Below, piece after piece: positions 1 through 64,000 of a DNA stretch of 64,000 nt (its first letter is position 1; the number at the start of each line of letters is the position of its first letter). This stretch comes from Bryum argenteum (taxonomy: Eukaryota > Streptophyta > Bryopsida > Bryales > Bryaceae), in the NCBI GenBank assembly GCA_037043015.1, contig CM073325.1, positions 17,525,001 through 17,589,000 of the forward strand, read 5' to 3'. The position numbers and the translations under genes are program-made. The notes beneath the pieces are model-generated. The model searched no databases, was not told the origin of the DNA, and saw only the letters and a list, made by a program, of their open reading frames with translations.

Positions 1-393
1 TCTTGAAATTTGACTTCACATGAGTGATATTTCTTTCCTTCCATTTTCCACTGGAAAGAACAAGCTATTCACGTATTTTCGTATGTTTGCAAACACTATC
101 AATGTGAATGTGGTTCAAAACCATCAGCCTTAGTCACAACCAAAGGATCAACCTTGTTCGTGTATGTGATTGGTTAAATTCTTGCTGAGCCAATCGAAAC
201 TCCATTCAGGCACACTTCTAATTTGTGAAGAGAATGTTTCAAATATAGATTACTGTACAAGGTCTAAAAATATTTGCCTCTTATTGCTACCTTCATTGAT
301 GGATTGCCTTACACGGGAGGGAGCGCCATGTGGCGCCTTCATCCTCATCTGCACCAAGTGCTAAGTGTCAGCTTATTACTCATCAGCTTTTAG

Positions 394-400
394 TATATAA
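394..400 (+). promoter_or_regulatory. Candidate TATA box of the dehydrin-like gene
   Basis: The motif TATATAA stands about 127 bases before the ATG at 527, so initiation near 425-430 would give a 5' UTR of about 100 bases. About 60 bases upstream (323-336) lies GCGCCATGTGGCGC, an inverted repeat around CATGTG, a core reported for plant drought-response MYC/NAC factors. No ABRE (ACGTG core) is visible just upstream. The TATA call rests on sequence and spacing only. Confidence 0.55.
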
Positions 401-526
401 ACCTCAACATGAACATCCACTCTCATCATTCAATACTGATTCATTGTATCTTCATCACTATCATCGTCTAACTACAGATTCTACTTTCGATCTCTTTGCA
501 TTCATTCACAGTTTCGATCAGCAAGC

Positions 527-1196
527 ATGGACAAGATCAAGGACATGATGCACGGCGGCCACAAGAAGGAAGAGGATACCACAACCACCACCACCACCCC
601 CATGACCACCACTGGTGGCTATGGCGCTGAGGGTCAGACCACGGAGGGCGGACACGAGAAGAAGGGCCTGTTCGGACTCGGTGGCCACAAGAAGGTACAC
701 TTCGATCGAATCGGAACCCAAATGTTATACCAGTGAAATCTAGACTTCGCTACTGATGTTGGTTAATTATAATCGCTTGGTGAACGAATCTGTTCTAGTT
801 GTTGAATGTGATCGGAGATCGTCGATTGCTATTCTAGGGAATGCTTGACTTGCATGATTGTGGATCGGGTGGTCTCCGATGAGGATGGTACTGTCGATCG
901 GGTGGTGAATCGAAACTTGTAGCAAGTTGGAAATGGTTGTATCGATGAGAATGTTCGATTGTTAGAGGATTGGAGTATGTTGAGTTAAGGAATTGGGTAA
1001 CTGTGTATGTGCACAGGAGGGTGAGGAGACAGGGGAGAAGAAGCACGGATTTATGGGCATGGGAGGAGGCGACTCCAGCTCCAGCTCCAGCTCTGACGAG
1101 GAGCGTGAGGGAGCGCGTGAGCGCAACCGCATCCGCCGCGAGCGCCGCGCCAATCGCCAGGCCGTTGCCGGTGCCACCCCGGCCACCATGGAGTAG
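527..1196 (+). CDS. Dehydrin-like (LEA group 2) protein, two exons
   Basis: Exons 527-694 and 1017-1196 with a 322-bp GT-AG phase-0 intron give a 115-residue hydrophilic protein. It opens with MDKIKDMMHGG, which resembles a dehydrin K-segment core. A Thr/Gly-rich linker follows, then two related modules, EKKGLFGLGGHKK (about residues 44-56) and EKKHGFMGMGGGD. Next comes a run of seven serines followed by DEE, a typical phosphorylatable S-segment. The C-terminus is Arg-rich (RERNRIRRERR) and not dehydrin-like. Dehydrins are disordered proteins that protect membranes and enzymes during desiccation and cold. An intron near the S-segment is usual in the family. There is no canonical C-terminal K-segment and no Y-segment, so this is a divergent member or another small LEA-like protein. 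The start is the first ATG after the TATA box. Confidence 0.62.
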
Positions 1197-1238
1197 AGTA
1201 AATCCACCGGCGCTGAGCACGAGAGACTGCACATAACT

Positions 1239-1259
1239 CCTTGAATGATTCATTCAAGG
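1239..1259 (+). other. Perfect 9-bp hairpin in the dehydrin-like 3' UTR
   Basis: CCTTGAATG at 1239-1247 and CATTCAAGG at 1251-1259 form a perfect stem with a 3-nt loop, 43 bases after the stop codon. It could be an mRNA stability element. That role is inferred. Confidence 0.6.
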
Positions 1260-1424
1260 GATGTTGCAGATATTGTGGATTTTCAACTGTACATGTGTAC
1301 ATGATGTCGAAATGCTGTAAAAAAAAGTTACTCGTGACGAATATGAAGCCTGTTGGCATCACTTGGTTTGAATGGAGTATTCGTGCTTGCTGTGATGGAT
1401 TATGCTTTGATTCGCGACTCTTGC

Positions 1425-1430
1425 AATAAA
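1425..1430 (+). terminator. Candidate polyadenylation signal
   Basis: A canonical AATAAA lies 229 bases after the dehydrin-like stop codon and is the nearest good poly(A) signal on this strand. Confidence 0.5.
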
Positions 1431-1783
1431 GTGGTCAACACAATATGATGAAACCACTCACCTTAAATTCCCACTTCCATGATTGATTCTTTCTGTAATT
1501 GATACCAAACCGGCAATGTAACAATACTGTGGCTTCACTGAGAGCTCCGAGTTTGATTCTTACAGTTTCGAGTGATTTTATTCTCCACTGATTCATAATC
1601 CATAGCTGCAACTGCACGCATCCTAGTAAGATAATACACCACTTTTTTGACGCGAATGAAAGTATGTGATTCCAATAAGTCCTCATCGGTAACCAGGCCA
1701 TGGTACACCAATTTGCCTCCTTCAACTCCTTTGGCTCCACACTTTGAACTGTTGGCGCTTGTAACACCAATTGAGCACTGAAA

Positions 1784-1857
1784 ATGAATAGATAGGGAAT
1801 CTGGCTCTGCTCATGAACATCGGTTCTGCTCACAAGCCAGATTCCCTATTATTCATT
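1784..1857. repeat. Near-perfect 23-bp inverted repeat with 28-nt loop
   Basis: The left arm (1784-1806, containing GATAGGGAATCTGGCT) and the right arm (1835-1857, containing AGCCAGATTCCCTATT) are reverse complements apart from a one-base bulge. The total is 74 nt, compatible with a compact microRNA-type foldback or the core of a small MITE. No other copy was seen in the window. Confidence 0.7.
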
Positions 1858-1889
1858 AGATACACTCGAAGATATTTCGTTCTTGTGTT

Positions 1890-1991
1890 ATGAAGGCTCA
1901 AGTGCACCACAAGGGACCCTCCTCACCTGACCCGGATCGAGAAGTCGACCCATACAATACTGTAGCTGGAAGTACGAATAATAATTCTCAG
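1890..1991 (+). other. Exon-like open stretch of unknown status
   Basis: An ATG opens 34 codons (MKAQVHHKGPSSPDPDREVD and onward), ending CAG directly before a strong donor GTATGT. The peptide is hydrophilic and the stretch is more GC-rich than the DNA after 2290. A further open stretch follows at about 2040-2180, but no continuous two-exon model could be established. This may be a first exon or a decayed gene. Confidence 0.25.
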
Positions 1992-2782
1992 GTATGTGTG
2001 CACAAGTACGTAACTACATTATTTTCGAAATTCAGAAGTATGAGAATGCTCCCATTACTGTGGTAATCATGACTGCCGAATATTCCAAAGCCTGGGACCT
2101 CGATCAGGTCCGCTCGGTCCAGCAGAGCATTTGGCCATTGAGGCTCTTACTGTGGAGAATTGCCGAGACTGAGCTTCAATGCTGACGGCCTGTCCTTCCC
2201 ACAATCTACTGTACAGACCTTGGAGCCTCCGTATACCCGACCAACATACAACCCAACTTGCTAGTCGACCAGACTCTATTGCCATATTGAGATTAAGATC
2301 TTAATGCAGATTTAGGTCCAGATTCAGATCTAAACTCAGATTCAGATTTGGATCAAGATTACCAAATCACTACTCAAGTTTAGAAATACATTCAGTACAA
2401 AATCACAACACAAGTCATAATAATTAGAAATTTTTTAAAGGCAACCTCAATAAGTACAAAAACGATTTTCAAGATTTTTGATAATTTCCCAAGTATTTCT
2501 CACACAATCATTAAAAATTCAAGATTTTGGAATTTTGTTTCATAAAAATTTAAAACATTTTTTTTTTAAAAAAAATAAAAAATCATGAATTATAAACTCA
2601 TGAAGGTACCTACTAACCATTCACTTTTTCTATAAATAAAACACAGTATACATTATGCTTACTTTTGTGAATTGTTGTTTTTATACCTCCTTCTAGAAAG
2701 AAAAGTGCATGAAGGTTCAGAAAGCATTATAAATCTCTAATATTTTGAATGGGCATTCTCAACTTAGTTATTTAACCCTTAA

Positions 2783-3017
2783 CCCTTAAACGTCATATGC
2801 TGTCCTGATACCACACCCAAAATCTCTTTTAAAACTCCACTTTTAGCATTATTCTATTTTTAATTTGCGTGAGCTCTATTCTAAGAAAGTATAGATCTCT
2901 TTAAGGTGCTCAGTTTGGAATTTTAAAAATTCCATTTGGTATAATGGAGTGTAAGTTATGACCAAGATTCTCTCAAAAAAAAACCCAACCCCTCGGGCTG
3001 GGTCTGACGTTTAAGGG
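2783..3017. mobile_element. TTAA-flanked short DNA transposon (235 bp), piggyBac-like termini
   Basis: The 13-bp terminal inverted repeat CCCTTAAACGTCA occurs at 2783-2795 and, reverse-complemented, at 3005-3017. TTAA lies immediately outside on both sides (2779-2782, 3018-3021). Termini beginning CCC and a TTAA target duplication are the hallmark of piggyBac elements. The element has no coding capacity and would be non-autonomous. Confidence 0.7.
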
Positions 3018-3021
3018 TTAA

Positions 3022-3621
3022 GCGGGCCGAATGTCGAAAATCGACATTTTGGATGACAGAAACTTTGGAGAGCCATAACTTCTTCATCCGGACTCCGTTT
3101 TGGACGAAATCACTTGGGTTGGGTCCCAAATCAAGTCTAGTTCATGTCATAAAAATCTCAGACCCATACAATGAAGTATAAATTAATGGCATGCATTTCA
3201 GTGATAGCAGCCTAGTTTTAGACATTTTTTCCTTTGTAAAATTTAGGGCAGTTTTCACCATTGCAGGGCCATAATTTGCACAAAGAAATTTTTCTCATGG
3301 TTTTTTTTTGTTCAAGGATGCTACTGAGATGAAGGTGAACAACATTCTAATTGGTGACTTTTTCATTGCAATAAGTCTAATGGTAGCATTTTCACTTTAA
3401 AGTGAAAATGATGAAATTATGTGATCATTTTTGAGTATTAATACATTATGATCTCGCAATCTATGAAGCCTCATGACTCAAAATTTGACCCACATGATGT
3501 TCAATATGTCTACGACAAGATTGTACGGTTGAGATTTGGATAACACACTTTTACCTCCACCTATGACAATGCTTTTGAGGATGTGTTCATTTTACTACAA
3601 ATGAGTCAAACCATTTAGGGG
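3022..3621 (+). mobile_element. Repeat family A, internally deleted copy
   Basis: This sequence recurs at about 6600-7640, 24599-25620, 29996-30971 (reversed), 52200-53060 and 60832-61350. Landmarks are GACATTTTGGATG near the left end, CCCAAATCAAGTCTAGTT, then TTTCACCATTGCA, then GAGTCAAACCATTTAGGGG with TTAA at the right end (3622-3625). This copy is about 600 bp against about 1 kb for the copy at 24.6 kb, so it lacks a central segment. The left end abuts the 235-bp element. Confidence 0.65.
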
Positions 3622-3625
3622 TTAA

Positions 3626-4836
3626 CCCCTAAACGACCAAGGCCTCCGATTTGGCTGTTGGGCTATTTTGGGCAGCCTAAACGAAGGGGTTAGAATCAAT
3701 ATTTTTGCCTAAGATTTTTATTGGATGTTCCCTATACTACAAGGTGTATGTGGGAAAAATTGCAAAGTCAAACTCCACTTTTGGAGTTTTTAAACGCAAA
3801 TTTTCGTTTTCGGCTTTGGGGCGGGCAGAAAAAAACTTTTTATTTTTAACTTTTTTTTGAGATTTTAAAAAAATAATCTTTTCTTGACTGATTTCTTACT
3901 TAGTTTTCCAAGTGACCCCAGTCAAAACTTTTACCAAATCTACAAGGGCACCCTTCAAAAAATTACAAGAACTAGATCCAAAGTTTCTGTAATATTACAA
4001 AAACTTCAAGATTTAGGAATTTTTTGAATTTTTTTTACTCAAAATTCACAAACTCATGAAGGCACCTACTCACCATTCATTTTTGCCCTAAACCAAATAC
4101 AATAAATGTGGTGCATGTTTTACCAAATCCTTGATTTCTACCTTCCTCTAGTAAATAAATTGCATGAAGGTTCAAAAAGCCAAATGAGTGTCTAAAATTC
4201 TGCATGGTAATGCTCAACTTAGTTATCTACATGGAAAAAAATATAATCAAGATTTTTGAGGTATTAAGCATCACGTTATCTTTTGCACAAAGTAGACTAA
4301 GTCTGCTGAAAAAAAAGTTTGCATCAATTTTGAATGCTATGATGTTACAAATGACTAAGATCCAACGGTTGAAATTTTGAACACTACCTCTAATGGTAGA
4401 TATCTTAAAGATCCTACGGTTGAGAATTTCAAAAAAAAATTTAAAAATCCCATACTCCAAAGTTTACATGGTGGTATGAAATTGCAGTTTTGGAGTTTGG
4501 AGCTTTCAAAACACCATGGTCGTTTAGGGTAAAATGGAAAATCATACGAGCAACATTTTTGGAGCAACAATCATCAAGTCTCCCTTTGGTCAAAGTAGGT
4601 CTACTATGTCTCTTGGATGATGCCCAAATAAGTCTTGTATCAATTTTGAATGCTATGATCTCACAACGGTTGATAATTATTTGACATGATATTTTTAATA
4701 GTAGTTTCGTTTGAGATCTTACCGTTAAAAGGCCTTTAAAACAATAAAATTTTCAACCTTACTTCAATGTCTACAAGGTGGTTAAAATTCGCAAGTTCGG
4801 AGTTTGGAGATAAAAAAACGTTCAATCCTTTAAGGG
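3626..4836. mobile_element. TTAA-flanked element, about 1.2 kb
   Basis: The left end is CCCCTAAACGACC directly after TTAA at 3622-3625. The right end is TTTAAGGG before TTAA at 4837-4840. The interior is AT-rich and non-coding, with several motifs of the form CGGTTGA(A/G). The ends match those of the neighbouring elements, but the terminal repeats are short, so this pairing of ends is less certain. Confidence 0.45.
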
Positions 4837-4840
4837 TTAA

Positions 4841-6200
4841 GAGTCAGTTGGGTCAACTTTGAGATTGCAATTGAAAAAGACACTTCCAATTCAGTACATT
4901 AACTTTGCAAATGGAGAATGTTTAACCCCTAAATTTTCTTGTTGTTTTTAGAGCAAGATGTCTCAAAATTGCCTTTTTAAGTCCCGTGCACTCGTGGCCA
5001 TGTGAATCAATGTCTTTCTCTATTTTTAGACGTCCAATCGTAGGATCTTATATCCTCACTTGTTTTTGAGCTACCGCTGAAATTTCCAACTATATATATA
5101 TATATATATAATCCTTATAATTTCCAACTATACATATTATTTTTAAATTTTTTTAAAATTTTCAATTTTTTTTTGGTGAGATGGTAACGTTTAAAGTTGA
5201 TGTAAAGGTTTTTTTGGCCATTGCTGGGGACACGTAGTATAAATGGTGCTAAGGGCAAGCTGAAGTTTATGACCCCTAGAATTTTGGGCATATTTTTCCC
5301 ACAAAGGTAATCAAGTTGAGTACCCTCATCCAAGTTTTAAAGACTCATTCACCATTTTTTACCTTCATGCAAATTATTCTCTTGAAGAAGATGTAAAAAT
5401 AACAATACATAAAAACTTATACCACGGTTGATCATGTATCTATTTTTTAAAATCTCAAAAGATGAATAGGTATCTTCATGAGTTTGTGAATTTTGGGGAA
5501 TTTTTTTTTTGGAAAAGTTTCAAAATCTCGAAACTTTGACAAATCTTGTAAAAAATAATTCAAAAATTACTATACCTTTCTATACCTTTCAGATAGTGAT
5601 AAAGAGAGATGATATTTACCAAATTGAAATAGTTCCGTGGGAACTTGGAGTCCCGCCAACAAGTTCATCTATATATATAACAGAAATAGGCGATCCTTCC
5701 TACCCGCCAACGTACTAACCTACCAACATACAAACCTACCAACCTACCAACCTACCAACCTACCAACCTACCAACCTACCAACCTTTTTTTATGTTTTTT
5801 GGATTATGTTACCAAAAAAAAAAAAAAAAATAAAAAAAAATTAAAAAAAAAAATTAAAAAATTAAAAAAAAAATAAAATGGATATATATAAAAGTAAGAA
5901 ACATAATAAAGTACCATATAAAGAGCTTCTGTGTTGACGGACGGGGACCTTACTAGTTTGATTAAAATTACAAAATGTTAAAATCATTTTGGAAGGCCAA
6001 GGTGTGAACAGAGCTCCACAATCGATAGCGGAGTACAACTTGCCCAATGCCCATGATTCAATTTTGGCACTTTCTGACTCAATGCTACCGTAATCCCTCT
6101 AGACCTCAAGTCACCCACCCCTTCAAAGACATCCTGGAACACAATTCAAGGGGGACTTGTACAGTTACTACTACTCAAGTACAAAAAAAAATTACAAAAA
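4841..6200. other. AT-rich low-complexity spacer
   Basis: No gene is seen. The stretch holds an isolated TTAACCCCTAAA end at 4922-4933, a TA microsatellite at about 5090-5110, an (AACCTACC)n array at about 5715-5785 and a long A-rich tract at 5811-5878. Small open frames here translate the microsatellite and are not genes. Confidence 0.6.
5710..5785. repeat. 8-bp tandem repeat (AACCTACC)n
   Basis: About eight to nine mostly perfect octamer units, followed within 30 bases by an A-rich tract of nearly 70 bases. It is a simple-sequence array. Confidence 0.9.
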
Positions 6201-6201
6201 T

Positions 6202-6426
6202 ACTACACTAAATTTGATAATTAGTGTTAGATTATTATAAGATTTGAAAATGCTTTAAGTTTTTACTTTTGCTTAAAAAATTTTACCAAGAGCATTGATT
6301 CCCATACTATACAAGGACCCCCATCTTGGCCAATATAGTGGGTAAAATTATTGAACAATAGTAAAAAATTAAAACATGTTTATGTAAATTAGTGTATCTA
6401 ACACTAATTATCAAATTTAGTGTAGT
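6202..6426. mobile_element. MITE with perfect 31-bp inverted repeats
   Basis: The 31 bases at 6202-6232 (ACTACACTAAATTTGATAAT...) are an exact reverse complement of 6396-6426. The 225-bp element is AT-rich and non-coding. The inner part of each arm (CACTAAATTTG...ATTAGTG) is nearly self-complementary. No clear target duplication is visible. Perfect arms suggest recent movement or homogenisation. Confidence 0.8.
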
Positions 6427-6599
6427 CTTTAATCAGCGCATAACTATTGTATCTTTATTTGTGGAACTTAATTTGGTATTCGTGAATATAACTTTTCACA
6501 ACTTTTCAGGGTTGCATATGCTTCAGGGATTGAACTTTCTCTCTACAGTATAAAATGTTGACATTTGGGTGGTTGGGGAAAATTCTTCCATCTATGTAA

Positions 6600-6886
6600 A
6601 ATTAAGCCCTTAATTGGGCCGAATGTCAAAAAACAACATTTTGGACGCCTACAACAACTTTTAAGAACCATAACTTCTTTATCTATAGTTAGTTTTGAAT
6701 CATATTACTTGCGTTGTGTCCCAAATCAAGTCTAGTTTGTGTGATAAAATTGGCAGACTCATACGATGAAGTATGAATAAATGACATGCATTTTAGTGAA
6801 GGGAGCTCTTGTTTTTGAGTTTTCAAACATGGGTCATGTTTTACCATTGTGAAGCAATTATGAGAAATCAAGAAGATGTTCTTTGG

Positions 6887-6962
<76 letters not shown>

Positions 6963-7640
6963 ATCATGATCTTGAGATGTAGGCTAACAACTTCCTAGTT
7001 GGAATATTTTTTATCCTGATAAATTTGGTTCTCGCTTTGCAACGATGTTTCTATCTTAAAATTAAGTAAATAAATGGATAGTTTCTGAGGAGCTATATCT
7101 CCTTCATCCACCATTGGATTTTGACGTTATTTTTTGGGATGGATTCCAATTAGAGTCTAGTTTTAGTGGTAGAAACATTGAAAAAATTGAAGATGGATTG
7201 AAACTAAGGCATAGATTTAAGTGCAAAGGGTTAAGATTCGGACTGTTTTTCCTTCCTAAATTTTTTGGTAGTTTCACCATTGCAAGGTCATTTTTTGCAC
7301 AAAGAAGCTTCTCTCATGGATTTTTTTGTTCAAGGGTGTTAATGAGATGAAGGTAAACATCTTTTAGAGTTGGTGATTTTTTTATTGCAATAAGTATATC
7401 GGTTGCATTTTCACTTCAAAGTGAAAAGGTTGAGATTCTGTGATGTTTTTTGAGTACTAGGGCAAATATGTTACGATCTTTGAGTGTATGAAGCCTCATG
7501 ACTCAAAATTTGGGCCACATGGTGTACGATATGTTTATCACAAATTTGTACGGTTGAGATGTAAATAACTTACCTTCGTTTCTTTTTATGACACTCTTCA
7601 AATTATAATACGTGATTGAAAGTCTAGTATGGCTCGTGCT
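6600..7640 (+). mobile_element. Repeat family A, long copy with TA insertion
   Basis: The family A landmarks occur in order: a degenerate CCCTTAATTGGGCCGAATGTC left end, CCCAAATCAAGTCTAGTTTG, CAAGGTCATTTTTTGC and CAAAATTTGGGCCACATGG. A (TA)n run at about 6893-6958 occupies the place where the 24.6-kb copy has a short AT-rich linker, so the microsatellite grew inside the element. The right end is eroded. No coding region is seen. Confidence 0.6.
6893..6958. repeat. (TA)n microsatellite
   Basis: About 33 uninterrupted TA dinucleotides inside the family A copy. Confidence 0.97.
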
Positions 7641-8236
7641 GCTTTGCTACTAATTTTTTTATTTTTTAAAATTTTATTTGTATTTTTTTGTATTTTTTAA
7701 ACAATGATTGCAAACACTTAGAACTTAGAATTAGAAAGGACAAGCTCGGGATTTGACAACAAACTAGAGCAACCCCAACCTCAATATTCTAAGTATTAAT
7801 ATTATTTTTCACGTCACAGTCATAGAAGAAGGAGATCATTCTTTGGTGTCAAGCTTCACGTGACTCATTTAATCTTGCTCTTAGCGGATGGGCAAATGAG
7901 AGATTTCCTACTTCTCGCTAACACTGAAATGAAGTGACACTTATTAGAATTTCAAATAATCAAGCATCCTTCGCAGTAAAAAGTAAAGAGTGGCCTAGAG
8001 CAAAAGAATTTGTAAGATTGTCTCACTTGTTGTTGGAAAGACAACGTACACTTGGTTTCTTATAATGGAGGAGGAATAAGTGTGACCTTGACATTGAATA
8101 GAGTTCTGATGGGATTTGCATTCTTAAAAATGGTATTCTCTTACAAAACTTCTTCTCAATTGCTTATATTTAATAAATTTTGAGAATTGTATATTTCTCC
8201 AAGAAGATTCTATAATTGTTAGCTGTTAACCCTCAA
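7641..8236. other. AT-rich spacer without recognisable features
   Basis: No gene, tRNA or terminal repeat was recognised here. Confidence 0.5.
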
Positions 8237-8308
8237 CCCTTAAACGCTCGGCCCCTCTGAAAATACACTAAAAAGCATGGCCGAGGGGCATGCTTGGGCG
8301 TTTAAGGG
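8237..8308. mobile_element. Minimal 72-bp TTAA-type element
   Basis: CCCTTAAACGCTCGGCCCC at the left and its imperfect complement ending GGGCGTTTAAGGG at the right almost make up the whole element. TTAA follows on the right (8309-8312), and TCAA, a one-base variant, precedes on the left. A second unit of about 360 bp continues to GGGCGTTTAAGGG and TTAA at 8668-8671. Its start holds a perfect palindrome, AAGGTGACCC (8319-8328) with GGGTCACCTT (8332-8341). Confidence 0.55.
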
Positions 8309-8677
8309 TTAAACGCCCAAGGTGACCCGAGGGGTCACCTTCCAACATAATTTTCTCTATAGTTGTCACTGTACTCAACTTTTCACTTATATTTTGATGT
8401 CAAACTGATCACCTTCTTGTGATGCATTTAAAAAGTGAAATTTTACAATTCAAATCACAATTTGTATGAGTGATTTTGTGCTTTGAAAGGATTGTGGTAG
8501 GTAGCTTAGGATTGTACATAACTTTGTAGGAGGTTGCATGCTCATCATTGATTGGTGCATTCATGATGCCCAAGTTCAAAAAGTGCAATATTCATGATGC
8601 CCAAGTCCAAAAGATGCTGTGATCCAATTTTGGGCTGCCCGTTTAACACCCCACGGGCGTTTAAGGGTTAACGTCTC

Positions 8678-8684
8678 TATAAAT
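8678..8684 (+). promoter_or_regulatory. Candidate TATA box of the aldehyde dehydrogenase gene
   Basis: CTCTATAAAT matches the plant TATA consensus and is the best candidate before the ATG at 9071. It begins only 7 bases after the TTAA that ends the upstream MITE. Initiation near 8710 would give a 5' UTR of about 360 bases containing a genuine ATG-initiated 85-codon upstream frame (8749-9006). Confidence 0.45.
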
Positions 8685-9070
8685 GTTAACTTTGATCCAC
8701 TCCCCAGGATTAACATTTCCAGAGGGTAGGTAGACTGTTAATAGGATAATGAAGCCGGGATGGGAGCTTCCGGCATTTCAGCGTCCGACGACACTCGCAA
8801 CGCCGGTCTCGTCATCTTCACACGCGCCATCACGGCAACTCTCGGATCACGAGCCTTCGATCAAATCTTGTTTAATCCGGTGTCACTACCCTCCCTTCAA
8901 ATATTCAATTTCACCAATAGATCCATCTAATCGTCACAACTTTCTCACTCTGGGTGGGTGGAGCTTGCACAGAGCTCGTGGTAGCGATTTGGTCGCTGTA
9001 CGTTGAACAGGAACTGTCCATTGCGTGCTCAAAAGCGGCAGGAGATTAGCTAGTTCGAGGTGGGTAATCC

Positions 9071-11893
9071 ATGACGGCTATGGCGATGAGCAGGGGTAGG
9101 AGTGGTGCGATGGCGCTCCTGTCGCGGGCGCTGCGCGGGCCCAGTGCTGGCCGGAGCATTCTGCAGCGGACCTACGGGGCCGCGGCAGCAGCGGAGGAGC
9201 GGATTGATAATCCGTCTAAGGCTCCTGTGGACGTGAAGCTCACTAAGCTGCTGATCGACGGCGAGTTTGTGGACGCCGCCTCAGGGAAGACGTTTCCCAC
9301 TATCGACCCTCGTACGGAGCAAGTGATCGCCGAGGTCGCCGAGGGCGATGCTGAAGACATTAACCGCGCTGTGCGCGCTGCCAGGAAGGCATTCGATCAT
9401 GGCCCGTGGCCTAAAATGCCTGCTTACCAGCGGGGCGAAATCATTCGCAAGTAAGTGCCTCTTTTCTTCCCTCTCAATACTCCACCGCTTATCGCCCACT
9501 TTCTATACGAACAGCTCTGCCTTCTACCACCCGTCGTCGTGAAAACCTGGTGTTACCCTCACGAATCATCGACACTTCAAGTACATTCGTGTTTCAGAAC
9601 GAAAGAGTCACAACCGCATGAAGAAAGTGTTGTGCATTTGAAACGGATCACCCCATCATGTCTTGTAACCAATTTCAGCTCCCATGGCTCGTTCTCATGC
9701 TGGCTATGTTCACAGAGAGCCTTACAATAACGTTCTATGATACTTGGAACTGTTTTGTGGGTTTCGTACTTTTAGGGGTTGAAGGAACTGAGAGCAGTTA
9801 GTTGTCGAGTGTGAGACCCGAGAAGCGAGACACCATGCTGGTATTGCAGCAATTACTAGACGTCTCGGAGCCTTGGGGTTAAAGATTTTGTGTTCGGAAT
9901 GTTGCAGGTATGCTGATTTGTTGGAGCAGAATGTGGAGGAGCTGGCAGGGCTAGAGACGCTGGACTCCGGGAAGCCATATGAGCAAGTGTTGCACGCGGA
10001 GCTGCCGTTAGCGACCAAGCACTTCCGCTACTACGCGGGCTGGGCTGACAAGATCTTCGGCCAAACGGGCCCGACGGACGGCGCGTACGCCTTGCAAACG
10101 CTCCACGAGCCCATCGGGGTGGTAGGGCAGATCATCCCATGGAACTTCCCCATGGTCATGTACGCCTGGAAGGTGGCGCCCGCGCTTGCCGCCGGCAACA
10201 CCGTGGTGCTCAAGACCGCGGAGCAGACACCCCTCTCGGCCATTTTGGCTGGGAAACTCGCGCTCGAGGCCGGCATCCCCCCGGGCGTGCTCAACATTGT
10301 CTCCGGCTATGGCCCCACCGTTGGTGGCTCGCTGGCCGAGCACATGGACGTCGACAAAGTCGCCTTCACAGGTAATCAGACGCTCCATCCACTAAAGAAT
10401 CGAGAGCATGGATTCGAACACATGAATGATTCTTGCTTGTGATTGCCTCACTGTGAAGAATCTAGAGCTCGAGATCGTGGATCCGAACACGTGAACGAAT
10501 CGTGCTTTTGATTACCACATTATGAAGATTCTAGAGCTCGAGATCGTGGATTCGAACACGTGAACGAATCTTACTTGTGATTCAGAAGAATGTAGAGGTC
10601 GAGATTGTGTTTTCGAGCACGTGTATGAATGATGGATTGCTTGGGTGATCGGCAGGGTCGACGGAGGTGGGGAAGCTGGTGATGGGCGCGGCAGCGCGCA
10701 GCAACTTGAAGCCAGTGACGTTAGAGCTGGGAGGGAAGTCCCCGATGATCATCTGCGCGGATGCGAACGTCGACGAGGCAGTGGAGGTTGCGCACTTCGC
10801 CCTGTTTTTCAACATGGGTCAGTGCTGCTGTGCAGGCTCTCGGACGTTCGTGCACGAGAGCATCTACGACGAGTTCGTGGAGAAGTCCAAAGCTCGCGCC
10901 CTGAGGCGTGTCGTAGGCGATCCCTTCATGAGTGGCGTGGAGCAGGGACCCCAGGTAGACAAGGACCAGTTCCACAAAGTCCTTGGATTCATCGAGAGCG
11001 GGCGCGACCAGGGCGCCAATCTCCTCACAGGTCACCACTCTCTCCAATCCAATATTCCTACTGTAACATTGCAGTATCCATTCAAACGCGAATATGGAAG
11101 GTTAGCTTGTAATACAATACTGACCCTGGTCGAGGATTCATCAGAAAGGCTAGGAACTTACACAGTAGCATCGGCTTGGACTCTGCAGGCGGAGGTCGCA
11201 TGGGTCAAAAGGGTTACTACATCCAACCCACCATCTTCACCGACGTGAAAGAAGGCATGCAGATTTTCGACGAGGAGATTTTCGGGCCTGTGCAATCCAT
11301 TGCCAAGTTTTCAACTTTGGACGAGGTAAGCATAATCATCTCCTTTCCACAGGTTTTCTCACACAAGGTAGGATGCATGAGGTGAATAGATTGCATCTGG
11401 TGAAGACACCTAAAATGGTGGCTCCACTGATTCAGTTTCTACCCTTGTAGCAGGTTTTGAACATTTACTACTGCGGTATGAATGATTCAAATTGTTGTTA
11501 AATGAAACTTCGCTTCTTCATAACTTTTGCAAATAATATCCAAATCACACTTTCTTTTGTGCGTTGAGCTCCTCTTGTACTTGCCTTCAATATCAGACAC
11601 TGAGTCTGGATTTGGTTTCGGGGTGTGGGCAGGTGGTGCAGAGGGCGAACAACACAGTCTACGGATTGGCAGCGGGGATATTCAGCAACAACATCAACAC
11701 AGTGAACACATTGAGCCGGGCGTTGCGAGCAGGCACCATCTGGGTGAACTGCTTCGACGTCTTCGATGCCGCCATCCCGTTCGGCGGGTACAAGCAGAGC
11801 GGCATTGGGCGTGAGAAGGGGCAGTACGCGCTCCACAATTATACGCAAGTCAAGGCGGTGGTGACTCCTCTTCAAAACCCAGCATGGTTGTAA
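9071..11893 (+). CDS. Mitochondrial aldehyde dehydrogenase (ALDH2B type), five exons
   Basis: Exons 9071-9450, 9908-10371, 10656-11030, 11189-11325 and 11633-11893 join in frame to 538 residues, a normal length for a precursor of this family. The first ~40 residues (Arg/Ser/Ala-rich, few acids, ending near LQRTYG) look like a mitochondrial presequence. PWNFP carries the conserved Asn, LELGGKSP the general-base Glu (about E305), and GQCCCAGSR the catalytic Cys (about C339). The 34-residue spacing between Glu and Cys matches mammalian ALDH2. The C-terminal part has the conserved [13 protein letters not shown] oligomerisation segment. The enzyme oxidises acetaldehyde and other aldehydes to acids with NAD+. 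In plants ALDH2B functions in the pyruvate dehydrogenase bypass and fertility (maize rf2). All splice sites are GT-AG. Intron 2 holds tandem repeats. Confidence 0.95.
10394..10633 (+). repeat. Intronic tandem repeat carrying G-boxes
   Basis: Four diverged units of about 61-69 bp lie in ALDH intron 2, built on TCTAGAGCTCGAGATCGTGG followed by a CACGTG-containing half. CACGTG is intact at 10488-10493, 10557-10562 and 10618-10623, and is CACATG in the first unit. The repeat ends shortly before the acceptor at 10655. Confidence 0.85.
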
Positions 11894-14430
11894 ATTCTCC
11901 AAGCAAGCAAGCTTGCATCATCATCATCAACATCGACAATGAAATCTCCCCAGGCCTGACTGACTGACTATAGTGTACTGTATAAAGGGAGGCATGCATG
12001 CATGTGAGGCTGGATAATGACGGTAAATTTGAAGAGTACTACTTGTTAGTTAAGGTTGTATACTTATTAGTTAGGGTTGTATACTTGTTTGTTTGGTGTT
12101 GAATCTTCTTGTTGCCTGTTCATAGATAAATGCATGGCTGGGTGCATCTGTAGCGATCCCTTGATTTTGGGGGAGAGAAATCTGGATGTATCACTTTTGT
12201 AATCCAGTAATTATGAGGATGATGCTAGAGGTTTGTTTATTTGTTTGTACTGTGCAAAAGTTGACGATGCTTCGATGCCTTCAGAAATGTGATGTAGCCA
12301 TTCCTCCTTCATTTGTTCTCGTGGGGTAGCAGCCGATAGCGAATTCCTCTCATGAGCTAATTTTTTCGAAAGTTTGAAAATTCATTGTGATCTCAAAAAC
12401 AATCAGATTTGAGAACTGTAAAGTGTTTTTGAATCACATTGGAGTGTGCTACAATGTCATAGTAAATGTTCATTTTTTCAAATATATATTATCTAACAAG
12501 TTTCAAGTAATTTACACACCATCCACCATTGACTACCCTTCTTGCCTCAGTTACAAGTACATTTCCAATTCCAAATGTGCTTTCAAACTTGTTCTTAAGA
12601 TTAGTGAGCACATCCTAGTTAAAGCATTGATATATTTTTTGTTTGTTTTTTGGCTTGGAGACGTTTCCCAATAAGTCATTTCAATGCAATTTGTGACATA
12701 GTGTGAGGATTGTAAAAAGAGAATCTGTAACTATTTTGGTGATGTACGCATGAACTATATTTTAGTCCCGAAACTTGCGCACATAATGATATGAAGCTAA
12801 TATGTTAACTAAGAAGATTTTCTTTCAAAATTTGAGTTAATAAATTTTTAAAGATAATTTAGCCTAAATCATCATGTAAATTATGTAGGTACCTACTCAC
12901 TGTTCATTATTTTCCATGAAGAAGAGTAGTCTACAATTTTCTATTGAGTTTTGCATCCACTTTGAAGTTTGAAATCCCATAGTTGAAAAATACAAATAAA
13001 CAATAAAATAATTGACCACACTTAGTTTCAACAAAGTAGTAGAGGACCTTAGTTTTGGTTTAAAAAGTCCGAAAAACGTTTGAAGAATACGCTCTTGGAA
13101 CAATGCACTTCGATTCAGAATTTAATCAAATATAAAAAATAATTTCTCATCAACTTTATTTACTACACATCAATACTTTAAGTGCTTTATGTCAAATTTG
13201 TAGGCCCTTGTATTGAATGAGGTTCATATCAAATTCTCAAGAAATCAACAAATATGGTCAAAGCCAAGTTGCACGGTATCCTACCTCATCCACTTTTAAA
13301 TTACACTTGAGTTTGTTACACATGAGACAAGTCCACAATAACAACCCGGTGAGCCCATACCATATACTATCACACTAATATATCAGAAAGTCCAAAAGGA
13401 TGAAGAAGCATATTCCATATAAGGTGGATTGCTCAATAATGACGCAAAGGTTCCGCGTGGCAAATCTTTTATAAAGTTGGGCATGCGAGCAATTTGTGTG
13501 CATGGGCAAAGTAAAGACCGTTACACGTGAGGATCAAGAACCACCAGATATTTTTGAAGACCAATCTATGCACTAAGGGGCTCAATTTGAGGTCGCAAAA
13601 GAACGCCAACAAATCTACAAATGTAAAGATTTAGAGTGTGAAAGGAACTTTTTAGTAAAGTTTTAAGTCCAAATGAAAGAAAATAAAGACTTCTTGTTTT
13701 TATATTATTTTAAATTATCAATTATTGATAATTTTTATATGCAGCCAAATTTATATTCAAAAAAGCAATTGACTCGAGTTACAAATTTTACTAGGGCAAG
13801 CTTCAAAGTTTGATTTGCTTTTATAGGTTTGGGCTTCAGATAGTATGTAGTTATTTGAATTTCCTTTTATTTTGGATTTGTCAAACTTTGAGATGTAGAG
13901 CGTACATGTCTTGAAATTGAAGAACTTGTCAATAAAAATGATAGTGGGACCTAATCTCTATTCATTCATTCCCTAAACTAAATATATATATATAATGTCA
14001 TTTATGTTAAACCATATCTATACGTGATTCATATCTATACGTAATTGTTGGTTTATAACTTCTTCCAAAACTTTCATGAAAATAATAAATAAATTTCATG
14101 AAGATTGAATAAGTGCAATACATTAGTAGAAAAATTGGCTAAAAAGTAACATCCGTAAGAACTTGTCTCTAATAACACAAGAAAGCCTGTTCAATTTTGC
14201 TTCTAAAAAGATCAAAATAAAATTTTATAATGTCACTTCTCTTTAAATTTTTTTTGTTATGATAAGCTATAATATAGGAGCATAGCCTACTAGATTAGCA
14301 AAAATTTAAGGAAAAGTGAAAACATAATAATATATTTTGACGTCGTTAGAAGCACAATTGTCCCCTAGAAATCCACTCAACCATTTTATACATTCTTCAT
14401 ATTTACAGCTTGCATATATTTCCCGAATCA
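11894..14430. other. ALDH 3' region and AT-rich spacer
   Basis: The first 350 bases are probably ALDH 3' UTR and flank. The rest is AT-rich DNA with no recognised gene, repeat terminus or RNA gene. Confidence 0.5.
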
Positions 14431-14439
14431 ATCCTTGTC

Positions 14440-14590
14440 TGTCAAAGACTTCTCGGGATCTTCCCTTCTATTGAAAACCTCTGAGGATCTTTCCTTTTTA
14501 TCTAGACTATTGAAAAATTTCCTCTTCTATCAAAGACTTCTTAGGATCTTCCTCTTCTACAAAAGACTTTTAAGAATCTTCTCATATAAT
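14440..14590 (+). repeat. Degenerate 30-bp tandem repeat
   Basis: About five units related to AAGACTTCTNNGGATCTTCC plus TCTTCTAT. The 30-bp period keeps one frame open, giving a ten-residue repeat (RLLRIFLFYK), but the stretch is low in complexity and no gene context supports translation. Confidence 0.7.
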
Positions 14591-14956
14591 TCAAAGCAAG
14601 AGTATGAGGCAATTCTAACATAGACTACCTCCAATTATACTAGTAACTATTATATATGCTTGAAACTTTAAGATGGGTACAAGAACTACACTTCCAACTA
14701 TATCAAATGCAATAACCACAAACATCAGTGAGAATCTTAGGAAATCTGTTGTAAAGAAGAGATTCCTAAGAATCCTAAACTCTACCATCTCTTTAGAGAA
14801 TAGTCTTCTTGACAACACACTTCAAGCTCCGCTAACAACCATTGGCATAGCAAAATGAAAATCTAAACTATTGCATATCTAGAATGCATGCAATTCTCAA
14901 TTGTGCCCTATATGCACATGTGCATCAAGTTGATGAAGGCCCAAAGGAGGTTGCAA

Positions 14957-15220
14957 TTATGAAGTAAACGTCACGCTAGCAACAAGTGCAGCTCCCACAA
15001 GAATTGCATTTGCTACATTCACAAAAACTTGACCGTCTCTATATAACGCTTCTACATATGAGCTCAATGGTTCAACTTCCTTGAGTAATTTTTGTAATAT
15101 GTGATCCCCGCCATAATGTGATATTTCAAGAGCTATGCTTCCTAGTTTCTCTTCTTCATTCCAATTTAGCTCCTCAACAGTCTTCATTCCTTCAAAATAT
15201 TGATCGCCTTGTTCTCGCAA
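14957..15220 (-). pseudogene. Fragment of a plant membrane-protein gene (PGG-like end)
   Basis: An 87-codon frame has a hydrophilic first part (EELNWNEEEKLGSIALEISH) and ends in VNVANAILVGAALVASVTFTS. That ending resembles the first transmembrane segment of PGG-type domains in plant ankyrin-repeat and related membrane proteins. The frame stops in the membrane segment with no following Pro-Gly-Gly loop or further segments, so it is truncated. A CACTA-like MITE starts 30 bases away at 15250. The domain match is from memory of the motif and is moderate at best. Confidence 0.4.
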
Positions 15221-15249
15221 ACAAATGACGAAGTGTGATTATCTAAATT

Positions 15250-15558
15250 CACTAATAAAAAATGGCACTAAAATTGACGGCCGTAATGACTTGACCGTAA
15301 TGACACATAGTGCGTATTTATATTGTGCTTCTAATGAAATCGCAATAAATTATTATATTTGTCACTTTTCCTTTGTTTTGTTACTAATCTATTAGGGTGT
15401 GGTATGTTTATTACAATAAAAAAAAAATAATAAGAAAAAGTGACAAATATCATAATTTATTTTGATTATACTAGAAGCACAATTAAAAGTGAACACTTTG
15501 TTTCATTACGTTCAAGTCATTATGTTTGTCATTTTTAATGCCATTTTTTTACTAGTAA
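15250..15558. mobile_element. Foldback MITE, CACTA-like ends
   Basis: The element starts CACTAATAAAAAATGGCA and ends with the complement of TTACTAGTAAAAAAATGG. Arms of about 130 bp pair with scattered mismatches: GTAATGACTTGA(A/C)CGTAATGA and TTGTGCTTCTA are shared. The interior is AT-rich and non-coding. Confidence 0.75.
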
Positions 15559-15618
15559 TTTTGGCATTAATATGCACATTGATTCTCTCCTTCTCTCAAA
15601 AATCATTTTGGTGTGTTA

Positions 15619-16050
15619 AAGCATTGCCACCAGTGAGGCTTCTGGCACTGGAAACCCACTGTATGGCTACTATTCTTCTGAACGGCTCCCCACCAATGGC
15701 CCTCCTGCATGGTTGGAGGCCTCCGGGCCTCTATAAATGTAGCGTGGCACTGAAACTGCCACCTCCTTCCCAGTGCCTCCATAAAGTACTGTAGCAGGCT
15801 ATTCACTGGCAATTTTGAGCTTATCTAGTGACTGTTTTACTGTAACCATGTCTCTGTCTTGGGAGGGGGAGCACAACCCAATGCTTAGCCAGATCAGAGC
15901 GATGAAGCGGGGGTTCCTAGAACCTCCCAAATGGCGTGGGGGGCCTCTAGTTGGTGGGGCATCAATCAAGTTGGGTAGTCAGGCCCAAGCACGGCCCCGC
16001 CAACCCGTCCTTTCCGCCCAGTGCCCGGAGCCTCACTGGTGGCGATGCTC
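15619..16050. mobile_element. Tourist-like (PIF/Harbinger) MITE, 432 bp
   Basis: The ends share about 29 of 34 positions: AAGCATTGCCACCAGTGAGG on the left against GAGCATCGCCACCAGTGAGG (reverse complement) on the right. TTA lies directly outside both ends (15616-15618, 16051-16053), the 3-bp duplication typical of PIF/Harbinger. The element is clearly more GC-rich than its surroundings and has no credible transposase frame. Confidence 0.8.
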
Positions 16051-16216
16051 TTAGTGTGCACATTTTAAACTCACACTCTTTTCTCACTAGGAACAAGTCC
16101 GTATGGAGGTAACTTTTTTGTCATTTCTACTAGTGATAAGTCTTTAAAATTTTGCATACGCACTCTCATCTTGGTATAATTTTTGGGAAAATAGGCTAGT
16201 AATATAATTTGGTTAA

Positions 16217-16778
16217 CCCATGGAGATCCTTGCGTGTTTTTGGGAGCTTAAAACCTCAAAACAACGATATTCTACCGCTATGAACTCTGGGGTGTGAACA
16301 AATTTTTTTCCTTTTTTTAAGCTTTTAACGGTAAGACCTTGTACCTAAGAATTTGCTTAATAATTTTTCAAAAATTGGCCCTTGGATGTTCACCATTTGA
16401 GAAATTATAACATCCAAACTTTGTCTCCTAAGTATTTAAAAATACCAACTATTTATTTTTTGAAATTCCAACTATTTATTCTGTAATAAATTAAAGGCAA
16501 TCAAAATTTGAAAATCATAGAAATCACACTTTCTATTTTTATTATTTGATATTTTTTATGATTGGCTAAAACTATATAATATATGGTAAAATGGAATGAA
16601 GCCACAAACAACCCCAAAAAGAATACCATTAGTTTCTCAAAATAGTAAGTTTTACAACACTAAGAAAACTTATAAAGTCGACTTACAAAAAAATATTTGA
16701 AAAAAAAAACTTGTAAAGTCGGATATAGCATCTCAAAATTTGGAATTGACCATAAAATGGTAATTGGGCTCTTAGGGG
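16217..16778. mobile_element. Possible TTAA-flanked element
   Basis: TTAA and CCC occur at 16213-16219, and GGGG with TTAA at 16775-16782. The inverted repeats beyond CCC are weak, so the pairing of ends is tentative. The interior is AT-rich without a gene. Confidence 0.3.
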
Positions 16779-16902
16779 TTAAAGTTAGACCCTTCATTGA
16801 GGTTGCTCAAAATAGCAAAAAGCCATTTCAGTTTTTGACTTTTGAGGAGTACTAGCCTACTAGGAGTGAACAATCACAAAGTCCCCCTTCCACAAACTAC
16901 GT

Positions 16903-17240
16903 CTCTTAACACGTATTTTGTTATGATGAGAATATTTTTGTTTCAATGATTTTCGGAAAATACATTTTAACTCGAGTTGAGCTAAATGTACCCATAGATT
17001 GGGTACTTCACTGAAACAAGACAAAACAACCAATCAAATGGCCACATCTTACTCAAATTTGTCTAAATTGGGCATATAACTATATAAGGTGTCTTCTGAC
17101 ATCTTCTTTTCGAGGATTGGTTGTTTAGTTCAATTTCAGTGAAGTACCCAATTTGTAAGTACATATGGCTCAACTCAAGCTCAAGTGTCATTGAATTGAT
17201 AATTTAAATATTCTCATTATAACAAAAAACATGTTTCTCT
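16903..17240. mobile_element. Foldback element of about 340 bp
   Basis: Two long inverted arms share ATTGGGTACTTCACTGAAA, TTTTGTTATNATGAGAATAT, ACTNGAGTTGAGC and AACAACCAATC in the same order. The arms are about 140 bp each around a short central loop. No coding capacity or clear target duplication was found. Confidence 0.75.
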
Positions 17241-17571
17241 AGCAATATCACAAAAAAAATTTAGAGTCAACTTTGAGTGTCATGATCTCTAGAATGGCTT
17301 GCATATTGGAGCTATGTTAAACTTAGTAATTTTGATAGTAATAGCTTGAAGATTGCGCAATTGAAATCTTGAGAACATATAAAATGTGATCTATATCCCC
17401 ATTTGCAAAGTTTAAAAAATTACATATTTTGGTTTAGGTGCATTTATAGACCTCAAATGATCAACTCCTTTGACATAGTGAGGTATTGAGGTACATAATA
17501 GTTTTGAATCTTGATTTCCAATGTAATCATAGTAAATATATTGAGATGCACCTTATGTAAGACACTTACAA

Positions 17572-17798
17572 CACTAGTAGGAATAGCGTTCAAAAATGTT
17601 GTCAGGAATAACTTGTCTCAAATGACATGAAACATTTATGTCATAAAGATCCGTCCGTATAAACATAATTATGTTTATAATGACGTAGGTTTGTGTCATA
17701 TGAGACAAAAAAAATAAAAAAATAAAACATAAAAAATAAAAATTTGTCATTTCAAACATGTTATTCTGGACAACATTTTGATGGAGTTCCTACTAGTG
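17572..17798. mobile_element. CACTA-type MITE, 227 bp
   Basis: The termini are CACTAGTAGGAA on the left and TTCCTACTAGTG on the right, in perfect inverted relation, with the CACTA start of En/Spm elements. Inner arms share AAATGTTGTC and AAATGACA. The flanking triplets are CAA and TAA, so the 3-bp duplication is imperfect. Confidence 0.75.
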
Positions 17799-20530
17799 TA
17801 AAACCACCTCCAAATCTCATTATAAGTTATGAAAGAATAAAAAATAATCATTACAAATGGTTTAATTCTCTACTTAGGATATCTCCACACAAAGACAACA
17901 TGTCAAGAACTCAAGATGCCAAGATACTCTATCTAGTTGATTAATTTCATGACAAAGTGGTAACTTATTGGTCTCACACAAAGAATCAAACTCTGATTGC
18001 TGCTGACCTCCAAAAAAACCTACATAGTAGCACTCTTGGATGTTATTTACACCAAGAGGTTGGGTTCTCACCAAGACTTTGGCTCAAATACAATGAGAAA
18101 CAATGACTAGAGTTCATTATTGAGTACTTACATCCTCAATTCCATCAAAATGGCACTTTTTCAAAGACCATTTCATCACACCAAAACTTGCATTTGTATG
18201 CCTTCACAATGTTGAAGATCATGCTAAGTAAGTTCCAGGAATCCTGAATCTGAAAGGAACTTTGCTTACACGAAACTCAAAGCGGAGTGACATAATAGAG
18301 TTGTGAATGCTACTCTTTGGAGCACGACATTCAAGTCCTAATATGAAGTAACATGAGCCTCATCCACAAAGTCAGATCAACAAATCCATTTCAACAATGA
18401 ACCGCCACAGACTTAGCAAAATCAACACACAAGACCCTGAATGATTAGTGAGATGCCATGATTCCACAAAATTAGACTCGATGAATCGAAGAGAATACGA
18501 AACACTGCCACAAAATGATGCAGTTTCTATGAAAGGAGTAGATCTTGCCACAAAAAGCAAATGAGACTTGCCACAGTAACGACCAATCCCAGATCAGATC
18601 GCCTGCAATCTGGTTCTGTCGTTGACAAGGCTCGGAATATGCTCTTTGACCTGCCTCATTTCGGTAGCAGAATCAGCTCCAATCGTGTGCTTGCATGCTA
18701 CGACTCAATGTTGGAGGAAAGCGGTCGTCGAACTAGCCATGGCTAGAGAGGTGCTCATCATTACTAGTTTGTTCGTTCAGAGCTAGCTATGAGTTTCATG
18801 GCAACTTGCAGTTGTCGGCACCCTGCTTTATCGAAGTTCTAGCTTACTTACAGGTTAAGCGCCACGCGGTGCTTTTGAGCCTGTCTTAGAGCGGCAATAA
18901 GAGAGTAGTACTCATGAATGAGGATTGCAGTGAATGAGGATTGCAGTGAATGCGGATTGCAGTCTGTGGCAAAGATGGGTGTCCAGTCGTCGTTGAGCAG
19001 CGCGCGCTCGTTCTTGGTCGTCTTGGCAGTTTTGACGCTCGTAAAGTTTGCGGCGATAAGAGCAGGCCCGTGCCATTTCAGGTACTTACACCGTCTGCCT
19101 TTTTCCACGATATCTGCTCACAAGTCGAAGAAGACAGTCAGACACCTGATTTCTTCAACTTGTTCAAACTAGTCACCGGGCGACGCTTCAGTTTGGCTTT
19201 TGCTGTTGATAAGACATTGCTTTATTCCTCTACGTAAATAGAGTGATGTTTGCTTCTAAGACTGTAGAATGATTATGTTCAGTTATGCATCGATCATTAC
19301 GCATGGATTTCGTGTAGTAGCTCGCTGGCCATCTTGCCTTACGTCTCCTTCAGTGTGATACAAAATGAGGGTTGGAGAGAGATTTTTTCTGATCCATATT
19401 CATGACTTGGCAAGTTGTGGAGATGCGGCCAATTGTGAGTGCGAGTTTTAGTAATGATTGTGGTAGCTGATTCCCACATGATATTATACTGGGTGTGGGA
19501 CAAGTTATGACACGGCTGGGGTTCCAAAAGTTGGGAGATACAAGAATGGAAGGCCAATTCATGGCTTAGAGGCCGTTGTTTGATGTCAATACATAATCTG
19601 CTTTTCACTAAAATGATTGTTTAAATGTAAAGGAATCAAAAGCATGGAATGTGGCTAATAGTGATAGTAGAGAGGAGCATTGTCCCCGTGGCCTTGTGGT
19701 TTCTTCTAAAAATCAGCCCCACGGGCTTCACACATAGGGGAATAGGTCACCATGTCCACTTTATTAGTTGTTTAATGTGTTCTCCAAGTGGCCCATGGAG
19801 CCAATTGGACTCAAAATGAGTGAATTGGCTTGGAGATTTGTTGACCTTGACTCCCCATGTAAAGCGTCCCTAAATGTCAATTTGACATACTAAAACTATC
19901 ATTTCGCTAATGACATATTTAGTATGCTTTAGAAATGCCACTTCCAACGCTATTACAGAGCACTCAATGCTCCTCTATCACTGTCCCTTTAAGACCACCC
20001 TCGTTTTGTACTGATTTCTAACGCCATAAAATATGCGGAGCGTTTCTGAAGTAACTTTTTGGGCAAATGCCGTGTTGGAATCATACCCTGCTTCAAGCCA
20101 AATGATTAGCTCTGGCTATCATTTGGCTTAAATGCTTGTTAAATAATTTCAAATATTAAATGAGTATTATGCGAACATTCTTTAACAACCGCGGCGCAGC
20201 TTTTATTTGCTTCAACTTCGGTGAACTTGCAGTCTCCTCGGTCTCATGATGCGCATGTATAACAGAATTGCGGTAGGTCCACTCCACTAACGACACACGC
20301 ATAGGAATAAAAAGCGGCGATATACCTCCCAAGCATTATAAGACAAGATGACAGTTCTAGATATATTCGATCATGTGAATTATTCGATCAAAGTCCAATA
20401 CGTCGGGAATCATGCCGCAAGCAAACATGATTGAAAAAGGGACTCCCCTTCTACCCATTCGTTCACATCACTTAAGTTGATACAATACCATTTTGGTGTC
20501 CGGATCGAGGTTGTGAATGATCTAGGCCTG
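17799..20530. other. Spacer without recognised gene
   Basis: The base composition rises at about 18550-19240 but the open frames there are short and match no family I know. A 16-bp unit (GAATGAGGATTGCAGT) is repeated three times at about 18916-18963. Confidence 0.45.
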
Positions 20531-20637
20531 CAAGTTAAGCTGGCGACTGTGATTGTTGCGCAAGGTATCTGAGAGCGGTAGAGGCGGCGGCAGCGATCAA
20601 CGAGGAATTGGATTGCAGCAAGTCTGAGGAGCCGAAG

Positions 20638-22010
20638 ATGCCGATCGAGTGGTTCAGCTGGCTGGCGGAGGTGGGGATGCAGAAGCACGGGCGATTGATG
20701 GTGCTCAACAACTTGGAGGAGATCGACATCGCCCATTTCGACCACGACTTGCTACGCAGCATTGGCGTCGACAGTGCGAAAGACCGGCTGCTCATCTTGA
20801 ACCAGAAGAACAACCACATGCGGAGGGCGAAGGGGAAACCCATTCAACGGCAGCATAGCAAGATCAGCGTCGAGGCTCAGGCCAGTATCATCGGCCGAGT
20901 GGCTGCTCTCCATGTTGATGCTGTGACGATGTTGGTGTGGACCAAGAAAACATGGCCGCTCTGTAGCCGTAAACTGCTCCAGGACCAGGGCTACCTCACC
21001 CCCACTGCGTCGCTGCCTGGTACCACTCCTCACACTCTGTCTCATTCATATGTGTTAAGAACCTTTGATATTTCTATGTTACTTGTAAGTTTTGTAGGTG
21101 TAAGCATGTGTCAACGACGAAATGTTTACGCCTAAGTTTGCTTATTGAGTTGTTTCTTCTTTTGGTGGAAGATCGCAAGATGATCATTCCCAAAGGCTTC
21201 ATGATATGCTTGTAAATCCCCCCATGTAACTTGCTAAATTCCCCCACAGCTTTACGTGTCATATGAGAGCATGCTAGCTTCCATGTGTAGATAGTAAGTG
21301 TATGTCTTGTCAACTTACTGAGAGTGAGAAGGATTATTTATTCAGGTGCTGAGAAAGTGATGACGGACTCGGAACGAACACAAAAAGGGGCGGAGCTGCT
21401 CAACGGCGCCAAGGACATGTTGTGGGCGGCACTGTACGGCACATCCGACTCCAATGTTCATATCGACCGAGTGGAACGCGAGCTCCTGGTAATAACCATT
21501 CCGGGAAGAAAAGCGCATGTGTTCAAGTTTTTCCAAGCTGTTACGGAGGTGGGTGCTCTTGGCACTTGGCGTGACCCCGATGAGCGCTGCCATGATGCCG
21601 ACGAACCCAACATGATGCTCCAGGTCAGTGATCGGTCTCAAATCTGTATTGCATTATTGCAAGCAAAGAAGAATTAGATTAATCACACCATTTGAACACA
21701 ACTTTGTTCAGATCAGTGGTTATATTATGTATTGTTCAAACTAGGGATCGATATTAGGCTAATCAGTGCAACAAATTTGGTGCAGGTGGAGTATGGAGAA
21801 TCAGCACAGGAGATAGTGGGCGATGCAATCATGGTGGCAATCCATGTGATCAACCTCTTGGAAGTGAACGAGGCGGTGTTGTACGCGAGGTCTTCCAACA
21901 TTGAGCAGAGCACGTTGTCCACCCAACTTTTCTTCCAAAGACACGAGGCCTCATCATCCACAGTCCGCTCATATCACTCTGCCAAAGAGAAGAAGCACCC
22001 ATTTAAATGA
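20638..22010 (+). CDS. Unrecognised protein with SAM-like domain, three exons
   Basis: Exons 20638-21019, 21346-21623 and 21786-22010 join in frame (phases 1 and 0) to 294 residues. Residues 4-60 (EWFSWLAEVGMQKHG, then NNLEEIDIAHFD, then LLRSIGV and RLLIL) have the helix pattern and IG hinge of a sterile alpha motif. SAM domains mediate protein or RNA contacts. The second exon has alternating hydrophobic residues (ERELLVITIPGRKAHVFKFF). The third has a hydrophobic helix (EIVGDAIMVAIHVINLLEVNE, shown in part) and a polar tail ending KEKKHPFK. The frame stays open upstream to 20539 without an ATG, and an AG stands at 20563-20564. An earlier exon could therefore exist, and the start at 20638 is simply the first ATG. 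No family name is offered. Confidence 0.65.
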
Positions 22011-22674
22011 TTGAACACCGAGCTTGGAACCCGCATTATTATTACTACAAGAAGAACATGACTTTGATGACTCTCCATTGTGATTACAAACCGCAAAAAC
22101 AAGCACCACAACTGGGTCATAAAGTGTATAATTCTCTAGTAGCGCTATGAGTTCATAGATTTCTACACCAGGTTGGGTTGCACAATTGGACACACCATGC
22201 ACCTTCCATTGTTAAACCTATATTGATAATGTTATGTATCTTGATACAGATAATTGGAAATAGATGCTACCTATTTTTTTTCTTGGTTGAGTGATCGTGC
22301 AACACCAATTTTGCCCTAGTGGCCATCACAGAAAACTTTGGATCATATGTGAGTACTTCTGATACATAAGCAAGCATCCTGTTTTTGAAATGTATCATAT
22401 ATTGGCACAGCTTGAAATTTTGAGATACTAGAACTACATACACCTTGTTCACCTGTGAAATTGATGATATCTGGATCTGCTTCCAACAAGAATATTGCAC
22501 TGATGGAGAAGTGCGTATTAATTTACCAGAACCTGAATGTCTCATTGCATTAAAAAAAAATCAAGTTTGATGAAATGAGACATCTCTGATGAAAATACTG
22601 GTAGAAAGATTGATGGAAACACCAAACTTATGTACCACTGTTGCAACCTTGTTAGACTAGTTTCTCTGAAAGAG
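22011..22674. other. Downstream spacer of the SAM-like gene
   Basis: It probably holds the 3' UTR of the preceding gene. No other feature was recognised. Confidence 0.4.
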
Positions 22675-22676
22675 TA

Positions 22677-22765
22677 CTCCCTCTGTCCCATTACAATTGT
22701 TTAGTAGGTTCTCTGAAGACTGTCTTTAGAGAACCTACTTGACAGTTGTAATGGGACAGAGGGAG
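22677..22765. mobile_element. Stowaway MITE (Tc1/mariner type), complete
   Basis: The ends are CTCCCTCTGTCCCATTACAA and its complement, matching the classical Stowaway consensus CTCCCTCCGTCCC. TA dinucleotides flank both ends (22675-22676, 22766-22767). The inner arms also pair (TAGGTTCTCT with AGAGAACCTA), so the 89-bp element is nearly one hairpin. Confidence 0.93.
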
Positions 22766-22767
22766 TA

Positions 22768-24598
22768 TACAATAGTAGAGTGTTATTTCAGAGAGTTGCC
22801 CAGTAATGGACTTCGTGATACTGAAACAACACCGCAGAACAAGTTCTACCAACGGAATCATTTCACAGGTCCACGAAGTAGAGTCTGTATCTTCATGATT
22901 GTTTATCGATTCTACAAACATAGTGAAGTTTCTTAATTTAAGCATAGTTGCAAGTTGCGTTTCGATACCGTCTTGACTTGTCTCTAACAAGTTTTCAAAA
23001 CGTTACAGAACACATGATCATGTACATCTCTAAACAATCTCCTCAAGTTATATAGCAATCCTGAAACTATTAGAAACTGTATGATACAATCGTTCCAACA
23101 AGCTCATGAATACAAAATTTGTGAAGCAAAAAGCCCATCTTGAGTTTCATACAGCAATTCTGATATGGAGAGTAGATGATTGGAGGCTTTTATCAATTCC
23201 TGTGAACTTTGGAACAGTCGAAACCGTAGCGCAAGATTATCTTTTCAATTAGTGTTAGGTATACTATTTTCCATACCTTAAGCAAGGTTACCGGAGTACG
23301 AGGATATTCCTATATTTTCAAATTTTGGCTACGTACTTTTGGCTAAAATTATACGTACTTATAGATAATTTTTTGTACTTGAATATTCATCATCAGAAGA
23401 TTCCGAATGTACTTTAGAAGTACAAAAAATTTGAATGTATGTGAAAGATTCTTGGAAAAAATACGGCATATTCCCTATGCTGAGGTAACCATGATCATCA
23501 GATTTCACCCTTGACCAAAAATTTTACCCTCTATATTGGTCAAGATGGGAATCTTTCAATTATATTGTAATGTTTTTGGAAAAATATTCTTAATAAGGGT
23601 ACAAGACTTATGGCATTTTCATACACTAATCTACGTATTCGTTGTAGTGCAATTAAGGTAGAGGGACCCATTCCCGACCGGGGACCAACAACCGATCTGT
23701 AGGTTATACAAAGTCTGCGAGCCAGGAGACTGATTGCCGTCATTTCTTTTCTGAGCAGCCAAAATAAGAATTCTTAGGAGGCGGCGATGGTGCATTTAAT
23801 GAACCAGAGTACGTAGCGGCCTGATTTGCAATGGATGACCATGAGGTTGACAACTGGTGCTCTTAACTTTTGGTAATGGAAGTGGGTCAGTATTGGAATT
23901 ACAAATTTAGAAATTGGATGGGACCACATGGCCACTTCGCCAAGCCCAGATTCCAGGTTCACCCCCTCATGGTCGCGGCATCTACATCAAAGCTAACCGG
24001 GATCCATTTTGATAGATTTCAGTTTCACTTACTGGCCATGGCAACTTACTGACCAGTTTTGAGCGGTTTTTAGTTCCTTGTTTGTGTTTTTTGTCACACT
24101 ATATGTGCGCAGCTGTGACTAGAATGATGATTAGAAACCACTCTTGTTGTGATCGGTTACTAGAGACTCTACATATTAGTTATGGGTGGTTTTCAACTTT
24201 TCACTTAAAAAATTTGTAACTATTTCAATATTGGGAATAAAATTCCAATATTTTTTTGCATTCGACAATAACCTTATGTTTGTAAAGGGGAAAAATCCTC
24301 TTCAAATTATTGGCCTCAAAAACATATGCTAAAAACCTTAAGTGGTCGGTTATAGGTCCTTCTACCTTATTGAGATTCCTCCGCCTTTGCAAATGATATG
24401 TATATCAAAGGATATCATATTTATGTGCAATATTATTGAGTAGATACAAAAATGAAGTAGGTAAAGAATAAATTTTGGAACCAAATCGACATATGAGAAA
24501 AATTTAACGAGCTCATAGCATTTGTCGAGAATACAAATTCACAATAGCAAATTCTTTGGAACATGTCAAGAAGTGAACGTCTTGGTTGTCTCCTCTTA
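22768..24598. other. Spacer without recognised gene
   Basis: The DNA is AT-rich to moderate in composition. Short open frames have no recognisable family. No RNA gene was identified. Confidence 0.45.
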
Positions 24599-25620
24599 CC
24601 CCTAAACATGCCAAATGTCAAAAAACGACATTTTGGATGAAGGACAAAAGCTTTAAAGAGCCATAACTTCTTCATGTGGAGTTTGCTTTGGATGAAATCA
24701 CTTGGGTTGGGTTACAAATAAATTTCTTGTGTGGTAAAACTTGCAGACCCATACAATGAAGTATGAATTATTGGCATGCATTTCAGTAAAGGCAGCTCTT
24801 GTTTTTTAGTTTTCAAACAAGGGGCATGTTTTACCATTGTAAAGCAAATATGGGAAATCAAAACGATTTTTTTAAAAATTTCTTTCACATAATCATGATC
24901 TTAAGACTTCAAAGGCTAACAACTTCCTGGTTGAAATTTTTTTGATCCGAATATTTTTGGTATTGGATATGCAATGATGTTTCTACAATGAAAAAAGTAA
25001 ATAAGTTGATTTTTTTGGGAGCTTTATCTCTTTCATCCACCGTTGAATTTTGATTTTTTTTTTGGGATGGGTTCCGACTAGAGTTTAGTTTTAATAGTAA
25101 AAACCTTGACAGAATTGAAGATGTATTAAAGATAAGGTATTGGTTTGAGTGCAAAGAATTGGAGTTTGGACTATTTTTTCTTTATAAATTTTTGGCAATT
25201 TTCACCATTTCGAGGCCAGTATTTGGACAAAGAAATTTTTCACATACATATATTTTTCAAGGGTGTTATTGAGATGAAGGTTGACATCTTTGCAGTCAGT
25301 TACATTTTTTTCATTGCAATAATTAATATTTGCAGCTGATTTCATTTTTTCACAAGCATCAAGTAATCTATTAGTAGCAATTTTCACTTCAAAGCAAAAA
25401 TGATGAAATTTTGTGATCATTTTTGAGAGCTAGTATATCACGATCTCGCAATCTATGAGGCCTCATAACCAAAAATTTGACCCACATAGTGTACAATATG
25501 GCTAGTACATGTACATAATTTATGGTAGTGATTTTAATGACTTATCTTTGTTTTTATTAATAACATTCTTTTTGAGAATGTGTATTTTTTTTCCGATGAA
25601 AGAGTCAAACCATTTAGGGG
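24599..25620 (+). mobile_element. Repeat family A, best complete copy
   Basis: It runs from CCCCTAAACATGCCAAATGTC to GAGTCAAACCATTTAGGGG, about 1.02 kb. The flanking tetramers (TTA and CTAA) look like decayed TTAA. The copy is non-coding. It serves as the reference for the other copies listed. Confidence 0.65.
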
Positions 25621-26142
25621 CTAAACAAAGCATCTTGCTATAATGTCCCTAACATAGTTCTTTTTACTATAGCTGCTTATGAAACCGAATCATTTGATAT
25701 AGAAAATTATAAAGATTTTATTTCACAAGTATTAGCAATCGAAGCATCTTGTATGATCAAGCATAAAGCACCAATTTTCTACTTTAAGAAGTGGAACTTC
25801 ATTAAGTTTGCAAAGAATGTAAGCATCATGGGTGATGGGTACTTTCACAAAGTATCGAAGAAAAACTTTTGAAATTTCTTAAATTGGTAATGAGAGAGTT
25901 TTCAAGAGATAACTCATCTAAATATCTTCTCGGAAAACATGCCTTTGTTCTCAAATGATCTCCACATTCTCAAAAATAATTCACATTTGTCAACTGCTAA
26001 GCGTCTTGGACTAACAAAGACGTATTTGAGGGCAATATGTGAATTATTTTTTTGAAAGTAAAAAACTAATGTTATTCTACCACTTTTATTAAAAAACATC
26101 TATTGTTTACTTTTATCTCTTATTACGAGCTTCTTGTATTAA

Positions 26143-27084
26143 CCCTTTCATGACCAATCAACCAAATATGGTCGCTAAAGTGTGGTTATTCCATGATTGA
26201 GTAGAATCTATATAGAAATAGCAAAATGTTAGAGAACAACGCCAGTAGAGGAGTGTGTGCTGGATCTCCTACACAAAACAACGATGCATTTGGACTCGTA
26301 CTCCGCTTGGTAGAGTTGTCTATACATGGCGATGAGTATGAGATACCGTAGCTGGTCTGGAAAGAAGTGAGAAAGTTTCAAGAAATACGGCTGTCGAGGA
26401 CACATGACACCAATTCTAAGGGTCCCTTGGGAACATGGGAACATGGGGGGTACTACTCAATTGGCTCCGTCAACAAAAAAAGAGTTGATTTCTTTTCGCA
26501 ACCCAACACCGTTTATCAAAGCGTATACGTTTGTACAACCTGAAATCCTCCCCAAAAAGAGTCAACCACATGTTGTTTGCACATTGATTCTACGTCAAGG
26601 CTCGACGTCTGATGAATGTGACCATGTCTGATTTTTCTATTTGACCATATTTGCTACGATATCCCATGTATTTCTCGTACGCTACCGTATACAAAGAACT
26701 GGGTTCTTGGTCTCTTTTCACACTTTCAATTTCATAAATGCTCGAAATGCAACGCTCATGGTGTTGTTGAATAGATCTTCAAACTCTCTACAATATTGAC
26801 CACATGTGTTTTGCCCAAATCTGGATATTTTGGTCTCTAATTCTAGTAAAAAGCTTTGAGGTCATGTATACGCTATGTACTACACTTGACTCGGAACATC
26901 ATAATACTCTAGTTCATACGGTAGATCTGACCCATGTTTGGCCACTAGCATGTATATGAAGTTCACTACACATTTATACGGTCGGATCTTAAATTTGACC
27001 CTTCATTTGTTCGATGCACTCCAAAATACATCCAGACACCTAAAAAAAACCTCGACTTCCAAAACAGGAGTGGTCATGAAAGGG
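26143..27084. mobile_element. TTAA-flanked element with perfect 14-bp termini, 942 bp
   Basis: CCCTTTCATGACCA at 26143-26156 is perfectly inverted at 27071-27084, and TTAA flanks both ends (26139-26142, 27085-27088). Terminus, CCC start and target tetranucleotide all fit a piggyBac-like transposon of a second sequence family. Short frames inside (26229-26444 minus, 26404-26631 plus) are not recognisable as transposase, so the copy is probably non-autonomous. Confidence 0.75.
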
Positions 27085-27724
27085 TTAAGGCATGCTAGAA
27101 AGGAGAATTTCAACCACATCTAAAGAAAGCTCCTCCAACTTCATTTGTATATATGCGAATTCTTCTATGAAAAAAACTCTATTGTATCTTTGAAGAACCT
27201 GAAGTTCAAAGTTTTGTGTTGTAGTTAAAGTATCACCAAGAAATAAGTTCTACTTTGAATGATCTTTATATACCATCTCAAATAACCAAATATCATGAAA
27301 CAACTACCAAACTGTTTGCAATATAGTGAAATATAGCAAAACTGACTTCTACATGCTAATTTAAGCCATATGTGTGAGGAAAATTCATTAGTGATCATTG
27401 TATTTAGAAATTTGTACTTAAATCTTTCTTTATGAGACAACATCAAGTTGTCTTGCATCACTCATTTCATTATTTGTGAATGGGAGCCACATATATACAA
27501 AGGGCATCAGAAGAGGTGTCTTAAGAGATATTAAGATTCTACATTTTATATAACCTAATCATATAAACGCCTTCATAAGATATTAAAAAATAATAATTCA
27601 AATGGCAACCATGTTCTCAAACTTACTTCAAATTGCAAATTGCAAAGAAAGATAATGAATACTTACCATTGTAAGAAGAATTTACAAGAGAAGTTATCTA
27701 ACAAGTTTAGCACCTTTGAAGATA

Positions 27725-27741
27725 CTCCCTCTGTTCCATAC
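27725..27741 (+). mobile_element. Solitary Stowaway end
   Basis: TACTCCCTCTGTTCCATA is a clear Stowaway left terminus after TA, but no matching right end follows. A second, poorer end (TACTCCCTCTAGAAAG) occurs near 28688. Both are remnants. Confidence 0.55.
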
Positions 27742-28000
27742 TATTGAGAGAGTTGAGAAATAGTGTTATCTACCAAGAGTTACCCTTTACACTAATCTCC
27801 ATGTAACACTAATTAACAACTCTTGTATACTAAAGTAACTTTCACGAATAGATTCTTCATAATAAACTCAAATGTAAATAGTATTGCAAGCACTTCCGCA
27901 TGCATGTATGTATGGATGCATGGATGGTGAATCATCACTACAAGACAATCTAATTTCACTACTCAGTGTGGGTATTGTTCCCATTGGATGACATCAGGCT

Positions 28001-28107
28001 GACCTGGCAGAATCTGGCCTTGGTCATAGGACTCCGACCTGGCAGAATCTGGCCTTGGTCATAGGATCTCCGACCTGGCAGAATCTGGCCTTGGTCATAG
28101 GGTCTCT
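28001..28107 (+). repeat. 35-36-bp tandem repeat, three copies
   Basis: GACCTGGCAGAATCTGGCCT plus TGGTCATAGG is repeated at 28001, 28036 and 28072, almost without mismatch. It is GC-rich against the local background. No function is evident. Confidence 0.92.
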
Positions 28108-29310
28108 ACCACGACTTCCACGTGATAGGCTGATGTGGTAGGTACACAGAATATTCTTACATAACAACCTGACTGTAGATTACAACCTATCCAAAACATT
28201 AATTAATCATATGGAATCTTGCATGCATGCCAAATAATTTAAGCCAATATTTTGTTAAGCCATTGCATGACTCTATTCATGTAGATTGAGAGAGGAATGT
28301 CTGCGCCCACACCAGGCCAAAAGCAAGCAATGGTGGGCAGTTTAGCATTACGCGCATTCTAACGCATCACATACTATAGACTGGCAATCCTACAAGATAA
28401 GTTTTTAAAAGAGTACCCCATATCTCCAAAAAGGCGAATGGTGTCACGGTTGCCAAATACAAAAAGCACAACATTCTAGTACCATAGCCGCGCAGATTTT
28501 GTTCTAGCAAGGTCGTTGGTAGTCAGTGGTGGCTGGAATTGTACTTGCAAAAAAAGAATGTGGGAGATTGGACCTCATCTCTTTTGAATTGGCCATAAGT
28601 GTTGTAGGTGCACCTCCAACTAGATTTGAACTAAAATTCAAATTTTAAAAAACCAAAAAACCTACTTTCAATTTTAAGTAGGTTTATACTCCCTCTAGAA
28701 AGTACCCAAAAAAAATGTATGTATATGAAGGATTCATATAATACAAATAGAGAATATTCCTCTTACTCTAACAACCATGATAAAAAATTTAAAAATCATG
28801 TAAATTTTAATTTTTTTTTTATACAATCGATGTATTAATCAACTGAGAAAAAATCATATGAATCACATGTTTTTATGTGAATTAAAATAGTGAGTACTTT
28901 ATACTCTAATTCAGGGCGCTGAGGCCTAGTTGCTGATGTGTATGTGATCGGCATATATATCCATGTGCCTATGGCATCGGGTCGCCCATGTGTTGATACT
29001 GTACGTTCCTTGGTACCCATGGCATCTGGGCCGCTTTAGATAATTCATTTAGCCTATACATGCAATGGCTGACAGCAAACCTAGCAATGAATAAAAAAAT
29101 TAATTAAATTGGCGAAAAATGCCATACCGGTATGGTTTGTCATTTTCCCCGTCTGTAGTTTGCCATAGAACAATCGTCCATTCGGTTATTATTAAAGCAT
29201 TTGACTTCCCTCGAGTGATTGACTTTAATACCTTTTTGTCAGTGCATGGTGGAGTTACAAGGGCATGCCAGCCCCTCCATGGGGCTTGTCCCCACCCGGG
29301 TGCCCGCCAT
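28108..29310. other. Spacer without recognised gene
   Basis: Mixed AT-rich DNA with a T-rich run near 28810. No feature supported. Confidence 0.4.
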
Positions 29311-29398
29311 GCCGGCTCATGGATGCACACTCATTTCATTCCCGTTTTTGTTTTGCCGGCTCATGGATGCACACTCATTTCATTCCCGTTATTGTTTT
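29311..29398 (+). repeat. 44-bp tandem duplication
   Basis: The unit starting GCCGGCTCATGGATGCACAC occurs twice in direct succession (29311 and 29355) with a single base difference near the end. It is a young local duplication. Confidence 0.9.
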
Positions 29399-29995
29399 GT
29401 TCTCGTTCGTTTCACTTCGTTTTTGTTTTTTTCTAGTTCGGCTTGGAATGCGTGGAGCTCTATCCATGGGGTTGTACTTGCGAGTTGTTTGACTTGCGAG
29501 TCAAATGATTACGAGAGAGCTCCAAATGGATAACGATGGTAGCAACACCCACATTCTTTTTGCGATTATTTTATCATTTGACTTTCGGCCACGGAAGTTG
29601 CAATGAAGAATGCGGAGGTACTTCCTCAGCCGAAGAAGAAGAAGATCGTTAGACTTGCAAGTACAGTAGCATGAGATGATGTGTTTCAATGTTTTGCACA
29701 AGTTGTGAAGATTGTTACTGTAGAGATGGCTTGCTTACTTTAGTTGCAGCTTTATCCTTTTTATGTAAATATTGCTGAAGTCAGTACAATTTTCTAGGTG
29801 AGAGCCAACAATTTGTTGCAGGCTTGTTTCACTTTCTTAGGATTTTGATGTATGACTAGTGGGACCACTTTTGGGACTTGGCTATGTCCTTCATTATAAG
29901 GACTGGAAGACTTTTATATACCTTGGGTAGGGAAAGTCAATAAGATAGTGACGCTTTGACGAAATGCATCATTTGGATTTGGTGTGCAGGTTTAA

Positions 29996-30971
29996 CCCTA
30001 AATGGTTTGACTCGTTTGTACAAAATCAAATACATTCCAAAAATAGTGTTATAAATGGAAACAAAGGTAAGTAATTCATATCTCAACTGTTAGATCTTGT
30101 AATAGACATATTGTACATCATGTGGTTTATATTTTGAGTCCGAATGCGTCATAGATTGCATGATCATTACATATCAGTACCCAAAGAACATCACAAAAAT
30201 GTTAGCATTTTCATTTTGAAGTGAAGATGTTAACAACTTGCTTATTGCAATGAAAAAACCACCTACTACAAAGATGTATAGTTTCATCTCAATAGCACCC
30301 TTGAACAAAAAGAATTCGAGAGAAAATTTTCTTTGTGGAAATAATGGCCTTGTAATGGTGAAATAGTCCAAAAAATTTACAAAGAAAAACCAATAAATTC
30401 AACCCTTCGCACTCAAATCAATGCCTTATGTTTGATACATCTTTTTTATTTTTGCAAGATTCCTATCACATGAACTAAACTCAAATTGGAACTCAAATTG
30501 GAATTCATCACAAAAAAGAAAGTCAAAATCCAACAGTGAATGAAGGAGATATAGCACCTCAAAAACCATCGGATCATTCATTTTACTCATTGTAGAAACA
30601 TAGTTGCAAAGCCAATACCAAATTTATTTGGATCAAAAATCTTCCATCTAGAAAGTTGTTAGCCTTCATCTTAAGATCATTACTCCATAGAAAACATTCA
30701 TACAAAACATCTTTTTGGCTTCCCATAATTGCCTTACAATGGTACGAGATGCCCCATGTTTGAAAACCCAAAAAGAAGAGCTGCCTTACTAAATTGCATT
30801 TCATTTATTCATACTTCATTTTATGGATGTGAAAGTTTTACAACACAAACAAGACTTGATTTGGGACCCAACCCAAGTAATTTCATGCAAATTGGACTCC
30901 GGATGATGAAGTTATGGCTCTTCAAAGTTTCTACCCTTCATTCACAATGTCTAAGATTCGGCACGTTCAGG
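29996..30971 (-). mobile_element. Repeat family A, reversed copy
   Basis: TTAA (29992-29995) precedes CCCTAAATGGTTTGACTC, the family's right end in reverse. The far end, GGCACGTTCAGGG, corresponds to the family's left terminus with substitutions. The middle carries the shared landmarks in reverse order. Non-coding. Confidence 0.6.
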
Positions 30972-31627
30972 GATTGAAGCGTTTTTAATTTTGTTTGTTT
31001 AACTGAGTCATTTACAAGGTGGACTACAAGTGAATCGCAAAAAAGTCAAATTTTGGTGAGTGGTTGGATTGGAAACATAAGATTAAGATTTTGGAAGTTT
31101 TAACCTTACTTACCATTTGTATGAATGCATAGTATAAATGGTGTTACTTCACTCCAAATTAAACTATCTTAGTGTTGTTCCAAGATGGTGTTTCATACAG
31201 TAGGAAACATAAATTCAATAGCCTATAGAAATGTGAATATAAAGCAACTCTTAATCTCCCATATGATTGCTATAAGTCTCATAGATAATGGCTTCAAGAA
31301 ATGTGTATCTTAAGTAACTGGATACTTCATATGCTTTAGAATTCTATGTTGTGGTACCTAGTCAAAGAAATAAGATAAATTTTTTGCAATGATTATGAAT
31401 CAAAAATTGTTTGGAAACATACAATTACTTTAGAATAACTTCCTAGAGATTAATAAATATTCATATTGCAAAAAAGACTCTCATATATTGACTCTTAAGT
31501 GATCTATCAACAAACCTTCACAACTAACACCTGTCACAATATTACTCATGAAGTGCGCAAATTTGAATTAAGATTATGAAATCTAAGATTTAACATCCAC
31601 AATCAGTTCCAATAATTAGCAGAAGTA

Positions 31628-32320
31628 GCACCATTGATGATCTTTATCATCCATGCCAAGACAAGGAGGAAGAGTTCACAGATAGGACGCACTACCTTGG
31701 CGCGATATTATATCTACCAACCTTTACAACACCTGACATTTGTTTCACTGTTAGTGTCTTGGCAAGGCACAGTCAAAACCCTTCAATCAGGCATTGGGGT
31801 GCTATTAAGCATATCTTCATATTTGCGTGGCACTAAAGACTTAGGACTTCACCATACCAAGCGTGAATTATCCGACATCATTGGTTACCTAGATGCTGGA
31901 TACAAGTCTCATGTCACCACATGCAAGTTCCAAACTAAATATATTTTTCTACACATGAATGCACCTATTTCTTAGAAAAGTTTGAATCAGATGGTGACCG
32001 CAGCCTCCACCAACCACTTGGAGCTTCTTGCATTTCATGAGGCCACTCGAGAATCTGTCTGGCTTCACAATCTCTACATGTTATTGATAACCAACATGTG
32101 CCTCAACATTCTTATCAATGCAACTATCCTATATGAGGATAACGCAGCATGTGTAGTGCAATTGGGTGTTGGATTTATCAAAAGGGAACAAGTGAAGCAC
32201 ATTGATCTTCCTATCTTCAGCTACACAAAAGAATTGGTCACTAGTGGTCAAATTCAAGTGAAGAAAATTGAATCCACCCACAATATTGTTGATCTTCTTA
32301 CAAAGTCCCTGTCAGCCTAG
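31628..32320 (+). pseudogene. Ty1/copia retrotransposon 3' end (RT tail and RNase H), decayed
   Basis: Two frames separated by an in-frame TAG at 31973-31975 read as the C-terminal part of a copia polyprotein. The first has YLRGTKDLGL and DIIGYLDAGY. The second has ASTNHLELLAFHEATRESVW, ILYEDNAACV, KHIDLP and NIVDLLTKSL. These are the hallmark motifs of the RT connection and RNase H regions. Integrase, protease and gag are not found upstream, so the element is 5'-truncated as well as interrupted. It copies RNA into DNA in intact relatives. This copy cannot encode a working polyprotein. Confidence 0.9.
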
Positions 32321-32514
32321 TACACTCACCGTCGACTTGTACATGGAGCTAAAATGCGGCTCCTACATCAGCTAGATACACTCTTTTCTATACTTTGAGT
32401 TTTTCCTATATATAAGGATTTTGCTCAGAGGTAGTTTTTAATGAGGTATCTTTTGTTTGAGGAGGAGTTATATAGAATCAAACACTAGAGTAGTAACTGC
32501 AGTATTCGGGGAGT

Positions 32515-32781
32515 GTTTTGTAAATAGAAACTCATACTGCAGGTTATCATACTACAAGTTACTGCATGCTACTAGAACCATCCAAAGACTCTTAGTTAGT
32601 GCATGCTCTTAGAGCCACCCAATACTGGGAGTTACTAACTAGGAGGATAGAAATTTGGATGGGTAAATCCTAAGTTAACTTGTAGTTCTACTTTGTATAT
32701 AATCTACAGGAGATGAGTCTCTTCTCAATTCTCTTGCAATTCACATCACTTCTTCCTTTGTTTACTTTCTGGTTTGCAACA
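32515..32781 (+). mobile_element. Probable 3' LTR of the copia element
   Basis: A purine-rich GGGGAG precedes TGTTTTGTAAATAG, as at the polypurine tract/LTR boundary of plant copia elements. The stretch ends near TTTGCAACA and has the late-LTR feel of a TATATAA-like box followed by a TCTC/TTCTCTTGCAA leader. The ends TG and CA are approximate, and the 5' LTR was not found. Confidence 0.5.
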
Positions 32782-33668
32782 TTTTCTGAAATGCATTGGA
32801 TTTTTTCTCTCGGAGATTCTTTGTTTGGGATCTATATTCAAGGTGTGAAATCAAGCGTTGTGTGAGCTATCACAAATATAAGGGGTGAAAAATAGGCATA
32901 TTCTCAAATGATTTTTATACACAAATAACTTGGATTTGAAGAATGAACTTAGGCTCTTTGGACAACTCAAGAGCAATATAGTACAATAGAGTGATCACTT
33001 GTTGGGCATATTATTCCTTATTCGATCACTTGCTTGATTTGATGGAGAAGTATGCAAGGTATGAAAGCTTAATGATGAATCAAAGTCTTTAGGTTTGAAG
33101 TTGTCACTTGAATGTGATTTTGATGAGGCTCATAAATGTGATGTTGTTGAGTGTTGATATCTATGTTGCATCTGACTTGTCTTCATAGCGTATAGAATCA
33201 GAAGTGAAATTGGCAGCCTATCTACATTACCCTCCTTGGGCCACTGTTCTTCTTCTTGCTTTTCTGTTGCATTCTCTTCCTTGGTTGAGAAGAATACTGA
33301 ACTAAGATAAACAATTTCAGCAAGACAAAGAACTGCAGCTTTCAGAATCTCTACCACTGGCATTTATTAATCGGTAAAAAACAAAAACACTATTGCATGG
33401 TGATCCAAACCATATTATCATTTGACTTGTTGTATACCCACTTGAAGTTGACAAATAGTGTTTCATTTCAGGAGAAAAGAAAATAAATCTGTAGCATTTC
33501 AGGATTGGTTATTTTACATTCTAAAAAAGGGGCCCCACTAAAAATCTATCCACTGACTACAAACTGTCATTCCTTTCAATTCAAAGGACAGGGCACCTAC
33601 TTTGTAACTATCTACCTAAGACCTAGTTGTTGGGGGCATCGCGGTAATGGGGGTAAGGTACCCCTCGT
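32782..33668. other. Spacer and P450 3' flank
   Basis: No gene recognised. The last 100-200 bases probably belong to the P450 3' UTR on the minus strand. Confidence 0.4.
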
Positions 33669-35257
33669 CTAGGCCATGATTTTGTGTGCAATTCTCGTGC
33701 TCGAGCGCTCGGAGACTTGCACTTGCAGACCATGGCTGAACTTGGGAATGGGGAAGAAGCTCATCGTCTCCGATCTCGATTGTCGCAAATCGAACTTGGT
33801 GACAAGATGGTGCAGAAAAATGCATAGCTCAATGCGAGCAAGCTCAGCTCCGGGGCAGTAACGAGGGCCACCTCCGAAGGCCAACAAAGGCGGCTTCTTC
33901 GCCGGGTTCAGCACCTCCTGCTCGTGCCGCCACGGATTGAACTCCGATGGATGCTCAAAATAAGTCGGATCGTAATGCGCTTCCCGAATTGCGCACACTG
34001 TCTTCCATCCCTTCGGCACTACGTACCCATTCAATTGCACATTCTCCGTCGCTTCTCGCCACAAAAGCGTGACCGGATTCGCAAGTCTCAAAGTTTCCGT
34101 AATCACCTGCATTCGCGAAAAAATGAGTCAGTCACTGAAGCTCGTAAGATTGAAATGAAAGGAATTTCGATGTTGCATTGGAGATCGGAGATTTGGATTT
34201 GTGATGGTGAGAGACTTACAGATTGAGTGAAGCGCATGTCCTTGTAATCGTCCCACGTGAGGCTGCTGCCTTCGAATTTGGAGGTCTTGATGTTATCGTG
34301 CTCGGTCTGAAGCGCGCTCAGAACGCGAGGATGGTCCATGATGTACTTGACGGCGAACAGCATTGCGCAAGCGGCGGTCTCGTGTCCAGCGAACAGCATT
34401 CCAAGCACGTGACATCTCGTGTGCTCAAGCAGCATCTCCTCGGAAAGTGTCGGAGATTCTTTGAGCATATGTGCCTTGTAATCGACGTACTGGTCTTCGT
34501 CACCGATGGGTCTGGGCTGGCTCACGACGTCACGCTCCAGGGTCTCCACAATGCGAGCGCGCGCTTGGAGCGCTTTGGTGAAATTGGTGCCAGGGAGCGG
34601 AATGGGCAACGCAAATAGTCCTTCTGTGAGAGTGAAGAAATCGTCTCGAAGGGAGTCGTTCACGGGACCGGATTTGAGGCGCGAGCCGAGCAGGTATTGC
34701 GCAACAACATTGAACGCCAACGTCTTGGTTTCCTCTCGGATGCTGACCTCGCCTTTCGAAGCCCACGAGTTCAAATTCTCGAGCACCGCCTTCTCGATCA
34801 TGGGAATGCGCTGCTTCAGAAGCTCCACGCGCAGGCTGTTGACGAGGAACCTGCGCGTGCTCTTCCACTTCTCCCCGTGCGTGCTGAGCGCAGTGTACTC
34901 GCCCAGGACCTTGCGGAACGACTTCGGGTAGCCCGTGACGAACTGCTTGCCTTCGTGCGCCAACACCCACTTAATCGTGTCGGCTTTCGTGGTGATAATG
35001 CAACACGCGCCCATCAATTTCGACTTGAACATCTCGCCGAACTTCTGCCGACGCTCGTACATAAACGACGGCGCGGATGTCGCCATACTCTTCATGTACT
35101 TCAGCGTCTCGCCGATCACTGGCGCTCCAAATGAGCCCTCTGGCAAATTGGACTGCACCTCCTTCGTGAACCGAATCTGGGAGACCAACAACACCGAGAC
35201 AACGACGAATGCCGCTATCTCCAGCCATTGCATCCCCGTCAGCAGTGTGAGCTCCAT
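33669..35257 (-). CDS. Cytochrome P450, CYP85 clan, two exons
   Basis: Exons 35257-34220 and 34106-33669 with a 113-bp GT-AG phase-0 intron give 491 residues, the usual length. Residues 10-28 form an N-terminal membrane anchor, followed by LPEGSFGAPVIGET, the proline-rich hinge typical of the clan. The I-helix oxygen-binding motif AGHETA is at 290-295, ETLR of the K-helix at 350-353, FNPWR of the PERF region at about 402-406, and the haem loop FGGGPRYCPG places the axial Cys at about 430. CYP85-clan enzymes of the ER hydroxylate brassinosteroids, gibberellin precursors and triterpenoids. The exact family and substrate cannot be named from this sequence. All catalytic motifs are intact. Confidence 0.93.
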
Positions 35258-35458
35258 TGCAATCCTCTCCTCTCACTAGTGAATCTCCGATATGTATCAG
35301 TAAACTTTTGAAGAGCTTGGAAAGAGCTCGTGAAGGGATTGTAAAGAGCTTGATGATAGCATGCAAGGAGCTCGTGATGAGCACTGGTAGTGAAGAGCTG
35401 GATGAGAGCGTGCAAAGAGCTTGTGATTCTGTGAGTTGAGTGGAATGATATGGCGGCA

Positions 35459-35465
35459 CTTTATA
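35459..35465 (-). promoter_or_regulatory. Candidate TATA box of the P450 gene
   Basis: CACTATAAAGTG read on the minus strand lies 202 bases upstream of the P450 ATG. The leader between them repeats AAAGAGCT(C/T)GTGA-like words several times. Confidence 0.45.
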
Positions 35466-36307
35466 GTGCGTCAGAACACGCATTAATGGGAGAATGATTC
35501 TTCTGCCTAAAAAGTTGACTGCGCCGGGAATGGAAAGTCGGGAACTTGGTGCCAGCTTCCTCACTCACCCGCGGGTAGGACCCCACCCTCAAAGTGGGGG
35601 CGACGTACCAGGTGGCCACACCTCCGTGGACTACGATCGCATGATAAACAGTGCATCACTAGACTTGGTCTACCGAAACGTTTCGGTGCGTCTACATACC
35701 GGCCGGTGCGGTGCAAGCTCCGTTCTCCCCCGCTTCCTTTCGATTCGGAAACCAGATTTTGGTTCCAGGCCAACAAACCAAACGACCTGGTTCATCGAAT
35801 CGGATGCCACTTACTCCAGAAAGGCACTTGAAGGTTCATCGGATCGGTGCACTAACACCGCCACCGAAGTGATCAATTGTTCGCGGGGATGGGGACTGGA
35901 ACTGTTCGTTTGGCCATAGATTGCACTATCGAGCTCTGGGGATTCTTCTGGGGCGAAGTTGTATCACCCCTGCTAACGTTTCTAGGGTTGCAAGATCTCT
36001 TTAGGTCATGGTTCGGTTCCGGTCATCGCATGCTACAGGGTTTGGCGGATTACCTGACAGTCCAACCCACTTGAGCGTGATGACGTTTCATTGTTATTGA
36101 CTGTAAGATATCAAACCAGAGTTGTCGGATTATCGCACAATTTTGACCCTTGCCAGAAAGTGGGTCATGCCGACGCTTGACTGCTGAGAGCGGCACCCGT
36201 TCGCATCGTCCCTCTTCTTCCAAGCATCAGCAACCACCACCGCCACCAGAACCCTAGTTAGATCCATTGAATGGAATCTCATGTTCGAAACCTGGCAATT
36301 GAGTTGA

Positions 36308-38671
36308 ATGTCGCAGGGGTTTTCAACTTGGACGGACTTCCACCCGATTTTGGTGGGAGCAGGGTGCCTGGCGCTAGGGTATGTGTATGGACGCCATTGC
36401 AGGTCAGTTCTTGCTTCCGCTCGCTCTCAATTCTTGTGGCTGATTGTTGAAATTTGTGCAAGCATGAATGATTCACTGTTTGCAGGTCTGTCAGTGAGAT
36501 TCCAGCCGGTGTTCCAGCCGCTTCGGACGATGTGTGCTGCGCTCAGAGCCAGAGTAACACCTATCTTGAGGATCTCGAACGCTCAGGCTGCAGGTGTTGC
36601 AATGGAGCCCCTGCGGAGTTGGATGCAAAAGGTCGAAAGCTCACCCGGAGTCCTTATCTGGTGAGCTTTCAACAATCAATTTCGAGTGGGCTTTTAACTT
36701 TCGAGTCTTACATGCAATTTCCAATTTCGCCATAGCTCTTTATTTGAAACAAGTTTAAACAACGTACGCTGTTGCTCTTGTCAAGGTCCAGAATGCTGCA
36801 GAAGGTTACGAGCAAGTGGAGAGATCCTCGAAGCGAGATCTTGCCCATCGTCTGGTAAATGACGATCACCACACGTTTGCATTCTTTAGAAGGATCTATA
36901 CTACGTTCCTATGAATGACATTCGTCATGTGGTGGAGCAGGTAAAAAGCGATGATGGTAAGCGTCAGTATTCTTGCAGAGCTTACGCGGACAGGGGTTAT
37001 CAGGTATACGAGCCCCTTCCTCCATCCTGTGATGTCTCTTCTCCTCTAAAACGAGCGGCAACAAGCTCATCGATTCGTCTCCCTGCACAGATGCTAGAGG
37101 AAGAGCGGTTTCTCCAAGCAAAGACGCCATGCAAGGTTCATGCTCATCTCTGAATCAACCAAAGTGTAAAAACTTGTATTCTTTGTTCAGTATCAGACCC
37201 TTTTGGTGTATTGGCAGAAACAAAAAGGATCGGTGAGCTCGAAGGGCAAGGGTGAGATGGGGTTCGATCCACTGAGAGCAGGAGGACACGAGGAGGACGA
37301 CGCCGGAGCGCCCTGGAGTCGAGAAGTGCTGCACAAGAGAATAAGCTACTTTAACAACGTCTCCGACACAACGGCCGAAAGTGGGAGGTCGGACGAATCA
37401 AGGAAGCTGAGGTTGATCAAGAAGAAATTTCTGAAAGCGAGCGCGAAAGAAGGCGAGCCTGTGTACAACAGCACCACCACCACAACATCCAATTCCGATG
37501 CATTGGATGTGAGGTCGGGATCCACCACTGGCTTGGTGCAGTTAGTTGCCATCCAAGCTAATAACCATAGCCCCGACTCACCGCACCGACTGTCCGGTGG
37601 AGGAGTTGCTGCGGCCGACACATCGAACCAGCCGGGAAACGAATTGGTAGCTGCTGCAGCTTGTCAGTGGCTGCAAGCTCCCAGTATTCTCCCAGCTGAA
37701 CATTATGGTTAGATACCCATCCAAGATTTGCAAGAGGTTTGGAACAATCCATTGCATCGTTATCAATCATATGCTGTTTGCCCTGAACTGAGTGGGAGTT
37801 CCTTCTAATTAACATTGGTAACATGAAACTGCTCTTTTGTGATTCTTGCAAATTTGTAAGACATAGTTTGCAAACAGGAATGCATTGTAATCTAACTGCA
37901 GTTTAGAATTGTGGCAGACAGGTGCGAGGTGCGGGAGGGCTCACGGGATGAAGTGCTTCAGGCAGAAATATACAAGCTGCTGAACTGCGAGACAAACCGC
38001 ACTAAAGTACTCTTCCCCTCATTTTTCACAGCCCTTGACACTCGTAGATTAATTTTTCATTACAATTTGTCCGTAGTGACTCATTCGTTTGTAAACATAA
38101 TGACTTAAATGTTGGCTGCGAAGCAATTCTACAACCCTTTTGAGTCATTACGGTCAATTCGTAATGGACAATTTTGCGTTCTACGAGTGTGTGTCTGAGT
38201 GTGAGTGTGCACATGATTGTTGTATTGACAATACTTCGTGCTTCCTTCCGCAGGTCTCGTTTGAGGAGATTGTTTCACTGCTAGGTATGTATGTGTCCAG
38301 ATTGTGCATGAGTTCACGATTTCTAGTTCTGGGTGCCGAATTGGCTTATGTTAATGAAATGGTTGTGTGGTTGCCATGCAGAAGAAAGGCTGCAGACGAA
38401 TCTTCAGGAGTGCAAAGCCCACATCTATGACCTTGTTCGTGAAGTTGCTGGCTATATTCAGCTTCTGGAAAAGGAAAAGGTCACGGCCCAAGTCGGGACG
38501 GAACGTAATCACGACGTGAGGAGCAATGCGAGCACTTCTAAGCACTTGCGCGAATACTCTGATGAGGAGTGTCCATTAGTCTATAGTAATGAACACTATG
38601 TTCACGTAGAAAAGCTCTGTGAAAAACACCGAGGAGGATCTTCGGGTAGTTTTGGAAGGACAGGATTTTGA
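36308..38671 (+). CDS. Unrecognised membrane-anchored coiled-coil protein, about nine exons
   Basis: Proposed exons are 36308-36402, 36486-36660, 36786-36854, 36893-36940, 37091-37135, 37191-37707, 37918-38006, 38254-38284 and 38382-38671. All have GT-AG borders and compatible phases, giving about 452 residues. Residues 11-28 (HPILVGAGCLALGYVYG) form one likely membrane segment. A Cys-rich stretch (CCAQSQS, CRCCNG) follows. The large exon 6 is charged and then Ser/Thr/Ala-rich, probably disordered. The last exons encode a heptad-like helix (EVLQAEIYKLLNC, then LLEERLQTNLQECK, then DLVREVAGYIQLLEKEK). This layout loosely recalls plant polarity proteins of the POLAR type, but no diagnostic motif was identified. 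Another small in-frame exon could hide between 36941 and 37090. The exon chain is inferred from splice signals alone. Confidence 0.6.
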
Positions 38672-39543
38672 ACCCTTCGTATCAAGAAGCGGATTTTAAG
38701 AAAGTTTCGGCATCCAGCAAGAAAAAGAGATGTGCACTGCACGAGTGGGTGAATCAGTTATATTCAAAGACAATGCCATACATGTTATTGGAATGTGCTT
38801 TTTTGAGTATATAAGAGGTGTATTGGTGGTTCAATAAAGCATTCTCTTTGTCAATCCAATCTCAAAATTACATAACCATATGTTTGCATCGGGCACTCTG
38901 CCCAAGGTTGTCCAATTGCCGCGCATTGAGTCCGTTCGAGCTCGTGGATAGAATCTGAGCCCTCAAAAGTCAGAAAAATATGATGCTTCAAAAAAATATG
39001 ATGCTTTCTTTACCTTGAAGCAAAATGAATGATAGCTTCTAAAAACTCAGCCTGCTCAGGCTGCTCCACAAATTGTAGGTCTGTGAGCAGTTTGTACAAA
39101 AGTAAAGACCTTCACACAGAAGCTCAACCTCATAAAAGCCCCGAATTCTCTACATTGCGACCTTGACCAAGCAATCATCCCTGAAGCGCCTCATTGCTAT
39201 GTAGGAAAGAAGACAACAGGCTGGTATACATTGAAATTGAAGCATAATTTATAGTCACCTTAGAAGATACAGAAAAACTTAAGATTGTTAGGGTGTCGAA
39301 TTCGTGAGTTGCCGATTACAATGATCCTATCAAACCCTTCTCGGAAAAGCACCTCTTATACCTGTTGTATACCGTAGTGATCTACTGTCTCATGTGCATC
39401 AACAAGTGGGGTAATAGTCCTACACCATTGATGGTATGGCACGGAGCAAAAACATGAATCAAGCACTCTATTCACGCGGTTCTGGAGCTGTTCTTCTTAC
39501 TTGTGAATGTAATGTATTGATAGAAGTGCGCAAGTGGGGGTGG
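38672..39543. other. Intergenic region between convergent genes
   Basis: It should contain the 3' UTRs of the coiled-coil gene (plus) and the DUF1218 gene (minus). An AATAAA lies near 38834, about 165 bases after the coiled-coil stop codon. Confidence 0.45.
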
Positions 39544-40629
39544 TCAGGTGTATGCAGCCATGCCTACAGATGGGCCACCATGGTAAGAGTGCCAAGCATC
39601 AGGAGTTGGAGCAGTACTCCTGCAGAGAAGCACATAGTAAATCTCCGTGCACACGGCGGTGATGAACGTGAATGCCGAAGCCGCCGCGAACAGGCTCCTC
39701 TGCACTTGCCTGCACGTCACGTTGGGTCCCGTGGATGCAAACAAGCCCCGCGTCTGCACTTTGTTCTGGCTCGCCCCCGCCAGCAACGCCGCCGATGCCA
39801 CTATGAAACATATCCTGCACATGCTCCATCACAAACACCCATAAGCAACCATCCAAAACCTCAATTCCACAGGGATAGTGATTATACAGTGCCATGTAAT
39901 GGCCTCAGAGGTGCTATTCTGGAAACATAACAGGATTATACATGACAAAATGACAATTTTGGTATATCGGAATGGCATTTGAAATATTGCCATCGTAACA
40001 GAATTGCCCATTCATGTAACTGCTCTATGGGAATACTCATAGTTGGATGATGGGATTTGGTATTGGGGGTCTTCAGTGAGAGAATTGAGGATGGAGCTCT
40101 TTGGGCAGAAGAGGTGTGTGAATGTGGTTTACCATGACAAGATGCACATCAAGGCGGCGATGGTACGCGCACCGCCAGGCTTGTAGCCATTTCCACAACA
40201 GAAACATCGTGTGACGATCATGACGAACATCTGGGCTACCAGCAAGAAAACGAAAGCGCCCGCAGCTAATCCTGTGGCAATGTCGGTACTGTAGTGGCAT
40301 TTCAACGTGCCCATGCTCTCATCCACCACCGTCAAATCCCCCTGCATGTAAAAGCGATACAATTGCAACACCTTTCAACCTCTTCCCTTTTCTATCACTT
40401 TCACGGTTCCATCGAGATGCTTTTCGTTGAAAGAAACAATGGGTTGCAGAAAAAGCAACGAAACTATACAATCACAAAGTGTTTACGGAAATAGCAAGAA
40501 GCAGAGAAGAGGAAGTGACTGGCGAAGGCTGACCTTGCTTCGTCGGGCCATAGCTCCAAGAGCCAGACCGAAAGCCACAGTGTAAAGCACGAGGCTGATA
40601 CCAATCACCAAGCCGGACGCCGAGCCCAT
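39544..40629 (-). CDS. DUF1218 four-pass membrane protein, three exons
   Basis: Exons 40629-40534, 40341-40133 and 39814-39544 (phases 0 and 2, GT-AG) give 191 residues, the usual family size. Four hydrophobic segments are visible: GLVIGISLVLYTVAFGLALG at 6-25, IATGLAAGAFVFLLVAQMFV in exon 2, a third starting TIAALMCILSW and crossing the splice into ICFIVASAALLAG, and FAAASAFTFITAVCTEIYYV. Conserved basic residues follow the first segment (ARRSK), and cysteines occur in the extracellular loops (KCHYS and TCRQVQ). DUF1218 proteins of plants include MODIFYING WALL LIGNIN and vasculature or leaf-symmetry factors in ER or plasma membrane. The biochemical role is not known. Start is the only ATG before the first membrane segment. 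Confidence 0.88.
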
Positions 40630-43600
40630 TTCAAAAATTCTCTACCGGCAGACAAGCACACACAAACGACTCAGTCTTGAACCCCAACATGCACTCACTC
40701 ACTCAACCATGGCTGTCCTCGCAGCAAACTCAAGCTCCTAAATATCCATTACAAACTAATCAAAGCTCTGAAAGCTCCAAGAACATGAACTCAAATTGGA
40801 ATGCAGCACCAAAATGGGAATGTACATGCCAAGAAAGGTAAAAGAGGGGTGTGCATGGCGATCGGTTGAGGGAACATACCAGCACAAGAGGGTCGGCGGT
40901 GCAGAAACGAAAGGTGACACTTGTGGCTGGCGATGTAGTGAGTGAGAGAAAGAAAGCTCAAGTTTCGAGAGTGGTGAGTGTCCTGCAGTTGCTGGAGGTG
41001 GTGGCAGACTACGGCCGGAGCTGCTGCCTGACATTCAAGTCTACGTAAATGGCTGGTTTAGTAGGTATCCGCAGTAATTAAGGTATGCTGGTGCCTAATT
41101 AGTGACGTAATTCGGTATTTTTTTGTTTTACTTTTGTCAGATGGCAGGGATCGATGCGCTGACCAGCTGAAGGGAATGAAATCGGTTCCTGCAGGAATGG
41201 GATCCATTGTCACTGCCAACACCTGTTTACTGTAGGCTCTTGATTCAGGGGAGTTTTGACTCTCTATTATAGAGACGTGCATCATGTGTAAAAATCTCTC
41301 AAACGATCGTTTGTGTGAAGATGTGCAAATTGAAATTTGAGAAAAAGGTAAATTGGTGGAGATGTTTCAACAATTTGTAAAGCCCGTACGTCAAAACTCC
41401 GAGGCACACGGGGCCTGTCTTTATTTTTTTCAGAAGGCATCTCGGATGGGTCAGGTTGAGCCGAATTAATGGCCATTTCAACCTGACGGTAGGTAAAGGA
41501 GAAACTCTTGCCCAAGAATTACGAGGTATTAAATCACGAGATTTAACACCATATTCATCAAAGAACCTTAAAAAGTTCGATGAACAAAAAGGAGTAGTCG
41601 CATGAGCACATTGATGCTACCATATACAACCACTCCGATGCTCTAGATCCTGGTGGCTGCGCATCAAAGAAATACTCAACCAATCCATCACACTGCTAAC
41701 TTATGTCTAATATAACAAGACAACAAGTTTCTCATATCGACTGCCCTGCCTCATACGACAGAAATAGCTCAGACGGAGGCAAACGTTCCATTTGTCACGT
41801 CCCCCAACCAAGTTCACATGACTACGAATGGCCATCCAGGGGCAGTGCCCGATTCACACCCCATTCCATTCATTCATCACTAACGTGCTCACACTCGTTT
41901 CAAGCAAAATCATTCAGTCACCTGTGATACTAGTCTTAACAGCCCTGCAATTAAATCACGCTTTACAGACACATTCGTGACTCAAGCCCCACGAAGACTT
42001 AACACATTCCACAAGGTCATGGCTTCAATTATGATTCCTTGTTCTCGTGATGCGCCAGACTCTGATCACTTCAACAGGTTCTCATGAAATATAAGAAGCA
42101 TGAGCTCTAAGAAGCACGAGACGAGAACAATACAAGTAACCAACACACGGGAAACAGTTTCAACAGATAGTTAATACGTGTAAAAAGCTCATACACCTGC
42201 AGGAGCTGCTCGATGAACGGTTGACCACGCCATGCTAAACGATAACCGCTAATCGGCCTCTCCATGTCCTCTTTAACACGAGAAACGAAACAAATCCTGA
42301 TGTGGGAAACCTACACCTGAGGAGTAATTACCGTACCTTTCCCTGAGACTGATATTGGCACCCTCTTCGGCAAATTCTGCTTTCACCTGTCAAAGTTCGT
42401 TGAGGGAGTTTAAGAGACCTATCATGAACGACATTCAACAAGTGGTAGAAAGTCTGTGCAAGGGAGTGGCAGCCAGCAAGAAAACCGAAACCGTTGACAA
42501 GATTCATCCGAAGCAACCACAGGCACAGGAATGCTGCAAGAAGCATGACGAACCAATGCACGTCTTTCTGGATTCTCCTGCACAACTTCACTCCCAGTGC
42601 TGCTTCTTCATCACCTGCATTGTGGCCAGAATATTCCTGATGCAGTGTGTAGCTGCTTCCACGGCAAACTGATCATGGCGTAGCCGATATCAGGAGAATA
42701 TTTGAGAGCAGCCAGTTCCAATCTAACCAGGTGGGACGTGAAAACCACAGGAAACATGAACTTAACCGAGAGTTGCAAGTCAAATGAGCTGTAAGAACCG
42801 CGATGCCGTATTTTATTTATCTCCAAGGAGTAACTGAAATTAGCACGGCATTGGATGTGGCCAGCACCATTGTCTTGAACAGTATGAAAGAACGCAGCAT
42901 ATACTTAGTTGACAAAGAATCATGTCACTTGTAAAAGAATCATGACCTGTGAGTTCCATAAAACTTTTGTACCCTTTCATACTTAACCTGATTCTCTTCA
43001 ATCTGTGACCGAGAGCTATGCAACAGATGTGATCAGCAAAGCAACGAGATTACGTATACCTCAGATTTACGCCCGAGGCATCCGCTTAAAAATGCTCATT
43101 CACACGCGATCGTCAGGTCCACACCCAATCACTGAGGAAGTGGCATGAATACTCGAATACTCTGTCAGAACAGAGGCGGTGACGACGGACGCCAACTAGA
43201 CGCTCTGCACATCCGCAGTACGCTTCAGGCCAAGTCCGCAGACAATGGTCTTAAAACAGGTGACTTGCAAGTCATTCACTGCGCGTAAAGGAGAAACTTC
43301 AGGCGACCTCCACCCTCTAAGAGCAGCCCATATACGTGTAAATGCCCCTCGACAAAAGAGCAATTTGCATGTTACGCTCCTCTGCAGCTAGATTAAGAGA
43401 TACATGTCAATGCTCCGTTTTCAGACTGATTTCCATTAACAAGTACAGTTCTGGAAACTACAAATGCTACTCACTACTGCATTCGGCAATACCAATGCAA
43501 CGCGAAGGTACTGAAATAAGCGTCCGATACGTAAGCAGGTCTGCACTCACCCAGTACCATTCGAGGAGTACCACAAGGTCACCCAATCCTGCAGTTGGAT

Positions 43601-44283
43601 CATCACGGTTAACGAACTTCACCCCATATACCGCGCATTAGACCAATTTCTCTCGGAAAGTGAAAGTTTGCTCACAGAGCGAACACAAATGCAAGCTTCA
43701 ACAAGTCCCAGTAATAACTCCAACACATGTGAACTGGTCCTCACGTTTTCGGGTTTCATTGAACCGAGCATGAAACAAATCCAACCATCGGAAAATATCC
43801 AAGCATGGTGCATCTCCAGAACATCCACTGGTACATCGGCTCTAGCACTTGGGATTCGAAGACCAGACTTCCTGCACTCTACACAATCCCAAACTAAAGG
43901 AGCTCGATGAGAACTAAATTGCATAACCGAAATGAATTTTATGATGCTTTGGTTTCATACATATCTGCCGGATGTGAGACTACGAAAAGAAATACTGTAA
44001 CACACGCAGTAAATTCTCGCTATTAATACAGAGAACTCGAACTACGGCCACTGAAACTACAAGCATTCCCTGATCGGAACAATGGATTATAAACAGATCA
44101 AATGGAATGAACCTATCTGCCGTGAACAGAAGCTGGATGACTACCTACCTACCACGAAGACACAAATAACACACAATGTCCCTCATTACACAAACCAAAC
44201 CCATTCTCTGGAAGAAAATGGAAAAGCTTGGCATCCCCAAGGAAACGCTACTCACATCCAAAGAACTCGAAAGCACAACCGTG
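40630..44283. other. 3.6-kb gene-free interval of moderate GC
   Basis: The DNA is less AT-rich than other spacers and shows no clear repeats. It must hold the DUF1218 promoter (about 40.6-41.1 kb) and the 3' UTR of the RING gene (up to 44283). Short frames such as 42328-42591 (minus, one hydrophobic helix) are not supported as genes. Confidence 0.4.
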
Positions 44284-45588
44284 CTATTCCGATTCCGGGT
44301 GCGGCTCATCTCTACTGTTGCTAGGGCTCTGATTCCCTGCTGCTCCACCACTTTCTGACGGACCCGATCCTGAAGGAGGCGCTGGCGCCGGAGGAGGTAC
44401 CGATGACCGAAACCACGGTAGATGGATCGAGAACCGTCTCCCAATGCCCCCAGTCGCTGCTGCTGTTGCTGCTGGAGCTGCACTGCTCGTCTGAGACCCG
44501 CTCGCCGGCCCGCTCGATCCTGGGATTTGATTGCCACTTCCCACAGCCTCCGCAGGCACCAACCCAAACCCTGCCGGTGAGCCCCAGAACGTGAACCCCC
44601 CGGACGTGCCTCCTGCCTCCGCGCCAGCTCCTGCGCTATTCGCAGCCGGGGCTGCACTCGATGCCGCCGTACCGGTGCTCGCACCCTGAGACCCTGCTGC
44701 CCGCCTCTGATTGTAGTCCTGATCGTCCGTTGGCATCTCGTATCGACACACTGGACATGTATTGTGCTGCTCCAGCCATGGCAGTATGCAATCGTCGTGG
44801 TACATGTGCTTGCATGGCATCTGCCGCACTGTAGCTCCCATCTCAAACTCGTCCTTGCACACTGCGCACTGTGCCGCGTCTGTCCCCAAATGTTCCTCCG
44901 ATATCTTGATCCTCGGCAAAGCCTCCACCGCGCTCTTCGACGCCGGAGGAGCCCCGTACCTGTTCGGGTCGTTCTCCGCCAGCTGTTGGATCAGCTGATC
45001 CAGCCCTGGCCCCAGAAAATAGTCTCCAAAATTTCCAGGCAGTCGCCTCGGATTCCCCGTCCCATTGTCGAAGAACACCTCCACATTTCCCCCTGTTCCC
45101 AAGAAATTCTGCATCTGCCCTTGCAGCATCAACATCGGATTGAACCCCTCCACTCCCACACCTGCACCTCTTTCCCGTCCCGCCCTTCCCAACGTCCCGT
45201 CCCCGCTCTGGCCCCCATCGCCACCCTCCTGCCCCTGTCCTTGTCCCCCCTGAGGAGGCTGGATCTGCTGTAGCACCGCCGACATCGCCTCTAGCACCTG
45301 AAGCACCGCCGGGTGGCCCCGATTTCCTCTCGCCTCCGGTTCATATCGCCGAAATTCGGCCGAGACACCCCCTGGTGCATCGGACAAACCCGCTCCATCC
45401 ACATTCCCCACGCCTGCAAACCCGAATGCATCGTCCACACCTGCTCCAGGAAAATCATTCGCACTGGAGCTGTCGAACTCCTCCAAGAAACTCCCGCTGC
45501 ACGTCGGGCAAATCAACTCATCCGTACTTGTCGGCCTCACAGTCCGGTTGCACTGATGACACCAATACATCCCTCCCAAGGACGTCAT
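44284..45588 (-). CDS. RING-H2 E3 ubiquitin ligase with DUF1117 (RDUF type), intronless
   Basis: A single 434-codon exon. Residues 8-35 (YWCHQCNRTVRP ... LICPTCSGSFLEE) are the N-terminal zinc ribbon, with Cys 10, 13, 27 and 30. Residues 241-281 form a full C3H2C3 RING (CAVC, then C259, H261, H264, C267, then CPVC). The C-terminal third has GGFTFWGSPAGF and RRFSIHLPWFRSS, characteristic of DUF1117. Arabidopsis RDUF1/RDUF2 are E3 ligases acting in ABA and drought responses. A similar role is inferred. The start ATG sits in a context (GCGATCAGATGACGTC) shared exactly with the paralogue at 54885. Gly/Gln- and Ala/Ser-rich linkers flank the RING. Confidence 0.95.
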   Translation of the reverse strand: MTSLGGMYWCHQCNRTVRPTSTDELICPTCSGSFLEEFDSSSANDFPGAGVDDAFGFAGVGNVDGAGLSDAPGGVSAEFRRYEPEARGNRGHPAVLQVLEAMSAVLQQIQPPQGGQGQGQEGGDGGQSGDGTLGRAGRERGAGVGVEGFNPMLMLQGQMQNFLGTGGNVEVFFDNGTGNPRRLPGNFGDYFLGPGLDQLIQQLAENDPNRYGAPPASKSAVEALPRIKISEEHLGTDAAQCAVCKDEFEMGATVRQMPCKHMYHDDCILPWLEQHNTCPVCRYEMPTDDQDYNQRRAAGSQGASTGTAASSAAPAANSAGAGAEAGGTSGGFTFWGSPAGFGLVPAEAVGSGNQIPGSSGPASGSQTSSAAPAATAAATGGIGRRFSIHLPWFRSSVPPPAPAPPSGSGPSESGGAAGNQSPSNSRDEPHPESE

Positions 45589-46289
45589 CTGATCGCTTCA
45601 GAACTCCAAATTCAACAATCCTCCGAAAACCTAACCACTTCTGCTGCCGGATCCCGTCAATGCCCGTGACGCATGGAATCCAAACCCTAATTTCCTCAAT
45701 TTTGCAACAAAACAAAACTCCGCATTTCGCAGCCTAGGAAGTGGCTCCTCAATCACAAGGAGCACTCCTGCGCCAGGAATGTGCTGCCGGCTCCTGCCGT
45801 CGAGCATGCAACACTTCCCGCCACATGATTACATCCCAACCTCCCGAGCCTTCTCCAACCTCTGCATTCTAATTCATCAGCGGGTTTGATCGACCTTGCT
45901 ATTCTCGACCACTTTCAGGGGCTTTCTCAACGCCGTTCTCCCTCGACAATGGTCCTCCAAAATTGGGTCCCAGGCGAATCTCCAAAGGCGGCAGGAGAGC
46001 AGCGGATGCAGTGCGAAGCGGGTGGAGGGAATAAACCAGGAGTAACAATAAACCGCGAGAGAAGCAGAAAGCTTCCAGAAGAGAAGCGAAGGGAAGGCGA
46101 AGCTCTAGTCGTGAAGGGGCGATGGCGGATGGAGATTAGTGCAAGTACCAAATCAGAGAGACGGCCATTGTGGATGAATGTGCAGGTGGTTGAACTTCTG
46201 GCGGTCATCCGTCCGTCTCACGTAGCAGTATTCGTGACGGACAAGCTCTCCGATGTAGCACACTCATGTTCCATCACGACTTTCCCCGA
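45589..46289. other. Upstream region of the first RING gene
   Basis: It should contain the 5' UTR and promoter of the minus-strand RING gene. A 151-codon plus-strand frame here is low in complexity and antisense to the promoter, so it is not called. Confidence 0.4.
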
Positions 46290-47262
46290 AATTGTTGCAG
46301 TACTGCCGCAGTACTGTTGCAGTACTGCGGCCAACCGTTAACAGTATAGTACACACGTTGTACAGCGGCAGTACTGCGGCTAATACGTCAATCGTAGTGT
46401 AATTGCAGTACTGAAATTGATCTATTTTTTGCGTAGGTTACTATGCTTTCTTTGTATTGTTGCAGTACTGTAATTATATTGATAGTGTATTGTTGCGTTT
46501 GTATTCAACAATAAATGACTTTGAACCGTTTCTGAAGTGATGCAGTATTGCAGCAGTATTGAAACAAGTAAATGCAATGTCCAGAATAATGGATTGAATA
46601 ATATCTTAAATGTCCCTCTGGGTAGATATTGGACAATTTGAAATGTTTTTATGCATTAGATTTTGAGATCATTCACATGTTTCGCATAAATACATTCCAC
46701 ATAACTCAAATTGTGTCAAAAACAATACATTTGATGGTATTTCAAATGAAAACAAAATTTCCCGAATACCAATCATTACCACTTTATCCCTTCTTAGAGA
46801 AAATGCAAATGATGAGGTGCTAATGTCGGAAATCTGCGGTTGTGTCTGTTCTCTACCTTTCATTGTCCGCCGCAGATGCTCTGGTTCCTCCTCAGATCGT
46901 CTTCTGATGGAGGACCTCCGAGTCACCGTCTTGAAAGTAATACCAACCGCGATCTTCGCCCACCTGCAAGAACTTTGATCGTTCTCTTGGGTGGAGAGAA
47001 CCTCCGAAGACCTTGTGAAACTATTGCGATTTGCAACGACACCGGTGTAGATGAAGGTGAGATCTCGGTTTTGGCTACTTGGGCGGCCCCTGCGCTGCAT
47101 CTTGGACGGTGTCGAAGGAGAAGACGCCGTTGAGGCCGTCGGTGCGGATAAGAAAGTCGAAAGAGCACTCCACAGGATGGGGCGGTAGTCATATATGCGC
47201 TTGAAGTGGTCATACCCGAACCTCTTCTATGGATATTCGCGAACTTGGAATCGCATATGAGG

Positions 47263-47502
47263 CTAGACCTCCGGGCTATTGATTCTCCCCTGCAGCACAT
47301 TTACGTATGAGGGCGAAACCGGAGGACTTGCGTCAATATGTCCGTTCTTGTGTACTCTAAAAGGGGATTCGGCCGTTCGGTTTTGGGAGCCGAGTCCCCT
47401 TTGAGAATCTGTCGAAGACTCGCCATCGGAGTTTTGCACATCGGAGTTGGTGAAGGAGGGAGCAGCGGCATCACTCCCACGTGTCCGTCCCGATGAGCTC
47501 AT
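47263..47502 (-). CDS. Unrecognised Ser-rich frame inside the inverted-repeat element
   Basis: A 79-codon frame, MSSSGRTRGSDAAAPSF and onward, is polar, rich in Ser, Asn and Asp, and ends NVLQGRINSPEV. Codon GC is much higher than in flanking DNA, suggesting a real exon of the element. No family recognised. It could be an N-terminal disordered part of an element-encoded protein. Confidence 0.25.
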   Translation of the reverse strand: MSSSGRTRGSDAAAPSFTNSDVQNSDGESSTDSQRGLGSQNRTAESPFRVHKNGHIDASPPVSPSYVNVLQGRINSPEV

Positions 47503-49734
47503 CGGTCATTCTCCGAGCTTGCGCGACCGATTGAAGGCATCCTCGGTGGCCATGAATCTGCTGCGCATGAGAGCTTACTACGAAGCCACATCTCAAAGTC
47601 GAGTCTATGCTACCAATTAAAACAACGATGGCATCGATGGCATGTGAATGTATGAATAAACAACAAGAGAAGGCCAAGACTACTATCAATGAGCAACTTG
47701 TCACACGTAAATACATGTAGGATATGATCAAAATACATACCATGTTAGTGGCGACAAGACCAGACTAGCCTTCAAACCAACGGCCCCCCGCTTCTTATCC
47801 ATTGAAATAATCACACCTTGAACAAGTGACCTTTACGCAACTTGGTTGACTCGTTCACCGGTACAAACAGATGAGCAAATCGAGTTCGTAACTTAGAGGT
47901 ATGCTATTCACGATGTGCTTCCGAAAGACAATTGCGATAGACCTCGGTATCAATAGTCGGAGCAAAAGCTAAGCCCGTGTATGACTCAAAAATAATACCA
48001 CCTTGAGGTGATAAATCTACTTTTCCTTCATTTGTTCATCACAACATAACCACTCACAACAAGTATCCTTTTCCTTTCTCAAATGCGAAAAACTCATTGT
48101 AAAGTTGAGAAATCTCACTGAATTCCCACATACCAGGACTTCGTGGCGGCAATAATAACTCTTGATACACCATCCACTCCTTGGCCGTCGGGACCGTAAC
48201 CTCCCAAGAAATAAGACCCTAAAAGCCATCATGTACGTAAAGATAGCAACTAGTATTAGGCTTTCCAATTACAAAACTATGATGCGGGGCACGACAATGT
48301 ATACAATGCACCCCATAGTTTCATACTCATAATCAATACTACAACCTATTATCTTAGATAATGAATATACGCAAAAAGGTAAACCACCCGACATCCGATC
48401 AAGAATCACTTTTAGGTCATCTCAAAATAAAATTCAAACATCCGGAGAACGATCACGATCTCGGTGCATTACTACCGTCTTTGATCGCCTCTTTGTGAAC
48501 ATTTCAAAAGAATTCAAAGTAAGATATGAGACTGCTGCTAAAAAAAGATCACCGTCCGTAGAGCATCCCAATTCAAAGTTGTAAGTCCATGGCTAGCTCT
48601 CCCAATGACAAATAAGGTGACTAGAGCCACCAGATCACCCGCAGACTAGTGTTCCAAAGACGATCGCATCCACCATGACAATGTTCATCACAAATCAAGT
48701 ATACCATCCTTCTCTACTTTTCCACCCTTCTCTAGTTTTCCACGACCTTTCTCTTCACTAACTTCGAAAAGCTTCCGCACGGAGCAAGCTACTAGTTGTC
48801 CAACGCTAAACAACGCTAAACAGATCGGATTTGGATAGGGAGATTCTCGCAATTCCTATTTCAAATTCGATAAACCTCCATTACAATCGACCAATTCCAA
48901 TCAAACCTCCCAACAATTCCGATCAAACCTCCCAACAATAAGCTCATTGCGAGTAGCAAGTGCACCTTGAGATTGCCGGGCATACGCCGAGCAAGAGCTT
49001 CCAAGTAATTAGCAATGGCGGGGTGAAGGTAGATGCTCATGGTGTCTTTGCAATAATTTAGGGTTTAGGCCCACGGACACGATCACAATGCCCGCAAAGG
49101 CGTCCGTGTATCGCCGACCGCTTTCACAAATAGGTCGCATCTTCCCTTCCACAATATTCACTGTCTCCCATCACATCAATAATGTTATCGCATCTAGGAG
49201 CCGCTTTCGTCCATTCCCGATCAACCCTAATTTGTACCCAGCAGGCATTCTTAGTTACTCAAATGCTTCTTAAAGTACAAGAAGAGCGCGGAATTGAGAA
49301 ACTTCTTCCGCTTGGCCGAGAATCTCCTCTGCTTTGCGCCCATCGTAGGGCCGGGAGCGAAATCGAAGGCGGGCATCGGAGGTGCCTCGGGCGACGAGAC
49401 CTCCTTAGAAGCGGCGTCGGCGAAAAAGAGAAATCTCGGTAGGTCTCGCCATTTGGGCGACACGAGCCTCATTGGGGCTCTTCCCACCAGCTAGCGCGCT
49501 CGTTCTCATATACTTAAGCTCGACTCGAGGTAAAATGTAATCTCTCAAGATCATGCGTAGAGATTTGAACAAATTTAAATAAGGAGTCGCTGCATAGATA
49601 AGGATTAAATAAATGGGGAGAAAATATTCTTGTGTACTTCATACCCTACATAAGCCATGCAAATAATCCTAGTGCCAAAAAAAATTACGTAATCATTATT
49701 CAAAAAACTTATGGTTTAACTAGGACTCGTTCGA

Positions 49735-50960
49735 GTCTTGAATGAGGGGGTGAGTGCCTTTGTATAGGAAAAAAAGGGGTTGAATTTTTTTGTTAAATTT
49801 TCCTACTGTAGGGAATTGGTACCCTATAAAAAATATAGGGTGTGTATTGAAAGCATGGAGGAAATAAAAGTATTTTCCAAGAAGTACATAAGTTTAATTA
49901 GACTTATCAAAATGGGGGCGCTTGCAGATGTACATTAAAAAATTTAATGGAAAGAGATTTATATATTTAAAGTAGTTCATAAGGACCCTATAAAAATTAT
50001 GGAACCATCAAAATAATTTTAGAGAAATCGGAACTATTTTTTCCAAATTACTTTAAATTACCTCCACCGACAAGAACTTTGAAGAATTGGTAGAAAATAT
50101 AAAGAAGATGAGAAAAAATATTTTAAAATCTTAGATTAGCTTATTATGACCTTATAAGAATGATGGTGATACTTATAAATTTTTGAGAAAAACGCATCTA
50201 TATGCTTTGAGCTTCTTGCAAAAGTTTTAATACATTGGAACTTTTAATAATAGGGAAAGATAAATAAAATGCCGGAAAATAGATTTTTTTATTTGGAATA
50301 GATAATAAGAACCTTATAAAATTGATGATATCATAAATAAATCATAGGAGTAACGCATCTACGTGTCATCATTTACGTGGATCCTCCATAAATTTGAATA
50401 AGGGGGTGAATAAGAAAATGATTGGAAGAAGGTGATTTTAATATCTAAAGTAAATATATAGGACCATATGAATGTGGTGGAAGTGTTAAAAATACCATAG
50501 GACAAAGGAACCATGTGTAAAAAACTTCGTGAGGATTCGATAACTTGGCAGAATTTGAAGTAGGGGGCAAGTGCAAATGTATGGGCAAAAAGGAGAGAGT
50601 GTGGTTGTTATAACTTTAATAGATAATTCATGTCATATGAAAATTATGGTGAAAATCTTAGGACCGCGAGAGAAAGGGAACTATTTTTCTCAAATTACTT
50701 AAGATGAATTAGGTTCATGAAAATAAGGGGTGTATGCAAATGTATTAGAAATTAGCTTGATGGGGGTGGCTTTTAGGTTCTTAAAAGCCAATAAGGACCC
50801 TATAAATTTTTTGGAATCATCAAAAAAATTATAAGAAAATACGTTTATACGAGTATGTTCAATTTGATAGGTTATTGAATAGCAAAGAACTAAAATGGCG
50901 TGTAAATAACGATGCTTCATACGGAGTTGTAGAGATAGGTTTAATTCTAAACGATGTTCA
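49735..50960 (+). repeat. Degenerate tandem array with period about 165 bp
   Basis: Two landmarks recur in alternation. GGGG-TG-NNNGCAAATGTAT occurs near 49747, 49912, 50402, 50562 and 50727. (A)AGGACCCTATAAAAATTATGG variants occur near 49979, 50147, 50307, 50458, 50630 and 50795. The spacings are 151-172, mostly 160-168. About seven diverged monomers are present. The monomer is close to nucleosome length, as in many satellites. Pairwise similarity was judged by eye. Confidence 0.7.
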
Positions 50961-52199
50961 AATTTTGCCAAATTTTCAAAGAAATGATCATTTCTTTGTA
51001 AATGCTTATTGATAAATTTTAAACAAATATGTTCGGTTCATTTTGCACCTTTGTCATCGATCATACAATAGTAGGAAAGACAAAAATTAAAAATGTATAT
51101 GGTATCTTGAACCAAATATTTATTATGTACCATTGTATCCACCGAACATCATCAAAAATCAATTACTTCATTTTCGTTTAAAAGATTCCTTAGAACAATA
51201 ATAACACAATACTAATTGAAACAGTACTGCATCCCTTGCAATTATGACTATACTGCAACGGTAGGAGTCAAATCAATATTGCTGCAATACCTTGTATGGC
51301 TTTCATATTGACACAATATGACTCTCTGAAACAATATTGCAATTTGTTCAACTGCCCTTGTACTGCAGTAAATATGCATTATACAGTACTGTTGCAGTAG
51401 TGCTGCAATACAACGTTTGTACTATACTGTGTACTACTTGCCGCAGTATTGTTGCAATACTGCGGCAGCTTAATCGCATTCTTCCGATGTCAAATTAGAA
51501 CATCCGGAATATTGCACGACTCCTTCCAAGAGTTAGCGTCCACATCGGGGTGGTTATTTTTCATGGCGGTTTCATTGGCACTTTGGTGCCACAATGAACA
51601 GTTTGTGTTCAAGTTGAATACAATTTGTAAAAGCCACTTTCATCAGTAGATTTTTTGTCGAAATAGGAGTAAACCCAACTCCTTGACTTGAACAATTTGT
51701 AAATGCGTTGTAGTAGCTAAGATTTGAGAGAGAAAGTAATCTCTCTTTACATATTGAGGTAGGTATAAGATCTAACGATTACATACTTGAGATTGCGTCA
51801 AAAGTTGAAAATTTTCATCTTGCATCAAAAGAGGGTGGTTTTGAGGGCATTCAATTTTAGGGGCTAGTATCGATGGAACGTATACACCATGGTGGAAAAG
51901 TATTGACCACAAAAGCATCTTCATAGAATAAATTTCATGAATTCTGAAGAAAGTCTGAAAAGGGCTCATCTTCCTTGAAATTTCAGCCCTACCTTCATGG
52001 GTGCCAGAAGAAGAAGAAGAACACCAGACCCGTAAGGGTTGGCGTAAATAAAGTGTCCGTTTGACCTACCTTTGATGATATGCCCACAGGACCTAACAAC
52101 AGTGGTATAGGATCATGGGTGCCACGTTACAAGAATACCGTACTCTCAGTGATCCGGATTTTAATGTTGTTTTTTTTAATTTTTTTAAAGTGAGCATGT

Positions 52200-53060
52200 A
52201 ATACCCATTGTATGGGCCAAATGTCAAAATTCAACGTCTTGGACGACGACTTGAAACTTTGAAAAGTCATAACCTTTTCATCTCAAGTCCGTTTTTCACA
52301 AAAAATTGTTAAGTTGGACCCCTAATCAAGTCTAGTTTGTGTAATGAAAACTACAAATCTATTCAATATGGTATGGTTCTCAAACATGGGGCATGTTTGA
52401 CTATCGCAAGTTAAGTATATGAGATCAAAATTAGTTAATGGGAACTTGTTCTACATGAGTCTGTATGATCTTAAGGGTGATGCGGTCATACCAAGGCTAC
52501 TACACCAGATCCCATCAGAACTCTGAAGTTAAGCGCCTTTGGGCCGGAATAGTAATCCGGTGGCCATCGGGATTTTAGCATTACGAACGGACACTTCATT
52601 CATGCCGGCCCCTTAGAAAGGACCGGAGTTTCTATCTATCTATCTTCTATCTATCTATCTAATATGATCTTGAGGTGAATATCAACAACCCTCTAGTTGA
52701 AACTTTTTAAATCCAAATAATCTTGATATCATGAGATTGATTTAAAAAACAACCAAAGCACATATATATTTAGACTTTAAAAAGAATAAACCATTGTAGA
52801 TAAAACACTTGATTCTTGAGGAGCTATTTTCTCCTTCATCCATGTTTGGATTTCAACCCTATTTGTTAGATTAAACCCAATTTGTATCTAGATTCTGTGG
52901 TAGGAATATCAACTTAATGCAATGATATTTGAAGATATGCATGTATTTTAGTGTAGAGGGGTCATGTTTGAATTAAATCTCTTTCGTAAAACTGGAGGTA
53001 GTTCTCATTGTTGCATGGCCATTCTTTGGGATAAAAAATTTCTTCACAAATGTTTCTTAG
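52200..53060 (+). mobile_element. Repeat family A copy, host of a nested SINE
   Basis: Landmarks GGGCCAAATGTCAAAATTCAA, ATCAAGTCTAGTTTGTG, GGGGCATGTTTGACTATCGCA and, after the SINE, TCAACAACCCTCTAGTTGAAA follow family A order. The SINE at 52476-52662 splits it at the TATGATCTTAAG site. The right end is eroded. Confidence 0.6.
52476..52662 (+). mobile_element. 5S rRNA-derived SINE, 187 bp
   Basis: The first ~80 bases match plant 5S rRNA: GCGGTCATACC, AGATCCCATCAGAACTC, GAAGTTAAGCGCCTTTGGGC (the 5S A-box region). The match ends near AGTAA, before the normal C-box. From 52556 the sequence switches to a body shared with the SINE at 59599 (TCCGGTGGCCATCGGGAT and onward) and ends in (TCTA)n. Target duplications TATGATCTTAAG (52464-52475) and TATGATCTTGAG (52663-52674) flank it. 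The RNA polymerase III promoter of 5S genes is internal, so such heads can drive SINE transcription. Confidence 0.85.
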
Positions 53061-53124
53061 TATTAAATATTTCCAAACATAAGTAGATAATTTAGGAGTT
53101 CAAGGTTTTTTTGATTGAAACAAG

Positions 53125-53515
53125 TAAGATACCCCTTGTTCCGATACCCCTTGTCCCTTGTTTGGTGCTCTTCTCTTGTTCCCCATTTCAAATCCTCCTT
53201 TTCCAGTTCTCCATCTCTTAATCCTAGTTTTTCATCCCTTATTTCATGTTTTCCATCTTCCATTCCTAGTTTTCAAGTTCCGCATCTCTTGTTCCACCAT
53301 ACTTTCATTTTGCGTTCTTATGTTTTACATCCTTTGTATCGCGTTCCCAATTGCTCGTCTCTTGTTTTATATATTCTAGTCATCCGTTCCCTCTTTCCCT
53401 CTCTTGATACCCCATTCCTCTCCTCTTCGGTTCTCCCGTTTCCCTCTTCCCTCTCTCCTTCCCCGTTCCCTCATTCCATGTCCCTTCTTCCCATGTTCCT
53501 CTTTCCTTGGCGTGT
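53125..53515 (+). repeat. Pyrimidine-rich degenerate tandem tract
   Basis: About 390 bases of C/T-rich DNA built from variants of CTTGTTCC and CATCTCTTGTTCC. Most purines are isolated. The plus-strand frames through it encode only Phe/Ser/Pro-Leu repeats and are not genes. Confidence 0.8.
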
Positions 53516-53519
53516 TAAT

Positions 53520-54884
53520 AAGTTATATTCATTTCTTTGTAATTGTGAAAAACCAATAATTGACTATTAGTATTGCCATTACAAATAAATACTATCAATA
53601 TGTAGAGAATTAAATGTGTGAATATCATTCCAACTCAAAATTGAAAGTATTGAAACTATAAGCTTATTCAAAGTACCAACTCATTATCATCTATATATAA
53701 CCTCACAACTTCTAATTGATTGACATCATTTATAAAACCTACCGATATGAATTTGTACCATATCTTTCTTGATATGTAATCCCTTGCCTCTAATAAACGT
53801 GTCTTAGTTGTTCTGTCTTTGCCCAAACGGTAACCTTCTCCACCATAGTGTAAACTTGCATTATAAAGGTTGGAGATTGGTTATAAGGTAGAAGCATCGA
53901 TTAGTGAACGTCGGGCCCCTTTTACTGAACAACATTTTTCCTAGATTTCCCTCACTTATTTCCTAGATTAGTTTGCCCTTGCATGTACCTGATGCACAAA
54001 TAATTAGAGTGTTCAGTTAAAAGTAATAATATATAGAGCTTTTTGACATTAGTATTTAATTATTTAAATGCTTAAAAATATCATAAAGTGTAAAAAGATA
54101 AGATATTCTATTTAATATTTTTAAAATAGTAAACCACACGTGTCATCACTCCAAGTATGGTGAACACCGATAAGTGTCCGACAATAGGTGTTCTTACCCT
54201 ATGTATCAAGGGTCCCTCAACGCAACTCATAGTAATCATTCATCCAACAGTGTTTATTCATCCAAAACTGGCAGTCGCACGCCAGTTCGGCACTTGGACT
54301 AATCTCCTTCTGCCATCGCCATTGCCACTGAAGCTTCGGCTTTCCCCTCGGTGGAGCTTCCATATTCCCCTCACCATAAGCTTTGCCTTGCCCCTCATTT
54401 GTAGTCTCTTGTTGTTACTCCTGCTCTAGCTTCGCCGTGTTAGTGCGGCCACTCGCTCCTTGCTGGGTCGCTGCCGCCTCTGGAGCTCCGGGACGCAATT
54501 CTTCCACATCACAAATAGTCGGTTATCAGGTTTGGGAGGGAAAGCGCTTGAAGCAGGACTTGGTCGGTCGGAGTCGGTGCTTTGACGTGTTGGCCAAGTA
54601 ACAGGAGCAGATTCAAGCGGAATTATGCAGCGAGGGGCAGAAGCCGGCAGCATATTCCCGGGAACATGTGGCTCAGAAGTGCTCCTTATGATTGAGGGGC
54701 CACTGGGTTTCGCTTGAATCTCTAATCTGCCCGCGGCAGAAGGAGTTAGGATTGCGTAGATTCGTACTAGTGTGTAAAGTTGAGACATTTAGGGTTACAA
54801 ATTCGGAGATTTGCGGGAATCTGCAGTGGTTAGGGTTTTCACGGATTCTGCTTTGTTCTGGATTGCTTGTTGTTGAGCGATCAG
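53520..54884. other. Spacer and promoter of the second RING gene
   Basis: AT-rich to about 54.1 kb, then GC-rich toward the gene. The last few hundred bases should hold the promoter and 5' UTR. No other gene recognised. Confidence 0.45.
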
Positions 54885-56054
54885 ATGACGTCTTTGGTGG
54901 GAGGGACGTACTGGTGTCACCAGTGCAACCGGACTGTAAGGCCGACAAGGAGGAATGAGTTGCTGTGCCCGATGTGCAGTGGGGGTTTCTTGGAGGAGAT
55001 CGACAGCTCCAGCGTGAATGATTTTCCGGGAGCGGGTGTGCATGATGCGTTCGGCGACATGGATGAAAGGGATCGGTTCGATGCACCGGGGGGCGTGTCG
55101 GCAGGATTCCGGCGATATCAACCGGAGGCGAGAGGAATGCGGGGCTATCCGGGTCGGACCGGGGGCCATCCGGCGGTGCTTCAGGTGCTAGAGGCGATGT
55201 CGGCTGTGCTACAACAAATCCAGCCTGCTCAGGGGGGACAGGGCGAGGGGGACCAGAGCGGGGACGGGACTCGCGGACGACGGGGACGAGAGAGTGGAGA
55301 GGAGGGGTTCAATCCGATGGTGATGCTGCAAGGGCAGATGCAGAACTTTCTGGGAGGAGGGGGAAATGTGGAGGTCTTCTTCGACAATGGTACAGGGATT
55401 CCGCGGCGACTTCCTGGAAATTTCGGAGACTATTTTCTGGGGCCAGGGCTGGATCAGTTGATCCAGCAGCTAGCGGAGAACGATCCGACCAGGTATGGGG
55501 CACCGCCGGCGTCGAAGAGCGCGGTAGCGGCTATGCCGACGATCAAGATAACAGACGAGCATCTAGGTACAGACGCGGCACAGTGCGCGGTGTGCAAGGA
55601 TGAGTTCGAGGTGGGAGCTTTAGTGCGGCAGATGCCATGCAAGCACATGTACCACGACGATTGCATAATGCCGTGGTTGACGCAGCACAACTCATGTCCA
55701 GTGTGTCGGTACGAGATGCCAACGGACGATCCGGATTACAACCGAAGCAGGACGCAAGCAACCGCGGCCGCGAATGCGCCACCGGCTACGAACACCGCAG
55801 CAGCGGGGTCAGAAGGAGGAGGCACCTCCGGGGGGTTCACATTCTGGGGCTCGCCAGCGGGCTTCGGAGGATCGAGCAGCCCACAGACGAGCAGTGCACC
55901 TCCACCAGCAGCACCAGCTCCTGCACCAAGCGGCGGTGGCATTGGTAGACGGTTCTCGATCCACCTTCCGTGGTTCCGGTCATCGACACCTCCTCCTGCT
56001 CCAGGGCCAGGTTCATCAGGAGGGAACCAGGACCCTCATCCAGATTCGGATTAG
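54885..56054 (+). CDS. RING-H2 E3 ubiquitin ligase with DUF1117 (RDUF type), paralogue
   Basis: An intronless frame of 389 codons from the ATG aligned with the paralogue's start. The frame is open 18 bases further upstream, but from a CTG/TTG-type codon and without conservation. It has the zinc ribbon YWCHQCNRTVRP ... LLCPMCSGGFLEE, the long conserved block NFLGGGGNVEVFFDNGTG, a complete RING-H2 (CAVCKDEFEVG, CKHMYHDDC, CPVCRYEMP) and the DUF1117 words GGFTFWGSPAGFG and RRFSIHLPWFRSS. Compared with the gene at 44284-45588 it is shorter in the Gly/Gln linker and the C-terminal Ser/Ala region. The core is nearly identical in order and sequence. Both copies keep all zinc ligands and are probably active. 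They are divergently oriented, 9.3 kb apart. Confidence 0.95.
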   Translation: MTSLVGGTYWCHQCNRTVRPTRRNELLCPMCSGGFLEEIDSSSVNDFPGAGVHDAFGDMDERDRFDAPGGVSAGFRRYQPEARGMRGYPGRTGGHPAVLQVLEAMSAVLQQIQPAQGGQGEGDQSGDGTRGRRGRESGEEGFNPMVMLQGQMQNFLGGGGNVEVFFDNGTGIPRRLPGNFGDYFLGPGLDQLIQQLAENDPTRYGAPPASKSAVAAMPTIKITDEHLGTDAAQCAVCKDEFEVGALVRQMPCKHMYHDDCIMPWLTQHNSCPVCRYEMPTDDPDYNRSRTQATAAANAPPATNTAAAGSEGGGTSGGFTFWGSPAGFGGSSSPQTSSAPPPAAPAPAPSGGGIGRRFSIHLPWFRSSTPPPAPGPGSSGGNQDPHPDSD

Positions 56055-56995
56055 GAGGCAAGAAACTCCGGCATCTGCTCCAACTCACAAAGAGTCTCTT
56101 GGACATGCAGTTCATGCGAGACTCGCAGTAACCGTTGGATGATAACGAAGATCGGGCTCTCGGCTACTCTGATGCTCTGAGCCAGAAATGGATCGTGATC
56201 TTCCACCTCTGAATTCCGAACCTGAATCCTTCTAGCTTAGTTCCAATTCTTTACTTCGTAGTGCATGTTGAAAGTGAATAGAAGCACCGTTGTCCCATGG
56301 CTGGAGCTTTTTCTCTAGATCACTAAAACGGTGGAGTCGTCTGGCCAGGCTTCCCATGATGGATGGCAAGATTATTAATTTGTTAAATCGTAAGTTAAGC
56401 AGAAGTTTCCTTCAGTTTGTACGGAGCAAGTTGCTGTTTCTATACTCTGGTTAAGACTTGTTCCTTCAGTTCGTATCGTTCACTTGTAACCCCCTAGTAG
56501 GTGATGGAATCATGGCGAGCTGGAGCTACAGATTAGGTTAGGTGCTGGAATCATGCAGGAGTTTATGCTGGACAAGTGCCTCCATGCTGGTTCCTTTTTT
56601 CGTACATATTCAATTCGTGGCCATGTCGATGTAACGTGTACGCACGGCTGTAACCTCACTTTCATTCATAATTTGAATCACCCATCACTCAGATTTCCTT
56701 GCACCTTTTCAGTCAAATAGAGTTCAGGCATGCAATGGTATATCTCACTTTACCAAGTAGAATGTTGAATGTGCGGCAACAATGATGCTACTTTCAATCA
56801 ACGGCTTGTTATGATTTTCAGTACAAAGTTGGAGTCGACATTCTTATTATGTATATTTTGTGCATGATTGCACCTGCAACTAGAATTCCTTGCATGGGCA
56901 CAAGTTCATGAATGATGATGGAGCCTTCTCTACTGTACTGTACAAAGTGGTACATCCTATGAAAAGTGTCCTATGTTTGTACAGGTGGAATATCA
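56055..56995. other. 3' flanks of the RING gene and the syntaxin gene
   Basis: The genes converge here. No other feature recognised. A direct GGTGGTACATC-like stretch before 56996 is unremarkable. Confidence 0.4.
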
Positions 56996-58521
56996 TCACT
57001 TAGTAACCTGTTTCCAAGGTTGGATTACAGTAACAACGAGGATGATGGCCGCAAGGAGCAAGAGGACAATGGCTACGCACATGCATCTGTGAGTTCCTCG
57101 TCGCAACGGCTTCGCTTTCTGCAGCTGCATTGTTCCTGCAGCAACATGCTCCACTGCTTTGCCGACCTGCACTTCTCCAATCGAACAAACAAGTTGAGAA
57201 CTTGTCGACAAATTCTAGAGAACTAATCCGATTTACAGTTCGAAGATAAACTGATTGACCTCTTTTATCTATCGTATGATTTAGTGAGACCATGGAACCG
57301 ACCTGTGTTTCGATATTATCAAGAAGCTCCCCTTGGGCGTCCACAAGAGTGGCCATGTCGAGAAATATCTGCCAGTTATGGAGAATCATGGTTACTCCAA
57401 GAGGATCGAGACACGTTGAATTGAAGGACCACTTTTTAACCGAACAGAACCGCAAAAGAGGAAAGACCTGGTGAAGCTCCAGAAGCTTCTTCTCAATGTC
57501 CTTGACAGCATCATGACGCGCTTGAATCTCAGCTATCGTGTCTAGCAACTGCACCGGAAAGGTCATTGATCAATATACATAAAATATTGATGTAGCTTCA
57601 AGGACGGCAACGGATTGTACCTGGCCTCGTCCTTGCTCCTGAATTGCTTTTTGGAAGATCTGCTCACTGTCTCCCGTTTCAATCAGGCGCTCAATCACCT
57701 GCATTTCAAAGCCATCATTCATAGCTACCCATCTTATCGACGGATCGAAGGACTGAAGGATCAGTGACGCAAGAATGTTACTTACCGATTCATCAACTTT
57801 CTGTCCGGTAACTGTGAAACACAACACATAGAAGTAAGATAGCATTCGATGTGATTAAAGCGAGATAGGTCATCTAAGCAGGGATTACCAGTGAAAATAC
57901 GTCCTTCGACCAATTCCCGGTATTCGTCTTGAAATCTTTGCCTCATTACCTGCAATCAACTACAATAATCTCGAATGAAGAGCATGTACGGCAGCAGTCA
58001 TCAGATTAAGCAGTCATCAAATTTTGCTGTATTTTGACAGAGTTCAAACGAGGACTACAGGACGGTGACGAGAGCTTCAACCATGAAAGGTTAGTCAACT
58101 CGAGATTGAACAACCCCAGTTAACGTAGAGATCATTCAAGGCCCTTTGGGGAAGTATTAGTTGATTATGCTGATGCTTTTGGATTTGTACTTGCAGGTAT
58201 TAAGGAGAAAATGTTATAATCAGAGAATATAGAGAAAGGGAGGCAAATTCACGCGCACCTGCAACTTTTGAAACCTCCTCCGAATCTCGGACATGGAGCT
58301 TTTGATATCATTGACCTCCTCGAAGAATTGTGTCATGTCCTGACCAGGTTCCGGAACCACCCCAGCAGCAGAGTAAGACCCCGCTTCCAGGTCTCCATCT
58401 ACCGCTGAATCCTGCAAGCTCAAAAGAGTACCAACATTCAAGTGAGGACAATGTCAATGCTTCTAAAATTTCACATTCCTTTGGGTTGGAGCAAGATACA
58501 TACCCCGAGGAGATCGTTCAT
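56996..58521 (-). CDS. SYP1-type syntaxin (Qa-SNARE) lacking the middle of its Habc domain, eight exons
   Basis: Exons 58521-58504, 58411-58259, 57949-57889, 57811-57786, 57698-57621, 57548-57468, 57368-57303 and 57166-56996 join in frame to 217 residues, against about 300 for the family. It begins MNDLLG as many plant syntaxins do. The Ha helix follows ([20 protein letters not shown]), then [21 protein letters not shown] from the end of Hc, the linker [20 protein letters not shown], the SNARE motif with the zero-layer Gln in VDAQGE, and a C-terminal anchor ([19 protein letters not shown]). Syntaxins of this class drive vesicle fusion at plasma membrane or cell plate. About 70-85 residues covering Hb and early Hc are absent: exons 2 and 3 are both phase 0 and no coding sequence is visible in the 309-bp intron between them. 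All other splice sites are normal. Confidence 0.85.
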
Positions 58522-59586
58522 GGCGACTGGCTACTATACTCGCAAGGAGACTGGTAGATTAATTGGCAAGAAATGATGCTTCCGACCCTGATTGCTGAAG
58601 AACTATCAGCTCCATAGCGAAAGAATTGCAGCTTGGGTTTGCTACAGGGGCTTAATGTACACCAGCCGGTCAGCGATGGCGGCGGCGGAGGGCCAGGGCT
58701 TAGCTGAGGAGCATGTACTGTAGTTAAGGAAGAGATGATTGCTCTAGCACCCAAGAAACTGCTTCAAACCGCCCCCTTCTACGGATTAATTGCGTTTCAT
58801 CTCGGAGGCTTCTATGTAAGGACCTGATGCTTATGCTGCTGCTGCTGCTGCTGTATGCTTCAGAAATCTGCTGCTGTGGTTAACTTAAGCTACGGCCAGT
58901 ACCGTAGTTTGAAAATGGCCTGGGAGCTTGAGCCCTCGGGAAGTCCGTCAATGTGCACACACGAGTCGACGCCCCCATCCCCCCCCTCCTTCCGAGGCGA
59001 TAAATATGGTTGCTTTAAAACTGCGTCTTTGCGTGATGAGATCATTGTCATTGTCTGGTTCTATTACGTACTGCTGTACGCCTCAACCCCTGCTGTAACT
59101 ATGGGAAGTTACTACCGACAGGCTAGGTTGTTAGAGTTTCTCACACGGAGTTCTCGAGATCATTTCTGCAACCAGGAGATTTTGGAAGTTTTAGATTGTC
59201 CTGTTTGAAATAATTGGTGTCGCTAGATTTTTTAACGGGTCACCAGAGAGTACAAACTAAATCCACTTTTTGAGTTCAAAATTTCTCAACAATCAACTGA
59301 AAGACCGTCTGAATGTAAAAATAAATGTCATTCTCTCTCTTAAAACATGAATAGCATCTATTTAAAGAGATTCATGATTCGATTTTGAGGTGCTCATTTG
59401 ATATTTGTGGTTACTAATTGGTCTAGCAGGTGAAATATGTTGCTTGTCATCTCAGCACTGCAGTGAAAATAAGTTGAATGTTCACCTGATGCATGAACAC
59501 CCTCATGACGTGACGTGTTGCACCTTCATTGTTGAGCTTTGAGTTCAATGACAATACTAATGCGAATGTTTTTTCTTCAATTGTAG
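58522..59586. other. Upstream region of the syntaxin gene
   Basis: It should hold the promoter and 5' leader of the minus-strand syntaxin. It includes a short (CTG)n run near 58835-58855. The 117-codon plus-strand frame at 58855-59208 resembles no family. Confidence 0.4.
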
Positions 59587-59598
59587 TATCCCTAATGG

Positions 59599-59968
59599 AA
59601 GGCACCACAAGCCTTGGCTTGGTGGTTAGGGCTTGGGCCCCCAATGAGGAGGTCGTGGGTTCTATTCCCCATGCCGGCGTGGTGCTCACCACTATAGTCC
59701 ACCCAACTATTGTGGGGGGTCTTTGGACCTTGTTGTATGGGTACCTCAAAGCCCTTTGGGGGGATACTATGTCAAGTATCTTCAAGGCACTAGTAACTAG
59801 GCTAGAAACTAGCGTAGTTATAGTGTCCACCCTCGAGAGGGGGAAGTAGTATTGTTCAAATTTCCCCTTGTCCGGTGGCCATCGGGATATTAGCATTACG
59901 AACGGACACTTCATTCACGCCGGCCCCTTAGAAAGGGACCGAAGTTTCTATCTATCTTTCTATCTATC
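59599..59968 (+). mobile_element. tRNA-derived SINE, 370 bp
   Basis: The head has pol III boxes: A-box TGGCTTGGTGG at 59615-59625 and B-box GGTTCTATTCC at 59658-59668, with correct spacing. A unique body of about 200 bases follows. From 59871 it shares TCCGGTGGCCATCGGGAT through CCGGCCCCTTAGAAAGG with the 5S-headed SINE, then a (TCTA)n tail. Perfect 12-bp target duplications TATCCCTAATGG (59587-59598 and 59969-59980) prove retrotransposed insertion. Confidence 0.92.
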
Positions 59969-60400
59969 TATCCCTAATGGCATCCTCAATCTATACGTTA
60001 CATAATTAGCCTTGCGAACAGCATTTTTGTCCGGCAACAATGACTCTTTGCCCTAACCTTGCGGGCAAAGGGATTGTACTCTTCGAGCCATGCCACTTCT
60101 CCTCCTCTAGCCGGTGTGTTTGTCTTCTTTCTTGGAGCCTGAAATGTGGACGGTGGAGAGGATCAACTAAAAATGTGGATGGAATCACAAAGTCTATTGG
60201 TTTTGCCAAGACTGCGGCATCTACGAAGTCTGTTGGTTCTGCCGAAATCTATAGAGACTGCTACATCCACATCACCGTGGAATTGTCCTTTGTGTCTTTT
60301 AGCTTGGAGCAGGTACTACGTAACGACCTTGCCATATTTATGGGACAAATTATTCCCCTCCAAATGCATGTGAAGGGGTATTTTTCCATTTCAAGCTTAA

Positions 60401-60827
60401 CCCTTAAGCGCCCACGGTGTCGTTTTTCGACATTTTGGATGTGGGGCTCCGTCTTTGGTGCACAACCCCGCTTTCATCCCATCGATTTTTCATCCGCCGT
60501 TTTTTTTGCTCAACTCCTCGGTGGGTTTACTCTACTCCCTCCTTGGATAAATAGTAAAAACCTTGATCCTCAATTTGTGAGAGTGGGCGAAAGAGATTTT
60601 TCATGAAAGTTTTGGTGGTGTGATCTTCACCCTTTTTTTGCATGGATCTTGAAATCCATACCTCCAAATGGCATGCAACTTGGTGGTCGTACTAATTGCC
60701 ATGCTCCAAAGAAGATCCTACGGTTGGATTTTCCATTTTCATCTTTTATTTGTTTTTACGTAGTTTTGAAAAAATCAGCATTATTACCAATTGTTAGGAG
60801 CTTTACCCCCCCTTGGGCGTTTAGGGG
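60401..60827. mobile_element. TTAA-flanked element, 427 bp
   Basis: The left end is CCCTTAAGCGCCCACGG after TTAA (60397-60400). The right end is CCTTGGGCGTTTAGGGG before TTAA (60828-60831). The ends match at about 13 of 17 positions. Inside, CGTTTTTCGACATTTTGGATG resembles the family A left part. Frames inside are not transposase-like. Confidence 0.6.
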
Positions 60828-60831
60828 TTAA

Positions 60832-61350
60832 GGATGCCCCAAGAGTGCTCCAAATGACAAAAAACAACATTTTGGATGATAAATTGAAACTTTGAAAATC
60901 TATAACTTCTTCATCCAAACATTGTTTTTGACAAAATCACTTGGGTTGGTTCCCAATTTGAGTCTAGTTTGTGTGGTAATAACACCTGACCTATATATTA
61001 ATCAATGGCATACATTTAGTGAAGAGAGTTGTTGTATTTAGAGTTTTCAGTAAACTTTTACATGAATTTTTTTGCATGACTATGATCTTATGATGAATTT
61101 GAAAAAAACTCTAGTTAGAAGATTTTTATCCAAATATTTTTGGCATTACTTTACAATGATGTTTTCATAGTCTAATTTTGAGTAATAATTTGTTATGATC
61201 TCACAATCCATGAGGATTCATGTCTCATAATTTGACCTGAATGACTTACACTAAGTCTTTTACAAGATTGAACAGTTTAGATCCAAATGTCTCTAATGTC
61301 TCACTTTCATTTTCACTAATAGCACCCCAAATACAACAATGTTCTCAGAG
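60832..61350 (+). mobile_element. Repeat family A, truncated copy
   Basis: It begins directly after the preceding TTAA with CCAAATGAC and CAACATTTTGGATG, then carries CACTTGGGTTGG, GAGTCTAGTTTGTGTGG and further family landmarks up to ACAAGATTGAACAG. The right terminus is missing. Confidence 0.5.
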
Positions 61351-64000
61351 TAAAAGGTGGTGGGTTGAATCTATAAATTTTAATAAAGAATGTGGTTGTG
61401 AAGTTGGCAGCTTATAACAATGGCTTATAACAATGAAACTTAATGAGATTTTAAAAGCTATGGCAAATAAATGTTACCATTACTAACGAGGTTGTAATAT
61501 GTTGAAATATGTTACTAATATCTTCTTATACCATTGAATGATTACATGTGTCAATCAATTTAGGGTTGGTAGAGTTAGTATTAAAAAGAGACTTGAATTG
61601 GTTGGGTCAGTAGTTGATGGCATGAATGATCGTTGGAGGCAAGTTATAGTATGTTTGAGTATTTCACCCAATGTAGAAACCTTGTTGATGAGTGTAAGTA
61701 CATATTGAAAAGAGATATTCATTCAATACCTCTTATCAATACTAGAAATGTTGACCGTTTGTGATGTGTTCCACACTCCTAAGTTAGTGTAATGTTCATG
61801 TGCACAACGTTGACTTTTGTGACTTTTGTGATGTGCTTCATGTGACTAGCACATCACAAAATTTTGCCATGTGCTAAGTAAACTAAGTAAGTTAAATAGG
61901 TAATTTTTGAAAGTTTATGTTACATGTCAAAATACCATAATTCCTTGCAAAACCACTTGTCACACAAAAGATATACCTGAAAACGAAGATTTTGGAAATT
62001 GGATTACAATATAAATGAATGAAAAGTGATATTATTTAATAGAAAAAATGTACATTTTGTGTGAAAATGTACATTTGTAGAAATGTAAATTTGTTTGATC
62101 GAGCCTATCTTTGGAAGTCTGAGCCTAAGAGTTTGCACTACATTTGCTAATAGATTAGCTGGTTCTTAACTTGACAATAGAATTTCTTGAGCAATTTGTT
62201 CATTTTAGTCACCTTACGTTTCCATGTGCAAGTAGTTTGAGAAGCCCTTGCAATGAGCTAATGGATATACAAAATTTGGGATGTAATATATTTCTCACTT
62301 CCTTTGTAAATCCATGGAGGTGGGCACACGAGCACGTCGCTTACCAGATATATAATGCCTAGCCTTTACCCTTCGTCCATGTATGCACCAATAATGAGGA
62401 GTTTAAATTGAATCTGCAACAAAATAACTCGGTATTATAAAAAATGAAATAATTATATGTAAAAAATGTAATATTGTAGTCAATTAAAAATCTTTGCTAG
62501 TATGCATGATGTAAATGTATTATAATATTGTACTTGTTGTTTATATTTAAATATTATAATAAAATCATACTTGTCCTTTATATCTAAATATTATAATAAC
62601 ATCATACTTGCCGTTCGTATTTAAATAAGGTCATGTTGAATTGTAATTTCGAAGTTGGATTTCAAGAGGTCTACATTATGTCATATATTTTACACTAAAT
62701 ACGACTTGACAATTGTCACATTTTGTATTAAGTAAGAATATGTACAAAACGTAGGGTTGTACGATTATTTATTGCCTTGATAGAAATGGACTGTTTTAAT
62801 ATATAATTCCTTGTGTTGTTTGCACTCATTGTGTCATATTTCATATATAAGATAATTTTGTATGGAACATTTTATGTCTACTCTTGCGCAAAACAAGTTG
62901 CATTAAGATTGAAGACTTGAGATGTGACATTAACATTTATGATAATGACATTTTTTGTTTTACAAGCACTTCTTGTTTAAACCATAAATAGTTCCTCTTT
63001 TTTTTATGTATAAGATTTATTATCATTTAAACAGTGACATCTTATATATGGGTGGTGCATTCATTGTTCCCTTGACAACAATCTTTAACATTGAGTGGTC
63101 GGTACCCAAAAAAATTTAGGATAAAAAGAGACTCATTTTGTGCCTCAAAGTGAGAAATCTAGTCATGCCTCATCACGAAGAATGAAATAATAGGCTTGTG
63201 CACATCGGTTGGCTTGCATCGAGTGCAACCAACTACAGCTTTTATTTACTTGTCATTTCCTTCTAGTGTTAAAACACAAACCGGACAAGATTTTTCAAAG
63301 GCCGTTGTTAGGCACGGATTTCAACCAATTAGAATTTATTTTGAGGACCAACTCTATTTGCTCACCGTAAAAGAAATCTACAAGTTAGGGCAAGTAACAC
63401 TTCCAATTCTCATTAGAATAGGCCTCCGTCAAACATGGCGTTCTTTAAGGGGCATTTTAACTTTGTTTAATGTGGATTTGTAGAACGTGGCTAAATTTGC
63501 ATTTATGTCACCATTCTATAATGACTTTAACACGGTCGTAAATGTATGCTTCAAATTAATTTTATCAACGTTAGTTAGCTCGAATAATTGAAAATTACCA
63601 TGGATTAATAACTCGAGGGAGCTATTTACTTGCCTTGTGATCATTCCCGTTCTTTGGTCCACGTCTCTCTAATTTGGAACTTGCACCAATCTACATATGC
63701 CCTTGCCCTTCATCAGTAGAGTTACACTTCTTCTTCCCTTTTATGAAGCCTTTCGTACATTTAGTTGCGTGCAACCTTCTACAACTAATCCAAGACATTT
63801 TCTTTTAAATGTGTTTTACTTAGTGATAATTCAACCAAGTCCAAAGGGTTGCTTGGGGTAACAAAAATCAAACTATACAATAATTTATAACTACTAATTT
63901 GGTTCCTCATCATTAAATAAAAGAGCTTTTTTGACTAATAAAAAGAGGACGGACAAAGAGACACTAGAACATACCAAAGTCAAAGACAATGTAAATTAGT
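61351..64000. other. AT-rich spacer to the window end
   Basis: No gene, RNA gene or repeat terminus is supported. A 95-codon frame at 63196-63483 has ordinary composition but no recognisable motif, poly(A) signal or splice partner. Confidence 0.45.

Follow-up and report, generated by a model that had tools for sequence, protein, structure and literature searches.

Composites of 5S rRNA with SINE and LINE 3′ Ends in Bryum argenteum Probably Arose by Recurrent Template Jumps of a LINE Reverse Transcriptase

Introduction

A stretch of 64,000 nucleotides of the Bryum argenteum genome (C5:17525001–17589000, referred to here as the window) contains two short elements in which one 3′ body is preceded by different Pol III heads, a tRNA-like sequence in one case and 5S rRNA in the other. 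How a single body came to carry two unrelated heads is the question raised by this locus. Pairs of 5S- and tRNA-headed SINEs are known as finished families, and their origin by template switching has so far been inferred. The two elements, the dispersed 5S copies and the LINE 3′ ends related to the body were searched for in 258.8 Mb of the genome.

Results

The tRNA-headed SINE of the window (59587–59980, + strand) is flanked by the target-site duplication TATCCCTAATGG, which was read from the sequence at 59587–59598 and is repeated exactly at 59969–59980. The tRNA-like head (59599–59672, likewise read from the sequence) contains an A-box-like motif at 59615–59625 and a B-box-like motif at 59658–59668, which were assigned by eye from the box consensus; ARAGORN found no tRNA in the element, and the tRNA model of Rfam likewise gave no match up to an E value of 10. 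The head is followed by a central region (59673–59821) present in full-length copies, a LINE-type structured 3′ RNA domain (59822–59946) drawn with a closing stem and three hairpins and aligned with eight LINE 3′ ends, and a TCTA-repeat tail (59945–59968). At least 40 nearly full-length copies with 97–100% identity were found (40 scored of 3080 candidates), and the matches listed included five further partial ones. The element is short, full-length copies such as L011, L020, L022 and L033 are flanked by duplications, and it is a high-copy SINE. At three places (C6:7285728–7286380, C3:24713574–24714274 and C10:8498153–8498699) SINE pieces adjoin head to tail, possibly as a result of SINE-to-SINE jumps.

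The 5S-headed element (52464–52675, + strand) starts with a 5S rRNA head at 52476–52554 (RF00001, 65 bits), which is cut before the box C region, corresponds to positions 1–79 of the dispersed 5S copies and is 100% identical to other dispersed copies there. The 5S/SINE join is located at 52554–52556 with one or two bases ambiguous, and the 5S variant AGTAAT present in L040 bears on this ambiguity. The LINE-type 3′ part of the tRNA SINE, from about SINE position 273, occupies 52556–52630 and is followed by a TCTA-repeat tail (52631–52662). The target-site duplication TATGATCTTAAGG at 52464–52476 pairs with TATGATCTTGAGG at 52663–52675; 12 bases were scored with one mismatch (p 0.007 versus 300 random flanks). 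Two unrelated RNAs are thus enclosed in one duplication, the arrangement of a template-switch chimera. When the whole 5S-headed element was used as query, only the window copy and L010 reached the head (40 places listed, 1458 candidates).

In agreement with the preliminary description, the 3′ bodies of the two elements were nearly identical (93% over 101–105 bases by BLAST, from TCCGGTGGCC to the TCTA tail), their heads were unrelated (52476–52554 being 5S rRNA, with no 5S match in the tRNA-headed SINE at E up to 10), and each element had a target duplication of its own. The reading of one 3′ body with two different Pol III heads is upheld. The further suggestion that the tRNA SINE carries a relic of the 5S box C found no support. 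The 5S covariance model gave no match in this SINE; the box C region aligned best with a part of the SINE other than the proposed stretch and no better than shuffles did (P 0.16), and the corresponding values were P 0.53 for 5S from position 81 on and P 0.26 for whole 5S. The supposed relic, GGTGGCCATCGGGA, lines up with TGTGGCCATCGAGG of a LINE 3′ UTR.

A set of 49 5S loci was compiled from the places listed by searches with the 5S head and with RF00001, plus L010; it is a lower bound, since both searches scored only part of their candidates. The 5S head alone matched many scattered places, where other sequences follow it (40 scored of 77 candidates), and RF00001 gave at least 46 matches at scattered places (47 scored of 8049 candidates). 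Since no genic 5S array was among the RF00001 matches listed, the reference 5S was read from the dispersed copies. At least 38 of the 49 loci were composites in which 5S rRNA is fused to a SINE or LINE 3′ end. The partner was the 3′ part of the tRNA-headed SINE in at least 31 loci and a 3′ domain of LINE type, ending in other tails, in at least six (L043, L053, L054, L059, L084 and L085). L044, the sole such locus of the 49, showed 5S joined to a 5′-truncated poly(A) LINE end with a duplication of at most 16 bases, of which the leading A bases may be poly(A), the tail anchor having been set by hand. Assignment was by reading for L043 (LINE-type tails) and for L010 and L087 (SINE; the L087 match is 34 bases long), and the other 11 loci had no partner assigned. 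L052, L081 and L093 have common flanks outside 5S, in which the 5′ flank of L082 also shares, which suggests that these loci are part of a different repeat containing 5S, perhaps a Cassandra-like one.

By our count, 36 of the 38 composites were distinct when the point where 5S ends, the linker and the point where the partner begins were taken together; every 37-base join string was unique, and so was every 5′ flank. In most composites 5S runs to its 3′ T-run, often with a short A-rich linker, and end-to-end joins with such linkers showed differences as small as one base. The last 5S piece ends at positions 57–65 in L010, L061, L087, L088 and L089, at 101 in L094 and at 79 in the window composite. 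Two 5S pieces were scored in four composites (L061, L066, L068 and L089), a further 5S stretch is present inside the linker of L056, and L057 and L018 contain pieces of other sequence; in L018 (around C3:7067405–7067508) an 11-base repeat flanks both the SINE 3′ part and about 65 bases of that sequence. The same join was found in L046 and L066 and in L055 and L095, and L046 and L055 formed a supported pair by their SINE parts in the tree described below (94/83), so that some composites, for example the L046/L055 subset, may be copies of one composite.

Since it is one of 38 composites with 36 distinct joins, the 5S-headed element of the window is best read as a recurrent kind of copying accident, not as a second mobile-element family, and the initial view of it as another SINE with a swapped head is not retained. 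The possibility, raised at the outset, that one of the two elements is a singleton holds in part, the window join having been found once among the 38.

At p ≤ 0.01, the composite as a whole was enclosed by a duplication in 22 of 27 loci with a tail anchor and in 5 of 8 further ones of this kind, the 5S start of L068 being set by hand; L080, L091 and L095, without a tail anchor, stand outside these 35 testable composites. The eight composites without a duplication at this level were L056, L057, L059, L062, L065, L084, L089 and L094, with p 0.017 for L065 and L084. No duplication was found around the 3′ part alone when all 35 were taken; an earlier run on 22 loci, confined to those with a composite duplication at p ≤ 0.01, gave one (L058). 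The identities of the 5S and SINE parts correlated across composites (Spearman 0.68, n 30, from identities entered by hand, with the L010 identity and L029 left out). A tree of the SINE parts from 16 full-length composites and 17 simple copies (33 rows without L004, which is the same element as L047) showed no clustering, with 10 label changes compared with a shuffled mean of 11.2–11.3, 144–155 of 500 shuffles being as low; with 2 well-supported inner branches of 30, this tree says little. Of the features of a SINE3, the window element thus has the 5S head (Rfam RF00001), and a one-source family was not found among the 38 composites, its join occurring a single time there and the composite SINE parts being unclustered.

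Among the matches listed, the SINE part starts at positions 1–5 in 17 of 31 composites, at 245–277 in nine and elsewhere in five; the corresponding numbers for 27 ordinary copies were 9, 10 and 8. These starts were typed by hand (that of L010 by reading), and L018 was counted as ordinary though joined to other sequence. On the structure described below, the 245–277 class covers the region from immediately past hairpin one of the 3′ domain to within the 5′ arm of hairpin two. A duplication at the SINE start was absent from several of the 27 ordinary copies, and therefore not all of them need be truncations. The start classes common to composites and ordinary copies point to stops of the enzyme, and such stops are presumably where jumps begin.

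The search with the L053 tail (40 scored of 1261 candidates) placed four of 40 matches 6.4–6.9 kb downstream of an endonuclease match on the same strand, compared with one tail/endonuclease pair on opposite strands within 10 kb; among the 40 SINE places listed, none had a listed endonuclease within 10 kb. L071, one of the four pairs, encodes an endonuclease and a reverse transcriptase, with RNase H in another frame, and ends in the LINE-type 3′ domain. The 3′ ends of seven further LINE copies, chosen from 144 scored matches, were fetched by position, and all seven had the domain near the predicted place. One of them (L075) ends in TCTA, and the tails in this clan include TTC, TA, TTTA and TCTA among others. 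The SINE domain (59822–59946) showed 62–70% identity to the eight LINE ends, and its local alignment with L071 scored 93, as compared with 49 for the best of 300 shuffles.

On the drawn structure 91% of cells were paired versus 36–52% when it was slid. Both sides had changed in 14 of 26 pairs (shuffled mean 9.5), and the number of pair types, 26, was below the shuffled mean of 30.8; the structure was drawn on the same SINE and LINE sequences as were scored and is hence favoured. As judged from these alignments, the shared body is a LINE-type 3′ end with covarying pairs. The anticipated link to a LINE was thus substantiated in that the body corresponds to a 3′ end common to LINEs of the genome, a TCTA tail being present in one of them (L075). 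The domain was found in eight LINE 3′ ends; the best identity to the SINE among the copies compared was 70%, and the partner subfamily was not found among them.

Searching for the LINE with PF00078 gave at least 150 matches closely similar in length, which we take to be LTR-type elements, and was of no help. From the PF14529 list, L069 proved to be another kind of element, and the sequence of L070 did not reach to a 3′ end. L070 (C5:2175200–2180800), with the same kind of endonuclease, contains several NPGP motifs, e.g., DIESNPGP, which in our estimation resemble 2A peptides. Residues 1345–1438 of the L071 ORF gave a weak PF12237 (PCIF1) match (26.9 bits, below the cut-off of 31.1), and the related proteins P0015, P0022 and P0064 have a PF12237 domain in their records.

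Discussion

The composites very probably arose when a LINE reverse transcriptase jumped, time and again, onto 5S rRNA. The last ~145 bases of the tRNA SINE would derive from a LINE of this genome, namely from its structured 3′ end; with a tail of such origin, the LINE reverse transcriptase could prime on the SINE. The enzyme, presumably that of the LINE clan described here, would start at the 3′ tail of the SINE (or LINE) RNA, copy it and run off the 5′ end or halt, often near SINE position 245–277. Copying would then resume during reverse transcription on 5S rRNA, usually at the 5S 3′ end and sometimes internally, and the joint cDNA would go in as one piece. The window 5S-headed element would be one such composite, joined inside 5S. 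We regard it as an evenly balanced matter whether the LINE machinery captures whole 5S end to end, repeatedly and over a long time in this genome; should it do so, the opening step in the formation of 5S-headed SINEs would be on view dozens of times within a single species, with no composite yet shown as a family founder.

A true 5S-headed (or 5S–tRNA composite) SINE family propagating from its own 5S promoter would account for the group of end-to-end 5S–SINE composites with similar A-rich linkers, for the joins common to L046/L066 and to L055/L095 together with the pairing of the L046 and L055 SINE parts, and for the frequent presence of whole 5S. Such a family is nevertheless unlikely in view of the 36 distinct joins out of 38 and the unclustered SINE parts; moreover, other partners of 5S include a poly(A) LINE and at least three further tail types, and tens of 5S places among the matches listed stand against 3080 SINE candidates. 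The adjoining of 5S and SINE in the same orientation could as well be produced by SINEs inserted beside or into older dispersed 5S copies. The duplications, however, enclose both parts in 27 of 35 cases and the 3′ part alone in none, and the 5S and SINE parts show similar divergence, which makes insertion of this kind extremely improbable.

Ligation of 5S rRNA and SINE RNA before reverse transcription would explain that both parts are sense and that joins are end-to-end, it is among the mechanisms proposed for LINE-1 chimeras (PMC13174262), and it would leave much the same traces as a jump. The SINE parts, however, begin in the same place classes as the ordinary copies, and the linkers consist of variable A/T bases; RNA ligation is thus quite unlikely. 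Within this single genome, dozens of seemingly separate events lend themselves to comparison of their donor, acceptor and stop sites, so that the origin of new SINE heads becomes countable and testable, and the LINE 3′ domain with its covarying pairs is a concrete candidate for the recognition target of the enzyme.

Template-switch chimeras of LINE-1 in mammals (U6/L1, 5S/L1) are recurrent events, and, as in the Bryum argenteum composites, a small RNA and a LINE 3′ end form one insertion with duplications. The 5S of those chimeras is as a rule antisense and shortened, positions 46 and 90 being common points of truncation (PMC13174262), whereas in Bryum argenteum it is sense and mostly runs to the T-run, and it is joined chiefly to a SINE whose tail is structured and not poly(A). 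The WEIRD/Mg-SINE/MGL chimeras of Magnaporthe are similar in being bipartite and tripartite with SINE or LINE parts, with a 14 bp repeat on either side of one of them (PMC2104539), but the RNA and the host differ; here the RNA is 5S, and several loci have two 5S pieces.

Elements with 5S and tRNA heads and a common LINE tail are represented by HaSE3/HaSE1 of the insect Helicoverpa and, in vertebrates, by DeuSINEs and Ped-1/Ped-2 of springhare; for HaSE3 template switching has been proposed. They are described as families (PMC3272025, PMC3747384), whereas the present composites are single and differ in their joins. The tobacco TS SINE likewise combines ~100 bases of a LINE 3′ end with a simple-repeat tail in a plant SINE. 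It is nearly identical to its RTE LINE there (PMC3747384), as against at most 70% for the LINE copies compared here; a further point of difference is that the Bryum argenteum LINE clan encodes endonuclease, reverse transcriptase and RNase H and has tails such as TTC, TA, TTTA and TCTA. Among the open papers listed in the literature searches there was no plant 5S–SINE or 5S–LINE chimera, and the sense, mostly full-length capture of 5S in a plant genome looks like a new form of template-switch chimera.
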